From positions 124,001 through 188,000 of the forward strand of contig NZ_AUMA01000007.1 in NCBI RefSeq assembly GCF_000422565.1: a stretch of DNA of 64,000 bases, given 5' to 3'. This DNA is from Desulfovibrio aminophilus DSM 12254 (GTDB lineage Bacteria > Desulfobacterota > Desulfovibrionia > Desulfovibrionales > Desulfovibrionaceae). Every line of letters begins with the position of its first letter. Positions within the stretch are counted from its first letter, which is position 1. Positions 1 through 64,000 of this stretch are shown piece by piece. Both the position numbers and the translations under genes were made by a program. The notes below the pieces were generated by a model. It saw only the letters and a list, made by a program, of their open reading frames with translations. It was not told the DNA's origin and ran no database searches.

Positions 1-422
1 GGCACGCGCACGGTCTCGGCCTCCACGAAGCGGATGAAGTTCGGGTAGCAGGCGTAGCAGGGGTCCGAGACGACCACCTCGTCGCCGTGCTCCAGGAGCG
101 CGGCGAAAGCCAGCAGCATGGCCGGAGAAGTGCCCTGGGTCACGATCACCCGATCCGGGTGGACCTCCGCGCCGTAGCGCTCGGCGTAGTGGGCGCAGAC
201 CGCCTCGCGCAGTTCCAGGAGCCCCAGGCTGTGGGTGTAGTGGGTCCGGCCGTCGCGGATGGCCTTGCAGGCCGCCTCCTTGACGCATTCCGGGGTGTCG
301 AAGTCGGGTTCGCCGATCTCCAGGTGGATGACCGGGTGACCGCAACGTTCCAGACGCTGCGCGGCCTCCAGGATGTCCATGACCAGGAAGGGGGCGATGC
401 AGTCGGTGCGTTGGGGTATCAT
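1..422 (-). CDS. PLP-dependent class I aminotransferase (N-terminal part, cut by window edge)
   Basis: This is the first 140 residues of a fold-type I aminotransferase; the rest lies beyond base 1. The N-terminus has the family pattern HLEIGEPDFDTP followed by THYTHSLGLLELREAV, and then VTQGTSPAM and DPCYACYPN, which fit the cofactor phosphate-binding and substrate regions. The PLP lysine is not in the window, so the substrate cannot be assigned; aspartate/aromatic-type enzymes are likely. The ATG at 422-420 is 51 bases downstream of the FKBP gene on the same strand, with a strong hairpin in between, so it may be the last gene of the group or have its own signal. Confidence 0.85.
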   Translation of the reverse strand, partial: MIPQRTDCIAPFLVMDILEAAQRLERCGHPVIHLEIGEPDFDTPECVKEAACKAIRDGRTHYTHSLGLLELREAVCAHYAERYGAEVHPDRVIVTQGTSPAMLLAFAALLEHGDEVVVSDPCYACYPNFIRFVEAETVRV

Positions 423-437
423 TGCGCGCGTTGGTCC

Positions 438-464
438 GGCCCGGGAGGGGGCGCCTCCCGGGCC
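438..464 (-). terminator. Perfect 11-bp intercistronic hairpin
   Basis: GGCCCGGGAGG (438-448) pairs exactly with CCTCCCGGGCC (454-464) around a 5-base loop. It lies after the FKBP stop and before the aminotransferase start. No T-run follows on the minus strand, so it may stabilise or process the mRNA rather than end it. Confidence 0.5.
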
Positions 465-473
465 GTGATGATG

Positions 474-902
474 CTAGGCGATCTTCACCAGGGCCAGCTC
501 GAAGGTCAGCTCCTTGCCGGCCAGGGGGTGGTTGCCGTCGAGGGTGACGGTCTTCTCGTCCAGCGCGGAGATGTGCACGTGGGGCGTGCTGCCGTCCTCC
601 AGGCGGATGGAGAGCATCATGCCGATCTCCGGGGTGATGTTCGGCGGAATCTGCTCCCGGCCGACCTCGATGGTCAGTTCCTTGCGGTAGTCGCCGTAGG
701 CCTGTTCCGGCGGGATGACCACGGTCTTCGTCTCGCCCACGGCCATGCCCGCGACGGCCGTGTCGAAGCCCTCGATGACCATGCCCGCGCCGACTTGGAA
801 TTCCAGGGGTTCGCGTTCGAGGGAGGAGTCGAACACCGAGCCGTCGGACAGCCGCCCGGTGTAGTGGACCTGAACGGTGTCGCCTTTTTTCGCCTGGGTC
901 AT
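474..902 (-). CDS. FKBP-type peptidyl-prolyl isomerase, SlyD-like
   Basis: A 142-residue cytoplasmic peptidyl-prolyl cis-trans isomerase and chaperone. The first part carries the FKBP core (VQVHYTGRLSDGSVFDSS, then GMVIEGFDTAVAGM and GETKTVVIPPEQAYG). The segment after about residue 70 fits the insert-in-flap chaperone domain of the SlyD group, and FKBP sequence returns at NHPLAGKELTFE. The His-rich metal-binding tail of E. coli SlyD is absent. The start at 902 has AAGGAG about 6 bases upstream. It follows trpS by 23 bases and is probably in one transcript with it. Confidence 0.9.
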   Translation of the reverse strand: MTQAKKGDTVQVHYTGRLSDGSVFDSSLEREPLEFQVGAGMVIEGFDTAVAGMAVGETKTVVIPPEQAYGDYRKELTIEVGREQIPPNITPEIGMMLSIRLEDGSTPHVHISALDEKTVTLDGNHPLAGKELTFELALVKIA

Positions 903-925
903 GTGTCGCTCCTTGCCTATGGGTG

Positions 926-1927
926 TCAGTCGAACTGGAAGTTGAGCAGATTGCGTATCTCGCGCATGGACGCGGCGGCCTTTTCGCGGGCTCGGGCGTT
1001 GCCGTCCTCGAGCAGGGCGCGCAGGCGCTCGGGATCCTTCTCCAGGGCCGCGCGGCGCTCGTGGATCGGGGCCAGGAAGCGCTCCATGGATTCGAGCAGG
1101 ACCTTCTTGCAGTCCACGCAGCCGAAGGCGGCCTTCACGCAGCCCTCGCGGATCTCGGCGCACTTCTCCGCCCCGGTCATGAGCTTGTGGTAGGGGAAGA
1201 GGTTGCAGACCTCGGGGTCGCCGGGGTCGCTTTTGCGCAGCCGGTTCTTGTCGGTGAACATGGTCTTCACCTTGGGGATGATCTCGCTCATGGGTTCGCC
1301 CAGCGAGATGCCGTTCCCGTAGCTCTTGCTCATCTTGCGACCGTCCAGGCCGGGGAGCTTGGCGTCCGGGGTGAGCAAGGCCTCGGGCTCGGGGAAGAAG
1401 TCGCCGTTGAGGTGGTTGAAGCGACGGGCGATCTCCCGGGTCAGCTCCATGTGCGGCAGCTGGTCCTGGCCGACCGGCACGGCGAATGGCCGGTACATGA
1501 GGATGTCCGAGGCCATGAGCACGGGATAGCCGAGGAAGCCGTAGGTGGCCAGATCCTTCTGGCCGGACAGTTCCTGGGACATCTCCTTGAAGGTCGGGTT
1601 GCGCTCCAGCCAGGACAGCGGGGTGAGCATGGAGAGGATGAGGTGCAGCTCGGCGTGCTCCTTGATCTGCGACTGCTGGAAGATGACGCACTTCTCCGGG
1701 TCCAGCCCGGCGGCGACCCAGTCCAGCACGAGGCCGGGCACGAAGCCCTTGATGCGCCGGGGATCGGCGTACTCGCTGGTCATGGCGTGCCAGTCGGCGA
1801 CGAAGAAATAGCACTCGTACTGTTCCTGGAGCTTGATCCAGTTCACGAGCACGCCGAAGTAGTGGCCGAGATGGAGCGGTCCGGTGGGCCGCATGCCCGA
1901 GACGATGCGTTTGTTGGGTGTGGTCAT
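926..1927 (-). CDS. trpS: Tryptophanyl-tRNA synthetase
   Basis: A 333-residue class I aminoacyl-tRNA synthetase that charges tRNA-Trp, at the usual length for bacterial TrpRS. The HIGH-type signature is PLHLGHYFG near residue 16 and the KMSKS loop is intact as KMSKSYGNGI near residue 200. VPVGQDQLPHMELTREIARRFN, a TrpRS hallmark, lies between them. The ATG follows the site-2 protease stop by 12 bases and has only a weak ribosome site, so translation is probably coupled to the upstream gene. Confidence 0.97.
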   Translation of the reverse strand: MTTPNKRIVSGMRPTGPLHLGHYFGVLVNWIKLQEQYECYFFVADWHAMTSEYADPRRIKGFVPGLVLDWVAAGLDPEKCVIFQQSQIKEHAELHLILSMLTPLSWLERNPTFKEMSQELSGQKDLATYGFLGYPVLMASDILMYRPFAVPVGQDQLPHMELTREIARRFNHLNGDFFPEPEALLTPDAKLPGLDGRKMSKSYGNGISLGEPMSEIIPKVKTMFTDKNRLRKSDPGDPEVCNLFPYHKLMTGAEKCAEIREGCVKAAFGCVDCKKVLLESMERFLAPIHERRAALEKDPERLRALLEDGNARAREKAAASMREIRNLLNFQFD

Positions 1928-1939
1928 GGCGATGTGGGG

Positions 1940-2611
1940 TTAGAAGGTCAGGGGCACCCGCAGGAGACGGGAGCCGGTCTCCACCACGGGCAGGAGAATC
2001 CGGCCCAGGAGGTTGATGTCCAGAAGGTCGCCCAGGAGGATCGCCGCCAGGATGACGAACACCCCGTAACGGCCGAAGGAGAGGTAGCGGTAGGCCAGGT
2101 GCCGGGGCAGAACTCCGGCCAGGATGTTGCTGCCGTCCAGGGGCGGCACGGGCAGCAGGTTGAAGGTTCCGAGCACGAGGTTCACGAAGACCCCGGCCTG
2201 GGAAATGAGCGTCAGCGGCACCAGGACCGTGCCCAGGGCTCCGGCCTGGTGCGCCACGGCCCAGGGCAGGAGCGCGTGGTAGAGCACGGCGAAGAGCACG
2301 GCCAGGAGGAAGTTGGCCCCCGGCCCGGCCAGGGCCACCAGGAGCATGCCCTTGAGCGGATTCTTGAAGAAACGCGGGTCCACGGGCACGGGCTTGGCCC
2401 AGCCGATGTTGGCGATGAAGAAGACCACCGTGCCCAGGGGGTCCAGGTGGCGCAGGGGATTGAGCGTCAGGCGTCCGGCCCGCCGGGCCGTGGGGTCGCC
2501 GAGGGCGTAGGCCGCCAGACCGTGGGCCAGTTCGTGGCAGACCAGGGCCAGGAGCAGGGGAACGGCGAGGATGCTGACGGTGACGATCTTGTCGGCGAGG
2601 AACTCAGGCAT
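1940..2611 (-). CDS. Site-2 protease family (M50) membrane metalloprotease
   Basis: A 223-residue multi-pass membrane protein of the short M50 rhomboid-like group common beside trpS. The zinc motif HELAH is near residue 28, and the second conserved element NLLPVPPLDGSNIL, which supplies the third metal ligand (Asp), is near residue 160. Long hydrophobic stretches fit about six membrane segments. An in-frame GTG at 2629 would add six residues; I prefer the ATG at 2611. Its substrate is unknown. It leads a trpS-FKBP group on the minus strand. Confidence 0.88.
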   Translation of the reverse strand: MPEFLADKIVTVSILAVPLLLALVCHELAHGLAAYALGDPTARRAGRLTLNPLRHLDPLGTVVFFIANIGWAKPVPVDPRFFKNPLKGMLLVALAGPGANFLLAVLFAVLYHALLPWAVAHQAGALGTVLVPLTLISQAGVFVNLVLGTFNLLPVPPLDGSNILAGVLPRHLAYRYLSFGRYGVFVILAAILLGDLLDINLLGRILLPVVETGSRLLRVPLTF

Positions 2612-2692
2612 GGGCAAAGCGGCTAGCACGAAGCGTCGGGCTGGGCAAGGGGAAAGAGTCCGCCCGGGGCGGCTTGCCTGGCCCGCGCCTCG

Positions 2693-3064
2693 TCAGGCCC
2701 CGGCCTTGGCCAGGGCCAGCTTGACCTTGTTCTTCAGTTCCGTGAGGTCCACCGACTTGACCACGTAGAAGTCGGCCGCGATGGACTTCAGGTCGTGCTG
2801 GAAGCTGTCGTAGGCCGTGGACAGGATCACGGGCAGATCCTGATGCCTGCCCCGGATTTCCTGCAGAAGGTCCAGTCCGGAGCGGTTGACGCCGAGCTTG
2901 ATGTCCAGGACCACGATGAGCGGCTTCTCCCGCTCCACCACGTCCAGGATGGGCTCCTCCCCGTCGGACACGGCCACGTCGTAGCCCTCCACCTGCAACT
3001 CTTCCTGGTAGAGCATCCGGATATGCTTTTCGTCGTCCACGACGAGAATCTTGGGCTTGTTCAT
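2693..3064 (-). CDS. Stand-alone response regulator receiver protein
   Basis: A 123-residue single-domain CheY-like receiver with no output domain. The acidic pocket is DDEKH near residue 10, the phosphoacceptor Asp is in VVLDIKLG near residue 53, Thr/Ser is in ILSTAY near residue 83, and the conserved Lys is in YVVKSVDL. The start at 3064 has AAGGAG at good spacing; an in-frame ATG nine codons upstream lacks one. No kinase is nearby, so the partner is unknown. It probably acts by protein-protein contact, as in chemotaxis or phosphorelay receivers. Confidence 0.92.
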   Translation of the reverse strand: MNKPKILVVDDEKHIRMLYQEELQVEGYDVAVSDGEEPILDVVEREKPLIVVLDIKLGVNRSGLDLLQEIRGRHQDLPVILSTAYDSFQHDLKSIAADFYVVKSVDLTELKNKVKLALAKAGA

Positions 3065-3168
3065 GACGCACTCCTTGAGGGTGGGATGCACGCTAGTTTG
3101 AAGATACCCATTTTCGGTGCCGGGTCAACCCGGGAAATGCGGTGAAAACTGGGCGAAACCTTGGACAC

Positions 3169-3197
3169 TTGAACAGCGCGGGCCGCCGGGCTATGCT
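3169..3197 (+). promoter_or_regulatory. Candidate sigma-70 promoter for the thiolase operon
   Basis: TTGAAC (3169-3174), a 17-base spacer and TATGCT (3192-3197) lie 36 bases upstream of the sulfur-carrier ATG in the divergent intergenic region. Confidence 0.55.
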
Positions 3198-3232
3198 CCC
3201 CCACCCGGGGCCACCGGGAAAAGAGGGCACCC

Positions 3233-3430
3233 ATGATCACCGTGCGCCTGGAGCCGGGCGGCGAGGTGAAGACCTTCGACCGCCTGAACACCGTGCATCA
3301 GCTGCTGAACCGTCTGGGGCTGCGTTTCACCGAAGCCCTGGTCATCCGCGACGGCCGCCTCCTGACCCAGGACCTGAAGCTCAAGCAGGGCGACGCGATC
3401 ACCGTGCGCGTGGTCACGTCCGCCGGCTGA
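3233..3430 (+). CDS. Ubiquitin-like sulfur carrier protein (TtuB/ThiS/MoaD type)
   Basis: A 65-residue beta-grasp protein with the compact strand pattern of ThiS/MoaD/TtuB (MITVRLEPGG at the start, LKQGDAITVRV near the end). Such proteins carry sulfur as a C-terminal thiocarboxylate. The carrier normally ends in Gly-Gly; this one ends Thr-Ser-Ala-Gly, which is unusual. It lies 18 bases ahead of a TtuA-like tRNA thiolase, which strongly suggests it is that enzyme's sulfur donor. No dedicated activating E1 enzyme is adjacent; one is encoded at 27284. Confidence 0.78.
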   Translation: MITVRLEPGGEVKTFDRLNTVHQLLNRLGLRFTEALVIRDGRLLTQDLKLKQGDAITVRVVTSAG

Positions 3431-3448
3431 GAACCCCAAGGAATCCCC

Positions 3449-4360
3449 ATGAAATGCCGACGCTGCAAGGCCGAGGCCGAGGTGGCCCTGCCCAGCCACA
3501 ACACGGCCTTCTGCCGCGACTGCTTCCTGCTCTACTTCAGCCGCCAGGTGGACCACGCCATCCGCCGCCACGCCATGTTCACCCGCGCCGACCGGGTGCT
3601 GGTGGCGCTCTCCGGCGGCAAGGACTCCCTCTCGCTCATGCTGGAACTGGCCAACCTGGGTTACTCGGCCACGGGCCTGCACGTGGACCTGGGCATCCCG
3701 GTGTCCTCGGAACGCGCCCGCAGGCGGGTGGAGGACTTCTGCGCCATGCACGGCCTGGACCTGAAGGTGGTGGAGCTGGCGGCCGAGGGCCTGGCCATCC
3801 CGGAGGTCAAGGAGGCCGTGTACCGGCCCGTGTGCTCCATCTGCGGCAAGATCAAGCGCCACTATTTCAACCGCATGGCCCTGGAGGGCGGCTACACGGC
3901 CCTGGCCACCGGCCACAACCTGGACGACGAGGTGGCCCGGCTGTTCGCCAACACCCTGCGCTGGGACGAGGCCTACCTCTCGGACCAGGGCCCCTGTCTG
4001 CCGGACGAGGGCGGCTTCGCGCGCAAGGTCAAGCCGCTCTACCGGCTCTCGGAGTTCGAGACGGCGGCCTACGCCTTTCTGCGTGGCATCGAGCACCACA
4101 AGGACGCCTGCCCCTACAGTCCGGGCGCCAGCTTCACGAGCCACAAGAAGCTCTGGGGCGAACTGGAGTGGAAGAGTCCGGGCAGCAAGGTCTCGTTCTA
4201 CGAGGGATTCCTGGAGCGCGGGCGGCCCGCCTTCGCGGACCGGGACCGGGAGAAGGGCTTCGAGCTGCGGCCCTGCGCCTCCTGCGGCTCGCCCACGTCC
4301 CAGGAACTCTGCGGCGTCTGCCGGGTGCGCGCGGCCGTGGCGGAGCGGCGGGGCGGCTGA
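3449..4360 (+). CDS. TtuA/NcsA-family tRNA 2-thiouridine synthetase
   Basis: A 303-residue PP-loop ATPase that adenylates a tRNA uridine and replaces oxygen by sulfur. SGGKDS (55-60) is the PP-loop. Zinc-finger pairs sit at both ends: C3/C6 with C22/C25, and C276/C279 with C288/C291. Between them are C129, C132 and C221, the spacing of the three cysteines that hold the [4Fe-4S] cluster in Thermus TtuA. This fits TtuA (U54 thiolation) or Ctu1/NcsA (U34) rather than TtcA or TilS. The neighbouring sulfur carrier supports the reading. Which tRNA position it modifies cannot be told from sequence. Confidence 0.85.
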   Translation: MKCRRCKAEAEVALPSHNTAFCRDCFLLYFSRQVDHAIRRHAMFTRADRVLVALSGGKDSLSLMLELANLGYSATGLHVDLGIPVSSERARRRVEDFCAMHGLDLKVVELAAEGLAIPEVKEAVYRPVCSICGKIKRHYFNRMALEGGYTALATGHNLDDEVARLFANTLRWDEAYLSDQGPCLPDEGGFARKVKPLYRLSEFETAAYAFLRGIEHHKDACPYSPGASFTSHKKLWGELEWKSPGSKVSFYEGFLERGRPAFADRDREKGFELRPCASCGSPTSQELCGVCRVRAAVAERRGG

Positions 4361-4361
4361 G

Positions 4362-5381
4362 GTGTCCGGCCCGAAGGTCTCCGTGGCCCTGCCGTGCTTC
4401 AACTGCGCGGCCACGCTCCCGGCGGCCCTGGACAGCCTCCTGGCCCAGACCCTGGGCGAAATCGAAATCCTGGCCGTGGACGACGGCTCCACGGACGACA
4501 CGGCCGACGTGCTGCGGGACTATGCCCGCCGCGACGGCCGGGTGCGGCCGCTGACGCTGCCCCACGGCGGCATCGTGCCCGCGTTGAACGCCGCCCTGGC
4601 GGCGGCCCGGGCCCCCCTGGCGGCGCGCATGGACGCCGACGACCTCTGTATGCCCGAGCGTCTGGAGGTCCAGGCCCGGCTGCTGGACGAGCGGCCGGAG
4701 CTGGGGCTCGTGGGCTGCCGGGTGCGCTTCGGCGGGGACCGCGCGGCCCGGGGCGGCTACGCCCACTATGTGGACTGGATCAACGGCCTGACCGCGCCCG
4801 GCGACATCTACGTGAACCGCTTCGTGGAGTCGCCTTTCGCCCATCCCTCCATCGTCTTCCGCCGCGAATTGGCCGATCGTCTGGGCCCTTATCGCGCGGG
4901 CCCGTTCCCCGAGGACTACGAGCTGATCCTGCGCTTCCTGGAGGCCGGGGTGCGCATGGCCAAGGCCGAGGTCGAGCTGCTGGTCTGGAACGACCCGCCG
5001 GAGCGGCTTTCGCGCAACCACCCGAGCTACGCCGTGGACGCCTTCTACCGGCTCAAGACCGGCTTCCTGGCCCGCTGGCTGGCCCGCAACAACCCGCACC
5101 ACCCGGACGTGCTCGTGCTCGGCGCGGGCCGCACCACCCGCAAGCGCGCGGACCTGCTCCTGGAGCACGGGGTGAACATCGTCGCCTACGCGGACATCGA
5201 TCCGCGCAAGATCGGCCGGGCGGTCAACGGCAGGCCGGTGCTCCACCGCGACCAACTCCCGCCCGCCGGAGAATGCTTCTGCCTGTCCTACGTGGGCAGC
5301 AGGGGGGCAAGGGACGACATCGCGGCGTTCCTGAAAAGCCGGGGATGGGAAAAGGGCAGGGATTGTTTGATGGTTGGGTAG
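4362..5381 (+). CDS. Family 2 glycosyltransferase with C-terminal nucleotide-binding-like domain
   Basis: A 339-residue protein. Residues 1 to about 230 are a GT2 fold: VSVALPCFNCAATL at the start, DDGSTDDTADV, and the metal-binding ARMDADDLCMPERL. The last 85 residues look like a separate small Rossmann-type unit beginning VLVLGAGRTTRKRADLL. The GTG start at 4362 comes one base after the TtuA-like stop, so translation is coupled. The acceptor is unknown; GT2 enzymes act on surface glycans or proteins. The link to tRNA thiolation is positional only. Base composition drops sharply right after its stop. Confidence 0.82.
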   Translation: MSGPKVSVALPCFNCAATLPAALDSLLAQTLGEIEILAVDDGSTDDTADVLRDYARRDGRVRPLTLPHGGIVPALNAALAAARAPLAARMDADDLCMPERLEVQARLLDERPELGLVGCRVRFGGDRAARGGYAHYVDWINGLTAPGDIYVNRFVESPFAHPSIVFRRELADRLGPYRAGPFPEDYELILRFLEAGVRMAKAEVELLVWNDPPERLSRNHPSYAVDAFYRLKTGFLARWLARNNPHHPDVLVLGAGRTTRKRADLLLEHGVNIVAYADIDPRKIGRAVNGRPVLHRDQLPPAGECFCLSYVGSRGARDDIAAFLKSRGWEKGRDCLMVG

Positions 5382-5424
5382 TGTGGATTGATGAATTTTG
5401 GGTGCCGAGTGGGCAGTTTTATGG

Positions 5425-6396
5425 CTACGGTAAAATTAAATCTGCCAAATCCATGCAGTGGTAGGGGGCGTGGATGTGTGCCCCCTTGCGCATGCACCTC
5501 AGGTTGAAATTCTTTATTGCTTCAATGATCGAGTTGTTATCAAGCAACAGCATCGCCTCATCTGTGTCGTATATATATACGGCGAACTGATCGAATCCGC
5601 CTGATTCGTAGTAGTGGTCGTCGAATTCGATGGTTTTATAGGTTTTGAATGTGGATTTAAAATTTTCTCCAAGATGTGAGGCAATTATCTTTTTTGATAA
5701 ATGCCAGGAGAAAAGAGGCAATTTTTGTTCGAGCATTTGCCCAACGGTAAAAACCTCTTGCCAATACATATTTATTCTCGAATATATTTCGATTGTTGTT
5801 GTGCTTTCATGGGCAGGCAAGCAGGATGAGCCCCAAAATGAGATTTCCGTCAGATAAGGCTCAGGTATGCAAATGCTGACGTATTTTTTTAAAACTGGAA
5901 GTATCTGTTCAATGAAGAAAGAATTTCTTTTAAGATCACAGAAGCGAAGTGAATACTTTGATCGTAACGTTTTGTCAACGATGCGTTTTTTAAATATTAC
6001 TGAAGGGATTTTTTCTTCCAGCCATTCTGATTGCCTGTCCGGATGAAGAAGCTCATCTAAATCTGCGTCCATTGCTGGAGCACTTGCGAGGCTTATATTT
6101 CTTAGTTGAAATTTTGATTCAAATTTTCTTATAGCTTCTGCCTCATAGGAGTTTAAATCATCATTTTTAACATTCTTAAATGAAATATGAGTAATGTCAT
6201 TATGCTTTTTTCTGTGTTGTGTGTATCTTCTTGGGATGTCAATCGCCTGTCCTATGTAGTATGTGCCGTCTGAAAAATGAAGTAAGTAAATTCCACATCT
6301 GCTTCTATTATGAAAAAAATCAACAATCGATGGCCTATTGTAAATTTTTTTTGTTTCCAAAAAGTTTAGCTCAGATAGCATTGCTAATAAGTCCAT
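5425..6396 (-). CDS. GIY-YIG nuclease-like protein, AT-rich and probably acquired
   Basis: A 323-residue protein with a GIY-YIG fold at residues 35-90: GIY at 35-37, YIG at 47-49, IPRRYTQH near 54-61, and Glu85/Glu87 in YEAEA as the likely metal ligand. The remaining 230 residues match no family I recognise and may bind a target or partner. Composition is strikingly AT-rich, with many AAA, TTT and ATT codons, unlike every neighbour, which points to recent transfer. It sits alone between a glycosyltransferase and mltG, with no transposase, integrase or methylase beside it. Similar genes occur as restriction or homing nucleases, but the role here is open. Confidence 0.72.
   Translation of the reverse strand: MDLLAMLSELNFLETKKIYNRPSIVDFFHNRSRCGIYLLHFSDGTYYIGQAIDIPRRYTQHRKKHNDITHISFKNVKNDDLNSYEAEAIRKFESKFQLRNISLASAPAMDADLDELLHPDRQSEWLEEKIPSVIFKKRIVDKTLRSKYSLRFCDLKRNSFFIEQILPVLKKYVSICIPEPYLTEISFWGSSCLPAHESTTTIEIYSRINMYWQEVFTVGQMLEQKLPLFSWHLSKKIIASHLGENFKSTFKTYKTIEFDDHYYESGGFDQFAVYIYDTDEAMLLLDNNSIIEAIKNFNLRCMRKGAHIHAPYHCMDLADLILP
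5430..5441 (+). repeat. Left copy of a 12-bp direct repeat flanking the GIY-YIG gene
   Basis: GTAAAATTAAAT occurs here, inside the last codons of the GIY-YIG gene, and again at 6436-6447, 40 bases upstream of its start. The pair brackets the AT-rich segment and could mark an insertion, though a chance match in AT-rich DNA is possible. Confidence 0.4.
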
Positions 6397-6739
6397 AATA
6401 GTCTGTTATTCCTCTATTTTTTGTCGCGTTGAACAGTAAAATTAAATAGTAAAGCCTATTAAGCACATTTGATATGGTTTCCATTTTTAAAGAAAGTGAG
6501 TTGCCTTGTCTATTTTGTTTTTTTCGGTGGACTATCCCTTCCCATCTCCCGCCTTTCTATCCCGTCTCCTCCTCAATTCGCCAGCGCGTGCGCGCGTCGA
6601 GGGTGGCGGCGTCGGCGTCGTTTGGTCGTGTGGGAAGGCGGCCGCCGCGTTCTTGAACGAGCGGTCGGGGGGTGGAAGGGCCTGAGGCCTGAGGGGATGA
6701 GGCCGTGGACGCCGCGCGAAACGCCGTCCTTTCTGTTTC
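6397..6739. other. Gene-free stretch: AT-rich, then GC-rich transition
   Basis: The first 160 bases remain AT-rich and probably hold the promoter of the GIY-YIG gene. After about 6560 the composition returns to that of the host. Short plus-strand ORFs at 6469-6834 and 6474-6656 have no family pattern and no ribosome site. I see no RNA gene, integrase or clear terminator. The GC-rich half may be decayed coding sequence. Confidence 0.5.
6436..6447 (+). repeat. Right copy of the 12-bp direct repeat
   Basis: An exact match to GTAAAATTAAAT at 5430-5441. Together the copies enclose 994 bases containing the whole AT-rich nuclease gene apart from its last few codons. Confidence 0.4.
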
Positions 6740-7819
6740 TCAGTTCTGGGCCGGGGTGCTCCGGTAGGTGGCCCGGTTGCGGCGCAGTTGGTACTTGGCC
6801 ACGGCCGCGTTGTGTTCCTCCAGGCTTTTGCTGAAGAAGTGCGTGCCGTCGCCCTTGCCCACGAAGTAGAGGAAGCCGTGTTGTTCCGGGTCGGCCGCCG
6901 CCTGGAGCGAGATCAGGCCCGGCGAGCAGATGGGGCCCGGCGGCAGGCCGGAGATGCGGTAGGTGTTGTAGGGGTTGGCCCCGTCCTCCAGGTGCGCGCG
7001 GGTCAGGTCGCCGTCGTAGTCCTGGCCCAGGCCGTAGATCACCGTGGGGTCGGATTGCAGGCGCATCCCCAGGCGCAGGCGGTTCATGAAGACCCCGGCC
7101 ACGCGGGCCCGTTCGCTCAGGTCGCCGGATTCCTTTTCCACCAGGGAGGCCAGGATCACCAGTCGCCGCAGTTCCTCCGGCGCGGGCAGGCCGTTCGGCC
7201 AGACCTTGCGGGCGTTCTTGCGGAACTCCTTGAACATGGCCTCGGCCAGCACGCGGCCGTTGTCGCCGGAGACCTTGGACACGAGGTAGGTCTCGGGGAA
7301 AAGGTAGCCCTCGGGCGAATCCGAGGGGATCTCGTTCCTCGCCAGCAGGCCGGGGTCGAAGGCCGCCTTGCGGAATTCCTCGCCCGCGGCCGCGCCGGAA
7401 TCGTCCACGGCCCGGGCCGTCTCCCGCCAGGACAGGCCCTCGCGCACCTGCACGCGCAGGAGGATGCCCGGGGACTCGGTGAGTTCCTTGAGGATGCGTT
7501 CCGGGCTCCAGCCCGAGACGAGCAGGTATTCCCCGGCGCGGACGGACTGGGCCTTGTCCGCGTCGCGGGCCAGGGACTCGAAGCTCCGGGCGCTGCGCAA
7601 CAGGCCCTGCTCCGCGAGGTCGCGGGACACGGCCCGCAGGGTGGAGCCGGGATTGACCCGGAAGACCACTTCCTGGCCGGAGGGAAGCAGCGGCGCGGCG
7701 GGTTCCATGAAGGAGCGCGCGAACCAGAGCGCCCAGGCCAGGATGAAGACCCCGGCCAGGGCCGTGCAGAGCGGGACGAGAACCCGGGGCGAGGTGGTCA
7801 GCTTGCCCGGTCCAGCCAT
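6740..7819 (-). CDS. mltG: Endolytic murein transglycosylase
   Basis: A 359-residue inner-membrane enzyme that cuts nascent peptidoglycan strands and limits glycan length. One membrane anchor lies near residues 12-32. A LysM-like region (VNPGSTLRAVSRDLAEQGLL) precedes the YceG catalytic domain. The catalytic Glu is in LASLVEKESGD and the family motif SDPTVIYGLG follows. The start at 7819 lies inside the end of ruvX (22-base overlap), so the two are translationally coupled. The frame stays open far upstream, but only this start gives a normal anchor. Confidence 0.93.
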   Translation of the reverse strand: MAGPGKLTTSPRVLVPLCTALAGVFILAWALWFARSFMEPAAPLLPSGQEVVFRVNPGSTLRAVSRDLAEQGLLRSARSFESLARDADKAQSVRAGEYLLVSGWSPERILKELTESPGILLRVQVREGLSWRETARAVDDSGAAAGEEFRKAAFDPGLLARNEIPSDSPEGYLFPETYLVSKVSGDNGRVLAEAMFKEFRKNARKVWPNGLPAPEELRRLVILASLVEKESGDLSERARVAGVFMNRLRLGMRLQSDPTVIYGLGQDYDGDLTRAHLEDGANPYNTYRISGLPPGPICSPGLISLQAAADPEQHGFLYFVGKGDGTHFFSKSLEEHNAAVAKYQLRRNRATYRSTPAQN

Positions 7820-8208
7820 GACCGCAGGATCTGGACCGCCGCCTGGCTGTCCAGGTGTTCTTTCCGTTTCCGGGCGCACAGGCCGGCCTCCTTCAGCTCC
7901 TCCTCGGCGGCCGCCGAGGTCAGGCGTTCGTCCTCGAAATGCACGGGGATGGTCAGGCGGCGACGCAGGCTTTCCGCGAAGTTGCGGGCCTGGCGCGTGG
8001 TCAGGGTTTCGGAACCGTCCAGGGCCAGGGGCAGGCCGACGACCACGGCCTGGACGCCCTGGGCCGCGATCACGGCCAACAGGTCGGCGAAGAATTGGTC
8101 GCGGCCGTCGCGATGGAGGGCGGGCAGCGGCGAGGCCAGGATGCCCTGGGGGTCGCACACCGCGAGGCCCACGCGCTTGAGCCCGAAGTCCACGGCCAGC
8201 ACGCGCAC
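7798..8208 (-). CDS. ruvX: YqgF/RuvX family RNase H-fold nuclease (pre-16S rRNA processing)
   Basis: A 136-residue RNase H-like protein of the family that matures the 5' end of 16S rRNA; it was long annotated as a putative Holliday junction resolvase. Acidic motifs are present: AVDFGLKRVGLAV near the start, VGLPLALDGSE in the middle, FEDERLTSAAAE, and LDSQAAVQIL at the end. The GTG start at 8208 is two bases after the stop of the large dehydrogenase gene, and the end overlaps mltG. The RuvX-MltG pairing is common in proteobacteria. Confidence 0.92.
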   Translation of the reverse strand: MRVLAVDFGLKRVGLAVCDPQGILASPLPALHRDGRDQFFADLLAVIAAQGVQAVVVGLPLALDGSETLTTRQARNFAESLRRRLTIPVHFEDERLTSAAAEEELKEAGLCARKRKEHLDSQAAVQILRSWLDRAS

Positions 8209-8210
8209 GG

Positions 8211-11200
8211 CTACTCCACGATGAGGGTCTTGCCCCGGCGCTCCGCGCCGTCCAGCATCTTCTTGAGCGCGCGCCGCCACTTGGGCCCGCCCACGGCCTG
8301 GGCCACGTATTCCGTGGCGTGCAGCACCGGGTTGTGGCGCTTCATCTGAATGAGCGAGCGGCGGATGCCGATCTTGCACGAGGGGCAGCCCACCAGGATG
8401 GGGCGTTTCCTGTCCGCGCCCTCCAGATCCTTGTCCAACTGCTCCTTCTTGCGCGCGCGCAGCCGGTTGTAGATCTCCGGGCTGGTCAGCGCGCCCATGC
8501 CGGACTCGCCGCAGCAGCCGGGCGAGAGGGACACCCGGGTGCCGAGCATCCCGGCCAGGGCCTGGCGGTAGGATTCGGCGGCCTTGACCTTGGACACGCC
8601 GGTCCACTCCGCGTGGCAGGCGGCGTGGTAGAGCAGTTCCTCGCCCGCCGGGAAGGGGCCGGGCAGCCGTTCCAGGAGATACTGCATGGCGTCCAGGTGG
8701 CGCGGCGGGGCGGCCAGTTCGCGGGCGAACTCGTAGGTTTCCAGGGACTCGCGGCAGGTGCCGCAGGCCGTGATCAGGGTCGTGGCCATGAGGCCCGCCT
8801 TGCCGGTGGCCACGAGCACGTCCAGAAGCTCGGTGAGGGTCCGGTGGCGGTTGGCCTGGTAGGCCTCCTGGCAGCCCGCCGCCAGCAGAGGGTAGCCGCA
8901 GCAGAGGTGCCGGGGCGGCAGGACCACGTTGGCCCCGGAGCGCAGGAGCAGGAAGAGGGTGGCCAGGCCGATGGAGTGCGAGAAGAGCCCCGCGCCGCAG
9001 CCGGGGAAGTAGAGCACCGTGTCCTCGGGCGCGGCGTTCGGCCGCTTGAGGATGAAGCCCTGGTCGAGCTTGAGTTCGTCCGCGAGGCTCGTGAAGTCCA
9101 CGTGCGGCCCCTGGCTCTGGAACAGCGGGCTCTTCATGCCGCGCAGCATGGCCCCGGGCACGAGACCCAGAACCCGGTTGGCCGCCGTCTGGCCCAGGGA
9201 GAGGGCCTTGGCGACCTTGGGCAGGCGGCCGGAGGGGTCGCGGGCCAGCATGGTCAGCACCTTGGTCTTGATCGGGTGGCCGCCCTGGCCCTTGTATTCC
9301 AGGAAGGAGCGGATCTGAAGCGCGGCCCCGGCGGAATCGATCTTGATCGGGCAGACGGCCGTGCATTTGCCGCAGGCCGTGCAGTGCTCCATGATCCGGC
9401 GCAGTTCGGCCAGCAGGCCCGGATCGGGTTCGCCGCGCTGGATCTGGGAGTAGTAGATGGCCTCCATCAGCGCGCCCAGGCTGATGTTCTTGTTCCGGGG
9501 GTGGAAGAGCAGGCCGCGCTGGGGCTGGAACATGGGGCAGACCTGCTTGCACTTGCCGCAACGGGTGCAGGTCTGGATGTTGCGCAAGAGCGCGATGAGC
9601 TGCTCCTTGTCCTTGAGCGCGGTCTTGTCCAGATCCTGGATGAGGCGGTTGAAGGAGAAGGTGTAGGGCTCGCCCGGCAGCTTGCGTTCGGTGAGCTTGG
9701 CCGGGTTGAGCACGTTCCGGGGGTCCACCTTGGCCTTGTAGGCGCGCAGGGCCTTGATCTTCTCTTCGGAAAGATAGGCGATCTTGGTGATGCCGATGCC
9801 GTGTTCGCCGGAGACCTCGCCGTTGAGTTCCAGAACCTTCTCGAACACGTCCCTGGCGGCCTCATGGGCCTGGGCCAGCATCTCGGCGTCGTTGGAGTTC
9901 ACCGGAATGTTCACGTGGCAGTTGCCGTCGCCCGCGTGCATGTGGCTGGCGATGGCGATGCGCCGGGCCTTGATCTCCTCGTAGAGGGCCTCGATCTCGC
10001 GGTCGAGCTTGGGGTGCTCGTCGCGCAGTTCCTGGAAGAAGTAGCGGATCTCGGCCTGGAACTCCTCCTCGGAGATGTCCGCCGTGGTGGTCTTCTTCTT
10101 GAGGATGGACAGGGCCCGTTCCAGGGCGGCGTCCACGGCCGGGTCGTCGAAGGCCATGCCGGGCAGCTCGCGCACCTGGAGCAGGGCCTTGCGGTAGCGC
10201 TTGGCCAGGTAGATGAGATTCAGGTTCTCCAGGAAGTCCGAGAACTGGGGGATGACCCCCAGGGGGATGACGACGTCCTCGTTGATCTTGAACCCTGAGG
10301 TCCGTTTGGCGATGGCCGAGAGCTTGTGGCGGTCCTCCCAGAAGTGCTCGGCCTCCTTCTCGTCGCGGGCGGCGAAGATGTCCACGCCCTCGTACGGTTG
10401 GGCAATGGCCAGCAAGGCCCGCACGGCCTGCTCCAGGGCGTCCTCGTCGTCCGAGTCGAGCTGGACCAGGAGCACGGAGATGGGATCGCCCTCCAACTCG
10501 GTGGATTTCTTCTTGTACTCGATGGCCTGGACGTACTTGGGGCCCCATTCCTCCAGAGCCGAAATCTTCACCAGGTCGCCCTGTTCGCGGATGGTGTCCC
10601 GCAGGCCCACGATATCCTTGATCACGAACATGGCGTTGCGCATGGAGCGGCCGTAGAACTCGAGGCAGAGCACGCGGGAATGGGCGGGCTTGGGATGGAG
10701 CACGAAGCAGCAATCCACGATGACGCCGTCCACGCCTTCCTTCTGCACCCCGGGCAGGCCGCCGAGGAACTTGTTGGAGACGTCCTTGCCCAGACCCTTG
10801 CCGCGGATGTCCGCGCCGTTCAGCGCGATGGTTTCGAGCAGCGCGCCTTTATCATCGAAGACCTCGAAGGTCGCGGTCTCGTTCTCGAAGATTTTGTGGC
10901 GCGGATGGTCCTTGCGGCGGATCTCCACCAGGTCGCCCGTGGGCAGGACCATGCGGTAGGAGAGGATGTTGTCGATGGTCGTGCCGTACTCGAAGGCGAA
11001 CGGCCCGCCGGAGTTCTCGGAAATGTTCCCGCCCAGGCTGGAGGCGGCCTTGGAGGCCGGGTCCACGGTGAAGAGCAGGTTCTGCTCGGCGGCGGCCTTG
11101 ATGGCGTCCAGGGTGATCACGCCGGCCTGGGCGCAGAGCACCATGGTGTCCGGGTCGATGTCGGTGATCCGCTTGAAGCGGGCCAGGGAGAGGACCACGG

Positions 11201-11753
11201 CCCGGATGTGCATGGGGATGGCCCCGCCGGTGAGGCCCGTGCCGCCGCCCCGGGGGATGATGGCGAAACCCATTTCGTTGGCCAGGCGCACCACGGCCTG
11301 GATCTGTTCCGGGGTCTCGGGGAAGAGCACGAACTGGGGCAGCTCCAGGCGCAGGTCCGTGGCGTCCGTGGCGCATTCCACCAGGGTGTTCGGTGCGGCG
11401 CCGATGCATTCGGCGGGCAGCAGGGCCTTGAGCCGCTCGTGCAGGGTCTTCTTGAAGGCCGCGTCGGCGTCGAACTGTTCCCAGAAATGGCGCACGGCGA
11501 TGTTCAGGATGGTCGGGTACTCGCCGGAGAGGGTCGGTCGGGCGATGTTCAGGCGGCGCTTGACGCTCTCGCGCACCAGATCGGGGTCCACGAAAGGGTT
11601 GTAGCGCACCAGGAAGAGTTCGGCGGCAAGACCGGCGGCCAAGTCGCGCACGTCGGCGGGCCACTGGGCGTATCCTTCCAGATCGACAAGGCCGAAGACG
11701 CGGCTTACGAGCTGTTCGTCGGAAACGGAAATATGGGGTCCTAATTGAGGCAT
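8211..11753 (-). CDS. Fused FAD-linked dehydrogenase and Fe-S subunit (lactate/glycolate type)
   Basis: A 1180-residue protein joining the two halves of GlcD/GlcF-type 2-hydroxyacid dehydrogenases. The FAD-binding part near residues 135-260 has IIPRGGGTGLTGGAIPMH, followed by an FAD-oxidase C-terminal region with HMHAGDGNCHVNIP. The second half carries two [4Fe-4S] motifs, CTRCGKCKQVC and CTACGKCTAVC, then two CCG heterodisulfide-reductase-like domains (YFPGCGAGL with CCGYPL, and HAACHAEW with PGCCGESG). It probably oxidises D-lactate or a related acid and passes electrons to the membrane; no transporter or EtfAB nearby indicates the substrate. The start at 11753 gives the natural N-terminus and fits the promoter upstream. 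Confidence 0.88.
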   Translation of the reverse strand: MPQLGPHISVSDEQLVSRVFGLVDLEGYAQWPADVRDLAAGLAAELFLVRYNPFVDPDLVRESVKRRLNIARPTLSGEYPTILNIAVRHFWEQFDADAAFKKTLHERLKALLPAECIGAAPNTLVECATDATDLRLELPQFVLFPETPEQIQAVVRLANEMGFAIIPRGGGTGLTGGAIPMHIRAVVLSLARFKRITDIDPDTMVLCAQAGVITLDAIKAAAEQNLLFTVDPASKAASSLGGNISENSGGPFAFEYGTTIDNILSYRMVLPTGDLVEIRRKDHPRHKIFENETATFEVFDDKGALLETIALNGADIRGKGLGKDVSNKFLGGLPGVQKEGVDGVIVDCCFVLHPKPAHSRVLCLEFYGRSMRNAMFVIKDIVGLRDTIREQGDLVKISALEEWGPKYVQAIEYKKKSTELEGDPISVLLVQLDSDDEDALEQAVRALLAIAQPYEGVDIFAARDEKEAEHFWEDRHKLSAIAKRTSGFKINEDVVIPLGVIPQFSDFLENLNLIYLAKRYRKALLQVRELPGMAFDDPAVDAALERALSILKKKTTTADISEEEFQAEIRYFFQELRDEHPKLDREIEALYEEIKARRIAIASHMHAGDGNCHVNIPVNSNDAEMLAQAHEAARDVFEKVLELNGEVSGEHGIGITKIAYLSEEKIKALRAYKAKVDPRNVLNPAKLTERKLPGEPYTFSFNRLIQDLDKTALKDKEQLIALLRNIQTCTRCGKCKQVCPMFQPQRGLLFHPRNKNISLGALMEAIYYSQIQRGEPDPGLLAELRRIMEHCTACGKCTAVCPIKIDSAGAALQIRSFLEYKGQGGHPIKTKVLTMLARDPSGRLPKVAKALSLGQTAANRVLGLVPGAMLRGMKSPLFQSQGPHVDFTSLADELKLDQGFILKRPNAAPEDTVLYFPGCGAGLFSHSIGLATLFLLLRSGANVVLPPRHLCCGYPLLAAGCQEAYQANRHRTLTELLDVLVATGKAGLMATTLITACGTCRESLETYEFARELAAPPRHLDAMQYLLERLPGPFPAGEELLYHAACHAEWTGVSKVKAAESYRQALAGMLGTRVSLSPGCCGESGMGALTSPEIYNRLRARKKEQLDKDLEGADRKRPILVGCPSCKIGIRRSLIQMKRHNPVLHATEYVAQAVGGPKWRRALKKMLDGAERRGKTLIVE

Positions 11754-11804
11754 GTCCTGTCCTGACGGCGAAAGATTCACCGGGTTGGTCGTTGGAAGGA
11801 GGAG

Positions 11805-11833
11805 AATATAGGGACCGCCGCGCGGCTTGGCAA
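11805..11833 (-). promoter_or_regulatory. Candidate sigma-70 promoter of the dehydrogenase-ruvX-mltG operon
   Basis: On the minus strand TTGCCA (11833-11828), exactly 17 bases, then TATATT (11810-11805), about 50 bases ahead of the start codon. This is one of the best promoter matches in the window. Confidence 0.6.
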
Positions 11834-12023
11834 GTGCGCGCTCCGGGGGGCCGAGGGACCGGCTCCGTGGTTGTATTCCATGGACTGTTGCGCGCATGTG
11901 GGCGCACCTCTGTTGCAATGTCCGGCAAAACCTTTCCTTGCGGATGCATTTGGTGGATGCCCTTGGGAAACGCTTGTGGCGGGACATTTTCACCGGCATA
12001 CGTAAAAGCGATCATTGTTCTTG

Positions 12024-12053
12024 TTGACAACTCAAGCCGGCCGCATGTCTAAT
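12024..12053 (+). promoter_or_regulatory. Candidate sigma-70 promoter of the chemoreceptor gene
   Basis: TTGACA (12024-12029), an 18-base spacer and TCTAAT (12048-12053), 38 bases upstream of the ATG. It does not resemble the flagellar sigma-28 pattern. Confidence 0.5.
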
Positions 12054-12091
12054 CCGACCCCGACGCGAAACACCAAGTATCGGAGGATGAT

Positions 12092-13840
12092 ATGCGGCTT
12101 ACGGTATCGGGGAAGCTCACCCTCGGATTCGGTTCCATTCTCGCGCTGCTGTGCGTGAGCACGTTCGTCCTGTCCCAGAACATCCAGAAAGTCCGCGACG
12201 TGGCGGGCACCATCCACAGCGAAAGCCTGCCCTTCGCCCGGGGAGCCGCCGAGATGCGGCTGGCCACGGCCTACGTGCAGCAGGCGTTCACCAACGTCTC
12301 GGCCACCCATTCCTCCAAGGCCTACGCAGAGGCCGAGGCCCAGGCCAAGATCTTCCGGGACAACCTGGCCAAGTTCAAGGGAGCCTTCGAGCGCGACCAG
12401 GACAAGGCCCGCCTGGAAGACCTCGACCTCATGAGCAAATCTTTCGAAACCATGTATATCATGGGCCGCCGCATGGCCGACGCCTACGTCAACCTGGGAG
12501 TGGAGGCGGGCAACTCCATGATGGAGGACTTCGAAGCCCGGGTCAGCAAGCTCATCGAACGGCTGAAGCCCTTGGGCGAGTCGCGCTTCCAGGATGTAGA
12601 CGGCCAGGTGGGCCGGGTGGCCGACGACCTGGAGCGTTCGCTGTACGTCCAACTGATCCTGCTGGGGGTGTCCCTGGTCCTGGCCCTGGGCGTCGCCCTG
12701 CTCATCGCCCGTTCCCTGAAGCGCCAGCTCGGCGCGGAGCCGGACGACGTGGCGGTCCTGGCCGGGCGCATCGCCTCCGGAGACCTGGAGGTGGGGGGCT
12801 CCCGCTCGGGCGCGGCCACGGGCGTACATGCGGCCATTCTGGACATGGCCGCCAAGCTGAAGGCCACGTTCGCCGAGGTTCAGGCCCGGCAGGCCGAGGC
12901 CGAGGAGAAGACGCGGCAGGCCGAGCAGGCCCGGAGCGAGGCCGAGCGCGCCCGCGAGGAAGCCCTCTCGGCCAAGTCCGATGGCCTGCGCGAGGCCGCC
13001 GGTCGCCTGGAGGACATCGTGGACAGCCTGTCTCAGGCCAGCGAACACCTCTCCACGCGCGTGACCCAGGTTTCGCGGGGAGCGGAGGTGCAGCGGGAAC
13101 GCAGCGCCGAGACGGCCACGGCCATGGAGGAGATGAGCGCCACGGTCCTCGAGGTCGCGGGCAACGCCTCCAAGGTCGCGGAGGAGGCCGACGGCGCGCG
13201 GGTTCAGGCCCAGGCCGGGGCAGCCACCGTGGAACGGGTCAAGGAGTCCATCGCCGAGGTCCAGAATCGCTCGGAGACCATGAAGCAGGGCCTGGCCGAA
13301 CTGGGTGCCCACGCCGAGGGCATCGGCCGGATCATGACGACCATCACCGACATCGCGGACCAGACCAACCTGCTGGCGCTCAACGCGGCCATCGAGGCGG
13401 CCCGGGCGGGTGACGCCGGCCGCGGTTTCGCCGTGGTGGCCGACGAGGTGCGCAAGTTGGCCGAGAAGACCATGACCGCCACCAAGGAGGTCGGCGAGGC
13501 CGTGGAACGCATCCAGACCGCCACCCGACGCAATATCAGCGACATGGACGGGGCCATGGACGCCGTGACCCGGAGCACGTCCCTGGCCGGGGAGGCCGGA
13601 GCGGCCCTGGGCCTGATCGTGGGCAAGGTCGAGCTGACCACGGACATGGTGCGCTCCATCGCGGCGGCCAGCGAGGAGCAGTCGGCCGCGGGCGAGGAGA
13701 TCAACCGGGCGGTGGAGGAGGTCAGCCGCATTTCGGCGGAGACCGCCGAGGGCATGGGCGAATCGTCCCGGGCCGTGGGCGAGTTGGCCGATCTGGCTTC
13801 GCGCCTGCGGGGACTCATCGGGCAGCTGCGCCAGGGATAG
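12092..13840 (+). CDS. Methyl-accepting chemotaxis protein
   Basis: A 582-residue membrane chemoreceptor. Membrane segments are near residues 8-28 and 192-210, with a roughly 165-residue helical periplasmic sensor between them. A HAMP-like linker and an Ala/Glu/Arg-rich coiled coil (about 255-300) follow. The cytoplasmic hairpin tip is the conserved [18 protein letters not shown] then [18 protein letters not shown], which binds CheA/CheW. The C-terminus lacks an NWETF-type CheR/CheB tether. GGAGGATAT precedes the ATG. The ligand cannot be inferred; no other chemotaxis gene is in the window. Confidence 0.95.
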
Positions 13841-13931
13841 CCCGCCGGGTTCTGGACAGCCGGGCCGCGCCGGGAGTATGAAGTTGGGCCGGGCCGACCG
13901 GCCCCTACTTTTTTCAGGAGGTTTCACGTTC

Positions 13932-15068
13932 ATGCCGCACGAGGATTTCGCCGACCTGACCCTGTTCATCACCGGCCCCACCTGGCTGCGGCCCGAGGTG
14001 CGCCGGGCCGGGATGTTGCCGGAATTCGGCCACCGCGACAGCGAGGGCAACAAGCGTTTCGTCCCCATCTTCGAGCACCTGCGGACCCTCGCCCGGGTGG
14101 GCGAGGGCTGGGACGTGATGCTCTTCAACGGCTCGGGTTCCACGGCCTTGGAGGCTGCGATCCGGTCCCTGGTGGCCGACGGCGAGACCGTGCTGAACGT
14201 CTCGGTGGGAGCCTTCGGGGATCTGTTCCACAAGATGGCCGTGCTCAACGGCAAGAAGGCCGTGCAGCTCAAGTTCGAGCCGGGTCGGGCCATCGACCTG
14301 GAGCGCATGGAGCAGGCCCTCGTGGAGCACCGTCCGGCCGTGGTCACCCTGACCCAGAACGAAACCTCCACCGGCGTGTGCAACGACGTGGAGACGGCCT
14401 GCGCCCTGGCCCGCAAGCACGGAGCCTTGCCCGTGGTGGATGGGGTGAGCCTGTTCGGCGGGGCCGACGCGCGCATCCCGGAATCCAACCCGGCCATGTA
14501 CGTGACCTCGCCCCAGAAGGCCCTGGGCCTGCACGCCGGATTCGGCATCGCCTTCGTCTCGGCCGAGGCCCTGGACAAGGCCGCGCGGGTCCGGAACCGG
14601 GGCCATTCCTCGGACATCCTCAACCAGCTGAACACGGCCCGCAAAAGCCAGACGCTGACCACGCCCAACTGCGGCCTGGCGAACCAGATGGCCGTGCAGC
14701 TGGACTACATCGTGAACGTCGAGGGCGTGGAAAACCGCTACCGGCGGCACGCGGTCATGCGCGACATGGTCCAGGCCTGGGCCGCCCGCCAGTCCGGCTT
14801 CGAACTCTTCGCCCAGGAGGGTTTCCGCTCGCCGACCCTGACGACCCTGCGGCCGCCCCAGGGCATGAGCGTCGCGGACTTGAAGAAGATCAAGGAAGCC
14901 GTGCGCGCCCGGGGCTACCTCTTCGACCCCGGTTACGGCAAGCTGAACGCCGACCTGGAGGCCAAGGGGCTGCGGCCCGTGTTCCGCATCGGCCACATGG
15001 GCGACATCACCCCGGAGATGCTGACCGGATACCTGGCCGCCCTGGGCGAAATTCTGGCCGCCCGCTGA
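13932..15068 (+). CDS. Class V PLP aminotransferase (alanine-glyoxylate / serine-pyruvate type)
   Basis: A 378-residue PLP enzyme of the small-subunit hydrogenase/serine-glyoxylate aminotransferase family. It opens with LFITGPTWLRPEV and GHRDSEG, has FNGSGSTALEAAIRS as the phosphate-binding area, VVDGVSLFGG with the cofactor Asp, and the Schiff-base Lys in SPQKALGLH near residue 200. The ATG at 13932 has a strong AGGAGG 10 bases upstream; the frame opens 18 codons earlier without one. Likely products are glycine, serine or alanine and glyoxylate or pyruvate; the exact pair is not determined. A terminator follows. Confidence 0.88.
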   Translation: MPHEDFADLTLFITGPTWLRPEVRRAGMLPEFGHRDSEGNKRFVPIFEHLRTLARVGEGWDVMLFNGSGSTALEAAIRSLVADGETVLNVSVGAFGDLFHKMAVLNGKKAVQLKFEPGRAIDLERMEQALVEHRPAVVTLTQNETSTGVCNDVETACALARKHGALPVVDGVSLFGGADARIPESNPAMYVTSPQKALGLHAGFGIAFVSAEALDKAARVRNRGHSSDILNQLNTARKSQTLTTPNCGLANQMAVQLDYIVNVEGVENRYRRHAVMRDMVQAWAARQSGFELFAQEGFRSPTLTTLRPPQGMSVADLKKIKEAVRARGYLFDPGYGKLNADLEAKGLRPVFRIGHMGDITPEMLTGYLAALGEILAAR

Positions 15069-15088
15069 TTCCGTCCGACGGACACACG

Positions 15089-15123
15089 AAAGCCCTCGGC
15101 GCATCCGCTCCGGGGGCTTTTTT
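15089..15123 (+). terminator. Rho-independent terminator after the class V aminotransferase
   Basis: AAAGCCCTCGG (15089-15099) pairs with CCGGGGGCTTT (15110-15120) with one G-T wobble, followed by a run of six T's from 15118. It separates two convergent genes. Confidence 0.85.
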
Positions 15124-15137
15124 CATGCGCGCCGCGC

Positions 15138-16325
15138 TCAGTCGCGCAGCACCTGGACCAGGAAGCCCTTCAGGTAGTCGGTTTCGGGCATGGCCGGATG
15201 CACCGGATGGTCCATGTCCTGGTGGCCCTGGCGGATGATCCGCACCCGCACCCGGGCCTCCTGGGCCGCGCGCTGGAGCACCCGGCGCAGATCGTCGCGG
15301 GAGAGGTGCTGGGAGCAAGAGCAGGTCAGGAGCAATCCGCCGTGCTCCACCAGGCCCAGAGCCAGGCGGTTGGCCTTACGGTAGGCCGCCGTGCCGGTCT
15401 CCACGTCCTTGCGGCGCTGGATGAAGGCGGGGGGGTCCAGGCTGACGAGATCGAAGCGCCGCCCCTGGTCCAGCATTTCCGACAGGGCCTCGAAGGCATC
15501 GGCCTTCACGCATTCCACCCGCTCGGCCACGTCGTTGAGCGCGGCGTTGCGGGCCACGGCCTCCAGGGCCGGTCCCGAGGCGTCCAGGCAGGTCACGGCC
15601 TCGGCTCCGGCCCGGGCCGCGGCGACACCCAGGGCTCCGGCGTAGCAGAAGGCGTCTAGAACCCGTTTCCCGGCCGCGAAGGGGAGCAGAGAGGCCCGGT
15701 TGGCGCGCATGTCGTAGTACCAGCCGGTCTTCTGCCCCGAGGCCGGGGACACGGCGAAACGAGTGCCGTTTTCCTCGATTCCCAGGGTTTCCGGCACGTC
15801 GCCCCAGGCCGTGACCACCTCCTTGGGCAGGCCCTCCAGCTCCCGGGAGCGCGAGTCGTTCTTGAGCAGGATGCCCGAGGGCCGGACCACGTCGCGCAGG
15901 GCTTCCAGAACGGCCTCGCGGACGCGTTCCATGCCCGCCGTGAGAAACTGGACCGAGAGCAGGCCGCCGAAGCGGTCCACGATGAGCCCTGGCAGGAAGT
16001 CGGACTCGCTGAACACGAGCCGGTAGAAGGGCTTGTCGAAGCAGCGCTCACGCAGCTCCAGGGCGGTCCGCACGCGTTCCCGGAAGAAATCCGGGTCCAG
16101 GCGGTCGCGGGCCTCCCGGCTGACGAGACGCCCGCAGATGAGGGCCCCGGGGTTGATCGTGGCCAGTCCAAGGGGGCGGCCCCCGGCGGCTTCCACCCGG
16201 GCGCACTCGCCCGGCTCGAAGGCCTTCAGCGGCGTCTTGGTCGTGTCCACCTCGTTGCTGAATATCCAGCAGTGGCCCTCGCGAACCCGGCGGTCCTCAT
16301 TCTTTTTCAGCAGAAGCGTTTTCAT
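15138..16325 (-). CDS. rlmI: Class I rRNA methyltransferase, RlmI family
   Basis: A 395-residue SAM-dependent methyltransferase likely to make 5-methylcytosine in 23S rRNA. The N-terminal PUA domain starts MKTLLLKKNEDRRV and includes HCWIFSNEV. The C-terminal Rossmann domain has VLDAFCYAGALGVAAARAG for SAM, and the catalytic region has SLDPPAFIQRRKDVE with LLLTCSCSQH. I chose the ATG at 16325 because it matches the family start; an in-frame ATG eight codons earlier falls inside a hairpin. Distinguishing RlmI from close paralogues would need alignment. Confidence 0.85.
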   Translation of the reverse strand: MKTLLLKKNEDRRVREGHCWIFSNEVDTTKTPLKAFEPGECARVEAAGGRPLGLATINPGALICGRLVSREARDRLDPDFFRERVRTALELRERCFDKPFYRLVFSESDFLPGLIVDRFGGLLSVQFLTAGMERVREAVLEALRDVVRPSGILLKNDSRSRELEGLPKEVVTAWGDVPETLGIEENGTRFAVSPASGQKTGWYYDMRANRASLLPFAAGKRVLDAFCYAGALGVAAARAGAEAVTCLDASGPALEAVARNAALNDVAERVECVKADAFEALSEMLDQGRRFDLVSLDPPAFIQRRKDVETGTAAYRKANRLALGLVEHGGLLLTCSCSQHLSRDDLRRVLQRAAQEARVRVRIIRQGHQDMDHPVHPAMPETDYLKGFLVQVLRD

Positions 16326-16340
16326 GTTTTCTTTTTCCTC

Positions 16341-16372
16341 GCGTTCCATGCCCGGATACGGGCATGGAACGC
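16341..16372 (-). promoter_or_regulatory. Perfect 14-bp inverted repeat just upstream of rlmI
   Basis: GCGTTCCATGCCCG (16341-16354) and its exact complement at 16359-16372 surround a 4-base loop. The hairpin ends 15 bases before the rlmI ATG, next to the weak ribosome site GAGG, and buries an alternative ATG. It may control translation, protect the mRNA or act with the neighbouring hairpin as a terminator. Confidence 0.65.
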
Positions 16373-16388
16373 CGATGCGGGGTCCGGG

Positions 16389-16429
16389 GGGGCCGCGGGC
16401 CCCCGGGCGGGGTGCGGGGCGGCGGCCCC
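16389..16429 (-). terminator. GC-rich hairpin immediately after the hypF stop
   Basis: GGGGCCGC (16389-16396) pairs with GCGGCCCC (16422-16429), starting one base past the hypF stop on the minus strand. No T-run follows, so it is at best a weak terminator or an RNA 3' protector. Confidence 0.4.
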
Positions 16430-16430
16430 G

Positions 16431-18764
16431 CTATATTTTCCCCAGTTGCAGCAGACGGCGGCCGTACACGGCCTGGCCCAGGGAAATGCAGGCGTCGTTG
16501 GGCGGAACCTGGGTGTGGACCAGGGGCTCCAGGCCGCGCTCCCAGAGGGCCCGGGGCAGTTCCACGGCCAGGGTCAGGTTCTGCATGACCCCGCCGGAGA
16601 GGCCCACGAAGGGTACGCCGAGAACCCCGGCGAACCCGGCGGCCAAGTCGGCCAACCCCTGCGCGAGGCCCAGGTGGAAACGCCGGGCGATGCTCGGGAC
16701 CGGCACGCCCGCGCGGAGGTCGTCCAGGACGTGGCGGAAGAGGGTCAGGGTGTCCAGCACGGCCGGGTCGTCGTCGGCCAGCATGGGGCAGGGGTAGGCC
16801 TCGGTCTCGGAGAGGTCCTGGATCTTCTCCAGGAGGATGGCGGCCTGGCCCTCGTAGCTGATGGCCGGGCAGAGGCCGAGCATGGCCGAGACGCCATCGA
16901 AGAGGCGGCCGCAGCTGGTGGTGATCGGGCAGTTCACCCCGCGTTCCAGGAGCTGGGGCAGGAAATCGCTGGCCGGGCCGAAGGCCGCGCGCCAGGGCCA
17001 CCAGGGTTCGGGCTCGCGCAGGCCCAGTTCCCAGAGCAGGGCCTGGGCGATGCGCCAGGGCTCGCGCACGGCGGCCTCGCCGCCGGGCAGGCGGAAGGTC
17101 GAGAAGTGGGCCAGGCGCTGGTGCTCCAGCTCCGAGGGGTCCACGTAGAGGCATTCCCCGCCCCAGATGGTCCGGTCCTCACCGTAGCCCGTGCCGTCCA
17201 GAGCCAGACCCAGGGCGGCCTCCTCGTGGCGGTTCTCGGCCAGCACGGCGTGGATGTGGGCGTAGTGGTGCTGGAGGGCGGCCAGGGGCAGCCCGCGCTC
17301 GGCCGCGATTTCGGCAGCCAGGGTGGTGGTCATGTAGTCCGGGTGCGGGTCGTGGACCACGATTTCCGGGGTGACGCGCAACACGTCCTCCAGGTGGGCC
17401 AGAACCTCGCGGTGGAATCCCAGGGTCTCCAGGTTTTCCATGTCTCCGATGTGCTGGCTGACGAAGGCCGCCGCGCCCTTGGTCAGGGTCAGGGTGGCCT
17501 TGAGTTCCGGGCCGACTCCCAGGGCCGTGGGGCCGTCCTGGGCCAGGAACACCGGCGAGGGCGTGAAGCCGCGCGCCCGGCGCATGAAGAGCGGCTTGGC
17601 CGTGTCCGGGTGCAGGCGCATGACCGAGTCGTCGGTGCGCACGAGGATGTCCCGGTCGTGCAGGAGGAAGACGTCGGCAATGTCTCCAAGACGGCGCAAC
17701 GCCTCGCGGTTGCCCAGGCAGATGGGCGCGGAGGAGAGGTTGCCGGAGGTCATGACCAGGGCCGGGACGCGGCCGGGGCCGATGGCCTCGGCATAGTGGC
17801 GCAGCAGGACGTGGTGCAGAGGCGTGTAGGGCAGCATGAGGCCCACGAAATCCGTGTCCGGCGCGATGTCCGGGGAGAGCGGCGCGCCTTCGGCGCGGGG
17901 CAGGAGCAGGATGGGCCGCTGGATGCCGGTGAGCCAGGGTTCTTCTTCCGGCGAGATGCGCACCAGGCGGCGGGCTGTGTCCAGGTCCGGGACCATGATC
18001 GCCAGTGGCTTGGCCGGGCGGTGCTTGCGGCGGCGCAGTTCGGCGGTGGAGGCCGCGTCGCAGGCGTCGCAGGAGAGGTGGAAGCCGCCCAGGCCCTTGA
18101 TGGCCGCGATGCGCCCGGCCGCCAATTCGCGGGCCAGGATGGTCAGGGCTTCGGGGCCCTCGGCCAGCAAGCCGCCCGCGCGGTCGGTGAGCCGGACCTT
18201 GGGGCCGCAGACCGGGCAGGCGTTGGGCTGGGCATGGAAGCGGCGGTCGGCCGGGTCGTGGTACTCGCGTCCGCACTCCGGGCACATGGGAAAGCAGGCC
18301 ATGGAGGTGAAGGGTCGGTCATAGGGAATGGAGCGGGTGATGGTCCAGCGCGGGCCGCAGTTGGTGCAGTTGGTGAAGGGGTAAAGGTAGCGGCGGTCGG
18401 CCGGGTCGAACATTTCGCGCAGGCAATCCGGGCAGGTGGCGGTGTCCGGGCTGATGAGCACGTTGTGGCCCTCGCCCGGCGCGCTTTCGGCGATGATGAA
18501 GGCCGTCTCGTCGGCCAGAGCCTCCATGTCCTCGCTGGAGAGAGAGACGATGCGCGCCAGCGGCGGCAGCTTCCCGCGCAGATCCAGGGCGAAGGACTCC
18601 ACGGCCTCGAGGCGGCCCTGGATTTCCACGACCACGCCCTCGGGCGTGTTGCGGGTCAGGCCGGTGAGCCCGTGTTCGGCGGCCAGGCGGAAGACGAAGG
18701 GCCGGAAGCCCACGCCCTGGACTTGGCCGCTGACGGTGAGTTTTCTGCGTACGACGCCGTTCAT
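16431..18764 (-). CDS. hypF: [NiFe] hydrogenase maturation carbamoyltransferase HypF
   Basis: A 777-residue protein that uses carbamoyl phosphate and ATP to carbamoylate HypE, the source of the hydrogenase cyanide ligands. Domains in order: acylphosphatase (VSGQVQGVGFRPFV, residues 1-90), zinc fingers (CPDCLREMF with CTNCGPRWT, and CPMCGREY-like CPECGREY with CPVCGPKV, about 105-185), YrdC-like (KGLGGFHLSCDA, about 200-380), and a Kae1-like C-terminal half with HHYAHIHAVLAEN and LALDGTGYGED. AAGGGAT precedes the ATG at 18764. The other hyp genes and the hydrogenase are not in the window. Confidence 0.96.
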   Translation of the reverse strand: MNGVVRRKLTVSGQVQGVGFRPFVFRLAAEHGLTGLTRNTPEGVVVEIQGRLEAVESFALDLRGKLPPLARIVSLSSEDMEALADETAFIIAESAPGEGHNVLISPDTATCPDCLREMFDPADRRYLYPFTNCTNCGPRWTITRSIPYDRPFTSMACFPMCPECGREYHDPADRRFHAQPNACPVCGPKVRLTDRAGGLLAEGPEALTILARELAAGRIAAIKGLGGFHLSCDACDAASTAELRRRKHRPAKPLAIMVPDLDTARRLVRISPEEEPWLTGIQRPILLLPRAEGAPLSPDIAPDTDFVGLMLPYTPLHHVLLRHYAEAIGPGRVPALVMTSGNLSSAPICLGNREALRRLGDIADVFLLHDRDILVRTDDSVMRLHPDTAKPLFMRRARGFTPSPVFLAQDGPTALGVGPELKATLTLTKGAAAFVSQHIGDMENLETLGFHREVLAHLEDVLRVTPEIVVHDPHPDYMTTTLAAEIAAERGLPLAALQHHYAHIHAVLAENRHEEAALGLALDGTGYGEDRTIWGGECLYVDPSELEHQRLAHFSTFRLPGGEAAVREPWRIAQALLWELGLREPEPWWPWRAAFGPASDFLPQLLERGVNCPITTSCGRLFDGVSAMLGLCPAISYEGQAAILLEKIQDLSETEAYPCPMLADDDPAVLDTLTLFRHVLDDLRAGVPVPSIARRFHLGLAQGLADLAAGFAGVLGVPFVGLSGGVMQNLTLAVELPRALWERGLEPLVHTQVPPNDACISLGQAVYGRRLLQLGKI

Positions 18765-18810
18765 GTATCCCTTGCAAATAGCCTTCGGGCGGCGTCGAGG
18801 CAAGGAGGAA

Positions 18811-19722
18811 TCAGCGCCCGAGGAGGCTCTTCAGGCGACCCCGGATGAGCCGCAGGGGCTTGAACTCGATGGGCTCCAGGGGATCGGGCAGGAGAAAGCC
18901 GGAGGCGTCGAAGGCGTCCGGTTGCTCCAGGGGGAAGACGATGTGCGCCGGGTCCGCGCCGGGCAGCCCCCGGCGGCGGCATTCGGCCCAGAGCGGCACG
19001 CGTTCGGGGGAGAGGCCCAGGAGTCCGTAGACGGCGGTGTCCAGGGCCACGGGATCGGCCGAGGCGGCCAGCAGGCCCAGGGGGAAGGGGTCGCCCTTGA
19101 TCGGGCCGGTGCGGTGCATGGGCACCACGGCGTCCAGGATCGTGGCCACCGGCGGCAGGGCGAGCATGACCTCGGCGATGAGCCGGGCGAAGAGGTCGCC
19201 GGTGTCGCCGATGCGGGCGTGGGCCAGGGCCTTGCGACAGCCGGTCACGCAGCCGAAGAGGTTCTTCACCGAGGCCGTGACCCGCATCTGGGCGTGGGCC
19301 TTGAGCCGGGGCAGATTGAGGATGGCGTCCTGTTCCAGGGCGTCGCGGGACAGGCCGATGCTCCCGCCGAAGGACAGGCGCAGGGGTGCGGGGCGGCGCA
19401 GGGAGCGCACCTTCAGGCCCAGGGACCGAACGGCTTCATCCAGCCCGGCGGCGCGGGCGACCTGGGCGGCGGAGCCGAAGGCCGGGGAGTCGGCCAGGGT
19501 GATTGTGAGCCCCAGGTCGAGGAGCGCGGCGCACACGGCCCGGACCACGGCCGGGCTCGTGCAGGAGAGGCGGGCGTTGCGCGGGGCCACGAGATTCGGC
19601 TTGAGCAGGACGCGGGAGCCCGGCGCGGGCCGAAAACTGAGGGCCTCCAGCAGGCGGCGCGCGGTTTCGTCTGGCGACCCGGGGGGCAGGGGCGCGCGCA
19701 GGAGAAAGACGGATTCGGGCAT
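18811..19722 (-). CDS. DUF362 domain protein of unknown function
   Basis: A 303-residue protein matching the DUF362 pattern: LLKPNLVAPRNA near residue 40, VLLDLGLTITLADSPAFGS-like sequence, then LPRLKAHAQMRVTASVKNLFGCVTG near residue 145, which is the family signature. No Fe-S cysteine cluster is present, unlike longer relatives. The start codon comes one base after the TSUP gene stop (TGA-G-ATG), so it is translationally coupled to it. The function of the family is not established; hypF lies 46 bases downstream. Confidence 0.8.
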   Translation of the reverse strand: MPESVFLLRAPLPPGSPDETARRLLEALSFRPAPGSRVLLKPNLVAPRNARLSCTSPAVVRAVCAALLDLGLTITLADSPAFGSAAQVARAAGLDEAVRSLGLKVRSLRRPAPLRLSFGGSIGLSRDALEQDAILNLPRLKAHAQMRVTASVKNLFGCVTGCRKALAHARIGDTGDLFARLIAEVMLALPPVATILDAVVPMHRTGPIKGDPFPLGLLAASADPVALDTAVYGLLGLSPERVPLWAECRRRGLPGADPAHIVFPLEQPDAFDASGFLLPDPLEPIEFKPLRLIRGRLKSLLGR

Positions 19723-19723
19723 C

Positions 19724-22132
19724 TCAGGAACCGGGTTTCTTGGCGGGACGCGCGACCGTTGCCTCGGTGGGTGGCGCGGGTTTCGTGGCGGGTTTCTTGG
19801 ACGCCTTGGTGGCGGTCGCGGTTTCGGGCCGCTTCGGTTCGGCCTTGGTCTGGGCGACGGGCTTGGCCTTGGGCGCGGCCGCTTGTTCGGCGGCGGCTTG
19901 GGCCGCAACGGATTTGGCCTGCTTCGGAGGAACAGCCTCGGCCGCGGGCGGGGCGGCCGCCTTGGTGGAGGGCTGAACCTCGGGCGCGGCGGGTTTCATC
20001 GGGGCTTCAGCCTTCGGCTTGGGAGTCGGCGCTTCAGCCTGGGGCACGGATTGGGCTTCCGTCTCGAGTGTTGGCGCTGGTGTCTTTGGAGCCTCGCTCT
20101 TGGCCGGAGGGTGGGGCTTGGGCGTGGGCTGTCCGCCGGGTTCTTCGGCTGGAGGCGGGACCGGAACCACCGGATCGCGCAGGAAGGCCACGCCCAGGCC
20201 GGTGAGCAGGAGGTTGCCCCCGGCGCGCCAGAGCAGGCCCAGGGCCGCCAGGGCGCAGAATCCGGCCGGGAACAGGGTCCAACCCAGCGGGCCGGTCTGG
20301 GGCCGCACATGCTCCAGATTGTAGGCCGGTTCCAGGACCTCGGCCAGGAGCCGCCGATAGAGGACGGCCGATTCGTCCATGCGGTTGCGGGCCAGTTCCG
20401 CCTCCAGGGTCCGGCAGAGCCGCCAGAGTTCATGCAGGGCCGGCCGTTCCGGCAGTCCGAGCCCCGTGAGCACGGCCTGTCCCTCGCGGCGATAGATGGC
20501 CTCGGCGTCCGCCAGGGCCTGGAGGGCGAAGTACTTGGTGTCCAGGTAGGGCACCTGGACACGGTTGCGGGACGGGGCCACGTTGAATCCGTATCCGGCG
20601 ATGATCGCGGCGACGGCCGCTGCCTGGCGCTGGTTCGTGAAGGCCAGGTCCAGGCGCAGAGCCTGGCCGTCCAGGGCCTTGAGTCGACCCTCCAGATCAC
20701 CGGTGTGGGGGCCTTGGGCCTTGAGCCGGGAGAGGAGTCGCCCGTCCACGGCGTCCATGAGTGCATCGCCGTCGTTCGCCGGGGCCAGGGTCATGCCGGA
20801 GAGCAGAACCAGGGCCAGAGCAGTGAACAGCGCCGACAGGAGCAGGGGCCTGGCCCGGGGGCCGGTGATCCCCGCGCCGCGCCGCAGGGCCCCGAGGTTG
20901 CTGAAGAGGGTGATCAGGACCCAGAGGGTGAAGGCCAGCGGCACCATGAAGACGAGGAATCCGGCGGCGGCCTGGAGCGGGCCGTCCAACCCGGCGGGCA
21001 AGGCCACGAGGCCCGCGCGGCGCAGGATCGCGGGCAGGGTCAGCAGCCGGTTGCAGAGCACGGCCAGAACCACGGCCAGGATGAAGCCCTTGAGATTGCC
21101 CGCGTCGATGAAGCGGATCACCGGTTTGGACAGCCGCAGCCCGGAGAGCAGCCCCAGAAGCAGACCGGAGGCAGCGGTGTAGATCAGCAGGCCGCCGGAG
21201 GCGTAAAAGGCCGTGGCGACCCCGGCGGACAGGCCGGTCTGGAGCATCTCCGCTCCCACTGCCGGGGCCGGGGCGAAGCCTAGGATGTCCAGCAGCACGG
21301 GCAGGCCCGGTGCCCCGCCGCAGGATCCTGCGGCGGCCAGGAGAAAGCCGGAGAAGATACCCAGACCCAGGGGAATGAGGGCCGAGACCGCGCCCTGGGA
21401 GGGATCGGCCGGCTTCCGAAGCAGGGCCAGGAAGCCCGTCGGTCCGGCTGATGGTTCCGCCTCCAGGGGCTTCTCCGCCGCCTTGCCGCGTTCGTCCCCG
21501 ATGTCCTTGGATCCGCGCCGCCGGGGCTGGTCCTCGTCCTGTGGCGGGGCCTTCTTCACCGCGCCGCCGCGCAGGTGGCGCAACAGGTCGCTAACGGCCA
21601 GCGCGGCCAGAACTCCCAGGGTGAGAACCTGCGCCAGGGCCATGAACAGGTCGCTTCGGTCGGGATCGTCCAGGTAGAGCCGAACCGTGAGAAAGGCCCC
21701 GCCCGCCGCGCCCAGGATCGATCCCAGGCTCAGGAACAGTGCCAGGCGGCCGTGGAGCTTGCCGGATCGCAGGTGGTCCAGGCCTCCGAGCAGGCCGAAG
21801 AGGCTGAGGGCCAGCAGTTCGCTGCCCGCGGCAAGGACGCCGCGCAGGCCCAGGCCCATGAGCGCGGGCACGGCCAGGAAGCCCCCGCAGGCGCCTGAGG
21901 CGGCGGACACCGCGCCGCCGAAAAAGCCCAGGAGCAGGGTCAGGATGAAGAGGCCGGGGATTTCCGGCTGCGGAACGAAAGGGGAATTCGCCCCGCCGAG
22001 AACCCGGGGCAGCTCCGGCGCGGCGGCCAGAACCACGGCGGGCAGGCAGACGCAGAGAGCGGTCGCCGTCCGCCAGCCGACATGCCCCGGCTTTCCGCCG
22101 GTGATTCGTGCCGGTCCTCGTGGTTCGGCCAT
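19724..22132 (-). CDS. TauE/SafE (TSUP) family anion transporter with extra domain and long Pro/Ala/Lys tail
   Basis: An 802-residue membrane protein. Two TSUP halves are visible: LLLGFFGGAVSAASGACGG near residue 62 and IFSGFLLAAAGSCGGAPGLP near residue 255, joined by a charged cytoplasmic linker. More membrane segments follow to about residue 430, then a roughly 190-residue soluble domain, another hydrophobic segment near 620, and about 150 residues of low-complexity Pro/Ala/Lys/Glu. TSUP proteins move sulfite, sulfonates or related oxyanions. GGAGG precedes the ATG at 22132. The tail and middle domain are not part of ordinary TSUP proteins, and their role is unknown. Confidence 0.75.
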   Translation of the reverse strand: MAEPRGPARITGGKPGHVGWRTATALCVCLPAVVLAAAPELPRVLGGANSPFVPQPEIPGLFILTLLLGFFGGAVSAASGACGGFLAVPALMGLGLRGVLAAGSELLALSLFGLLGGLDHLRSGKLHGRLALFLSLGSILGAAGGAFLTVRLYLDDPDRSDLFMALAQVLTLGVLAALAVSDLLRHLRGGAVKKAPPQDEDQPRRRGSKDIGDERGKAAEKPLEAEPSAGPTGFLALLRKPADPSQGAVSALIPLGLGIFSGFLLAAAGSCGGAPGLPVLLDILGFAPAPAVGAEMLQTGLSAGVATAFYASGGLLIYTAASGLLLGLLSGLRLSKPVIRFIDAGNLKGFILAVVLAVLCNRLLTLPAILRRAGLVALPAGLDGPLQAAAGFLVFMVPLAFTLWVLITLFSNLGALRRGAGITGPRARPLLLSALFTALALVLLSGMTLAPANDGDALMDAVDGRLLSRLKAQGPHTGDLEGRLKALDGQALRLDLAFTNQRQAAAVAAIIAGYGFNVAPSRNRVQVPYLDTKYFALQALADAEAIYRREGQAVLTGLGLPERPALHELWRLCRTLEAELARNRMDESAVLYRRLLAEVLEPAYNLEHVRPQTGPLGWTLFPAGFCALAALGLLWRAGGNLLLTGLGVAFLRDPVVPVPPPAEEPGGQPTPKPHPPAKSEAPKTPAPTLETEAQSVPQAEAPTPKPKAEAPMKPAAPEVQPSTKAAAPPAAEAVPPKQAKSVAAQAAAEQAAAPKAKPVAQTKAEPKRPETATATKASKKPATKPAPPTEATVARPAKKPGS

Positions 22133-22232
22133 TTCCCGCCTCCCCGAAGTTGGTGATGGAAGAAATTGTAGCAGAGCCGGGATGTTCCCGCAATGATTGC
22201 GGCGCGGGACCGATGGAACTATACCGCTGGGC

Positions 22233-23750
22233 ATGCGCACCGCCATCCAATCCCGGCGTCTCCTGGTTCGTCTGAACGGCGCGGGGGTGACCCGCGAGGG
22301 CCGCGTCCTGCTCCATGACGTGCATTGGCGGCCCGCCCCGGGCCAGCACTGGGCCGTGCTCGGCGCCAACGGCGCGGGCAAGACCACGTTCCTGCGCCTC
22401 GTGCGCGGCGAGCTGGCTCCCGACGATCCGGGCTCCCGAACCTACATCCTGGGCGGCGAGAAACAGGATACGCCCATCGGGCTGCGTCAGCGGGTGGGGA
22501 TCGTCTCCGCCGCGTTGCAGGATTTCTACGCCGTGGACGAGTCCGGGATCACGGCCCTGGACACAGTGCTCACGGGTTTCTTCGACACCCCGCTGCTCTA
22601 CGAGGAACCTACCCCGGCCATGCGCGCCGCCGCCCTGGAGGCCCTGGCCCTCATGGGGGCCGAGCATCTGGCCCCCCGGCTCTTGCGGGGGCTGTCCCAG
22701 GGGCAGGCCCGGCGGGTGCTCCTGGCCAGGGCCCTGGCCCCGGCCCCGGATATTCTCATCCTGGACGAGTTTCTGGACGGCCTGGACCGCCGCGCGCGGA
22801 ATCGGGCGTTGGAGTTCGTCGAGCGGGCCGCCGGGCGGGCCATGTTGCTCTGCGCCGCGCACCGGGCCGAGGATCTGCCGGGCGGCCTGACTCACGCCCT
22901 GATCCTGGACCACGGCGAGGTTCTGGCGTCGGGATCGGCCCCGGAGGTTCTGCCGCTGTATGGCGCGGACGCGGCCCCGGCGGACCCGGGCCGCTGGCGG
23001 TTCACGTCGTCCAGGCCACGGGAGAAGGTTCTGCTGCGTATGTGTGACGTCGAGGTCCGGCTCGACGGCGCGCCGGTGCTCTCGGACATCTCCTGGGAGG
23101 TGCGCGGGGGCGAGAACTGGGCCGTGCTGGGGCCCAACGGCGCGGGCAAGTCCACGCTTCTGCGCCTGGTGCTGGCCCTGGAGAGTCCCGCGGCGGTGAA
23201 CGGCCCGCCGGGCACGGTGGAGCGCTTCGGCCTGGGGGAGGAGGAGGGCGTGCTGGCGGCCCGGGCGCGCATGGCCCTGGTCTCCCCGGCGCTCCAAGCC
23301 ACCTACGCTTACGACCTCACGGCCGAGGAAGTGGTCTGGTCCGGGTTCCGGGGCAGCATAGGGCTCTGGGAGGAGCCGGACGAGGACGAGCGGGCGCGGG
23401 CCTCGGAGGCCATGGAATGTCTGGGGCTCACGGCCCTGGCCGGGCGGCGGCTGCGGAGCCTGTCCTACGGTCAGCAGCGCAAGGTTTTTCTGGCCCGGGC
23501 CCTGGTTGCCGCGCCGGACCTGCTTCTTCTGGACGAGCCCTTTTCCGGCCTGGACGCGGCCTCCCGCGCCGAGGCCCGCTCCCTGCTGGAACGTCTGGCC
23601 GAGGCCGGGCAGCGCTTTCTGCTCGTGACCCACGGCCCGGCGGACATGCCCCGGGCCGTGACCCACGTGCTCGTGCTGGAGGAGGGGCGGATCGTCTTCA
23701 GCGGGACGCGGGCGGAGTACGACGCCCGAGCACGAGAAACCCTGGATTGA
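22233..23750 (+). CDS. Tandem ABC ATPase, ModF-like
   Basis: A 505-residue soluble protein with two complete ABC nucleotide-binding domains and no membrane part. Domain 1 has GANGAGKTT, LSQGQARR and ILILDEFLDGLD; domain 2 has GPNGAGKST, LSYGQQRK and LLLLDEPFSGLD. The closest named relative by architecture is ModF, found with molybdate transport genes; ABC-F proteins are less likely given the sequence of the linker. The first ATG is at 22233, with no clear ribosome site. It diverges from the TSUP transporter. Its 3' end overlaps cysQ by 53 bases tail to tail. Confidence 0.75.
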   Translation: MRTAIQSRRLLVRLNGAGVTREGRVLLHDVHWRPAPGQHWAVLGANGAGKTTFLRLVRGELAPDDPGSRTYILGGEKQDTPIGLRQRVGIVSAALQDFYAVDESGITALDTVLTGFFDTPLLYEEPTPAMRAAALEALALMGAEHLAPRLLRGLSQGQARRVLLARALAPAPDILILDEFLDGLDRRARNRALEFVERAAGRAMLLCAAHRAEDLPGGLTHALILDHGEVLASGSAPEVLPLYGADAAPADPGRWRFTSSRPREKVLLRMCDVEVRLDGAPVLSDISWEVRGGENWAVLGPNGAGKSTLLRLVLALESPAAVNGPPGTVERFGLGEEEGVLAARARMALVSPALQATYAYDLTAEEVVWSGFRGSIGLWEEPDEDERARASEAMECLGLTALAGRRLRSLSYGQQRKVFLARALVAAPDLLLLDEPFSGLDAASRAEARSLLERLAEAGQRFLLVTHGPADMPRAVTHVLVLEEGRIVFSGTRAEYDARARETLD

Positions 23751-24474
23751 GCAGGGATTCCTTGTTGTAGAAGAAGCGGCGGCCGTCATGGAGGGTCATG
23801 GTCCCGCCCGCACCCTCGACCACGGCCTGCCCGGCGGCCGTGTCCCACTCCATGGTCGGCCCGAAGCGGGCGTAGATGTCGGCCGAGCCCTCGGCCACCA
23901 GACAGAACTTGATGGCCGACCCGGCATTGATGCGCTCGCGCACAGGCAGCGTCTCCAGGTAGGCGTCCAGGTCGGGCGTGTTGTGCGAGCGGCTGGCCAC
24001 GGCCACCAGTCCAGACGGATCGGGTTCGCGTACGGTCACGGCCTCGGCCGGGCCGTCGCCGTCGCGGCGGAAGGCCCCCAGGCCAGCGCCGCCGCACCAG
24101 GTCCGGTCCCGCACCGGGGCGTGAACCACGCCCAATTCCGGGTAACCGTCGCGCATGAGCGCCACGCAGACGCAGAATTCCCCCAACTCCTTGACGAATT
24201 CCTTGGTTCCGTCCAGCGGGTCCACGAGCAGGAACCGGCTCCAGACGCGGCGTTCGGCGTAGGAAATGTCCCGGCCCTCCTCGGAGAGCACCGGCACCTC
24301 CGGCAGCAGGGCCGCCAGACCCTCGGCCAGCACGGCCTGGGATGCCTTGTCGGCTTCGGTGAGCGGCGAGTGGTCGGCCTTGTACTCCACGTGGAAACCT
24401 CGGGCGCGGACCTCCATGATGGCCTTTCCCGCCCGGCGGGCCAGCGCGCACAACGGATCGAACAGGGAATTCAT
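23698..24474 (-). CDS. cysQ: 3'(2'),5'-bisphosphate nucleotidase CysQ
   Basis: A 258-residue Mg-dependent phosphatase of the inositol monophosphatase superfamily that turns PAP into AMP, clearing a by-product of sulfonucleotide metabolism. Motif A is SPLTEADK (residues 36-43), with EE in VLSEEGRD; motif 2 is VDPLDGTKEF near residue 87; and motif B is EWDTAAGQAVVEGAGG near 210. The ATG overlaps the stop of the upstream unknown gene as ATGA, so the two are coupled. Its last 53 bases overlap the ModF-like gene on the other strand. Confidence 0.93.
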   Translation of the reverse strand: MNSLFDPLCALARRAGKAIMEVRARGFHVEYKADHSPLTEADKASQAVLAEGLAALLPEVPVLSEEGRDISYAERRVWSRFLLVDPLDGTKEFVKELGEFCVCVALMRDGYPELGVVHAPVRDRTWCGGAGLGAFRRDGDGPAEAVTVREPDPSGLVAVASRSHNTPDLDAYLETLPVRERINAGSAIKFCLVAEGSADIYARFGPTMEWDTAAGQAVVEGAGGTMTLHDGRRFFYNKESLLNPGFLVLGRRTPPASR

Positions 24475-25082
24475 GCGGTCTCCTCCACGGTCAGTCGAAT
24501 GTCGTGTTCCGGTCCGGCGGACAGGGCATAGGCCAGGGCCGCCCGTGACACGGGCAGGCCGTCGGCCCGGATTCCCAGGAGTCCGTCCCGGAAGTCCGGC
24601 CCGCGTTCGGCCAGGAAGCGTTCCAGGCGTTCGGCCCGGAGCCTCACGCCCCGGCGCAGGACTTCCGGCCCGGCCTCATCGGCCACCATGTTGAAGAGTT
24701 TTACCAGGATCGCGGCGTCGCCGCTGCTCTTCCCGCCACAGTCCGGCCGGGCGGCGATGGCTTCGCGGAAGGCCTTCACCGGGCTGCCTCGGCGCATCGC
24801 GATGCCCGCCAGCCCGGGCATGGCCGCGCCCAGGGCCAGCTCCGCCCCGGGATGCACGGTCACGGCCTCGATGTCGTCCACGGGCGATCCATCCAGAAAG
24901 ACCGTGAGCACCCGTTCGGTGACATAGTCCGGGGCCATGCCCAGGACGTTTTCCATGACCGAACGCAGGCTCGCGCCTGAAACCGCGTTCACGCCCACGC
25001 CCTCGCGCAGCAGGGGCGCGAAGTCGGCGGATAATCCGGGGCGGACCTGGAGGAAGATGTGCGGGATCGGAACCTGAAACAT
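24471..25082 (-). CDS. Unknown protein diverging from the aldehyde oxidoreductase gene
   Basis: A 203-residue soluble protein I do not recognise. Residues about 50-95 (VLTVFLDGSPVDDIEAVTVHPGAELALGAAMPG, quoted in part) have the strand spacing of a beta-grasp or ubiquitin-like unit, which would suit a sulfur-carrier locus, but this is only a visual impression. The second half is helical and charged. GAGGAAAAACC precedes the ATG at 25082. It shares a divergent regulatory region and a perfect palindrome with the oxidoreductase and is coupled to cysQ downstream. Confidence 0.7.
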   Translation of the reverse strand: MFQVPIPHIFLQVRPGLSADFAPLLREGVGVNAVSGASLRSVMENVLGMAPDYVTERVLTVFLDGSPVDDIEAVTVHPGAELALGAAMPGLAGIAMRRGSPVKAFREAIAARPDCGGKSSGDAAILVKLFNMVADEAGPEVLRRGVRLRAERLERFLAERGPDFRDGLLGIRADGLPVSRAALAYALSAGPEHDIRLTVEETA

Positions 25083-25093
25083 GGTTTTTCCTC

Positions 25094-25113
25094 TTATGTC
25101 AGCATTGACATAA
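25094..25113. promoter_or_regulatory. Perfect palindrome, likely operator of the AOR locus
   Basis: TTATGTCA (25094-25101), GCAT, TGACATAA (25106-25113): two exact 8-base arms with a 4-base gap. It lies 12 bases from the minus-strand start and between a TTGATA-like -35 and the -10 zone of that gene, and 14 bases from the plus-strand -35. The position suits a repressor or dual regulator. It does not match the FNR, CRP or Rex consensus I know. Confidence 0.65.
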
Positions 25114-25126
25114 CTATCAAATATTC

Positions 25127-25154
25127 TTGACTTTTTGCGCTCCGAACCTATGTT
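25127..25154 (+). promoter_or_regulatory. Candidate sigma-70 promoter of the aldehyde oxidoreductase operon
   Basis: TTGACT (25127-25132), a 16-base spacer and TATGTT (25149-25154), about 62 bases before the ATG at 25216. Confidence 0.55.
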
Positions 25155-25215
25155 TTCGTAAAGCCGGTACGTCACCCGGCGCTGGAAGGCAACCCCCCAA
25201 CCAAGGAGCAGCATA

Positions 25216-26946
25216 ATGTTGAAGATACTGCGCATCAACACCCGGACGCGGGAATACCGCTTCGAGGATCTGGGCGACTATGCCGGACTCGGCGGCCGCG
25301 CCCTGACCTCGCGCATGGTGGGTCGGGAGGTTCCGGCCGACTGTCACCCCCTGTCCGCGGCCAACAAGCTGGTCATGGCGGGGGGAATCCTGGCCTGCAC
25401 GAACGCGGCCAACTCCGGCCGCACCTCGGTGGGGGCCAAGTCGCCGCTCACCGGCGGCATCAAGGAGTCCAACGTGGGCGGCCAGTTCGCCCACAAGCTT
25501 CCCAAGCTGGGCCTGCTGGCCGTGGTCTTCGAGGACAAGCCCGCGGCCGATGCCCCCTTCGTCACCGTGCTGGTGAAGAAGGACTCGGTGGAGTTCCTGG
25601 ACGCCGCCGACATCGTGGGCAAGTGCAATTACGCGGCCCACGACGTGCTCAAGGCCCGCTTCGGCGAGAAGGTCGTCACGGCTCTCGTCGGCCCGGCCGG
25701 TGAGCAGTGTCTCATGGCCTCCAACATCCAGTTCTCCGACCCCGACGGCCGTCCCAGCCGTTCGGCGGGTCGCGGCGGCCTGGGCGCGGTCATGGGCTCC
25801 AAGAAGATCAAGGCCGTGATCCTCGACCCCGAGGCCAAGGACGCCGTGGAAATGGCCGATCCCGAGAAGTTCAAGGTCGCCCGCAAGCGTTGGACCGACA
25901 TCCTCATGGGCCACCCGGTCACGAGCCAGGGGCTGCCCACCTACGGCACGGCCATCCTGGTGAACATCATCAACGAGGCCGGGGCCCTGCCGACCAAGAA
26001 CTTCCGCACCGGCCGCTTCGACGGCGCGCAGAAGATCAGCGGCGAAACCATGACCGAAACCATCAAGGCCCGCAAGGGAGCCTACAAGCACGGCTGCCAC
26101 ACGGGCTGCGTGATCCAGTGCTCGCAGATATACAACGACAAGAACGGCGAGTATCTGACCACCGGCTTCGAGTATGAAACCATCTGGGGCTTCGGGGCCA
26201 ACCTCCTGATCGACGACCTGGATGACATCGCCACCATGGACCGCACTTGCGACGAGATCGGCCTGGACACCATCGAGATGGCCAACACCATGGCCATGGC
26301 CATGGAAGCCGGATTGGTTCCCTGGGGCGACAGCAAGGGCGCGATCAACCTGCTCAGGAAGGTCGGCACCAACGATCCCCTGGGCCGCATTCTGGGCAAC
26401 GGCACGGTCTTCACGGCCCAGGCCTTCGGCGTGGACCGCGTACCCGTGGTCAAGAACCAAGCCCTGCCCGCCTACGACCCGCGCGCGGTCAAGGGCGTGG
26501 GCGTGACTTACGCCACCACCACCATGGGAGCGGATCACACCGCTGGATACGCGGTGTGCCAGAACATCCTCAAGGTGGGCGGCGACGTGGACACCCTGGG
26601 CAAGGCGGGCCAAGTGGAGATATCCAAGAACCTCCAGGTGGCCACCGCCGCCGTGGATTCCTTGGGCCTGTGCCTGTTCGTGGCCTTCGCCGTCCTGGAT
26701 ACCCCGGACGCCCTCCAGGTGATCGCGGACATGGTTTCCGGGCTCATCGGCAAGCCCTACTCCGTGGACGACATCGTGGGCCTGGGTGTGAACTGCCTGA
26801 AGGACGAGCTGGCCTTCAACAAGGGCGCGGGGTTCACCAAGGAGCATGACCAGCTGCCGGCCTTCTTCCGCAACGAGCCGCTGCCCCCGCACAACACGGT
26901 GTGGGATTTCAGCACCGACGAGATGCAGGCCGCCAAGGTCGGCTGA
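25216..26946 (+). CDS. aor: Aldehyde:ferredoxin oxidoreductase (tungsten-pterin type)
   Basis: A 576-residue enzyme that oxidises aldehydes to acids with ferredoxin, using a bis-pterin tungsten (or molybdenum) centre and one [4Fe-4S] cluster. The N-terminal domain has GGRALTSRM and SGRTSVGAKSPLTGG. The cluster cysteines are C294, C298 and C302 (GCHTGCVIQC) with C527 in GVNCLKDE as the fourth; the first gap is three residues rather than the two of Pyrococcus AOR. TTMGADHTAGYAV is a pterin-site signature of the family. AAGGAG precedes the ATG. It leads a tight cluster of sulfur-transfer-like genes. Confidence 0.93.
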   Translation: MLKILRINTRTREYRFEDLGDYAGLGGRALTSRMVGREVPADCHPLSAANKLVMAGGILACTNAANSGRTSVGAKSPLTGGIKESNVGGQFAHKLPKLGLLAVVFEDKPAADAPFVTVLVKKDSVEFLDAADIVGKCNYAAHDVLKARFGEKVVTALVGPAGEQCLMASNIQFSDPDGRPSRSAGRGGLGAVMGSKKIKAVILDPEAKDAVEMADPEKFKVARKRWTDILMGHPVTSQGLPTYGTAILVNIINEAGALPTKNFRTGRFDGAQKISGETMTETIKARKGAYKHGCHTGCVIQCSQIYNDKNGEYLTTGFEYETIWGFGANLLIDDLDDIATMDRTCDEIGLDTIEMANTMAMAMEAGLVPWGDSKGAINLLRKVGTNDPLGRILGNGTVFTAQAFGVDRVPVVKNQALPAYDPRAVKGVGVTYATTTMGADHTAGYAVCQNILKVGGDVDTLGKAGQVEISKNLQVATAAVDSLGLCLFVAFAVLDTPDALQVIADMVSGLIGKPYSVDDIVGLGVNCLKDELAFNKGAGFTKEHDQLPAFFRNEPLPPHNTVWDFSTDEMQAAKVG

Positions 26947-26970
26947 GCGTTTTCCCGCGACGACAGAACA

Positions 26971-27000
26971 GGGGGCCCGGGGCGGATGCTTCGGGCCCCC
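26971..27000 (+). terminator. Hairpin between aor and the sulfur-carrier gene
   Basis: GGGGGCCCG (26971-26979) pairs exactly with CGGGCCCCC (26992-27000) with a 12-base loop and only three T's after it. It probably attenuates or protects the aor message, giving less of the downstream genes. Confidence 0.55.
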
Positions 27001-27054
27001 TTTGCGTCTCCGTCGGCTTTTGACCAACGCCGCCGGAAAAGATAGGAGTGCCCC

Positions 27055-27282
27055 ATGCACATCAGCGTGAGATGCTTCGCCCAGCTGGTCACGAATCAGC
27101 CCGAGAACCCCGAGCACTTTCCCGTGGCCGACGGGGAAACCGTGGGCCGGGTCATGGAGCGCCTCGGCCTGCCCGAGACCGAGGTCAAGCTCATCTTCGT
27201 CAACGGCGTCAAGGCTGGGACCGGAACCGTGCTCAGGGACGGGGACCGCCTCGGACTGTTCCCGGCAGTGGGCGGGGGCTGA
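27055..27282 (+). CDS. MoaD/ThiS-family sulfur carrier of the AOR locus
   Basis: A 75-residue beta-grasp protein ending Val-Gly-Gly-Gly, the C-terminus needed for adenylation and thiocarboxylation. VGRVMERLGLP, KLIFVNGVKAG and LRDGDRLGLFPAVGGG follow the MoaD/ThiS layout. It lies 108 bases after aor and one base before an E1-like gene, the standard carrier-activator pairing. By position it probably supplies sulfur to the dithiolene of the pterin cofactor of this AOR or to another product of the locus. AGGAGTGCCCC precedes the ATG. Confidence 0.85.
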   Translation: MHISVRCFAQLVTNQPENPEHFPVADGETVGRVMERLGLPETEVKLIFVNGVKAGTGTVLRDGDRLGLFPAVGGG

Positions 27283-27283
27283 G

Positions 27284-28123
27284 GTGGACCTCGCCGGCGG
27301 AGTGGCGGCCGCCGCCGTCACGCGTGATCTGCCCGGAGGCCCCGTGCCGGTGCTTTCCCTGGAGGCCGGACGGGAGATCGCCCGGCTCTGTGGCGTCGCG
27401 GCACGGGACGTGGACGAATGCGCCCTGCGGCAAGGAGTCTGGCCCGAGCGTCATCTGCGCAACCACGCGGCTTGCACCGTCGTGGAGCAGCTCCGGCTCC
27501 TGACGGCGTGCGCGGCCGTGGTCGGCTTGGGCGGTCTGGGCGGGCATGTGCTGGAGCTTCTCGCGCGGGCCGGGGTGGGCCATATCCGGGCCTGCGACGG
27601 CGACCGCTTCGAGGCCACCAATCTGAACCGTCAGCTCCTGTCCACGGAAGACGGCCTGGGCGGCTCCAAGGCCGAGGCCGCGCGGAACCGCCTGGCGCGG
27701 ATCAATTCTTCCGTGGAGGCGGACGTGCGCGACGTTTTTCTGGACGAGGCGGGTATGCGGGAATTGCTTCACGGCGCGGATCTGGCCGTGGACTGCCTGG
27801 GCGGTTTGGCCCAGCGCAAGGCTCTGCAGGACGCGGCCCGGGATGTGGGCATCCCCCTGGTCACCGCGGCCATGGCCGGGCTGACCGCCTTCGTGGCCAC
27901 GGTGTTGCCCGGAGCAGCGGGACCGGCTGATTTTCTGGGCGGAGCCGGGCAGCCTTCCGGCGAGGACATTCTCGGCACTCCGCCGGAGAGCGTGGCCGTG
28001 GCCGCGGCGTTCCAGGGCGCCGAATGCCTGCGCCTGCTGCGCGGACGGACTTCGGCTCTGGACGGCCGGATGCTGGTCGTCGACCTGCGCTCCATGGCTT
28101 TCGAAACCCTGTCCCTGGGTTGA
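27284..28123 (+). CDS. ThiF/MoeB/HesA-family E1-like adenylyltransferase without zinc cysteines
   Basis: A 279-residue protein that should adenylate the C-terminus of the neighbouring carrier. The ATP site GLGGLGGHV starts near residue 81, with the acidic ACDGDRFEATNLNRQLL and the Lys in GGSKAEAA. About 75 residues precede the Rossmann core. The paired CxxC zinc motifs of MoeB and ThiF are missing, and no cysteine stands in the usual crossover loop after VDCLGG. The GTG start follows the carrier stop directly. It could also activate the TtuB-like carrier at 3233, since no other E1 is in the window. Confidence 0.83.
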   Translation: MDLAGGVAAAAVTRDLPGGPVPVLSLEAGREIARLCGVAARDVDECALRQGVWPERHLRNHAACTVVEQLRLLTACAAVVGLGGLGGHVLELLARAGVGHIRACDGDRFEATNLNRQLLSTEDGLGGSKAEAARNRLARINSSVEADVRDVFLDEAGMRELLHGADLAVDCLGGLAQRKALQDAARDVGIPLVTAAMAGLTAFVATVLPGAAGPADFLGGAGQPSGEDILGTPPESVAVAAAFQGAECLRLLRGRTSALDGRMLVVDLRSMAFETLSLG

Positions 28124-28136
28124 GGCGGAACCCGAC

Positions 28137-28364
28137 ATGTCGGTTCTGGCCCTGGGGCGTCAGCTACGGCCGTTCGGCGGACATCAGGCCTCGCGGGTCT
28201 GCATCATCTGCGGTCTGCTCTTCGAGCCCCGCTACGCCGAGGGCTGCGCCGAGTTGGAGGAGGACGCCTGGGTTTGTTCGCGCGCCTGCCGGGACGTGGC
28301 CTTCTATGACTACCGCGACGAGTGCGCTGACCTCGACGGTCTGCGGGCGCGGATTTTGGGCTGA
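28137..28364 (+). CDS. Small Cys-rich protein, possible zinc-binding partner
   Basis: A 75-residue protein of unknown function. Cysteines occur as CIIC near residue 22, one in EGCAEL, CSRAC near 47-51 and one in DECAD. The spacing resembles a treble-clef or ribbon zinc site. It lies 13 bases after the E1-like gene and 10 before the TrpF-like gene, so it belongs to the operon. Because the adjacent E1-like protein lacks its own zinc motifs, this protein might supply one in trans; that is a guess from position. Confidence 0.7.
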   Translation: MSVLALGRQLRPFGGHQASRVCIICGLLFEPRYAEGCAELEEDAWVCSRACRDVAFYDYRDECADLDGLRARILG

Positions 28365-28374
28365 GGCGGGGAAC

Positions 28375-29097
28375 ATGAATCCCATCATCCAGATCGCCGG
28401 GGTCAGGGATCTGGCCGAGGCCCGGATGCTTGCCCGTGCCGGGGCGACCCATGTGGGCATCCCCCTGCGCCTGGACGTGCATGCCCCGGACGTGAGCGAG
28501 GCCGAGGCCGCCGCCATCGTGCGCGGCCTGGGGAACGAGGCGGCGGTGGTCTGCATCACCTACGCCGTGGAGCCCCGCGAATTGGCCGAGCTGGCGGACT
28601 TTCTGGTGGTGGCGGGCATGCAGCTGCATGGGCCGGTGAGTCCCGGGCAGGCGGCCGAGCTGCGCCGCCTGCGGCCCGGGCTGTTTCTGATCAAGAGTCT
28701 GGTGGTGGCTCCCGGCCGGAGGGAGGCGCTCCACCGGGATGTGGAAGCCTTCGCACCATACGTGGACGCCTTCCTCACCGACACCTTCGACCCGGCCAGC
28801 GGCGCCAGCGGCGCCACGGGCAAGACCCATGACTGGTCCGTGAGCCGGGAGCTTGTGCTGTCCTCGCCCCGGCCCGTGATCCTGGCCGGAGGCCTGACGC
28901 CGGAGAACGTGGCCCGCGCGGTGCTTGAGGTGCGCCCGGCCGGGGTGGACGCACACACCGGGCTGGAGGACGCGTCGGGGCGCAAGGTCGAAACCCTGGC
29001 GCGCCGCTTCGCGGAGCAGGCCCGCGCGGCTTGGGCCGTGATGCGGTCGGAAGGCCCGGTTTCAGGGGGTGTTGCCTCTTTTCGGGGAACAGGGTAG
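28375..29097 (+). CDS. TrpF-like TIM barrel with the catalytic Cys replaced
   Basis: A 240-residue protein related to phosphoribosylanthranilate isomerase. The phosphate-binding end is intact (GATGKTHDWSV, ILAGGLTPENV, GVDAHTGLED). The enzyme's general base Cys in the KICG motif is Ala8 here (IQIAG), while the acid Asp is kept in FLTDT. There are no tryptophan genes nearby. I infer a paralogue acting on a different phosphorylated compound, possibly in the cofactor chemistry of the AOR locus. The last 20 residues after AWAVMR have no counterpart in TrpF. Confidence 0.78.
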   Translation: MNPIIQIAGVRDLAEARMLARAGATHVGIPLRLDVHAPDVSEAEAAAIVRGLGNEAAVVCITYAVEPRELAELADFLVVAGMQLHGPVSPGQAAELRRLRPGLFLIKSLVVAPGRREALHRDVEAFAPYVDAFLTDTFDPASGASGATGKTHDWSVSRELVLSSPRPVILAGGLTPENVARAVLEVRPAGVDAHTGLEDASGRKVETLARRFAEQARAAWAVMRSEGPVSGGVASFRGTG

Positions 29098-29163
29098 GGA
29101 TATTCCGGTTTTTCGGCCGTCTCGGGCGGATCGTCCGCCATTCCGGCCAGTTCAGGAGGGTGC

Positions 29164-29382
29164 ATGTCCAAAGAAGAAGCCATTGAAGTGGAAGGCGTCA
29201 TTCAGGAAGCCTTGCCCAACGCCATGTTTCGTGTGGAGCTGCAGAACGGTCACTCCATTCTCGGCCATATTTCCGGCAAGATGCGCAAACACTACATCCG
29301 CATCCTGCCCGGAGACAAGGTCAAGGTGGAACTTTCCCCCTACGATTTGACCCGGGGCCGGATCACCTTCCGCATGCGCTAG
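29164..29382 (+). CDS. infA: Translation initiation factor IF-1
   Basis: A 72-residue S1/OB-fold protein that occupies the ribosomal A site during initiation. The sequence is canonical: [35 protein letters not shown], and the ending [16 protein letters not shown] lies 6 bases before the ATG. It follows the AOR operon by 66 bases and is probably expressed separately. Confidence 0.98.
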
Positions 29383-29384
29383 GC

Positions 29385-29403
29385 GGGCCGCCTCCGGCGG
29401 CCC
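29385..29403 (+). terminator. Short GC hairpin after infA
   Basis: GGGCCGCC (29385-29392) and GGCGGCCC (29396-29403) form an exact 8-bp stem with a 3-base loop, two bases after the stop codon. There is no T-run. Confidence 0.45.
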
Positions 29404-29499
29404 GTGCGACGCCGTCCGTCCTTGCGGTCGGCGTTGTACCCCTTTTCCCCCAGCCACATTCTTGCCTGTCCGCCCTCCGGCGGGTATTCTGCTTCGTGT

Positions 29500-29516
29500 C
29501 CGCGCCTTCGGCGCGG
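29500..29516 (+). promoter_or_regulatory. cUUCGg-capped hairpin in the cold-shock leader
   Basis: CCGCGCC (29500-29506), TTC and GGCGCGG (29510-29516) make an exact stem closed by the very stable C(TTCG)G loop. It ends next to the GGGAGG ribosome site of the cold-shock gene, where it could affect translation. Confidence 0.45.
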
Positions 29517-29527
29517 CGGGAGGCGCG

Positions 29528-29749
29528 ATGCGGCAAAACGGCGTGGTCAGCTGGTTCGACGAGCGCAAGGGCTTCGGCTTCATCACCGACTCGGAAGGCC
29601 GGGATGTCTTCGTGCATTACAGCGAGATCGTGCGTGAGGGCTTCCAGACGTTGGAAGAGGGGGAGCGGGTGAGCTTCGAACTGGCCTCGGGAGGTGAAGC
29701 CCGCAAGGCCCAGAACGTGGTTCCTCTCCGGCAGTCGTCCATGCTCTGA
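29528..29749 (+). CDS. Cold-shock domain protein (CspA family)
   Basis: A 73-residue single OB-fold RNA/DNA chaperone. RNP1 is KGFGFITD and RNP2 is VFVHYSEI; the first strand is [11 protein letters not shown]. It ends with a short [10 protein letters not shown] tail. GGGAGG lies 5 bases before the ATG at 29528; the frame opens earlier but without a ribosome site. It may be induced by cold or stress, but the sequence shows only a structured leader. Confidence 0.93.
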
Positions 29750-29796
29750 TTGTTTTGTGTCGGCTTCATCGGCATGAAATAAAAGGATATTGATTC

Positions 29797-30132
29797 TTAG
29801 ACACCCGCGGTATCGCGGGTCCGCTCCACGGCTTGGTCGCCGCTGACCGTGCGCGCGGTCCAGGCGTTGCCGCGCACCGTATAGCGGGTCAGCCGCCACT
29901 CGATCTGGTCGATGCAGTCCAGCTTGCCCCAGCCTTCGGGCGGCATGAGCCGAACCACTTCGTCCAGGAACGGCTCCACGTCGATGTAGCAGCCTTCGTA
30001 ATCCACGGAGAGCACACCGTCCCGGAACACGATCTTGGTGAAGGGCGAGCCGGGGCGCAGGCGTTCCGCGTCCTCTCCGCTCAACCCGTGAAAGTCGCCA
30101 TAGGCGCGCACGGCCTCCAGTGCGGCTCCCAT
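29797..30132 (-). CDS. Small protein of unknown function after lpxB
   Basis: A 111-residue soluble protein that I do not recognise. It has a compact mixed alpha/beta pattern with several aromatic residues (AYGDFHGL, WGKLDCIDQIEWRLTRY) and one or two isolated cysteines. AGGAG lies 6 bases before the ATG, and the start is 9 bases after the lpxB stop, so it is co-expressed with lpxB. No membrane segment or export signal is visible. Confidence 0.7.
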   Translation of the reverse strand: MGAALEAVRAYGDFHGLSGEDAERLRPGSPFTKIVFRDGVLSVDYEGCYIDVEPFLDEVVRLMPPEGWGKLDCIDQIEWRLTRYTVRGNAWTARTVSGDQAVERTRDTAGV

Positions 30133-30141
30133 CCGAAACTC

Positions 30142-31266
30142 CTAGAGGGTCTTGAGGTCGTCGAGAATGATTCCGGCCGCGCGATCCGCCGCTCCGGGCT
30201 CGCCGACCATGTCGCGCAGGCGGGCCAACTCCTCGCGGATCACCGCCAGGCTCGTGCCGTTGGAGAGCCACATGCGGCCGATGGAGGCCATGACCGGGGC
30301 CCGGGCCTCCTCCTGGATGAGTTCTGGAAAGATCTTCTTGTCCAGGATGAGGTTGGGCAGGCCGATGAACTTCACGTTGATGAGCCGCCGGGCCAGGAAA
30401 TAGGACAGTCCCGACAGCTTGTAGGCGATGATGGTGGGCGTGCCGATGAGCGCCGACTCCAGACTCACCGTGCCCGAGGCGGCCAGGAGGAACTGGCTGC
30501 GGCGCATGGCCTGGTAGCGCTCCGCGGGCTCCACGATGTCCACTTCTAGATCCTCGGGCCAGAAACGCAGGAGCATGTCGCGGTCCACTCCCGGGGCCCG
30601 GACCAGGGAGAAGGACAACCCCGGCCGGTCGGCGGCCAGCAGGCGCGCGGCTTCGGCGAACTCCGGCAGGAGTCCCTCGATTTCCTTGCGTCGCGAGCCC
30701 GGCAGGACGCCCACCCGGCCCGGTTCGGGCTCCAGGCGGTCCAGCTCGGCCAGGGGAATCTGGTCCAGCAGGGGATGGCCCACGTAGTCCGCGTCCATGC
30801 CCCGCCGGTGGTAGAAGTCCTTCTCGAAGGGCAGGATGCAGAGTACGCGGCGCACGTTCTTGCGCAGGAATTCCACCCGGCCCGAGCGCCAGGCCCAGAC
30901 CTGGGGGCTGACGAAGTAGTAGACCGGGATGCCCAGGGCGCGAGCGCGGCGCACCACGTGGAAGTGGAAATCCGGGCAGTCGATGACCACCACGGCGCTG
31001 GGCCGGACGGTCTCGAAGGCCCGGCGCGTGTCGCGCAGGAGCTTGAGGATGCGCGGCAGGCCGGTGATGATTTCGGTGCCCCCCACCAGGGATATCTGGC
31101 GCATGGAGAAGCGCAGGTCCACTCCGGCGTCGCGCATGGCCGAGCCGCCCATTCCAGCCAGGGACAACTCCGGCCGCCGGGCCAGCAGGGCCCGGGCCAG
31201 CAGCGCACCGTGCAGGTCGCCGGAAGCTTCCCCGGCGCTGATCCAGATGGTTGTTTTTTCGCCCAT
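30142..31266 (-). CDS. lpxB: Lipid-A-disaccharide synthase
   Basis: A 374-residue GT19 enzyme that joins UDP-diacylglucosamine and lipid X on the inner membrane. The start WISAGEASGDLHGALLARAL is diagnostic; IDCPDFHFHVV and YFVSPQVWAWR follow, and the C-terminal half has VGVLPGSRRKEIEGLLP for the nucleotide sugar. This shows an LPS-bearing Gram-negative cell. It diverges from a sugar dehydrogenase gene across 138 bases and leads a small unknown gene. Confidence 0.96.
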   Translation of the reverse strand: MGEKTTIWISAGEASGDLHGALLARALLARRPELSLAGMGGSAMRDAGVDLRFSMRQISLVGGTEIITGLPRILKLLRDTRRAFETVRPSAVVVIDCPDFHFHVVRRARALGIPVYYFVSPQVWAWRSGRVEFLRKNVRRVLCILPFEKDFYHRRGMDADYVGHPLLDQIPLAELDRLEPEPGRVGVLPGSRRKEIEGLLPEFAEAARLLAADRPGLSFSLVRAPGVDRDMLLRFWPEDLEVDIVEPAERYQAMRRSQFLLAASGTVSLESALIGTPTIIAYKLSGLSYFLARRLINVKFIGLPNLILDKKIFPELIQEEARAPVMASIGRMWLSNGTSLAVIREELARLRDMVGEPGAADRAAGIILDDLKTL

Positions 31267-31404
31267 CCGGCGAATCTAGCCGCAACGGTTCCCGGCCGCA
31301 AGAGTGACCGTCGTTCCGGCCAGGTTGCCATTCCGGCCGCGAGCGGTTAGGTACCGGAATCCCCCGGGTTGGTCCCGGAAAACGCCAAGAGGGACGGTGC
31401 GAAT

Positions 31405-32322
31405 ATGAAGGTCGGCGTCATTGGTCTCGGCTGGATGGGCCGGGTGCATCTGCGCAATTATAGTGAAATGCCCGGTGTGGAAGTCGCCGGAGTGGTGGAC
31501 ACGAACCGGGAAGTCCTGGATGAGGTCGCCAAGCAGTTCGACGTGCCGGTGCATACGGAGATTCAGGCTCTTCTGGACAAGGATCTGGACGCGGTGAGCG
31601 TCTGCGTGCCCACCTTCCTGCATCACGAGGTGGGTCTGGCCGTGCTCGGCCGGGGCATCCCGGCTCTCATCGAGAAGCCCTTGGCGGCCACCGAGGCCGA
31701 GGGCACGGAACTGGTGGCTCTGGCCCGGCAAAAGAACCTGCCGCTCATGGTCGGCCATGTGGAGCGCTTCAACCCGGCCGTGCAGCGGGTCAAGCAACTG
31801 GTGGGCGACGACGTCATCTCCATCCAGATCGAGCGCGTGGGCCCATATCCGCCGCGCATCCAGGACGTGGGCGTGATCAAGGATCTGGGCTCCCACGACA
31901 TCGACCTCATCCGCTTCATCACCGGCTCGGAGTACGAGCAGGTCTACGCCGTGACCTCCAAGACTTTGGGCAAGCACGAGGACTCGGCGCTCATCACGGC
32001 CCGGATGACCAACGGCGTCCTGGCCTCCATCAACACGAACTGGGTCACGCCCTACAAGTCGCGCAAGATCCACGTGGCCTGCAAGAGCAAGTACATCGAG
32101 GCCAATCTCGTGACCCAGGAAGTGAAGGAGTACAGCCAGTTCTCCACCTACGACAAGAGCTACAGCGTACGCGAGTGGCCGCTGATCTACCGCGAACCGG
32201 TCAAGGAGGAACTGAACCAGTTCCTGCGCGCCGTGCGCGAGGGAACCCCCGTGCCCATCAGCGGTGATGACGGATTGGTGGTGCTCAAGACCATTGAGAA
32301 GGTTTTGGCTTGCGCCTGCTGA
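31405..32322 (+). CDS. Gfo/Idh/MocA-family sugar oxidoreductase
   Basis: A 305-residue NAD(P)-dependent dehydrogenase acting on a sugar or sugar nucleotide. The Rossmann start is VGVIGLGWMGRVHLRNY; the EKPLAATE motif holds the catalytic-region Lys; GHVERFNPAV and LGSHDIDLIRF are typical. Relatives beside lipid A genes include UDP-GlcNAc 3-dehydrogenase GnnA, which makes the 3-amino sugar of amide-linked lipid A, and WlbA-type enzymes. The divergent lpxB supports that idea, but the partner aminotransferase is not here. A weak TTGCCA-N17-TAGGTA promoter lies at 31325-31353. Confidence 0.82.
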   Translation: MKVGVIGLGWMGRVHLRNYSEMPGVEVAGVVDTNREVLDEVAKQFDVPVHTEIQALLDKDLDAVSVCVPTFLHHEVGLAVLGRGIPALIEKPLAATEAEGTELVALARQKNLPLMVGHVERFNPAVQRVKQLVGDDVISIQIERVGPYPPRIQDVGVIKDLGSHDIDLIRFITGSEYEQVYAVTSKTLGKHEDSALITARMTNGVLASINTNWVTPYKSRKIHVACKSKYIEANLVTQEVKEYSQFSTYDKSYSVREWPLIYREPVKEELNQFLRAVREGTPVPISGDDGLVVLKTIEKVLACAC

Positions 32323-32346
32323 ACGCGTCGCCGACGAGAATGAAGG

Positions 32347-32381
32347 ACGCCGCCCCGGGATGCCGGGGCGGCGTTTTTTTT
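32347..32381 (+). terminator. Strong rho-independent terminator
   Basis: ACGCCGCCCCGG (32347-32358) and CCGGGGCGGCGT (32363-32374) form an exact 12-bp stem with a GATG loop, followed by eight T's from 32374. It ends the sugar dehydrogenase transcript. Confidence 0.95.
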
Positions 32382-32386
32382 CGGGA

Positions 32387-33025
32387 TCAGCGCGCGGCCA
32401 GACGGGCGCGGTCGACGGAGAGGGGCGTCAGATACGCGGTCACGCCCGGGCCGGGCAGTCCGGCCAGCGCGTTCTGGAGTCGCCGTTGTTCGGCTTCGTC
32501 GGCCACGTAAGCCAGAACCACCACATGCCGCCCCACGACCTCCACGCGCAGACGCTGGGGCCGGACGCCGCCCAGAGCGGCTAGGCGGGCCTTGACCGTG
32601 TCGGCCAGGGCGGCCTGACGGGCGGGCGGCAGCGTCTCCTCCGGCGACACGAGGCAGCGCGTCACGGACTTGACGCCCGGCATGCTGGAGGCAGCCAGGG
32701 TGACCAGCCTGCGTTCCTCTTCCGAGCGAACGGAGCCCAGGAGGTAGATCTCTCCACCGTAGCACAGGGGCTTCACCTGGGCGTAGTGGGTGCGGGGATC
32801 TTCGTGCAGGCGGCTGCGCACGGCGTCCTCCAGGCGCATGTCCGCGCCAGGATCGCCGTCCACCCTGGATCTGGGGAAATACTCGTCGGTCAGCCTGTAG
32901 CCGGAATAGGCCGTGTTGGCGTACTGGGCCACGGTCAGGCCCTCGCTGATGGGCAATGCCGCGCACCCCTGCATGACGGTGGCGCCCGTCAGGAGGAGCA
33001 GGAGTATGAGGAGCGGTTGCCGCAT
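32387..33025 (-). CDS. BON-domain lipoprotein
   Basis: A 212-residue envelope protein. Residues 1-20 form a signal peptide with the lipobox VMQGC, so it is likely a lipid-anchored periplasmic or outer-membrane protein. Two BON-like repeats follow: one from LEDAVRSRLHEDP to VKSVTRCL, and a second from ALADTVKARLAALGG to PGVTAYLTP. OsmY, DolP and similar proteins bind membranes or stabilise the envelope with such domains. AAGGAAAAGG precedes the ATG at 33025. The exact role here is unknown. Confidence 0.82.
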   Translation of the reverse strand: MRQPLLILLLLLTGATVMQGCAALPISEGLTVAQYANTAYSGYRLTDEYFPRSRVDGDPGADMRLEDAVRSRLHEDPRTHYAQVKPLCYGGEIYLLGSVRSEEERRLVTLAASSMPGVKSVTRCLVSPEETLPPARQAALADTVKARLAALGGVRPQRLRVEVVGRHVVVLAYVADEAEQRRLQNALAGLPGPGVTAYLTPLSVDRARLAAR

Positions 33026-33130
33026 GGCCTTTTCCTTGTCCGGGCATGGCCCGGGCTGGGGTTCAGCGTCGCGGAAACCCTTTTGCAAAAAACGGTCCTG
33101 TCCTCATCACATATGCATTTCACGTCGGAA

Positions 33131-34756
33131 TCAACGCGGAGCCGTGGCCGCCAGGACATAAACCTGACCCGCGATGTTCTGCTCGTCGAAGGCCACCAGC
33201 CGGCCGGGCCGGTTCTCCCAGGCGTCCCAGTGCTTCTTGCGGATGACCAGGACGCATTTCGGCGTTTCTTCCACCTCGGCGGCGATTTTCGCCAGGTCGC
33301 TGGTCTCCAGAAGGTTCGTCCCGGCGTAGTAGGTGAAGATGCCGCTGTAGATGTCGTAGGCCAGGGGCTTGTAGCCCTCTGCCACATAGGCCCGGATGAG
33401 CGAGCCCTGGCGCTTGGGGCTCATGTAGTCGTCCAACGACGGCAGGGTGATGCGGTTGAGCGGCAGGCTCCAGACGAGCAGCGCCAGGGTCAGGAAGAGC
33501 AGCGGGGCCCGGGCCCCGTCGCGGCGCAGAAGGAAGAGCCCGATGGCCGTTGCGGCCAGGAGCACGGTGCAGAGGGCCACGCCCCGGGGCGCCACCGGCA
33601 GGGGCAGCAGGGCCTCGGCCACGGGCAGGGCCAGGGCCAGGAGGAGCAGGAAGCCGGAGGCCAGAACCCAGAACAGCCTGGCCCGGGGCCAGTCCAGATC
33701 CTCTAGGGCGTCGGCCGTGAGCAGGGCCAGGGGCGCGAAGAGCGGCAGGATGTAGACGAAGACCTTGCCCGAGAGGCAGCTCAGGAAGATGAACGCGGGC
33801 AGAATCATGCACCAGAGCCAGGCCCGGGAACCGGCCTGGCGTCGGCCGTTCCAGGCTGTCTTCCAGAACTTCGGCGTGAAGGCCCGCCAGAAGGGCAGGA
33901 CCAGGGGCAGGAGGATCCAGGGCAGCCAGGCCGGGGGCAGGGCCAGGAAGTAATACCAGAACGGTTCCTTGTGATGGAAGGTGTTGGTTGCCCGGGCCAC
34001 GATCTGCTTACCCAGGATGTCCTGGATGAAGCCTGTGCCCTTCACCGCCAGGGCCGCCAGGAGCCAGGCCAGGAGCAGGGCGAGCATGAGCCCCAGGCCC
34101 TTGAGCGCGGTCCGGCCGGCCATGCGGCGCAGTTCTCCGCGCCAGGCCAGGTAGCAGAAGGCCGTGAGCAGGGGGAAGAGGAAACCCAGCGGCCCCTTGG
34201 TCAAGGTGGCCAGCCCGGCCAGGAGGAACCCGGCCAGGACCGGTCCCTGCCCGCCTCGGCCGCCCGGGCCCCAGGCCTTGTAGAAGAACGCCTGACTGCC
34301 CAGGATCATGGCCGCGAAGAGCAGGTCCATGCGCGAGTAGTGCAGCAGGCCGATGAAGACGAAGTTGGTCAGCAGGATGAGCCCGGCGGTGAGCCCTGCG
34401 TCCTTGGGTCGTTCCAGGCTCCTGGTCAGGCCCAGGGTGGCGAAGAGGTAGGCCAGCCCCGAGAGGGCCGCACCCAGAAAGAAGACCGCGGGCATGCGAG
34501 AGATGGTGTGCAGCAGGGCCAGGAACCAGAAGTAGAGCGGCGGCTTGTCCGGGTAGGGCTGCCCGTTGAGCGAAAGCACGAGCCATTTTCCGGCCCGGAC
34601 CACGTTCTCGAAGGCATTGGCGTAGCGCACCTCGTCGGAAAACCAGAGCGCGCGGCAGTCCATGGTCCAGGCCGTGTGCGCGGCCAGCAGCAGGCCCAGG
34701 GTCCACCAGGGGTGGCGGGCCAGGATTCCGTAAGTCCGGTCAAGAAAGTCCCGCAT
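33131..34756 (-). CDS. ArnT-like family 39 (PMT) glycosyltransferase
   Basis: A 541-residue integral membrane protein with about twelve hydrophobic segments. The early periplasmic loop has DCRALWFSDEVRYANAFENV, matching the DE-containing loop of ArnT/PMT-type transferases that use polyprenyl-phosphate sugars, and NGQPYPDKPPLYFW follows as in ArnT. It probably moves a sugar such as aminoarabinose onto lipid A or another envelope acceptor. The start overlaps the PAP2 gene by 17 bases, so they are coupled. Substrate specificity is not visible. Confidence 0.85.
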   Translation of the reverse strand: MRDFLDRTYGILARHPWWTLGLLLAAHTAWTMDCRALWFSDEVRYANAFENVVRAGKWLVLSLNGQPYPDKPPLYFWFLALLHTISRMPAVFFLGAALSGLAYLFATLGLTRSLERPKDAGLTAGLILLTNFVFIGLLHYSRMDLLFAAMILGSQAFFYKAWGPGGRGGQGPVLAGFLLAGLATLTKGPLGFLFPLLTAFCYLAWRGELRRMAGRTALKGLGLMLALLLAWLLAALAVKGTGFIQDILGKQIVARATNTFHHKEPFWYYFLALPPAWLPWILLPLVLPFWRAFTPKFWKTAWNGRRQAGSRAWLWCMILPAFIFLSCLSGKVFVYILPLFAPLALLTADALEDLDWPRARLFWVLASGFLLLLALALPVAEALLPLPVAPRGVALCTVLLAATAIGLFLLRRDGARAPLLFLTLALLVWSLPLNRITLPSLDDYMSPKRQGSLIRAYVAEGYKPLAYDIYSGIFTYYAGTNLLETSDLAKIAAEVEETPKCVLVIRKKHWDAWENRPGRLVAFDEQNIAGQVYVLAATAPR

Positions 34757-35369
34757 GTTCGTCCTTCGTCGCCAGGAGGTGAATGGCCAGCCCGGCCACG
34801 GAGCCCAGGAGCCAGCCGAAGAAGACGTCGCTGGGGTGGTGCCAGCCCAGATAGACGCGGCTGAACCCGGTCAGGGCCGTGAGCAGGGCCAGGGCCGGAG
34901 GAATAAGCCGTCCGGCGGAGCGCAGAGCCAGGGGCAGCGTGGCTCCGGTGATTTCGGTCGTGTGCCCCGAGGGCAGGGAGTGGTGTCCCGGATCCGTGGT
35001 CATGGGCTCGAAGAACGGGCCCGCGTCGGGGCGGGGTCTGCCGATGAGCATCTTCAGCCCGCGCACGGCCAGCAGGGACACGACCAACTGGACCGCGACA
35101 TAGGCCAGGGCCAAGCGGGTGAGGTCCGGCCGTTTCTCGCGCCAGCCGCGCCAGAGCAGCCAGGCATAGACGGCGTAGAACGGCGGGTTGGACCAGTCGG
35201 TGATGCCGCGCATCACCGCGGCCAAGCCGGAGTTGGCTTCCCGGTGAGCACGGAAGAACGCCTCCACGGCGGCCTCGTCGCCTCCGAACGCGAGCCAGAG
35301 GACGAGCAACACGAGCAGCAGCGGCCAGGAGAAGCGCAGCCAGCCGAGAAGAATACGCGACCAGGACAT
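34740..35369 (-). CDS. PAP2-family membrane phosphatase
   Basis: A 209-residue membrane phosphatase with the three PAP2 motifs: KMLIGRPRP near residue 105, PSGHTTE near 133, and SRVYLGWHHPSDV near 170. About five or six membrane segments surround them. Likely substrates are undecaprenyl pyrophosphate or lipid A phosphates. Coupling with the downstream ArnT-like gene suggests a joint role in lipid carrier recycling or lipid A modification. Confidence 0.9.
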   Translation of the reverse strand: MSWSRILLGWLRFSWPLLLVLLVLWLAFGGDEAAVEAFFRAHREANSGLAAVMRGITDWSNPPFYAVYAWLLWRGWREKRPDLTRLALAYVAVQLVVSLLAVRGLKMLIGRPRPDAGPFFEPMTTDPGHHSLPSGHTTEITGATLPLALRSAGRLIPPALALLTALTGFSRVYLGWHHPSDVFFGWLLGSVAGLAIHLLATKDEHAGLS

Positions 35370-35419
35370 GCCGCCTTATAGGCGCTCCCGTCCGGGGGCG
35401 CAAGGCGAACCGGCCGGAC

Positions 35420-37186
35420 TCAGGCCGCGCGGCTCCCGGCCGGCAGGAGGCAGCGGTCCACCTCGCGGACCTTGCGCAGCACGTCCTTCTCGATCCTGCG
35501 GAACTCGGCCAGATCCTTGGGCTCGTAGGAGTGGCGCGCCTTGGCCAGACCGGAGAGGTTGATGATTTCGTTGAACAGGTACGGCACGTAGAGCGGATCC
35601 TGCTTGATGAACAGCAGGGCCTGCTCGAAGAGCCCGTGGATCTCCTTCTGGTTGCCGCCCAGGTTGCGGAAGAGCTTGGTCAGCTGTTTTTCCGCGTGGC
35701 GCAGGGAGCTGGACCAGCGGGGGCTGCGGGGCTCGAAATCGAAGGAACGCCGCCGTTCGCGGCTGGCCAGGAGCTTGCCGCGGAAGCTCTCCACGCTGCC
35801 CGGGGCCGAGGTCAGGAGGCCCCGGGCACGGACCTGGGCCATGTCGAGCATCTCCACGCCTTCGATGGGCGCGCCGCCGCCGTAGAGGCCGAAGACCGGC
35901 AGGTCCGTCTTGCGCAGGTCCATTTCCAGTTCACGTTTGGCGGCCATGTACTGGGGCGAGGTGATGATCTCCTCGCCGTGCAGGTTCTTGATCCGAAGAT
36001 GGGCGCGCGGATTGAAGACGACCTTGCGGCCGGCGGCGTGGTGGCCGTCGGCGTGGGTCTGCTCGCCGCTCCAGGCGAAGTCCTGGCCCGCCAGCAGCAG
36101 GCGCGAGACGCCGCACCAGTGCAGGAAGCGCGTCAGGGTCAGGCTGACGTTGCCGCCCGCGTCCAGGACCAGTTCCCGGTCCTTCATGGCGAAGGTGGCC
36201 ACGCCGCCGATGGTCCACAGCGGGATGGTCGGGCCGGGATAGCGGCGCACCAGCTCGGGCTGGACCTTGGTGGAATAGATCAGGGGCACCGTCGCGGCGC
36301 GCTCCAGGTCCAGCCGGTCGAAGATCTTGAGCATGCCCGGATCGTAGTCGATCGCCAGGCAGAAATGCGGGGTCACGCCCTGGGCCTGGAGCGTGGGCAT
36401 GGTCTGCAACGCCGTGGCGTAGAGGGCGTAGCCCGGGTCGCGGACGAACTCGGGGGCGAAGCGGAGCAGGGACGGTCCCGCGCCCAGGATCACGGCCGTG
36501 ACCCCGCGCGCGCTCCCCTCCAACCCGGCGAGGCTGCCGTCGGAAAGGGCCCGGTGGAAGTTCTTCAGCTCGTTGCCGACCATCACGTCCTGGCGGCTGC
36601 GCAGGGTGTTCATCTCCACGCAGAAGTTCTCCACGCGGCCCTTGATGCGCGCCAGCAGCGAGGCGTACTCCGGGCCCATCTGCTGGCTCGGCAGGTCGGC
36701 GCGCAGGTTGATCACGCCGTAGATGTACTGGAGGTCCAGGTTCTTGATGACCTCGCCCAGGTAGTCGTCCTCGGGCAGGGCGAAGTGGAGCTTCTTGTGC
36801 TCCAGGAAGGGCCGGAAGTCGGTCTGGCCCAGGCAGGCCAGGAGCAGTTCCGGGTTCGGTTCGACCACGACGATCTTGTGACTGTCCGGGGTGTTCGTGA
36901 GCAGGCGGTTGAGGCCGTAGCCCACGTTGCAGCCCACGAGAATGGTGGCGCTGGTGTCCGGCTTGGAGCCGCCGTTCCAGTCGGAGTAGAAGGCCTGCGG
37001 CGGAACCTGTTCGAACATGCCCAGGCCCGAGGGGAGCCTCCAGTCGATGAGCCCGTGGCGGTTGACGAACAGGCCATCCTTGATGCGTTGCTCATCGGGC
37101 TTCTTGGCGGCCAGCCAGGCCACGATCATCTGGCCCTGTTGGTCCAGGGTCTCCATGTTCTCGCGCAGGAACGGAAACATCTTCAT
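35420..37186 (-). CDS. Maf-type (DUF115) motility-associated glycosyltransferase
   Basis: A 588-residue cytoplasmic protein of the MAF_flag10/DUF115 group, which glycosylates flagellins with nonulosonic acids in several bacteria. The core has VILGAGPSLLRFAPEF near residue 230, CLAIDYDPGM and LLLAGQDFAWSGEQTHADGH. The N-terminal third resembles the associated Rossmann-like unit (ILVGCNVGYGLNRLL). GAGGGAG lies 6 bases before the ATG at 37186. The frame remains open far upstream across the divergent cysK gene, which is a GC artefact. No flagellin gene is in the window. Confidence 0.82.
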   Translation of the reverse strand: MKMFPFLRENMETLDQQGQMIVAWLAAKKPDEQRIKDGLFVNRHGLIDWRLPSGLGMFEQVPPQAFYSDWNGGSKPDTSATILVGCNVGYGLNRLLTNTPDSHKIVVVEPNPELLLACLGQTDFRPFLEHKKLHFALPEDDYLGEVIKNLDLQYIYGVINLRADLPSQQMGPEYASLLARIKGRVENFCVEMNTLRSRQDVMVGNELKNFHRALSDGSLAGLEGSARGVTAVILGAGPSLLRFAPEFVRDPGYALYATALQTMPTLQAQGVTPHFCLAIDYDPGMLKIFDRLDLERAATVPLIYSTKVQPELVRRYPGPTIPLWTIGGVATFAMKDRELVLDAGGNVSLTLTRFLHWCGVSRLLLAGQDFAWSGEQTHADGHHAAGRKVVFNPRAHLRIKNLHGEEIITSPQYMAAKRELEMDLRKTDLPVFGLYGGGAPIEGVEMLDMAQVRARGLLTSAPGSVESFRGKLLASRERRRSFDFEPRSPRWSSSLRHAEKQLTKLFRNLGGNQKEIHGLFEQALLFIKQDPLYVPYLFNEIINLSGLAKARHSYEPKDLAEFRRIEKDVLRKVREVDRCLLPAGSRAA

Positions 37187-37224
37187 CGGCGACTCCCTCG
37201 GAGGTTGGCGTTCGCCCGGGGTTT

Positions 37225-37245
37225 GCAAGTTTTCTGCCAACTTGC
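37225..37245. promoter_or_regulatory. Dyad between the Maf and CysK-fusion genes
   Basis: GCAAGTT (37225-37231) and AACTTGC (37239-37245) are exact 7-base arms separated by 7 bases in the 132-base divergent region. They could be a regulator site; no factor is assigned. Confidence 0.35.
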
Positions 37246-37318
37246 GGCCGTTCCGTTTTTGTCCTAAACCCGGTCGGACGGAGGCTTTTGCGCCGCCTGA
37301 ACATATTCGAGGGAAGCC

Positions 37319-39607
37319 ATGGTCCACGAGAACGTCCTGCAGATGATCGGCCAGACTCCGCTGGTGGAGATCCGCCGACTCAATCCCCATTCCAACGTCA
37401 AAATCCTGGCGAAGATCGAGTGCCGGAATCCCGGCGGCTCCATCAAGGACCGCGTGGCGCTGGCCATGATCGAGGCCGCCGAGGCCTCCGGGGAGCTGAC
37501 CCCGGACAAGACCATCATCGAGGCCACCAGCGGCAACACGGGCATCGGCCTGGCCATGGTGGCGGCGGTCAAGGGCTATCGGATCAAGCTGCTCATGAGC
37601 GAGGCCGCCTCCGAGGAACGCAAGATGATCCTGCGGGCCTTCGGCGCGGAGATCGAGCAGACCCCGGCGCGTCTGGCCACGGACGGGGCCATCGAACTGG
37701 CCTACCGCATGGCCCGGGAGGAGCCGGACAAATACGTGCTCATGGACCAGTACAACAACCCGGCCAGCATCGCGGCCCATTACCGGGGCACGGCCCGGGA
37801 GATATGGGACCAGACCGGCGGGAGCGTGACCCACGTGGTCGCCTGTCTCGGCACCACCGGCACGGCCATGGGCCTGGTCAAAGGGCTCAAGGAACTCAGC
37901 GGGGGCGCGGTGCGCGTGGTGGCCGTGGAGCCCTTCGCCGGACACAAGATCCAGGGCCTGAAGAACATGCACGAGTCCTACCCTCCGGGCATCTATGACA
38001 AGAAGGCCCTGGACGCGGTGCTCAACGTGGAGGACGAGGAGGCCTTCGGCCTCTGCCGCCGCCTGGCGCGCGAGGAGGGCATCCTGGCGGGCATGAGCTC
38101 GGGCGCGGCCCTGGCCGGAGCCCTCAAGGTCGCGGCCGGTCTGTCCGAGGGCGTGGTCGTGGTCATCTTCCCGGACAGCGGCGAACGTTACCTGTCCACG
38201 TCCCTGTACGCGCCCCGCTCCGAGCGCGGGGTCAAGCTGGTGAGCGCGGCCACGGGGCGGCCCGTGACCCTGGCCTCGGCCTCGGGCCTGTACACCCTGG
38301 GTCCGAGCCTGGACGAACCCGGCGACCTGAGCGCCTGGCGTCGCGCCGTGCTTCTGGACGTCCTGGCTCGGCACCTGGAGGCCGAGGGCGGCAAGCCGCT
38401 GGTGGCCGTGGGCCTGGCCGACATGGACGACCGCACCCTTTCCGCCGCCCGGGCCGAGGGCAAGCGTCGGGCGGACTTCGCCCGCGAGGCGACCGCGCGT
38501 GTGCGCGACCTGGGCCGGGCCCTGGGCCTCCGCGAGGCCACGCTCTTCCCCCAGGCGTCCTCGGCGGTCGAGCGCGCCGTGGCCCTCTGCCGTAAGCTCC
38601 TGGCCAAGGGGCTGGCCTACGAGAAGCTCCGCTCGGTGTATTTCGACGTGCTGCGCGACAAGCGCTACGGCTGCATGGCCTGCATGGACGCGGACAAGGT
38701 CTCGGTGGGCAAGACCGTGGACCTGGAGGCCTACGTCAAGGAGAACCCGCGCGACTTCACCCTGCTCAAGCGGGCCAGTCTCATGGACCTGAAGCAGGGC
38801 GAGGTGTTGGAGACCGAGTGGGGCAACGTGCGGCCGTCCTGGTTCCTGCAACTGGCGGCCGCCGCCCTGGAGTCGCTGCCCCGGCTGGACGTGGTCCTGG
38901 CCGGAGAGGCGCACCAGTTCCCGCACCTGGAGAATCTGCGCGCCCTCTGGACCGCCGAGGGCCGTGAGCCCCAGGCCTGGCTGGTGGACAAGCGCGTGGC
39001 CCCGACCGAGGGCGAACCGGCCGACCTTTCCGCCGCCCTGGACGAGTGCGGCAATCCGCGCGTGCTGCGCATGTGGCTGCTCTCCGGCTCCTACCGCAAA
39101 TCCCTGCCCCTGACCCGTCAGAGCTTGTCCATGTGGGGCAAGAACTGGCGCAAGGTCCAGGACTGCGCCGCGTCCCTGACGCTCCAGGCCGGAAGCCCGG
39201 GCGAGGACGTGCCGGACCGCGCGCGGCAGGCCGTATTCGATCTCAAGGCCGCCTTCTCCGCCGCCCTGGAGGACGATCTCTCCCTGCACCAGTTCTGGCC
39301 CGCGCTGTTCGGCTTCGTGAAGACGGTCAACGGCTTGGCCGCCAAGGACCGCCTCGGCGGAGCCGGGGCCGCCGCCTGCCTCAAGGCCCTGCGCGGCGTG
39401 GACCGGGTGCTGGGCATCCTGGACCCGGTGCAGCTGCCGGTGCCCCAGGCCGAACTGCCCGAGGCCGTGCACAAGCTCCTGGCCGAGCGTGAGGCCGCCC
39501 GCGAACGCAAGGACTTCGCGGCCTCCGACGCCTTGCGCGACCGGATCGCGGAGGCGGGCTACCGGCTGGAGGACACGGCCGCCGGACCGAGGGTCTTCAA
39601 GGAATGA
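37319..39607 (+). CDS. cysK: Cysteine synthase fused to a degenerate cysteinyl-tRNA synthetase
   Basis: A 762-residue fusion. Residues 1-300 are a complete O-acetylserine sulfhydrylase: PLP Lys43 in NPGGSIKDR, TSGNTGIG at 70-76, GTTGTAMG for the phosphate, and the ending FPDSGERYLST. Residues about 310-762 follow cysteinyl-tRNA synthetase along its length, but the catalytic elements are lost. There is no CGPT/HIGH at the start (SGLYTLGPSLDEP instead), zinc-site FPHHENE has become FPHLENL (534-540), and no KMSKS is present. The second half therefore cannot charge tRNA; it may bind tRNA or regulate the synthase. The ATG has GAGGGAAGCC upstream. Confidence 0.9.
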   Translation: MVHENVLQMIGQTPLVEIRRLNPHSNVKILAKIECRNPGGSIKDRVALAMIEAAEASGELTPDKTIIEATSGNTGIGLAMVAAVKGYRIKLLMSEAASEERKMILRAFGAEIEQTPARLATDGAIELAYRMAREEPDKYVLMDQYNNPASIAAHYRGTAREIWDQTGGSVTHVVACLGTTGTAMGLVKGLKELSGGAVRVVAVEPFAGHKIQGLKNMHESYPPGIYDKKALDAVLNVEDEEAFGLCRRLAREEGILAGMSSGAALAGALKVAAGLSEGVVVVIFPDSGERYLSTSLYAPRSERGVKLVSAATGRPVTLASASGLYTLGPSLDEPGDLSAWRRAVLLDVLARHLEAEGGKPLVAVGLADMDDRTLSAARAEGKRRADFAREATARVRDLGRALGLREATLFPQASSAVERAVALCRKLLAKGLAYEKLRSVYFDVLRDKRYGCMACMDADKVSVGKTVDLEAYVKENPRDFTLLKRASLMDLKQGEVLETEWGNVRPSWFLQLAAAALESLPRLDVVLAGEAHQFPHLENLRALWTAEGREPQAWLVDKRVAPTEGEPADLSAALDECGNPRVLRMWLLSGSYRKSLPLTRQSLSMWGKNWRKVQDCAASLTLQAGSPGEDVPDRARQAVFDLKAAFSAALEDDLSLHQFWPALFGFVKTVNGLAAKDRLGGAGAAACLKALRGVDRVLGILDPVQLPVPQAELPEAVHKLLAEREAARERKDFAASDALRDRIAEAGYRLEDTAAGPRVFKE

Positions 39608-39610
39608 AAA

Positions 39611-39636
39611 AAAGGGAGCGCGAGGCTCCCTTTCCG
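39611..39636. terminator. Bidirectional terminator between convergent genes
   Basis: AAAGGGAGC (39611-39619) and GCTCCCTTT (39625-39633) are exact arms with a 5-base loop. A-run 39607-39613 supplies the T-tract on the minus strand, and T's follow on the plus strand, so it can serve both genes. Confidence 0.85.
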
Positions 39637-39658
39637 TTTCCTTGAAATGCGGCGGCGG

Positions 39659-41248
<1,590 letters not shown>

Positions 41249-41253
41249 GACCC

Positions 41254-41850
41254 TTACGCCGAGGCGGCCGCCGCGCCCAGATCCAGGGCCCTGAGGTTGA
41301 TCTCGGCCACCTTGGGCTTCATCCCGGCGCGCACGGCCGCGCGCACGTCGTCCAGGCCCAGGGGCAGGGCGTTTTGGGCGCAGAGCGCGCCGAGCAGGGC
41401 GATGTTTCCGGCCTGCACGGCCCCGGCCTCGATGCCCAGACTCTGGCAGGGCAGCCACCAGGAGCGCGGGGTGCAGGCGTCGACCATTTCGCGGATGGCC
41501 GCCAGACTCGGGCTCTGCTGCCTGCCCGTGGCCACGGCCAGGGGCGGCAGGGACTCGGTGGAGGAGAAGACGAGCCCGCCGGGTTTCAGATAGGGCAGGG
41601 CGCGCAGCGTTTCCAGGGGTTCGAAGCCCATGAGGACGTCGGCCTCGCCGGCGCCGATCTTGGGGCTCCTGCAGCCGATGAGCAGGAAGGACTCCACCAC
41701 GCCGCCGCGCTGGGCCATGCCGTGGATTTCACCCGAGGTCACGGGCAGTCCCTTGAGGGTCGCGGCCTGGGCCAGGACCGTGGTGGCCGTGAGCGTGCCT
41801 TGTCCGCCCACGCCGGTCATGAAGATGCGCACGGGCTTGATCGTTTTCAT
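41254..41850 (-). CDS. iorB: Indolepyruvate oxidoreductase subunit beta
   Basis: A 198-residue gamma-type domain of the 2-oxoacid:ferredoxin oxidoreductase family. It begins with IFMTGVGGQGTLTATTVLAQAA, then SGEIHGMAQRGGVVESFLLIG, both standard in IorB. It pairs with IorA to convert indolepyruvate and related arylpyruvates to aryl-acetyl-CoA with reduction of ferredoxin. The ATG overlaps the iorA stop as ATGA. Confidence 0.95.
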   Translation of the reverse strand: MKTIKPVRIFMTGVGGQGTLTATTVLAQAATLKGLPVTSGEIHGMAQRGGVVESFLLIGCRSPKIGAGEADVLMGFEPLETLRALPYLKPGGLVFSSTESLPPLAVATGRQQSPSLAAIREMVDACTPRSWWLPCQSLGIEAGAVQAGNIALLGALCAQNALPLGLDDVRAAVRAGMKPKVAEINLRALDLGAAAASA

Positions 41851-43688
41851 TTGCCCTCCAGCTTGCGTGCCTTGATGTGGGTGCAGACCTGGAGGCAGAG
41901 CATGCAGCCGCCGCAGAGCAGGGGGTTGATCTCCACCTTGCTGGAGGTCTTGTGGAAGGCCGGGCAGGCCAGTTCGTCCAGACAGCGGCCGCACTGGTCG
42001 CAGGAATCGGAAACCGCGGCCACGCGGGTGACCTTGGCTCCGTAGACGCGCCTGGCGTGCAGGGGGCAGGGCTCGCGGGCGATGATCACCCGCACCCCTC
42101 TTTCCGCCTTCATCTTTTCCAGGATCGCCGTCATTTTCTTGTGGTGCAGGGGATTCACGGTTTCGATCCTGGTCACGCCCAGGCCCCGGCAGACGGCCTC
42201 GATGTCCACCTTGGCCTCGTTGTCGCCGAGGATGGTCTTGTCCACGCCCGGGTTGGGCTGGTGGCCGGTCATGGCCGTGGTGTGGTTGTCCATGATCACG
42301 AGCAGGATGTCGTGGCGGTTGAAGACCGCGTTGACCAGGCCGGTGATGCCGGAATGGAAGAACGTGGAGTCGCCGATGAAGCCCACCACGGTCTGCCCGG
42401 CCGCGCGCGCGGCGCCGGAACCGGCCGAGATCGAGGAGCCCATGCAGAGCAGGAAGTCGGCGGCGGCCAGCGGGGGCAGGATGCCCAGCGTGTAGCAGCC
42501 GATGTCCGAGGAGTACACGGCGTCGTTGCCGAAGACCTTCTTCACCGCGAAGTAGGTGGCCCGGTGCGGGCAGCTGGCGCAGAGGTTCGGCGCCCGCTGG
42601 GGCAGGTCCGCCGTTCCGGCGCAGACCTTGCGCTGGGGCTTGCGCAGCTTGAGCACCGTGCGCAGGGCGTCGGCCACCAGGCCAACGGAAAACTCGCCGT
42701 TGCGCGGCAGGACGTCCTTGCCCCGGATGGCCACATTCAGGCCCCGCTTCTGGGCCAGCACGCGCAGGTCGTTCTCCAGGACGGGCTCCAGTTCCTCGAC
42801 CACGAGCACCGTGGAGAGGCCCTTGAGGAACTTCAGGCAGAGCTTTTCGGGCAGGGGATGGGTGAAGCCCAGCTCCAGAAGCTTGACCTTGCCCGCCAGG
42901 CCCAGTTCGGCCAGGGCGTCGGCCAGGTAGGCCCGGCCGATGCCCGAGGCGGCCACGCCGATCTCGCCCTTGCCGGAGATGCGGTTGTAGGGGCTCTTCT
43001 CGGCCTCGGCCCGCAGCTTCTCGATGGTTTCCAGGAGACGGACGTGCATGGGCCGGGAAAAGGCCGGAACGGGCACGAAGCGCGCCGGGTTTTTCTGGAA
43101 TCCGGCGGGCTTTTCCTTTTCCGGCCGCGCGCCGAAGGTCACCGGGCCGCGCAGGTGGTTGACCCGCGTGGTGGTGCGCAGCAGCGCCGGAGCGCCCATC
43201 TCCCGGGACAGGAGCAGGGCGTCGCGGGCCATGTCCTTGGCCTCCTGGGCCGTGGACGGCTCCAGGCAGGGCAACCCGCCCAGTCGGGCGTAGATGCGGT
43301 TGTCCTGCTCGTTCTGGCTGGAATGGCAGCCCGGGTCGTCGGCGGAAAGGAGCACGAGGCCGCCGGGCGCGCCCACATAGGTCAGGGTCATGAGCGGATC
43401 GGCGGCCACGTTCACGCCCACGTGCTTCATGGTGCACAGGCTGAGGGCGCCGGCCAGGGTCGCGCCGCCGGCCACCTCCAGGGCGACCTTCTCGTTGACC
43501 GAGTACTCGAAGTAGAAGTCGCCCTCGGGGCTCAGGCGGAAGAAGGTGTCGGGCACTTCCGAGGAGGGCGTTCCGGGGTAGCAGGTGATGACGTCGACGC
43601 CTGCCTCCAGGGCGCCCCGGACGATGGCCTCGTTGCCCAGAAGCAGGTGCCTGGCGCCCGCGTCACGGGTCAGCAACGGATGGGGCAT
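41847..43688 (-). CDS. iorA: Indolepyruvate ferredoxin oxidoreductase subunit alpha
   Basis: A 613-residue thiamine pyrophosphate enzyme. It starts with HLLLGNEAIVRGALEAGV and CYPGTPSSEVPDTF of the pyrimidine-binding domain. The TPP site is GDSTFFHSGITGLVNAVFN with IMDNHTTAMTGHQPNPG. The C-terminus has two [4Fe-4S] motifs: CDQCGRCLDELACP, with five residues before the last Cys, and CGGCMLCLQVC. It oxidises arylpyruvates from aromatic amino acid breakdown, or works in reverse. AGGAG lies 8 bases before the ATG. Confidence 0.95.
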   Translation of the reverse strand: MPHPLLTRDAGARHLLLGNEAIVRGALEAGVDVITCYPGTPSSEVPDTFFRLSPEGDFYFEYSVNEKVALEVAGGATLAGALSLCTMKHVGVNVAADPLMTLTYVGAPGGLVLLSADDPGCHSSQNEQDNRIYARLGGLPCLEPSTAQEAKDMARDALLLSREMGAPALLRTTTRVNHLRGPVTFGARPEKEKPAGFQKNPARFVPVPAFSRPMHVRLLETIEKLRAEAEKSPYNRISGKGEIGVAASGIGRAYLADALAELGLAGKVKLLELGFTHPLPEKLCLKFLKGLSTVLVVEELEPVLENDLRVLAQKRGLNVAIRGKDVLPRNGEFSVGLVADALRTVLKLRKPQRKVCAGTADLPQRAPNLCASCPHRATYFAVKKVFGNDAVYSSDIGCYTLGILPPLAAADFLLCMGSSISAGSGAARAAGQTVVGFIGDSTFFHSGITGLVNAVFNRHDILLVIMDNHTTAMTGHQPNPGVDKTILGDNEAKVDIEAVCRGLGVTRIETVNPLHHKKMTAILEKMKAERGVRVIIAREPCPLHARRVYGAKVTRVAAVSDSCDQCGRCLDELACPAFHKTSSKVEINPLLCGGCMLCLQVCTHIKARKLEGK

Positions 43689-43714
43689 GGACGGGACTCC
43701 TTATTGTGGGACGG

Positions 43715-44374
43715 CTAGTTGGCCGCCTTCAGTTGCGCGATCTTGGACTCGATGAAGGGGCGGTCACCCACGGCCTCGGACTTGGCCAAGGTTTCGTAAG
43801 CGGCCAGGGCGGTCTGCCGGTCCCCGGCGGCCTCGGCGGCCAGCGCCAGCTGGCGGGTCAGGGGCACGAGGAAGGGCTCGGGAGCGCCCTGCTTGAGGGC
43901 CTCCAGCTCCTTCACGGCCTCGGCGGCCTTGCCGCCCCGGGTCAGGGCGTGGGCGTGGCCCAGCTTGGCCACGACACGCTCGTCGCCGTCGGCGCGCGCG
44001 GCGAGATCGGCCCAGTATCCGACGGCCTTGTCGTATTCCTTGAGGTTCATGCTCGCCCCGGCCAGTTCGAAGAGAACGGCCGAACGCAGCCCGGAAGGAG
44101 CCTCGGGCAGGAACTTCTCCAGGGCCGCGATCTTCTCCTTGCCGGTGTTCCCGGCCAGGATGGCGCCCAGGGACTCCTGGGCCGTGGCCAGGGTGCGCGC
44201 CTGGATCATGCGGTAGCCGGCGAAGCCGGCGGCCGCGGCCACGATCACCGCCGCGCCGATGAGCAGGGGTTTCAGGTTGGCGACGAACTTCTGCAGGATG
44301 GTCGGGGTCTCCCGGTTGACCACGTCCTGGAACCGTTCCAGGACGACGCCGGGTTTCGTCTTGTTCTCTTCCAT
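43715..44374 (-). CDS. Membrane-anchored TPR-like protein (YfgM-like)
   Basis: A 219-residue protein with a short cytoplasmic N-terminus, one membrane segment near residues 36-54, and a periplasmic helical repeat region of the TPR_21 type (LFELAGASMNLKEYDKAVGYW, quoted in part; QTALAAYETLAKSE). Such proteins are chaperone-like ancillary factors of the Sec translocon in E. coli. It is first in the run leading to iorA, 26 bases upstream of it, though a functional link to IorAB is doubtful. GGAGGCGG precedes the ATG at 44374. Confidence 0.75.
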   Translation of the reverse strand: MEENKTKPGVVLERFQDVVNRETPTILQKFVANLKPLLIGAAVIVAAAAGFAGYRMIQARTLATAQESLGAILAGNTGKEKIAALEKFLPEAPSGLRSAVLFELAGASMNLKEYDKAVGYWADLAARADGDERVVAKLGHAHALTRGGKAAEAVKELEALKQGAPEPFLVPLTRQLALAAEAAGDRQTALAAYETLAKSEAVGDRPFIESKIAQLKAAN

Positions 44375-44421
44375 GTCGGGCAGCCGCCTCCGGGTTCGTT
44401 CAGTGTGGCTTGGAGCGCACA

Positions 44422-44450
44422 CCGTTACGCAAAAATGTAAAAAAGGTCAA
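44422..44450 (-). promoter_or_regulatory. Candidate promoter ahead of the TPR-iorAB group
   Basis: On the minus strand TTGACC (44450-44445), 17 bases, then TAACGG (44427-44422). The -10 match is modest. It lies in the 211-base divergent gap before proA, where I see nothing else firm. Confidence 0.35.
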
Positions 44451-44585
44451 AACGGAAATCGCGAGGGTCCACGGCCGTCGGGCCCCGCGCCCCGAGCGCG
44501 TTGACTTTTTCGTCGCCGCGTGCTTCACCGAAAGGGCTCGATCCGTGTTCGGGCGGGGCTTTAGCATATTTTTTCTCGGGAGGGA

Positions 44586-45848
44586 ATGATGGAAATCCGG
44601 GATGCGATGCTGGACGTGGCCGCGCGGGCCAAGCGGGCCGCGCGTTCCCTGGCCTCGGCCTCGGGCCGGGCCCGGCGCAAGGCCGTGGGGGACGTGGCCG
44701 TCCTGCTGGAGGCTCGCAAGGACGCCGTGACGGCGGCCAACGCCAAGGATGTCGAGGCGGCGCGCGCCGCTGGACTGGACCCGGCCAAGCTGCAGCGGCT
44801 CACGGTGACGCCCAAGGTGCTGGCCTCGATGATCCAGGGCTGCCGCGAGGTGGCCGCGCTCTCCGACCCGGTGGGCGAGATCGAGTCCATGTGGAAACGG
44901 CCCAACGGGATGCTCGTGGGCCGCATGCGCATTCCCCTGGGCGTGGTGGCCATGATCTACGAGGCCCGGCCCAACGCCACCGTGGACGCGGCCGTGCTCT
45001 GCCTCATGTCCGGCAACGCCTGCATCCTGCGCGGCGGTTCCGAGGCCTTCCACTCCAACGCCGCGCTCTGCGCCATCATTCAGGAAGCCCTGGCGGGTGC
45101 GGGGCTGCCCGTGGAGGCGGTCCAGGTTCCCGAGACCAAGGACCGGCAGGCCGTCACCGAGCTGCTCAAGTTGAACGAATACATCGACGTGGTCATCCCG
45201 CGTGGCGGCGAGAGCCTCATCCGGGCCGTGGCCGAGCAGGCCACCATGCCCGTGCTCAAGCACTTCAAGGGCGTCTGCCACATCTACGTGGACCGCGACG
45301 CGGACCTGGACCGGGCCGTCGAGATCGTGCTCAACTCCAAAACCCAGTATCCCAGCGCCTGCAACGCCCTGGAGTGTCTGCTCGTGCATCAGGCCGTGGC
45401 CAACGAGCTGCTGCCCCGCGTGGCCGGGCGTCTCGCCCCGGCCGGGGTGCGCTTCAAGGCCTGCCCGGCCTCCCTGCCGCTGCTCGGGCCTTCGGCCGAG
45501 CCCGCCGCCGAGGACGACTGGGGCCGGGAGTATCTGGACCTCGTCCTGGCGGTGAGGATCGTGGCCTCCATGAACGAGGCCCTGGAGCACATCGCCCGCT
45601 TCGGCTCGAACCACACCGAGGCCATTCTGACCAACGACCACGCCAAGGCCATGCGCTTCGTGCGCGAGGTGGACGCCTCCCTGGTCCTGGTCAACGCCTC
45701 CACGCGCTTCAACGACGGCAACCAGCTCGGCCTGGGGGCGGAGATCGGCATCTCCACGTCCAAGCTCCACGCCTACGGCCCCATGGGCCTCAAGGAGCTG
45801 ACCAGCACGAAGTTCGTGGCCCTGGGCGAGGGCCAGGTGCGGGAGTAG
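44586..45848 (+). CDS. proA: Gamma-glutamyl phosphate reductase
   Basis: A 420-residue NADPH-dependent enzyme of proline synthesis, giving glutamate-5-semialdehyde. Family motifs include PLGVVAMIYEARPNATVDAA, GNACILRGGSEAF, VIPRGGESLI, and the catalytic Cys in TQYPSACNALE near residue 260; it ends with ALGLGAEIGIST-like GLGAEIGISTSKLHAYGPMG. GGGAGG precedes tandem ATGs at 44586 and 44589. proB is not adjacent. nadD follows by 8 bases. Confidence 0.97.
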   Translation: MMEIRDAMLDVAARAKRAARSLASASGRARRKAVGDVAVLLEARKDAVTAANAKDVEAARAAGLDPAKLQRLTVTPKVLASMIQGCREVAALSDPVGEIESMWKRPNGMLVGRMRIPLGVVAMIYEARPNATVDAAVLCLMSGNACILRGGSEAFHSNAALCAIIQEALAGAGLPVEAVQVPETKDRQAVTELLKLNEYIDVVIPRGGESLIRAVAEQATMPVLKHFKGVCHIYVDRDADLDRAVEIVLNSKTQYPSACNALECLLVHQAVANELLPRVAGRLAPAGVRFKACPASLPLLGPSAEPAAEDDWGREYLDLVLAVRIVASMNEALEHIARFGSNHTEAILTNDHAKAMRFVREVDASLVLVNASTRFNDGNQLGLGAEIGISTSKLHAYGPMGLKELTSTKFVALGEGQVRE

Positions 45849-45856
45849 CGCCGGAC

Positions 45857-46522
45857 ATGCGGCTCGGCATCCTGGGCGGCAGCTTCAACCCCATGCACAC
45901 GGGCCATGTGCGCATGGCCGTGGAGGCCCGGGAGGCCCTGGGGCTGGCCCGGGTGGACCTGGTTCCGGCCGCCGCGCCGCCGCACAAGCCCGGGCCGGGC
46001 CTGCTGCCCTTCGGCCTGCGGCTGCGGCTTGCGGAACTGGCCGTGCATGGCATCCCGGGGCTGGCCGCCAGCGGCGTGGAGGGCGAACTGCCGCCGCCGT
46101 CCTACACGTGGCGCACCCTGGAGGAATACGCCCGGCGCGAACCGGGGGCGGAACTTTTCTTCATTCTGGGTTCGGGCACGCTGCTCGACCTCCCGGACTG
46201 GAAACGCGGGCCGGACCTTTTCGGTTTGGCCCATTTCGCGGCCCTGCATCGATGGGACATGGATCTTGAGGGAGTGGAGCGGATGCTCACGGCTCACTGG
46301 CCCGGAGTCCGTCGCGAGGCCCCGGCCCTCTGGCGCTTTCCATCGGGCAAGACCCTGTCCTGTCTGGAGATGCCCCGCCTGGACATCAAGGCTGCGGACC
46401 TGCGTGTCCGTTGGCGTGAACGCCGCAGCCTGGCCCTGCTCGTGCCTCCGGCCGTGGAAGAGGCCCTGGAGCGGGGCGGGGCGGAGTACGAGGCCGCCTG
46501 GGGGCCTCGCCGCCCGCTGTAA
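45857..46522 (+). CDS. nadD: Nicotinate-nucleotide adenylyltransferase
   Basis: A 221-residue enzyme of NAD synthesis that adenylates nicotinate mononucleotide. The nucleotidyltransferase start LGILGGSFNPMHTGHVRMA is intact. FILGSGTLLDLPDWKR corresponds to the substrate region. The usual ISSTxIR motif is changed to IKAADLRVRW before the ending LALLVPPAVEEAL, which is notable because that loop contacts ATP phosphates. It follows proA closely, a frequent arrangement. Confidence 0.88.
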   Translation: MRLGILGGSFNPMHTGHVRMAVEAREALGLARVDLVPAAAPPHKPGPGLLPFGLRLRLAELAVHGIPGLAASGVEGELPPPSYTWRTLEEYARREPGAELFFILGSGTLLDLPDWKRGPDLFGLAHFAALHRWDMDLEGVERMLTAHWPGVRREAPALWRFPSGKTLSCLEMPRLDIKAADLRVRWRERRSLALLVPPAVEEALERGGAEYEAAWGPRRPL

Positions 46523-46543
46523 TTCCTTCGGATTTCTGAGACA

Positions 46544-47563
46544 TCAGCCCTTTTTTCCGTCCAGGACGCCCTGGGCGGCCTCCAGGACCTCGCGCGGATC
46601 AATGGCGGTCAGGCAGACGCGCCCCTCGGCGCAGGGGGTGCCGCCGTGCAGGGAGCAGGGGCGGCAGGGCAGGTCGCGTTCCAGAATCCGATCCCGGGGA
46701 CCGGCCGGGTAGAAGCCCCAGGCCCGGGCCGTGGGGCCGAACAGGCCCACCACGGGCGTGCCCACGGCCGAGGCCAGGTGCATGGGCCCGGAGTCGTTGG
46801 TGACCAGGGCTCCGGCCTGGGCCAACAGGGCGCAGAGAGCGCGCAGGTCCGTGGCGTTGGTCAGGTCGCGGGGATCATCCGGCAGGAGCGGGGCCGCGTC
46901 CCGGCCCACCACGATCCAGGGGATGCCCGCCTCGTCCAGCCGGGAGGCGAGGGTGGCCCAGTGCTCACGCGGCCAGGCCTTGTCCGGGTGCGTGGCGTAG
47001 GGATGCAGGGCCAGGAAACCCGGCGCGGCTCCGGCCCGGACGGCCAGTTCCCGGCCCGTCTCGCGCTCCTCGGTGGTGAGTCGGATGAGCGGGAGCAGTT
47101 CGCCGGGAAGCGGCGCGGTGCTCTCCAGGGCCAGCGAGTAGCGCTGCGGCACGTTCAGGGCCTCCAGGCGGCGGCGCAGGAGATCCAGCCGGGTGCGTTG
47201 GAACAGGCGGCGGGAGAGGTTGAATTTCGGGTAGCGGCGCACCGGGCCGTTCCAGAACGCGCCGAGCACGCGGGAGCGCAGGGTGCCGTGCAGATCCAGG
47301 AGGCCCGTGCCCCGGCAGCGGGCGGCCAATTCCCGGGCCACGGCGGGCCAGGGCTCGCTGGAGAGCCGCGTCTCGTCCAGGCCGATGACCTCGTCCACGG
47401 CCGGGTGCCCGGCCAGGACCGGGGCCAGCCGGTCGCGGGTCACGACGGTGAAGCGCAGGCCCCGCCGGGCATTCCACCAGGCCAAGGGGCCGGTGGTCAG
47501 AACCAGGTCGCCGAGGGCGCTCAGGCGGAACACGGTCCACCGTTCGGGCTGGGAGGGACGCAT
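46544..47563 (-). CDS. Family 9 glycosyltransferase (heptosyltransferase-like)
   Basis: A 339-residue GT-B enzyme probably adding heptose or another sugar to LPS core. The N-terminus has FRLSALGDLVLTTGPLAWW, and the nucleotide-sugar half has TNDSGPMHLASAVGTPVVGLFGPTA. RDLPCRPCSLHGG near the end is the short Cys segment common in this family. It converges on nadD and diverges from the CorC-like gene. The particular sugar is not determined. Confidence 0.9.
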   Translation of the reverse strand: MRPSQPERWTVFRLSALGDLVLTTGPLAWWNARRGLRFTVVTRDRLAPVLAGHPAVDEVIGLDETRLSSEPWPAVARELAARCRGTGLLDLHGTLRSRVLGAFWNGPVRRYPKFNLSRRLFQRTRLDLLRRRLEALNVPQRYSLALESTAPLPGELLPLIRLTTEERETGRELAVRAGAAPGFLALHPYATHPDKAWPREHWATLASRLDEAGIPWIVVGRDAAPLLPDDPRDLTNATDLRALCALLAQAGALVTNDSGPMHLASAVGTPVVGLFGPTARAWGFYPAGPRDRILERDLPCRPCSLHGGTPCAEGRVCLTAIDPREVLEAAQGVLDGKKG

Positions 47564-47607
47564 CCGGCTAATGTCTCCGAAACGGCGGCCAAGTCAAGAC
47601 CGGCGAG

Positions 47608-47636
47608 TTGCGCGGGCGCGCGGCTTCTGGTATATG
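47608..47636 (+). promoter_or_regulatory. Candidate promoter of the CorC-ccm operon
   Basis: TTGCGC (47608-47613), 17 bases, TATATG (47631-47636), about 50 bases before the ATG at 47686. Confidence 0.45.
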
Positions 47637-47685
47637 GCCGTATCGGGGCGACCTCTGCCCCCCTGGAGACGGTCAACGAAACCAT

Positions 47686-48741
47686 ATGTTTGAACTCATC
47701 CTCGCCGTCGCGCTCTCCTGCGTGGCCTCGGCCTTCTGTTCGGTGAGCGAGGCCGCCTTCTATTCCTTTTCCTGGAGCCGGATCGAACAACTCAGGAAGC
47801 AGGGCAAACGCTCGGGGGACGTCCTGCACGCCCTGCGAAGCGACGTGGAGAAGCCCATCGCCGCCGTACTGACCCTGAACACCGTGGCCAACACGGCCGG
47901 GGCCTCCATCGCGGGCGCGGCCTGGGTCCGGGTCTACGGCCCGGAGAGTCTGGTCTGGTTCGTGGCGGCCTTCACCGCGCTCATTCTCATTGTCGGCGAG
48001 ATCGTGCCCAAGACCGCCGGGGTGGCCTACAACCGCACGCTCATGCCCCTGTTGGCCCGGCCCCTGCAACTGCTCGTCCTGGGGCTTACGCCGCTGGTCT
48101 GGGTGGTGGGCATGTTCGGCCGTTTGGTGCGGCGCGGCAAGAAGGGCCCCGAAGCCACCGAGGAGGACATCCGCGCCCTGGTCAGCCTGACCCGCCGGGC
48201 GGGAGTGCTCAAGGCTTACGAGGAAATGGCCATCCGCAACATCCTCTCCCTGGACAGCAAGACCGTGGACCAGATCATGACCCCGCGCACCGTGGTCTTC
48301 TCCCTGCCCGCGGCCATGACCGTGGCCGTGGCCCGGGACTGCCGGGGCTCCTGGCCGCACAGCCGCATTCCGGTCTACGAGGGCGAGGACACCGAGGACA
48401 TCGTGGGGGTCATCTTCCGGCGGCAGGTCTTCGAGGCCTTGGCCGACGACCGGGACGACATCCGCTTGGCCGATCTCATGCGGCCGGTGGACTTCGTGCC
48501 GGAAAACATTACCTTGGACAAATTGCTGGTGAAGTTCCTGGAAAGCCATTCGCATCTCTTCGTGGTCCTGGATGAATACGGCGGCCTGGCCGGGGTGGTC
48601 ACCCTGGAGGATGTGCTGGAGGAGATCCTGGGCAGCGAGATCGTGGATGAGACGGACCAGGTGGTGGACATGCGTGAACTGGCCCGGCGGCGACGCAGCC
48701 AGATCACGAGGACGGCGGCCTCCGGGCCGCGTGAACGGTAG
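47686..48741 (+). CDS. CNNM/CorC-family membrane protein with CBS domains
   Basis: A 351-residue protein with a DUF21 transmembrane domain (residues 1-150: SVSEAAFYSFSWSRIEQL, TLNTVANTAGASIAGA, GEIVPKTAGVAYNR) and a CBS pair (VDQIMTPRTVVFSLP, SRIPVYEGEDTEDIVGVI, LFVVLDEYGGLAGVVTLEDVLEEILG). The family exports or regulates magnesium or related divalent cations. The C-terminal CorC_HlyC domain of longer members is absent. The ribosome site is weak. The ccm genes follow by 9 bases, so it may be their operon leader without a shared function. Confidence 0.88.
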   Translation: MFELILAVALSCVASAFCSVSEAAFYSFSWSRIEQLRKQGKRSGDVLHALRSDVEKPIAAVLTLNTVANTAGASIAGAAWVRVYGPESLVWFVAAFTALILIVGEIVPKTAGVAYNRTLMPLLARPLQLLVLGLTPLVWVVGMFGRLVRRGKKGPEATEEDIRALVSLTRRAGVLKAYEEMAIRNILSLDSKTVDQIMTPRTVVFSLPAAMTVAVARDCRGSWPHSRIPVYEGEDTEDIVGVIFRRQVFEALADDRDDIRLADLMRPVDFVPENITLDKLLVKFLESHSHLFVVLDEYGGLAGVVTLEDVLEEILGSEIVDETDQVVDMRELARRRRSQITRTAASGPRER

Positions 48742-48750
48742 CGGACGGAC

Positions 48751-49176
48751 ATGACGCGGACGAAAAGCAACAAGATCGTGTATCTGGTGGCCCTGCTGCT
48801 CTTCCTCGGAGGGCTGGGCTGGCTGGTGCTCTCGGGGCTCTCCGAGGACAGCGTGTATTTCCTCAACGTCTCCGAGGCCCTGGCCCTGGAACCCGCCAAG
48901 CGCGAACAAGCTCGGCTCTTCGGCGCCGTGGACGCGGCGGACCTGGAGGCCGACGCCCAGTCCCTGGGGGTGAGCTTCAACCTCCTGGACAAGCTCGACC
49001 GCAGCAAGTCCATCCGGGTGAACTATCGTGGCGCGGTGCCCGACACCTTCAAGCCCGGGGTGGAAGTCATCGTCGAGGGCCGTTTCGACAAGGCGAGCGG
49101 CGTCTTCACGGCCAACACCCTGATCACCAAGTGTCCTTCCAAGTACAAGAAGATGAACGAGGAGGCCCAGGGCTAG
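48751..49176 (+). CDS. ccmE: Cytochrome c maturation heme chaperone CcmE, CxxxY variant
   Basis: A 141-residue periplasmic OB-fold protein with one N-terminal anchor (residues 10-29) that carries heme from CcmABCD to the ligation site. The heme-binding motif, HxxxY in most bacteria, is CPSKY here: Cys128 and Tyr132. This Cys variant is known from Desulfovibrio systems that work without CcmG and CcmH. GVEVIVEGRFDKASGVFTAN precedes the motif as in typical CcmE. It opens the ccm cluster. Confidence 0.93.
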   Translation: MTRTKSNKIVYLVALLLFLGGLGWLVLSGLSEDSVYFLNVSEALALEPAKREQARLFGAVDAADLEADAQSLGVSFNLLDKLDRSKSIRVNYRGAVPDTFKPGVEVIVEGRFDKASGVFTANTLITKCPSKYKKMNEEAQG

Positions 49177-49246
49177 ACCCGGGGCCGTTTCCGTCACCCC
49201 TGCGCGTTCGCGTTCCGCTTCGGGCGGCCGCGATGAAGGAATCCGC

Positions 49247-51133
49247 ATGCATTTGACCGCCTATCTCGGCCTGCTGTTCGCCCTCATGGCTTGTCTGTTC
49301 CTGGCCGGTTTCGCGGCCCTGGCCGCCTGGAGAGACCAGGAAAACGGTCTGGTCGTCCTGGAGCGGGGCTTCCTCGTGCCCACGTTCCTGGTGACGTTCT
49401 CCTCGGCCGTGTTTACCTCGGCCCTGGCCGCAAAGGACTTTTCGTTCCTCTACATCTACGAGCACGTGGACCGCGTGCTGCCGCTGTTCTACACCTTCTC
49501 GGCCTTCTGGGCCGGGCGCGAGGGTTCGCTGCTCTTCTGGGCCCTGACCATGATGCTCATGGGCGCGATCTTCGCCTTCTCCCCGGGGTATCGCTCCCTG
49601 TCCGGCCGCACCCGGGTCTGGTTCTGGCTTTTCTTTCTCCCTGTGCAGGCCTTTTTCCTCCTTCTGCTCACCTGCTGGAGCAACCCCTTCATCGAGGTCG
49701 TTCCGGTCCCGGCGGACGGGCAGGGGCTCAATCCGCTGCTTCAGAACCCGGGCATGATCTTCCACCCGCCGTTGCTCTTCCTGGGCTACGCCGGGTTCGC
49801 CATCCCGGCCTGCGCGGCCTTGGCCTCGGCCATCGCCGCCGAGCCCGGCTCCTGGATCAAGGCCTGCCGCAATTGGAATCTGCTCTCCTGGATATTCCTC
49901 TCGGCGGGCATCATCCTAGGCGGCTGGTGGTCTTACATGGAACTGGGGTGGGGCGGCTACTGGGCCTGGGATCCTGTGGAGAACGCCTCGCTCATTCCCT
50001 GGTTCTCGGCCACGGCCTTCCTGCACACGGCCATCATCGAGAGCCGCCGGGGGGCCCTGTCGCGGACCAACGTCCTGCTCATGGCCCTGACCTTCCTGCT
50101 CTGCGTCTTCGGCACGTATCTCGTGCGCAGCGGGGTCATCGAGTCCCTGCACGCCTTCGGCGAGGGCGGGGTGGGGACGCCCCTGCTCCTGTTCATGATC
50201 GTGGGCGGTGCGGTTTCCTTGCTGGCCGTGCTGGCCGGGGAGAAACCCGCCTACCGGGCCCTGAGCGACATGTGGAGTCGCCAAGGCCTGCTTCTGGTGA
50301 CCTCCTGGTTCTTCCTCGCCCTGGGGCTGGTGGTGGCCATGGCCACCATGTGGCCGGTGATCAGCAAGCTTTGGAGCGCCACCACCGTGGGCTTGGGCGA
50401 GGATTTCTACAACCGCGTCTGCGTGCCTCTGCTGGCCCTGGTGGTGCTGCTCTTCAGCCTCTGCCCCTGGCTGGACTGGAAGGCGGGACTGCGTGAGCGG
50501 CGTGGGCCGCTGCTGGCCCTGGGGGCGTTCATTCTGGCCCTGGCGGGCTTCGCCGCCGGAGGCGTGACCAAGCCCGTGGCCCTGGTGGCGGCGGCTGGTT
50601 CCGTCTCGCTGATGACCACCTGTGTCCTGCTCTTCGTCTTCGTTCCGGCCATGCGCCGGACCCGCCAGTCCTGGGGCGCCTACGCAGTGCATCTGGCCGT
50701 GGGCCTCATGGCCTTGGGCATCGCCTTCTCCGGGCCGTACAAGGTGGAACGTGAACTGGTTCTGTCACCGGGCCAGTCGGCCGAGCTGTCCGGCTACACC
50801 CTGACCTTCGAAAAGAGTGAGCAGGAGCGCACCCCGGCGCTGTCCCTGGTGCGGGCGATCCTGCACGTGACCCGCGACGGCAAGCCCGTGGGCACCCTGG
50901 CCCCGGAACGCAGGCTCTATCTGCACTTCCCCCAGCCTTTCGCCGAGGCCTCGATCATCCCGGGCCTGGGCGACGAGCTGTACGCCACGCTGCTGGGCTT
51001 CACCAGCGAGACCAGCGTGAGCCTCAAGGTCAGCGTGAACCCCCTGGTGAACTGGGTCTGGATCGGCGGCACGCTGCTCTGTCTGGCTCCTTTCCTCCTG
51101 CTGCGTCGCCGCAACGGAGGCCAGGGCGCATGA
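49247..51133 (+). CDS. ccmF: Cytochrome c heme lyase CcmF
   Basis: A 628-residue membrane protein with about 14-15 hydrophobic segments that attaches heme to apocytochrome c. The WWD heme-handling domain is GWGGYWAWDPVENASLIPW near residue 235. NPGMIFHPPLLFLGY and HTAIIESRRGALSRTN supply the usual conserved His. The C-terminal periplasmic part is typical. The start overlaps nothing; the end overlaps ccmA by ATGA. Because CcmH is absent nearby, CcmF may do the ligation without it. Confidence 0.95.
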   Translation: MHLTAYLGLLFALMACLFLAGFAALAAWRDQENGLVVLERGFLVPTFLVTFSSAVFTSALAAKDFSFLYIYEHVDRVLPLFYTFSAFWAGREGSLLFWALTMMLMGAIFAFSPGYRSLSGRTRVWFWLFFLPVQAFFLLLLTCWSNPFIEVVPVPADGQGLNPLLQNPGMIFHPPLLFLGYAGFAIPACAALASAIAAEPGSWIKACRNWNLLSWIFLSAGIILGGWWSYMELGWGGYWAWDPVENASLIPWFSATAFLHTAIIESRRGALSRTNVLLMALTFLLCVFGTYLVRSGVIESLHAFGEGGVGTPLLLFMIVGGAVSLLAVLAGEKPAYRALSDMWSRQGLLLVTSWFFLALGLVVAMATMWPVISKLWSATTVGLGEDFYNRVCVPLLALVVLLFSLCPWLDWKAGLRERRGPLLALGAFILALAGFAAGGVTKPVALVAAAGSVSLMTTCVLLFVFVPAMRRTRQSWGAYAVHLAVGLMALGIAFSGPYKVERELVLSPGQSAELSGYTLTFEKSEQERTPALSLVRAILHVTRDGKPVGTLAPERRLYLHFPQPFAEASIIPGLGDELYATLLGFTSETSVSLKVSVNPLVNWVWIGGTLLCLAPFLLLRRRNGGQGA

Positions 51134-51792
51134 ACGCGGCCCCGGTGCTGTCCGCGCGCCGTCTGACCAAGTTCTACGGCGACAAGCTCGTGTTTCGGGA
51201 CGTGTCCATGGAACTCGGGCCGGGTCGCGTGCTTCTGGTGGTGGGCGGCAACGGCGCGGGCAAGTCCACGCTGCTGAAGATCCTGGCCGGGCTGCTCAAA
51301 CCCAGCGAAGGCGAGGTGGAAAGCGGCGCGGCCGAAGGCCGCACGGCCTATCTGGGCCACGCCACCTTCATCTATCCCCGGCTGTCGGCCCGCGACAACC
51401 TGGCCTTCTGGGCCCGGATGTACGGTCTGCCCGCCGACGAGGACCGGCTCGGGGCGGCCCTGGCCCGCGTGGGACTGGCCCGCGTGGCCCAGGAGCGGGC
51501 GGGGGGCTTCTCCCGGGGCATGGCCCAGCGCCTGAACCTGGCCCGGGTCTTCCTGGTGGAGCCGGAGCTGCTTTTTCTTGACGAGCCGGGCACGGGGCTG
51601 GACGCGGCATCCCAGGACATCCTGCGGGCCGAGATCGCGGGTCTGCGCCAACGCGGCGCAGCCGTGGTCTGGGTCAGCCACGACCTGGCGGGCGACCGGG
51701 ACAGGGCGGACCTGCTCCTGGCCCTGGACCGGGGCCGGAGGGCCTTCTTCGGGCCCGCCGCCGACTACCGCCCGGAGGCCCCCTCATGCTGA
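51130..51792 (+). CDS. ccmA: Heme exporter ATP-binding protein CcmA
   Basis: A 220-residue ABC ATPase. Walker A is GGNGAGKST near residue 40, the signature is the divergent FSRGMAQRLNLAR, and Walker B is LLFLDEPGTGLD. With CcmB and CcmC it releases holo-CcmE from the CcmCD complex. It overlaps ccmF by 4 bases and ccmB by 7. Confidence 0.95.
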   Translation: MNAAPVLSARRLTKFYGDKLVFRDVSMELGPGRVLLVVGGNGAGKSTLLKILAGLLKPSEGEVESGAAEGRTAYLGHATFIYPRLSARDNLAFWARMYGLPADEDRLGAALARVGLARVAQERAGGFSRGMAQRLNLARVFLVEPELLFLDEPGTGLDAASQDILRAEIAGLRQRGAAVVWVSHDLAGDRDRADLLLALDRGRRAFFGPAADYRPEAPSC

Positions 51793-52454
51793 GGCGCGCC
51801 GGGATCATCGCGGCCAAGGATCTGCGGCTCACCGTGGGCGGCCAGGGACTGGTCCAGGCGATCCTCCTGGGCCTGCTGCTCATCTTCCTGTTCAGCCTGT
51901 CGCGCCCGGCCGGGGAGCTGACGCCGCCCCAGTCGGCGGCGGCCATCTTCTGGCTGGCCTCGGCCTTCGGCCTGGTCCTGGTGGTCAACGACCTCTTCGC
52001 CCTGGAGGAGGCCAACGGCGCGCGGCTGGGACTTCTTTCCGCCCCTCTCGCTCCTCAGGCCATCTGGCTGGGCAAGGGGCTGGCCGGGTTCTGCCTCCTG
52101 CTTCTCTCCCAGGCAGTGTTCCTGCCCGCCTCGGTGGTCTTTCTGGGCCAGGACATGGGCGGGGAGTGGTGGCTCGCGCCGGTGACGCTTTTCACCGCGG
52201 ACCTGGGGCTGGTGGCCCTGGGCACGCTCCTGGGGGCGTTGTCGCAGGGACAGGCCGCGCGGGAGTCGCTGCTTTCCGTAATTCTGTTCCCGCTGCTGCT
52301 GCCCGTGCTGCTCGGCGGGATCAAGCTCTTCACCCAGGTTTTCGCCGCCCAGGCGCCGGACCTGTCCTGGCTCGGGCTCATGGGCGCCTTCGACGCCCTG
52401 TTCGCGGGAACGGGCTTGATCCTTTTCCAATTTGTGTATACCGGCGAGGAATAG
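51786..52454 (+). CDS. ccmB: Heme exporter membrane protein CcmB
   Basis: A 222-residue membrane partner of CcmA with about six hydrophobic segments. RAGIIAAKDLRLTVGG at the start and FALEEANGARLGLL are typical of CcmB; LFPLLLPVLLGGIK is the usual fourth-fifth segment. Overlap with ccmA shows translational coupling. Confidence 0.93.
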   Translation: MLRRAGIIAAKDLRLTVGGQGLVQAILLGLLLIFLFSLSRPAGELTPPQSAAAIFWLASAFGLVLVVNDLFALEEANGARLGLLSAPLAPQAIWLGKGLAGFCLLLLSQAVFLPASVVFLGQDMGGEWWLAPVTLFTADLGLVALGTLLGALSQGQAARESLLSVILFPLLLPVLLGGIKLFTQVFAAQAPDLSWLGLMGAFDALFAGTGLILFQFVYTGEE

Positions 52455-52466
52455 TTCGGAGTTCCC

Positions 52467-53153
52467 ATGCCCAAGCTGAAAATTCTGGCCCTGGTTGCAA
52501 TCCCGGCCCTCTGCCTGTTTCAGTACATGATCTGGTTCTACGCGCCCGTGGAGGCCACCATGGGGCCGGTCCAGAAGATTTTCTACCTCCATCTGCCCCT
52601 GGCCTGGTGGGCCTTCGTCAGCTTCCTGGTGGTCTTCGTGGCCAGCGCGGGCTACCTGATTCGGCCCAGACCCGCCCTGGACGCCCTGGCCGGGGCGGCC
52701 GCCGAGGTCGGCGTGGTCTTCTCCGGGCTGGTGCTCATCACCGGCTCGATCTGGGGCCGCGCGGCCTGGAACGTCTGGTGGACCTGGGATCCCCGGCTGA
52801 CCACCACCCTGGTCATGTGGTTCGTCTACTCGGGCTATCTTCTGCTGCGGGCCTCGCCCCTCGGCGGCGAACGCCGGGCGCAGGTCTGCGCCGTGCTCGG
52901 CGTGGTGGCCTTCCTGGACGTTCCATTGGTGTTTTATTCGGCCCGGCTCTGGCGCAGTGTGCATCCGGCGGTCTTCGGCAGCCAGGGCGGCGGCCTGGAG
53001 CCGGAGATGTGGCACACCGTGGTGGCCGGAATGGTCGCCGTGGGCCTGTTCTGGCTTTGTCTGTTGCTGGCGCGCCACGGCCTGGCCCGGACCGCCGGGC
53101 GGCTGGACGCCTTGCGCGCCAGGTATTTGGAAAACGAAACCTCACGAGGATGA
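52467..53153 (+). CDS. ccmC: Heme transfer protein CcmC
   Basis: A 228-residue six-span membrane protein that loads heme on CcmE. The WWD domain is WNVWWTWDPRLTTTL near residue 92-106, flanked by the His in YLHLPLAWWAF and the later His in EMWHTVVAGM, both heme ligands. Its stop overlaps a possible ccmD ATG. Confidence 0.95.
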   Translation: MPKLKILALVAIPALCLFQYMIWFYAPVEATMGPVQKIFYLHLPLAWWAFVSFLVVFVASAGYLIRPRPALDALAGAAAEVGVVFSGLVLITGSIWGRAAWNVWWTWDPRLTTTLVMWFVYSGYLLLRASPLGGERRAQVCAVLGVVAFLDVPLVFYSARLWRSVHPAVFGSQGGGLEPEMWHTVVAGMVAVGLFWLCLLLARHGLARTAGRLDALRARYLENETSRG

Positions 53154-53158
53154 ACCGC

Positions 53159-53293
53159 ATGTCCATGAGTTATCTTTTCGCGGCCAACGTGGTCGTCTGG
53201 CTCGGCCTGGGAGGCTATCTGGCCTTTCTGGCCGGTCGTTCGGCCGGACTGGAACGGCGTGTGCGCCAATTGGAGCGTTTGAACGATGCCTGA
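53159..53293 (+). CDS. ccmD: Small membrane protein CcmD
   Basis: A 44-residue single-span protein (MSMSYLFAANVVVWLG and on, then a basic LERRVRQLERLN tail). Size, position after ccmC and topology fit CcmD, which helps release holo-CcmE. GAGG lies 9 bases before the ATG at 53159; the ATG at 53150 overlapping ccmC is the alternative start. It overlaps the next gene by 8 bases. Confidence 0.85.
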   Translation: MSMSYLFAANVVVWLGLGGYLAFLAGRSAGLERRVRQLERLNDA

Positions 53294-53864
53294 GAACACC
53301 GCCGCCGGTCGCCGGTTGCTCGTCCTGTTCATGGCCGGAATCGTGGGCGTGCTTTTCGTGACGTCCTTCTGGTACCGCATGGAACATCCTTCCCTGCGGG
53401 TGGAGATGCGTTCCGAGAGCCAGACCCCGCCGGGCATGGGCGGGCAGGGCGGCATGGACATGGCCCGGGTCCAGGGGCTCATGAAGAAGATGGGCGAGAA
53501 TCCCGAGGACGTGCCCACGCTTCTGGAGTTGGCCGACCTCTTTCTGTCCATGCAGGCCCATGACCGGGCTCTGGTTTTCCTGGAGAAGGCTCAGGCCCTC
53601 AATCCCGGTGATCCCAACGTCCTGCGCGGACTGGGCATGGTCCGGTTCGAGATGAAGGAATACGACAAGGCCGCCGAGGCCTTCGCCGCGATCCTCAAGG
53701 TGGAGCCGGACGACGCCGTGAGTCATTTCAATCTGGGCATCGTGCTGAAACATTTTTTGAACAGGCCCGAGGATGCGGAGGGGCATTTCCGCGCGGTCGT
53801 GACGGGCAAGACGGCCGATTCCGGGCTGCGGCAGGAGGCCGCCAAGGAACTCGGCGGCAAATGA
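53286..53864 (+). CDS. Membrane-anchored TPR protein of the ccm cluster (CcmI-like)
   Basis: A 192-residue protein with one membrane segment near residues 10-27, a Gly/Met-rich linker (PPGMGGQGGMDMAR), and two or three TPR units (PTLLELADLFLSMQAHDRAL, DPNVLRGLGMVRFEMKEYD, and on to AVSHFNLGIVLKHF). It takes the place where ccmG, ccmH and ccmI usually stand. TPR proteins such as CcmI and NrfG present apocytochromes to the ligase, so it may do this here. It overlaps ccmD by 8 bases. Confidence 0.8.
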   Translation: MPENTAAGRRLLVLFMAGIVGVLFVTSFWYRMEHPSLRVEMRSESQTPPGMGGQGGMDMARVQGLMKKMGENPEDVPTLLELADLFLSMQAHDRALVFLEKAQALNPGDPNVLRGLGMVRFEMKEYDKAAEAFAAILKVEPDDAVSHFNLGIVLKHFLNRPEDAEGHFRAVVTGKTADSGLRQEAAKELGGK

Positions 53865-53901
53865 ACGGGATCTCGGAGTGGTGCCTGGTCCTTCCAGGCT
53901 G

Positions 53902-53929
53902 TTGACATGGGCGCGTATCTTACTAGAAT
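53902..53929 (+). promoter_or_regulatory. Strong sigma-70 promoter of the liv operon
   Basis: TTGACA (53902-53907), 16 bases, TAGAAT (53924-53929). It gives a leader of about 115 bases with GC-rich inverted segments before livK. Confidence 0.75.
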
Positions 53930-54051
53930 GTTGGGCTCCGCAGGCGGCCGCACGAGCGTTTCGCCGCCCGGAGTCTCGGACACAACCGGAACGGGCCCGG
54001 GGCCCATTCCGGTGGACTTTCCCAGCTGACCGTTTTTCACAGGAGGACGCG

Positions 54052-55236
54052 ATGAAAGCTAAGTGGACTGCGCTGGCCCTGTTTCTGGCCATGAGCCTGC
54101 TCCTGGTCGCCGGCTGCGCCCAGGAGAAGAAGGAAGAAAAGAAGGAAGCCGCCAAGACCGAGCAGACCGCTCCGGCCGCCGCTCCGGCCGCCGGCAAGAT
54201 CATTCTTGGTGTGCCCGGCGCCCATTCCGGCGACTTGGCCTCCTATGGTCTGCCCACCTTCAACGCCGCCAAGCTCGTGGCCGCCGACTACAACGCCAAG
54301 GGCGGCATCAACGGCATGCAGATCGAGGTCGTGCCCCAGGACGACCAGTGCAAGCCCGAGATGGCCACCAACGCGGCCACCAAGCTGGTTTCCGACAAGG
54401 TCACCGTGGTTCTCGGCCACATCTGCTCCGGCGCCACCAAGGCGGCCTTGCCGATCTACACCGAGTCCAAGATCGTCTGCATGTCGCCCTCGGCCACCAG
54501 CCCGGCTCTGACCCAGAGCGGCGACTACCCGGTCTTCTTCCGCACCATCGCCTCCGACGACGCCCAGGCCGCCCTGGAAGTGCAGTTCGCCCTGGACAAG
54601 CTGGGCCTCAAGAAGGTGGCCATCATCCACGACAAGGGCGACTACGGCAAGGGCTTCGCCGAATACGCCCAGAAGTTCATCACCGACAGCGGCAAGGCCG
54701 AGGTGGTTCTTTTCGAGGGCGTGACCCCGGGCGCGGTGGACTACTCCGCCGTGGTCCAGAAGATCAAGTCCTCGGGCGCCGAAGCCGTGATCTACGGCGG
54801 CTACCATCCCGAGGCCTCCAAGATCGTGACCCAGATGCGCAAGAAGGACATGAAGATGCCCTTCCTCTCCGACGACGGCGTGAAGGACGACACCTTCATC
54901 AAGGTCGCGGGCGAGTTCGCCGAGGGCGTCTACGCCACCGGCCCCAAGGACATCTCCAAGAATCCCATGTACGCCAAGGCCCTGGAAGAGCATAAGAAGA
55001 CCTTCGGCGCCGACCCCGGGGCCTTTTTCTACGAGGCCTACTCCGCGGCCCAGGCCCTGCTGAACGCCCTCGACAAGGCCAAGTCCACCAAGTACGACGA
55101 CATCGTGAAGGCGCTGCGCACGGAGTACGTCGAGACCCCGGTGGGAAAGATCAAGTTCGACGCGCGCGGCGACGCCGAGGGCGTCGGCTTCGCCATCTAC
55201 CAGGTCCAGGGCGGCAAGTACGTCGAGTTGAAGTAA
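54052..55236 (+). CDS. livK: Branched-chain amino acid ABC transporter substrate-binding lipoprotein
   Basis: A 394-residue type I periplasmic binding protein. Residues 1-21 are a lipoprotein signal with lipobox LLVAGC, followed by a Lys/Glu-rich and Pro/Ala linker. The fold starts IILGVPGAHSGDLASYG and includes VVLGHICSGATKAALP and PSATSPALTQSG, as in LivJ/K. It captures leucine, isoleucine, valine or other amino acids for LivHMGF. AGGAGG lies 5 bases before the ATG. A hairpin after the gene likely raises its level over the permease. Confidence 0.94.
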   Translation: MKAKWTALALFLAMSLLLVAGCAQEKKEEKKEAAKTEQTAPAAAPAAGKIILGVPGAHSGDLASYGLPTFNAAKLVAADYNAKGGINGMQIEVVPQDDQCKPEMATNAATKLVSDKVTVVLGHICSGATKAALPIYTESKIVCMSPSATSPALTQSGDYPVFFRTIASDDAQAALEVQFALDKLGLKKVAIIHDKGDYGKGFAEYAQKFITDSGKAEVVLFEGVTPGAVDYSAVVQKIKSSGAEAVIYGGYHPEASKIVTQMRKKDMKMPFLSDDGVKDDTFIKVAGEFAEGVYATGPKDISKNPMYAKALEEHKKTFGADPGAFFYEAYSAAQALLNALDKAKSTKYDDIVKALRTEYVETPVGKIKFDARGDAEGVGFAIYQVQGGKYVELK

Positions 55237-55268
55237 GAGCCGGAGCCCAGGCTCCCGATGCTGAGAAC

Positions 55269-55301
55269 GCAAGGGGGCAGGCCCGGAGCCTGTCCCCTTG
55301 C
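55269..55301 (+). terminator. Attenuating hairpin between livK and livH
   Basis: GCAAGGGGGCAGG (55269-55281) pairs with CCTGTCCCCTTGC (55289-55301) with one wobble and a 7-base loop, then ATTTATCC. The weak tail fits partial termination or 3' protection. Confidence 0.6.
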
Positions 55302-55358
55302 ATTTATCCGCAATGGCCCGTATCAGGGCCGCCAAGCGCCTTGATCGACAGGACGGCC

Positions 55359-56258
55359 ATGGACTATTTCTTCGAACTTTTCTTCAGCGGGTTGACCAGG
55401 GGCAGCATCTACGCCCTCATCGCCGTGGGCTACACGATGGTCTACGGCATCATCGAGCTGATCAACTTCGCGCACGGCGAAATCTATATGATCGGGGCCT
55501 TCACCGCCCTGGTCGTGGCCGGCGTCCTCACCGCCCTGGGCTTCCCAGCCCTGGCCATCCTGGCCATCGCCCTGGCAGCGGCCATCATCTGGTCAGCCGC
55601 CTACGGCTTCACGGTGGAGAAGATCGCCTACAAGCCCTTGCGCGGCGCGCCCAGACTCTCCCCGCTCATTTCGGCCATCGGCATGTCAATCTTCCTGCAG
55701 AACTACGTCATGCTGGCCCAAACCCCGGACTTCCTGCCCTTCCCCCGGCTCATGCCCGAGTTGCCGCTGGGCCCGTTGCAGAATTACATCGGCTCCTCCG
55801 GGGTCTTCATCATCCTGGCCACGGCCGTGTCCTGCGCGGGGCTGACCCTGTTCATCAAGTTCACGCGCATGGGCAAGGCCATGCGGGCCACGGCCCAGAA
55901 CAGCAAGATGGCGATGCTGGTGGGTGTGAACGTGGACCGGGTCATCTCGCTCACGTTCATCATCGGCTCGGGCCTTGCGGCCGTGGGAGGCGTGCTCATC
56001 GCCTCGCACGTGGGCCAGATCAACTTCATGATCGGCTTCCTGGCCGGTCTCAAGGCTTTTACGGCGGCCGTACTGGGCGGCATCGGGAGCATTCCCGGCG
56101 CCATGCTCGGCGGCTTGGTCCTCGGCTGGACCGAGAGCTTCGCCACGGGCTACGTCTCCAGCGACTACGAGGACGTGTTCGCCTTCCTTCTTTTGGTGCT
56201 CATCCTCATTTTCCGGCCGTCGGGCATCCTCGGCAAGCCGCCGACCCAGAAGGTCTGA
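55359..56258 (+). CDS. livH: Branched-chain amino acid permease LivH
   Basis: A 299-residue inner-membrane permease. It begins ELFFSGLTRGSIYALIAVG and has YTMVYGIIELINFAHGEIYM, the hallmark of LivH, and AVLGGIGSIPGAMLGG near the end. The ATG at 55359 has AGGAC upstream; a TTG six codons earlier is less likely. Confidence 0.95.
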   Translation: MDYFFELFFSGLTRGSIYALIAVGYTMVYGIIELINFAHGEIYMIGAFTALVVAGVLTALGFPALAILAIALAAAIIWSAAYGFTVEKIAYKPLRGAPRLSPLISAIGMSIFLQNYVMLAQTPDFLPFPRLMPELPLGPLQNYIGSSGVFIILATAVSCAGLTLFIKFTRMGKAMRATAQNSKMAMLVGVNVDRVISLTFIIGSGLAAVGGVLIASHVGQINFMIGFLAGLKAFTAAVLGGIGSIPGAMLGGLVLGWTESFATGYVSSDYEDVFAFLLLVLILIFRPSGILGKPPTQKV

Positions 56259-56292
56259 GGCCCCGGACAACTGAAGAGAGAAAGAGACGGCG

Positions 56293-57510
56293 ATGGATCA
56301 ATTCAAGCGAGCGATTTTCACCAGCATCTGGTTCATGTTCCTGACCTTCCCGATCATGGTGGTCCGCGTGAACACCATCGAGAAGATCGTGCAGTGGCGC
56401 TTCATGAACATGCTCTACGTGGGCGTGGGGGCGTTCATCTTCTCCTACGTCTGGCGCTACCTCCTGAGCAAGCGCCAGGTGGGGCCGCAGCAGGAGGAGG
56501 GCGGGACGGAAGCCAAGGCCGGATTCCTGCACCGGCTCGCCACCGACCGCCGGGTGTACGTGCCGGTGCTGGCCGGAATCCTCGTGGCCGCGGCCTGCTT
56601 CCCCATGGTGGGCACCATGTACCAGGTGAACATCATGATCACGGCGCTCATCTACGTGGTCCTGGCCCTGGGCCTGAACATCGTGGTGGGGCTTTCCGGC
56701 CTCCTGGTCCTGGGCTACGCGGCCTTCTACGCCGTGGGAGCCTATACCTACGCCTTGCTGAATCATCATTTCGGTCTGGGTTTTTGGACCGTGCTGCCCA
56801 TCGGCGCGGGCATGGGCGCGCTCTTCGGCATCTTGCTCGGCACGCCGGTGCTGCGGCTGCGCGGCGACTACCTGGCCATCGTGACTCTGGGCTTCGGCGA
56901 GATCGTGCGTCTGGTCCTGGAGAACTGGGGCGTCGTCACCCAGGGCCCCAGCGGCATCTCCGGCATCAGCCGCCCCTCGCTGTTCGGTTTCAAGCTCTCG
57001 GTTTCCGACTCCACGGTCTACATGTATTACATCATGATCGGCCTGGTGCTGGTGACCATCTTCGTGGTCAACCGACTGAAGAACTCGCGCATCGGCCGGG
57101 CCTGGATGGCTCTGCGCGAGGACGAGATCGCCTGCCAGGCCATGGGCATCGACAAGACCAAGACCAAACTCACGGCCTTCGCCCTCGGCGCGGCCTGGGC
57201 CGGACTCATGGGCGTGGTCTTCGCCGGCAAGACCGTATTCGTGAACCCGGCCAGCTTCACCTTCCTGGAGTCGGCCATGATCCTGGCCATGGTCGTTCTG
57301 GGCGGCATGGGCTCCATCGTCGGCGTGATTCTGGGAGCCTTGGTGCTCATTCTCCTTCCCGAGTTCCTGCGCGACTTCGCGCTCTACCGCATGCTCATCT
57401 TCGGCGCGGCCATGGTCGTGGTCATGGTCCTGCGGCCCCAGGGGCTGGTCAGCGGCCAGCGCCAGAAATATCGTTTCAAGGTCAAGGAGGCGGTCGCCGC
57501 CCATGAATAA
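56293..57510 (+). CDS. livM: Branched-chain amino acid permease LivM
   Basis: A 405-residue permease that pairs with LivH. An extra 90 residues with two membrane segments precede the conserved LGLNIVVGLSGLLVLGYAAFYAVGAYTYA core (quoted in part). LRLRGDYLAIVTLGFGEI and AWMALREDEIACQAMGI are standard. It overlaps livG by 8 bases. Confidence 0.95.
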   Translation: MDQFKRAIFTSIWFMFLTFPIMVVRVNTIEKIVQWRFMNMLYVGVGAFIFSYVWRYLLSKRQVGPQQEEGGTEAKAGFLHRLATDRRVYVPVLAGILVAAACFPMVGTMYQVNIMITALIYVVLALGLNIVVGLSGLLVLGYAAFYAVGAYTYALLNHHFGLGFWTVLPIGAGMGALFGILLGTPVLRLRGDYLAIVTLGFGEIVRLVLENWGVVTQGPSGISGISRPSLFGFKLSVSDSTVYMYYIMIGLVLVTIFVVNRLKNSRIGRAWMALREDEIACQAMGIDKTKTKLTAFALGAAWAGLMGVVFAGKTVFVNPASFTFLESAMILAMVVLGGMGSIVGVILGALVLILLPEFLRDFALYRMLIFGAAMVVVMVLRPQGLVSGQRQKYRFKVKEAVAAHE

Positions 57511-58291
57511 GGTGCTGGAAGTCAAGAACCTGTCCATGGATTTCGGCGGCCTGAGGGCCCTGAACGAGGTGGATTTGGACGTGCGCGCGGGCGAGATCGT
57601 GGCCCTCATCGGTCCCAACGGCGCGGGCAAGACCACCTTCTTCAACTGCATCACCGGGATGTACACACCCACCGAGGGCGATGTGTTGACCCGGCCGCCG
57701 TCCGGCGGCGAGGTCCGGCTCAACGGCCTCAAGCCCAACTCGGTGACCGAGATCGGCTTGGCCCGCACCTTCCAGAACATCCGTCTGTTTCCGTCCATGA
57801 CCGTTCTGGAGAACGTCATGATCGGGCGTCACTGCCGTGCCAAAGCGGGCATCCTGGGCGCGGTCCTGCGTGGTCCGGGCACCCGCCGCGAGGAGCAGGG
57901 CATCGTCGACAAGAGTTACGACCTGCTCACCGAGCTGGGCCTTGAGGACTCGGTGAACGAGCTGGCCCGTAATCTGCCTTACGGCGCGCAGCGCCGCCTG
58001 GAGATCGCCCGGGCCCTGGCCACGGAGCCCTATCTGCTCCTGCTGGACGAGCCCGCCGCCGGAATGAATCCCCAGGAAACCATGCAGCTCAAGGATCTGG
58101 TCCTGAACATCCGCGAACGCTACAAACTTTCCATCCTGCTCATCGAGCACGATATGAAGATGGTCATGAGCCTCTCCGACCGTGTCTTCGTCATGGAGTA
58201 CGGGCAGATGATCAGCGTGGGCACGCCCGCCGAGGTGAGCCGCGATCCGCAGGTCATCCGGGCCTACCTCGGGGAGGACCACGATGGCTAA
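57503..58291 (+). CDS. livG: Branched-chain amino acid transporter ATPase LivG
   Basis: A 262-residue ABC ATPase. Walker A is GPNGAGKTT, the family segment is GLARTFQNIRLFPSMTVLENVMIG, the signature is NLPYGAQRRLEIARAL, and Walker B is LLLLDEPAAGMNP. The C-terminal DPQVIRAYLGE is typical. It overlaps livM and livF by 8 bases each. Confidence 0.96.
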   Translation: MNKVLEVKNLSMDFGGLRALNEVDLDVRAGEIVALIGPNGAGKTTFFNCITGMYTPTEGDVLTRPPSGGEVRLNGLKPNSVTEIGLARTFQNIRLFPSMTVLENVMIGRHCRAKAGILGAVLRGPGTRREEQGIVDKSYDLLTELGLEDSVNELARNLPYGAQRRLEIARALATEPYLLLLDEPAAGMNPQETMQLKDLVLNIRERYKLSILLIEHDMKMVMSLSDRVFVMEYGQMISVGTPAEVSRDPQVIRAYLGEDHDG

Positions 58292-58997
58292 CGTGCTCGA
58301 ACTCAAGGGTGTGAACACTTTTTACGGCCAGATTCAGGCCCTGCGCGACGTGACCATGGAGATCGGCGAGGGCGAGATCATCACCCTCATCGGCGCCAAC
58401 GGCGCGGGCAAGACAACCACGCTCATGAGCGTCAGCGGCGTCGTCCCGCCCAAGAGCGGCGAGATTCTTTACCGTGGGAAACCCATCCACAGTCTGTCGC
58501 CGGACAAGATCGTGGCCCTGGGCCTGTGTCAGGTGCCCGAGGGACGACTCATCTTCCCCGAGCTGACCGTTCTGGAGAACCTGGACATGGGTGCATTCAT
58601 GCGCACGGACAAGGACGGCGTGCGCCGGGACATGGAGTACATCTTCGGGCTCTTCCCGATTCTGGCCAAGCGCCGCAGGCAGGCGGGCGGCACCCTCTCC
58701 GGCGGTGAGCAGCAGATGCTGGCCATCTCCCGGGCGCTCATGGCCCGTCCCCAGCTGCTTCTGCTGGACGAACCCTCCCTGGGACTGGCTCCGCTGGTCA
58801 TCAAGCAGATCTTCGAGATCGTGCGGAAGATCAACGCCGACGGGACCACGGTGTTCCTGGTGGAGCAGAACGCCAACCTGGCGCTCAAGATCGCCCACCG
58901 GGGCTATGTCATGGAAAACGGCCGGATCACCCTGACCGACAGCGGCCAGGCCCTGCTGGCCAACGAAGACGTGAAAAAGGCCTACCTGGGACTCTAG
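58284..58997 (+). CDS. livF: Branched-chain amino acid transporter ATPase LivF
   Basis: A 237-residue ABC ATPase, the second of the pair. Walker A is GANGAGKTT, signature TLSGGEQQMLAISRAL, Walker B LLLLDEPSLGLAP, and it carries VPEGRLIFPELTVLENL of LivF. It ends NEDVKKAYLGL. guaB follows by 18 bases. Confidence 0.96.
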   Translation: MANVLELKGVNTFYGQIQALRDVTMEIGEGEIITLIGANGAGKTTTLMSVSGVVPPKSGEILYRGKPIHSLSPDKIVALGLCQVPEGRLIFPELTVLENLDMGAFMRTDKDGVRRDMEYIFGLFPILAKRRRQAGGTLSGGEQQMLAISRALMARPQLLLLDEPSLGLAPLVIKQIFEIVRKINADGTTVFLVEQNANLALKIAHRGYVMENGRITLTDSGQALLANEDVKKAYLGL

Positions 58998-59015
58998 GCC
59001 GCGCGCGGAGGCGAT

Positions 59016-60473
59016 ATGGACAGGATCAACGGCAAAGCCTACACTTTCGACGACGTTCTGCTTCTTCCGGCCTATTCCGAGGTTCTGCCGGACAGCGTGG
59101 ACATCTCCACCCAGCTGACTCCCACCATCCGCCTGAACATCCCCCTGGTTTCGGCGGCCATGGACACCGTCACCGAGTCGCGCATGGCCATCTCCATGGC
59201 TCGGCACGGCGGCGTCGGGGTGATCCACAAGAACATGCCCATCCGTGACCAGGTCACCGAGGTGGGCAAGGTGAAGAAGTCCGAGAGCGGCATGGTCCAC
59301 GACCCCGTGACCGTGCATCCCGAGGACACCGTGGGCAAGGCCCTCAAGCTCATGGCCGAGTACCGCATCTCCGGCCTGCCCGTGGTCAAGGGCGACCATC
59401 TGGTGGGGATCATCACCAACCGCGACGTACGCTTCGTCGAGGACATGAACATCCCGGTCTCCGAGGTCATGACCTCGCGCAACTTGGTCACCGTGCCCGA
59501 AGGCATCTCCGAGGAGGAGGCCAAGCGGCACCTGCACCAGAACCGGATCGAGAAGCTTCTGGTGGTGGACGGCGACAACAAGCTCAAGGGCCTGATCACC
59601 ATCAAGGACATCGACAAGATCAAAAAATATCCCAACTCCTGCAAGGACGACAAGGGACGGTTGCGCGTGGGCGCGGCCGTGGGCGTGGGCCGCGACTGTC
59701 TCCAGCGGGCCGACGCCCTGTTGCGCGCCGGGGCCGACTTCCTGGTTCTGGACTCGGCCCACGGCCACTCCATGAACATCCTCAAGGCCGCCCAGGCCCT
59801 GCGCGCCGAGTTCCCGGACTGTCAGCTCATCGGCGGCAACGTGGCCACCTACGAGGGCGCCTTGGCCCTGATCGAGGCCGGCGTGGACACCGTCAAGGTG
59901 GGCATCGGGCCCGGCTCCATCTGCACCACGCGCATCGTGGCCGGAGTGGGCGTGCCCCAGATCACGGCCATCATGGAGACCTCCCGGGCCTGTCGCGAAC
60001 ACGGCAAATGCCTCGTGGCCGACGGCGGCATCAAGTACTCCGGCGACGTGGTCAAGGCCATCGTGGCGGGCGGCGACACGGTCATGATCGGCAGCCTCTT
60101 CGCGGGCACCGAGGAGAGCCCGGGCGAGACCGTGCTCTACCAGGGCCGGACCTACAAGATATATCGCGGCATGGGCTCCATCGACGCCATGAAGCAGGGC
60201 AGCTGCGACCGCTACTTCCAGGACAAGTCCAAGAAGCTGGTGCCCGAGGGCATCGTGGGCCGCGTTCCCTTCCGGGGCCAGGTTTCGGAGAGCATCTACC
60301 AGCTCATGGGCGGCCTGCGTTCGGGCATGGGCTACGTCGGCTGCGGGAACATCGCGGAGCTTCAGACCAAGCCCCGCTTCGTGGAAATTTCGGCGGCTGG
60401 CCTGCGCGAAAGCCACGTCCACGACGTCATCATCACCAAGGAAGCTCCCAACTATCGGGTGGAGCCCTCCTGA
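59016..60473 (+). CDS. guaB: IMP dehydrogenase
   Basis: A 485-residue enzyme converting IMP to XMP with NAD, the committed step to GMP. The TIM barrel is interrupted by two CBS domains near residues 95-205. The catalytic loop is [17 protein letters not shown], with the flap GSCDRYFQ near residue 395. The C-terminal [11 protein letters not shown] is standard. GGAGG precedes the ATG. guaA follows by 61 bases. Confidence 0.98.
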
Positions 60474-60534
60474 TCGACAGGGCCGGAGGCGAAATTCCTT
60501 CCCCTCTTCACAGCCTTGGTATAGAGGAAAGCGC

Positions 60535-62082
60535 ATGCAGCACGGAGATATCGTCGTTATTCTGGACTTCGGGTCCCAGGTCACCCAGCTCATCGCGCGG
60601 CGCATTCGCGAGGCCGGGGTCTATTCGGAAATCCACCCCTGCAACGCGGACTTCGAGGCCGTCAAGGCGCTCAGGCCCAAGGCCCTGGTGCTCTCCGGCG
60701 GTCCTTCCAGTGTCATGGACCAGGACGCGCCGCCCTTCGATCCGCGTTTCCTGACCCTGGGCGTGCCCATACTGGGCATCTGCTACGGCATGCAGCTCCT
60801 GGCCCACCACCTGGGCGGCTCGGTGGTCTCCTCCACCGACCGCGAGTACGGCCGGGCGGAATTCCACGGCGAACCCTCCTGCCCGCTCTTCGAGGGCATC
60901 AAGGACAAGGAGCGCTTCACGGTCTGGATGTCCCACGGGGACAAGGTCCAGGCCCTGCCGGAAGGGTTCTCGGTCATGGGCAGCACGCCCAGCGTGGATT
61001 TCGCGGCCATGGGCAACCCGTCGGCCGGAATCTACGCCCTGCAGTTCCACCCCGAGGTGGCCCATACCGAGAACGGCGCGCTCATCATCTCCAATTTCCT
61101 GTTCAAGGTCGCGGGCCTGAAGCCCGGCTGGAGCATGTCCTCCTTCGTGGACTCCACGGTGAACGACCTGCGGGAGAAGATCGGCGGGGACAAGGTTGTT
61201 CTGGGGCTCTCCGGAGGCATCGACTCCACCGTGGCCGCCGTGCTCCTGAACCGGGCCATCGGCAAACAGCTTTACTGCATCTTCGTGGACAACGGCCTGC
61301 TGCGCCTGAACGAGCGCGAGGAGGTCATCGGCTACCTGGAAGAGCACTTCGACCTGAACGTGAAGTGCGTGGACGCCGCCGACCTCTTCCTGGACCGTCT
61401 GGCCGGGGTCACGGACCCGGAGCGGAAGCGCAAGATCATCGGCCACACCTTCATCGAGATTTTCGACAAGGAAGCCAAGGCCATCCATGGCGTGAAGCAC
61501 CTGGGCCAGGGCACCCTCTACCCCGACGTCATCGAGAGCGTCTCCTTCCGGGGCCCCTCGGCGGTCATCAAGAGCCACCACAACGTGGGCGGCCTGCCCG
61601 AGAAGATGAATCTCTCGCTGGTGGAGCCCCTGCGCGAACTGTTCAAGGACGAGGTCCGCAAGGCGGCCTACGAGCTGGGCTTGCCCGAGGCGCTCATCTG
61701 GCGTCACCCCTTCCCGGGGCCTGGCTTGGCCATCCGGGTCATCGGCGAGATCACCCGGGAACGTTTGGACATCCTGCGTCAGGCCGACAAGATCGTGCAG
61801 AACGAGCTCATCGCCTCGGACTGGTATCGCAAGGTCTGGCAGGGCTTCGCCGTGCTCCTGCCGCTGAAGACCGTGGGCGTCATGGGCGACGGCCGCACCT
61901 ACGAGCACGTCATCGCCCTGCGCATCGTGGACAGCCTGGACGCCATGACCGCAGACTGGTCGCGCGTGCCCACGGAGATCCTGGCCCGCATGTCCAACCG
62001 CATCATCAACGAGGTCAAGGGCGTGAACCGGGTGGTCCTGGACATTTCCTCCAAGCCGCCCAGCACCATCGAGTGGGAGTAG
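60535..62082 (+). CDS. guaA: GMP synthase (glutamine-hydrolysing)
   Basis: A 515-residue enzyme that aminates XMP. The class I amidotransferase part has the catalytic Cys in [17 protein letters not shown] and the His-Glu in [11 protein letters not shown]. The ATP pyrophosphatase part has [12 protein letters not shown], and the dimerisation domain ends in [20 protein letters not shown] precedes the ATG. Confidence 0.98.
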
Positions 62083-62086
62083 GGAC

Positions 62087-62407
62087 ATGTTCGGCATCGG
62101 CACCACGGAACTGCTCGTCATCCTCGTCGTGGCCCTGATCGTGCTCGGGCCCAGCAAGCTGCCCGAGCTTATGAAGTCCCTGGGCAAGGGATTGGCCGAA
62201 TTCCGGCGCATGAGCACGGACGTCAAGCGCACGCTGGACGCCGAGGTGGAGAAGGCCGAGATGGATCAGAAGACGGCCGAGATGAAGAAGCAGATGTTCC
62301 CGGAGAAGCCGGACACGGTCACTCCGGATTCGGCCAAGGCCGCCAAGACCGCCGAGGCCGCCCCCGCCGAGACCGCGCCCGCCGGGGAGACCAAGGAAAA
62401 GGCATGA
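62087..62407 (+). CDS. tatB: Twin-arginine translocase subunit TatB
   Basis: A 106-residue protein with one N-terminal membrane helix ([21 protein letters not shown] in part), the hinge [21 protein letters not shown], an amphipathic helix, and an Ala/Glu/Lys/Pro-rich tail. The Glu in the membrane start (TTEL) and length favour TatB over TatA. It overlaps tatC by 4 bases and starts 4 bases after guaA. Confidence 0.88.
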
Positions 62408-63459
62408 GTGAGCATCAGGACGTGACGCCGGAGGAGAAGGCCCTGCCCCAGGCCGAGGCCGGGGGGGAGGGCGGCGAGGAAACCGCGCAGGGAGGCATGA
62501 GCCTGCTGGATCACCTGGGCGAGTTGCGCAAGCGCCTGACCAAGTGCGTCTACGCCGTGGCGGTGGGCTTTTTCGCCTGCTACTCCTTCGCCGAGGACAT
62601 CTTCAACGTCCTGCTGGCGCCCATGGCCGGCATCCTCACCGACGGCCACTTCCAGTACACCAGCCCGCCCGAGGCGTTCTTCACCTACCTCAAGGTGGCC
62701 CTGGTGGCGGGCATCTTCCTGGTCAGCCCCTACATCTTTTATCAGATTTGGGCCTTCATCTCGCCCGGGCTCTACGAGCACGAGCGCAAGTGGATCATCC
62801 CGATCACCATCGTCACGGCCGTGCTCTTCGTGACCGGTGCGCTCTTCGGCTACTTCGTGGTCTTTCCGTTCGGCTTCGAGTTCTTCGCCAGCTTCGCCAG
62901 CGAGAAGATCCAGTTCATCCCCAAGCTCAACGAATACACCACGTTCTGTCTGCAACTTCTGCTGGCCTTCGGCGTCGTCTTCGAGATGCCGTTGTTCATG
63001 CTCATTCTGGCCCGGCTCGGCATCGTCACCGCCGAGAAGCTGAGGAAATCCCGCAAGTACGCCATCCTGATCATCTTCATCGTGGCCGCCATCCTGACCC
63101 CGCCGGACCCCTTCACTCAGACCCTCATGGCCGGACCACTCATCCTGCTCTACGAGGTGTCCATCTGGCTGGCCAAGGTTTTCGGGCGCAAGCCTGAGCC
63201 CGAGGTCGAGGAGGACGCGGAGGGCGAGGCCCCGGTCGCCGCGCCCGCCGCCGCGCCCACGCCCGCCGTCGAGGCCGCGCCGGGTGCTCCCGACGAGTCC
63301 GAGTCCGCGGAAACCGCCGTGACCGAGCAAGAGGTTGCCATCGCGTCGGCCCCGGAGGGGACATCCGCGTCCGAGGAAGCGGCCCCCACGGAGGAAGACG
63401 CCGCCCCGTCCGACGAAGGGGAAAAGGACAAGGATAGCGACGGGAATGCGGGAGCCTAG
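62404..63459 (+). CDS. tatC: Twin-arginine translocase subunit TatC
   Basis: A 351-residue six-span membrane receptor for twin-arginine signal peptides. [14 protein letters not shown] near residue 35 and [17 protein letters not shown] near 115 are the signature regions. The first 30 residues and the last 85 are low-complexity acidic and Ala-rich, which is longer than usual. Its stop codon sits in the loop of a terminator. Confidence 0.96.
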
Positions 63460-63483
63460 CGGCTTCGGGCATTTCCTTTTTTT
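63442..63483 (+). terminator. Terminator overlapping the tatC stop codon
   Basis: GGGAATGC (63442-63449) and GGAGCC (63451-63456) pair with GGCTTC (63461-63466) and GCATTTCC (63469-63476), with two wobbles and small bulges. The stop codon TAG is in the loop, and seven T's follow at 63477-63483. Confidence 0.6.
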
Positions 63484-63519
63484 CATTTTTCCTGCATAGT
63501 CAGGCCTGGAGAGGAGGCG

Positions 63520-64000
63520 ATGGTGGGCAAGCGAAAGGCGACCGTTGCGCGCACGACGCGCGAGACCGACGTGCGTGTGGTTCTGGGCCTTGACGGTTCG
63601 GGCCGCGCCGAGATCTCCACCGGCGTGGGCTTCGCCGACCACATGCTCACTCTGCTGGCCTTCTGGGCCGGTTTCGACCTGACCCTTTCCTGCAAGGGCG
63701 ACCTGGAAGTGGACGCCCACCACAGCCTGGAGGACGTCGGCCTGTCCCTGGGGCAGGCCCTGGCCGAGGCCCTGGGGGAGAAGAAAGGCATCGCCCGCGT
63801 GGGTTGGGCCGAGGTGCCCATGGACGAGTCCTTGGCCCGCGTCACCGTGGACCTCTCCGGCCGCCCCTGGCTCGTGTACGCCGACTCCGTCCTGCCCGCG
63901 ATCATCGCCGGGGAGGAGAAGGACGTCTGGCGCGAATTTTTCAAGTCCCTGGCCATCAAGGCCGGGATGAACCTCCACATCCGCTTCGAATACGGACAGA
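63520..64000 (+). CDS. hisB: Imidazoleglycerol-phosphate dehydratase (5' part, cut by window edge)
   Basis: The first 160 residues of the dehydratase of histidine synthesis. Manganese-binding motifs are present: [18 protein letters not shown] near residue 38 and [17 protein letters not shown] near residue 68. [20 protein letters not shown] matches the central segment. The last part is beyond base 64000. GAGGAGG lies just before the ATG at 63520. The tatB-tatC-hisB order probably marks the start of a his cluster. Confidence 0.95.

Follow-up and report, generated by a model that had tools for sequence, protein, structure and literature searches.

Gene content of the locus

The window, i.e. the whole stretch of 64,000 nucleotides of Desulfovibrio aminophilus DSM 12254 that was analysed, contains the following features around aor:

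23698-24474, minus strand: cysQ, 3'(2'),5'-bisphosphate nucleotidase; its ATG overlaps the TGA of the divergent gene
24471-25082, minus strand: divergent gene (203 aa), member of an AOR-partner family without a name (linkage, profile comparison, model)
25094-25113, strandless: palindrome TTATGTCA-GCAT-TGACATAA, conserved operator of aor and candidate TaoR site
25127-25154, plus strand: sigma-70-like aor promoter TTGACT-16-TATGTT (1 found, 0.3 expected in shuffles)
25216-26946, plus strand: aor, encoding a tungsten-family aldehyde:ferredoxin oxidoreductase (576 aa; Pfam AFOR_N and AFOR_C)
26970-27001, plus strand: strong GC-rich hairpin in the gap between aor and the carrier gene, possible attenuator or processing site
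27055-27282, plus strand: ThiS/MoaD-like sulfur carrier of the "WorX" type (75 aa; C-terminus VGGG; ThiS, Ub-Mut7C)
27284-28123, plus strand: E1-like adenylyltransferase of the ThiF/MoeB family (279 aa; GxGxxG present, CxxC absent)
28137-28364, plus strand: Cys-rich zinc-finger-like protein (75 aa; CxxC...CxxxC; genus-restricted)
28375-29097, plus strand: TrpF-like barrel of a separate subfamily (PRAI, 60 bits; QIAG instead of KICG)

ORFs and domain matches confirm all the gene positions of the original prediction. The supported start of the divergent gene is the ATG at 25082; a longer ORF from 25241 would enter aor. At the other end infA starts at 29164, 66 bp past the TrpF-like gene. The genes had been described as one tight plus-strand run, which holds from the carrier onward but not for aor: since 108 bp with a strong hairpin inside them part aor from the carrier, the tight run begins at the carrier. 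This hairpin is absent from the predicted terminators, and Rfam at gathering thresholds gives no riboswitch or other known RNA anywhere in the window. In 14 of 161 loci, no more than 2 kb separates cysQ from the partner gene; the 161, like the 136 considered below, are not all independent because they overlap between tools (L101/L200, L106/L201, L105/L273 and L043/L100 are the same regions). The single module that had been claimed is mostly two adjoining loci.

The aor product matches AFOR_N (192 bits) and AFOR_C (265 bits) and has relatives of solved structure; its translation contains CHTGCVIQC and a later Cys, in agreement with the CxxCxxxC...C pattern of cluster ligands. The carrier combines a ThiS/MoaD-type domain with a C-terminal Gly-Gly, and 72 of 83 carrier-related ORFs end in GGG or AGG. 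In the E1-like protein the ThiF domain has its GxGxxG nucleotide motif. Two CxxC zinc motifs are typical of MoeB; the E1-like protein of the window has no CxxC, and two such motifs are found in none of 55 homologues. One copy of MoaE was detected in the genome, encoded away from the aor locus. The original prediction knew of aor loci with a MoaD-like and a MoeB-like gene and thought of a pathway, perhaps for tungstopterin assembly; for aor, carrier and E1 the accessible text of PMC1779556, PMC13328260 and PMC9295118 backs it: AOR loci with carrier and E1 are in print, Desulfovibrio included (PMC1779556, PMC13328260), and co-expression of aorDE increased AOR activity in the Aromatoleum expression system (PMC9295118). 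A role of aor, carrier and E1 in maturing the tungsten cofactor is supported, and the arrangement itself is a known one.

The divergent gene and its family

Among 149 relatives, whose genes were called mechanically, the divergent-gene family is present in 77 and aor in 108, with both in 71. The two genes lie within 2 kb of each other in 59 of these 71, so that the divergent gene belongs with aor by a linkage stronger than had been guessed. Five more partner copies, counted as unlinked, adjoin AOR fragments at contig ends. The pairs occur in several orientations (31 divergent upstream, 27 downstream on the same strand, 3 upstream on the same strand); the pairing has therefore outlived rearrangement. 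Of 80 named loci, 68 have AOR no more than 2 kb from the partner, and 10 show the order aor-partner-carrier-thiF on one strand. An AOR-partner fusion in L276 was rejected as an artefact of an N run. The distance between partner and ThiF is at most 2 kb in 2, and at most 6 kb in 17, of the 75 genomes with both.

A sample of 395 genomes of the phylum contains the partner in 58 and AOR (E <= 1e-60) in 226; 57 of the 58 have both (Fisher p 1.5e-14, inflated, like all p-values given here, because the genomes are related), the single partner genome without AOR at this threshold being G419. As three AOR candidates were scored per genome, the partner is near a listed AOR in at least 39 of the 58, or at least 40 with a contig-end fragment. 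Six of the 77 partner genomes among the relatives have no AOR at E <= 1e-100, and in three of these (G062, G100, G116) the partner touches a contig-end AOR fragment. No partner gene was found on plasmids at E 1e-3. Ten contexts of copies away from aor were inspected (4 of 20 in the relatives, 6 of 20 in the phylum sample), and the neighbours in them are mixed. The partner is not generally required, since 37 of the 108 aor-bearing relatives lack it; they include genomes (e.g. G089, G094, G098) whose AOR is ~64% identical to that of the window, with ThiF within 2 kb.

The palindrome that the original prediction placed between the divergent gene and aor is real. Its core, TATGTC-N6-GACATA, has one exact match in the whole 3.42-Mb genome. 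With one mismatch allowed, the genome has 3 sites and a reversed-pattern control 2, so that only the exact site stands out. Of 136 regions upstream of aor, 16 hold the core exactly and 16 others with one mismatch, against 0 and 0.25 in shuffles. The palindrome is a conserved operator of aor, and its centre would lie ~57 bp ahead of the expected aor start site (start site and distance both predicted). We take it to be a candidate TaoR site, and the likeness to the TaoR system is that of a conserved palindrome at an activator-like position ahead of aor. TaoR is named as regulator of the tungsten aldehyde oxidoreductase in the accessible text of PMC11980592. None of the PF12727 matches of the genome could be assigned as TaoR; they comprise a 651-aa open frame on contig C4 and, judged by eye, a LysR-like ORF and a PstS-like protein. 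A ModE-like ORF, recognised by eye, adjoins one of the one-mismatch palindromes, on contig C10.

No credible Pfam or NCBIfam match was obtained for any of 49 family members, one of which matches the ThiS model at E 0.07. These form alignment A1, which holds 48 of 80 homologues and leaves out near-duplicates, odd lengths and L147; A2 has 11 rows of A1 homologues. Of the 80 named loci 67 were usable, and alignment A3 (n = 64) takes in 63 of them; A4 keeps 53 of its 64 rows. By profile comparison and weak structural matches, residues ~5-95 are a putative MoaD-like beta-grasp domain ending in P89-G90-x-x-G93, and residues ~118-203 would be a degenerate repeat of this N half. In hhalign the N half matches 74 GG-ending carriers (probability 91%, E 9e-7) and the C half (91%, E 1.3e-6). 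Reversed controls stay below 1%, as do the off-target profiles TrpF-like, ThiF and IF-1, and the best of 40 column shuffles reaches 8.6% for the carriers and 2.5% for the C half. The C half does not match the carriers in the profile comparison (17%).

The AlphaFold model of the divergent protein has a pLDDT of 90.9 and a pTM of 0.85. For residues 21-91, sulfur carriers are three of the best four structural matches, i.e. 6jbz (MoaD; Z 4.1, 66 residues, rmsd 3.3), 4hro (SAMP1; Z 3.3, 57 residues, rmsd 2.5) and 5ztb (Z 3.1, 58 residues, rmsd 3.4), at Z-scores that are low and with the phage protein p4 ranking second. Foldseek gave no match at E <= 0.001 for the whole protein or the C half, an absence that does not amount to a new fold, and the C half alone has no convincing fold match. 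P89, G90 and G93 are invariant in both the 64-sequence and the 49-sequence alignments. G90 aligns with the glycine end of carriers; both G90 and G93 lie well inside the chain of 203 aa, and there is no free C-terminal Gly-Gly. In the C half K128 and N131 are invariant and G145 is conserved at 98% (64 sequences; G145 is invariant in the 49). The family has no conserved Cys, the most frequent Cys column being occupied in 38 of 64. L147, the weakest full-length match, has Ala at P89. Profiles, model and weak structural matches suggest that the N-terminal domain is a beta-grasp of the MoaD kind and that a degenerate repeat comes after it; the divergent gene is a widespread AOR companion, apparently without a name, resembling a modified sulfur carrier.

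The TrpF-like and Cys-rich genes

The pathway originally proposed included the TrpF-like and Cys-rich genes. Of 42 relatives that carry both the TrpF-like gene and aor, only 2 have them at most 2 kb apart, and over 149 genomes their co-occurrence shows no bias (Fisher p 0.34). The TrpF-like gene is present in 40 of 77 genomes with the divergent gene against 14 of 72 without (p 4e-5), the two not being adjacent, and it co-occurs with ThiF (p 0.003, 149 genomes); shared ancestry could be the source of both associations. Among 53 loci, it neighbours a ModF-like ABC ATPase in 15, infA in 8 and ThiF in 5; it is near ThiF also in genus g29 (L045, L048, L049), and three plasmid relatives sit in indigoidine/minimycin-like clusters. 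The protein scores 60 bits with PRAI, while the other TrpF-family gene of the genome scores 128 bits and keeps KVCG. The Cys of the N-terminal KICG motif is catalytic in TrpF. The window protein has QIAG, and Cys at this place is found in none of 56 aligned members (52 relatives, 3 plasmid proteins and the window; the wrong-frame row L046 was left out).

The Cys-rich protein matches no family above curated cut-offs, and its gene is found in three genus members, plus one weak match, among 149 genomes. Gene order is kept in the three genus members, in the third of them, G001, only probably, since the locus there is split over two contigs and broken at their ends. No small ORF of the CxxC...C type lies within 500 bp of 52 of 56 ThiF ORFs; the four exceptions are three genus loci (two from the same genome) and one chance-looking ORF. 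That the Cys-rich protein supplies a zinc knuckle which the E1 lacks was discarded, the double CxxC being absent from all 55 E1 homologues. The two genes as parts of the AOR system were likewise rejected on linkage, despite the co-occurrence of the TrpF-like gene with the divergent gene and ThiF. Outside the genus both scatter independently of aor, and the wider pathway did not hold up. The Cys-rich gene is probably not part of the AOR system and the TrpF-like gene is mostly a neighbour rather than a conserved AOR partner: a plausible grouping is corrected.

Role of the divergent protein and comparison with known systems

We favour, with some reserve, the reading that the divergent gene encodes an assembly factor for tungsten AOR, derived from MoaD but not itself a carrier. 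The E1 would adenylate the MoaD/ThiS-like carrier of the aor locus; once thiocarboxylated, this carrier, probably together with the single MoaE detected, would be the source of the dithiolene sulfurs in the pyranopterin. Since the divergent protein as encoded presents no free C-terminal glycine, a pseudo-carrier is most likely. It would serve as adaptor or chaperone, may dock on E1, molybdopterin synthase or apo-AOR, and would help to load the bis-pyranopterin cofactor, the metal being presumably tungsten. In the window, aor and the divergent gene have a common promoter region with one conserved operator. Linkage, co-occurrence, operator, profile relation to carriers and internal repeat support this reading.

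The tightness of the linkage to aor (59 of 71), compared with ThiF (2 of 75), would also suit a small subunit or regulatory partner binding mature AOR, for stability or docking of an electron partner, with no role in cofactor assembly. We hold this to be rather unlikely: the family has no conserved cysteines for an Fe-S cluster, its similarity to MoaD-type carriers points toward cofactor assembly, and about one linked pair in two is encoded in opposite orientations, which would be unusual for a stoichiometric subunit. Some carriers, QbsE and CysO, need a peptidase to expose their Gly-Gly. With this precedent, the invariant P89, G90 and G93 and the alignment of G90 with the glycine end of carriers could mean that a cut after Gly90 (or Gly93) frees a MoaD-like carrier for thiocarboxylation by the adjacent E1, the C half being removable or regulatory. 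However, conservation of the C half (K128, N131, G145) is odd for a discarded tail, the locus already has a normal GG-ending carrier and L147 has Ala at P89, which makes such a pro-carrier improbable. A single pathway including the TrpF-like and Cys-rich genes, for tungstopterin or another sulfur-containing product, is very improbable. The order kept in three genus members, the proximity to ThiF in g29 and the co-occurrences of the TrpF-like gene (p 4e-5 and 0.003) speak for it, but the TrpF-like gene is rarely near aor (2 of 42) or ThiF (5 of 53) and has no co-occurrence bias with aor (p 0.34), its plasmid relatives belong to indigoidine/minimycin-like clusters, and the Cys-rich gene is absent beyond the genus bar one weak match.

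The assembly of the tungsten cofactor and its delivery to the right enzyme are poorly understood. The partner family matches nothing in Pfam or NCBIfam, hardly ever occurs in genomes without AOR and in most cases adjoins it, which makes it a concrete candidate for a maturation factor still missing from the picture. The literature searched, with subscription papers and supplements outside it, holds no mention of the family, which could have been described in other publications. In D. vulgaris, a screen of the whole genome with chlorate picked out aor along with cofactor genes; the 15 genes described in its accessible text include no partner, the weight of which depends on the strain carrying one (PMC10102598). 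The chlorate resistance of D. vulgaris aor mutants makes the role of the partner testable with published tools (PMC10102598). In its boldest form, which we regard as doubtful, the MoaD-derived factor would found a new class of ubiquitin-fold proteins serving tungsten enzymes alone: with its beta-grasp in tandem, this pseudo-carrier (or Gly90-cleaved carrier) would select tungstopterin over molybdopterin for AOR; if true, this would give a genetic handle on the cellular choice of tungsten over molybdenum.

The AOR-MoaD-MoeB neighbourhoods of Iyer et al. 2006 (PMC1779556) share with this locus aor, a ThiS/MoaD-like carrier and E1, as do "WorX" and thiF beside class I tungsten oxidoreductases (PMC13328260). 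A role in pterin cofactor synthesis was proposed, D. desulfuricans and D. vulgaris being among the genomes listed, and the divergent family goes unmentioned in the text or gene list examined (PMC1779556, PMC13328260). WorX, defined as ThiS-like, corresponds to the carrier of this locus and not to the divergent gene (PMC13328260). In Aromatoleum aorABCDE, two small genes described as resembling MoaD lie beside aor, and co-expression raised specific activity from 4.5 to 16 U/mg, and to 85 with added tungstate; that AOR differs in being three-subunit and NAD-linked (accessible text of PMC6365974, PMC9295118 and PMC10413684). The TrpF-like gene belongs to the PRAI family, its GKT-hDW and GGL segments aligning with solved TrpFs, but KICG is replaced by [IV]Q-x-AG. 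With MoaD, ThiS, SAMP1 and TtuB the divergent protein would share a beta-grasp as its N-domain, as the profiles and, weakly, the structural matches suggest, and it has a conserved glycine equivalent to their tail; it differs in that this tail-equivalent is internal and followed by ~110 residues with a second repeat.

Gene order and linkage to aor

The gene positions and families of the original prediction were confirmed in the window:

23698-24474, minus strand: cysQ, overlapping the divergent gene
24471-25082, minus strand: divergent gene, hereafter the partner
25216-26946, plus strand: aor (aldehyde:ferredoxin oxidoreductase, AOR)
26970-27001: strong GC hairpin, inside the 108-bp gap between aor and the carrier gene
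27055-27282, plus strand: carrier (ThiS/MoaD-like)
27284-28123, plus strand: ThiF (E1-like)
28137-28364, plus strand: Cys-rich gene
28375-29097, plus strand: TrpF-like gene
29164-29382: infA

The GC hairpin could render expression of aor separable from that of the downstream genes. The genome contains three AOR-family, two TrpF-family and one MoaE match. The start of cysQ overlaps the stop of the partner gene, and translational coupling of the two is likely. In 14 of 161 loci, several of which are from the same genome, cysQ and the partner are at most 2 kb apart. A ModF-like double-ATPase ABC protein is encoded close to both, at 22197-23750.

Each protein of the locus was searched for in 149 genomes, the window's own included; aor is present in 108, ThiF in 112, the partner in 77 and the TrpF-like gene in 54. 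Of the 71 genomes having both the partner and aor, 59 have them at most 2 kb apart; for ThiF and aor the figure is 39 of 101. Co-occurrence with aor gives p 1.5e-8 for the partner and 6e-16 for ThiF, values that overstate independence since the genomes are related to one another. The partner stays beside aor although the arrangement differs: it is upstream and divergent in 31 pairs, downstream and co-oriented in 27, and upstream and co-oriented in 3.

Scanning named genomes yielded 340 relatives, of which the best 80 were kept. Among these 80, AOR is within 2 kb in 68 (in one, L276, across an assembly gap), and the order aor-partner-carrier-thiF on a single strand is found in 10 (L221, L226, L234, L238, L248, L250, L251, L254, L272 and L278), with hosts including Desulfobacterales, Geobacteraceae, Syntrophorhabdus, Desulfuromonadales and a Spirochaetes MAG. 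In a phylum sample of 395 genomes, 58 carry the partner and 226 carry AOR (E <= 1e-60); AOR accompanies the partner in 57 of the 58, all but G419. Neither this genome nor G144, which also has the partner, shows AOR at the thresholds used.

We fetched 20 partner copies scored as unlinked to aor. Five (L165, L166, L168, L169, L176) lie next to pieces of AOR where a contig ends, two (L170, L177) run to the edge of their contig, L178 has a ThiF-like ORF 3.7 kb off, and AOR was not seen in the fetched stretch of the other 12. Neighbours are mixed around the copies inspected, four from this set and six from the phylum sample. For L160-L164, L167, L171-L174 and L286-L289 the stretch fetched around the copy shows no AOR, and most of these genomes have AOR elsewhere. 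In genus g55 (G112, G124, G134) two aor copies with near-equal scores occur in one genome; several other members have aor pieces at contig ends, perhaps collapsed repeats.

Of 136 aor upstream regions (some genomes being included twice), 16 carry the palindrome TATGTC-N6-GACATA exactly and 16 more with one mismatch, as against 0 and 0.25 respectively in two-base-block shuffles. The palindrome also stands before aor when the partner lies downstream of it (L155, L275) or is missing (L190), and is therefore aor's element. Its centre in the window falls some 57 bp ahead of the start site that a promoter match predicts and its end 11 bp short of the partner ATG, so that it could act on both genes. 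We take it to be a candidate TaoR site. PMC11980592 presents TaoR as regulating the tungsten aldehyde oxidoreductase. A one-mismatch copy in the same genome (G000:C10:19284-19301, L282) is near an ORF that by eye resembles a ModE-type regulator.

The TrpF-like and Cys-rich genes

The original prediction placed both genes in one module with aor, and neither belongs there by distribution. The Cys-rich gene is found in 4 of the 149 genomes, the window's counted, one being a weak match with an internal stop. Of 42 genomes with both, 2 have the TrpF-like gene at most 2 kb from aor, and the two genes show no co-occurrence bias (p 0.34); in these same related genomes the TrpF-like gene co-occurs with the partner (p 4e-5) and ThiF (p 0.003). 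It is not an AOR gene. It represents a real, apparently uncharacterised subfamily. The KICG cysteine of TrpF is absent from all 56 aligned members (row L046 set aside). Among 53 loci (L043-L095), a ModF-like ABC ATPase lies within 1.5 kb in 15 and infA within 3 kb in 8.

Relatives with 43-46% identity are found on plasmids of Streptomyces lavendulae, Corynebacterium aurimucosum and Agrobacterium vitis (L010, L011, L012), in pigment/C-nucleoside-like (indigoidine/minimycin-like) clusters, beside upp, a pseudouridine-5'-phosphate glycosidase, an NRPS-type gene and an EamA transporter. Clusters of this sort are treated in PMC2830990 and PMC8724604, the accessible part of the latter mentioning no isomerase or TrpF.

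In genus g29, ThiF adjoins the TrpF-like gene and infA, with the carrier also there in 2 of 3 genomes, while in G030 and G082 aor and the partner are on other contigs. Because g29 keeps these groups apart, the window joins two loci.

Sequence and predicted fold of the partner family

None of 49 partner members has a credible Pfam or NCBIfam match: nine and three families respectively were matched by single members, at best with E 0.006 (a DUF) and 0.07 (ThiS). No sequence match was obtained in the PDB. The family has the motif FLDGxPVDD...G..LALSAAMPGLxG..MRR. Invariant residues are D69, P89, G90, G93, R106 and G145 in a 49-sequence alignment (excluding L147, in which Ala replaces P89), and G28, D69, P89, G90, G93, R106, K128 and N131 in one of 64 sequences.

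The AlphaFold model (pLDDT 90.9, pTM 0.85) has two stretches with like strand/helix order. Foldseek returned nothing significant; the top four of a second structural search were MoaD (Z 4.1), phage p4 (3.7), SAMP1 (3.3) and a TtuB-type carrier (3.1), the three carrier matches being confined to residues 21-91. Such Z values mean little alone, and profile comparison gives the stronger evidence. The N half matches 79 carriers at 95% (E 3e-8), 74 GG-ending carriers at 91% (E 9e-7) and the C half at 91% (E 1.3e-6, 39 columns). Reversed profiles gave <1%, as did TrpF-like, ThiF and IF-1 control profiles; the best of 40 column shuffles reached 8.6% (GG carriers) and 2.5% (N versus C half). The C half alone gives just 17% against carriers, and its model (pLDDT 82.7) no convincing fold match.

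The partner and known AOR systems

The carrier would be adenylated and thiocarboxylated via ThiF, sulfur then being transferred with MoaE. This route is established for MoaD/MoeB, and by analogy we infer it for the window's carrier and ThiF. The double CxxC zinc motif is absent from this E1 subfamily (window gene 27284-28123) in all 55 homologues checked.

The partner would most likely be a carrier-derived adaptor or chaperone. Its G90 aligns with the carriers' glycine end in the profile alignment, and a pro-carrier cleaved internally is a rival reading; another is a subunit binding AOR. A strict requirement of AOR for the partner is disfavoured, since 37 of the 108 AOR-bearing relatives are without it.

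The role given to carrier and ThiF has experimental backing in Aromatoleum. According to PMC9295118, AOR activity there was 4.5 U/mg, rose to 16 U/mg once aorDE was added and reached 85 U/mg with added tungstate, tungsten contents (1.06, 0.39, 1.52) being out of step with the activity order. In D. vulgaris, aor and cofactor genes came up in a chlorate screen, mutants in them being resistant; the 15 genes described in the accessible part of PMC10102598 include no such partner, in a strain that may or may not carry it. The AOR-carrier-ThiF system is already known; what is new in it is the partner.
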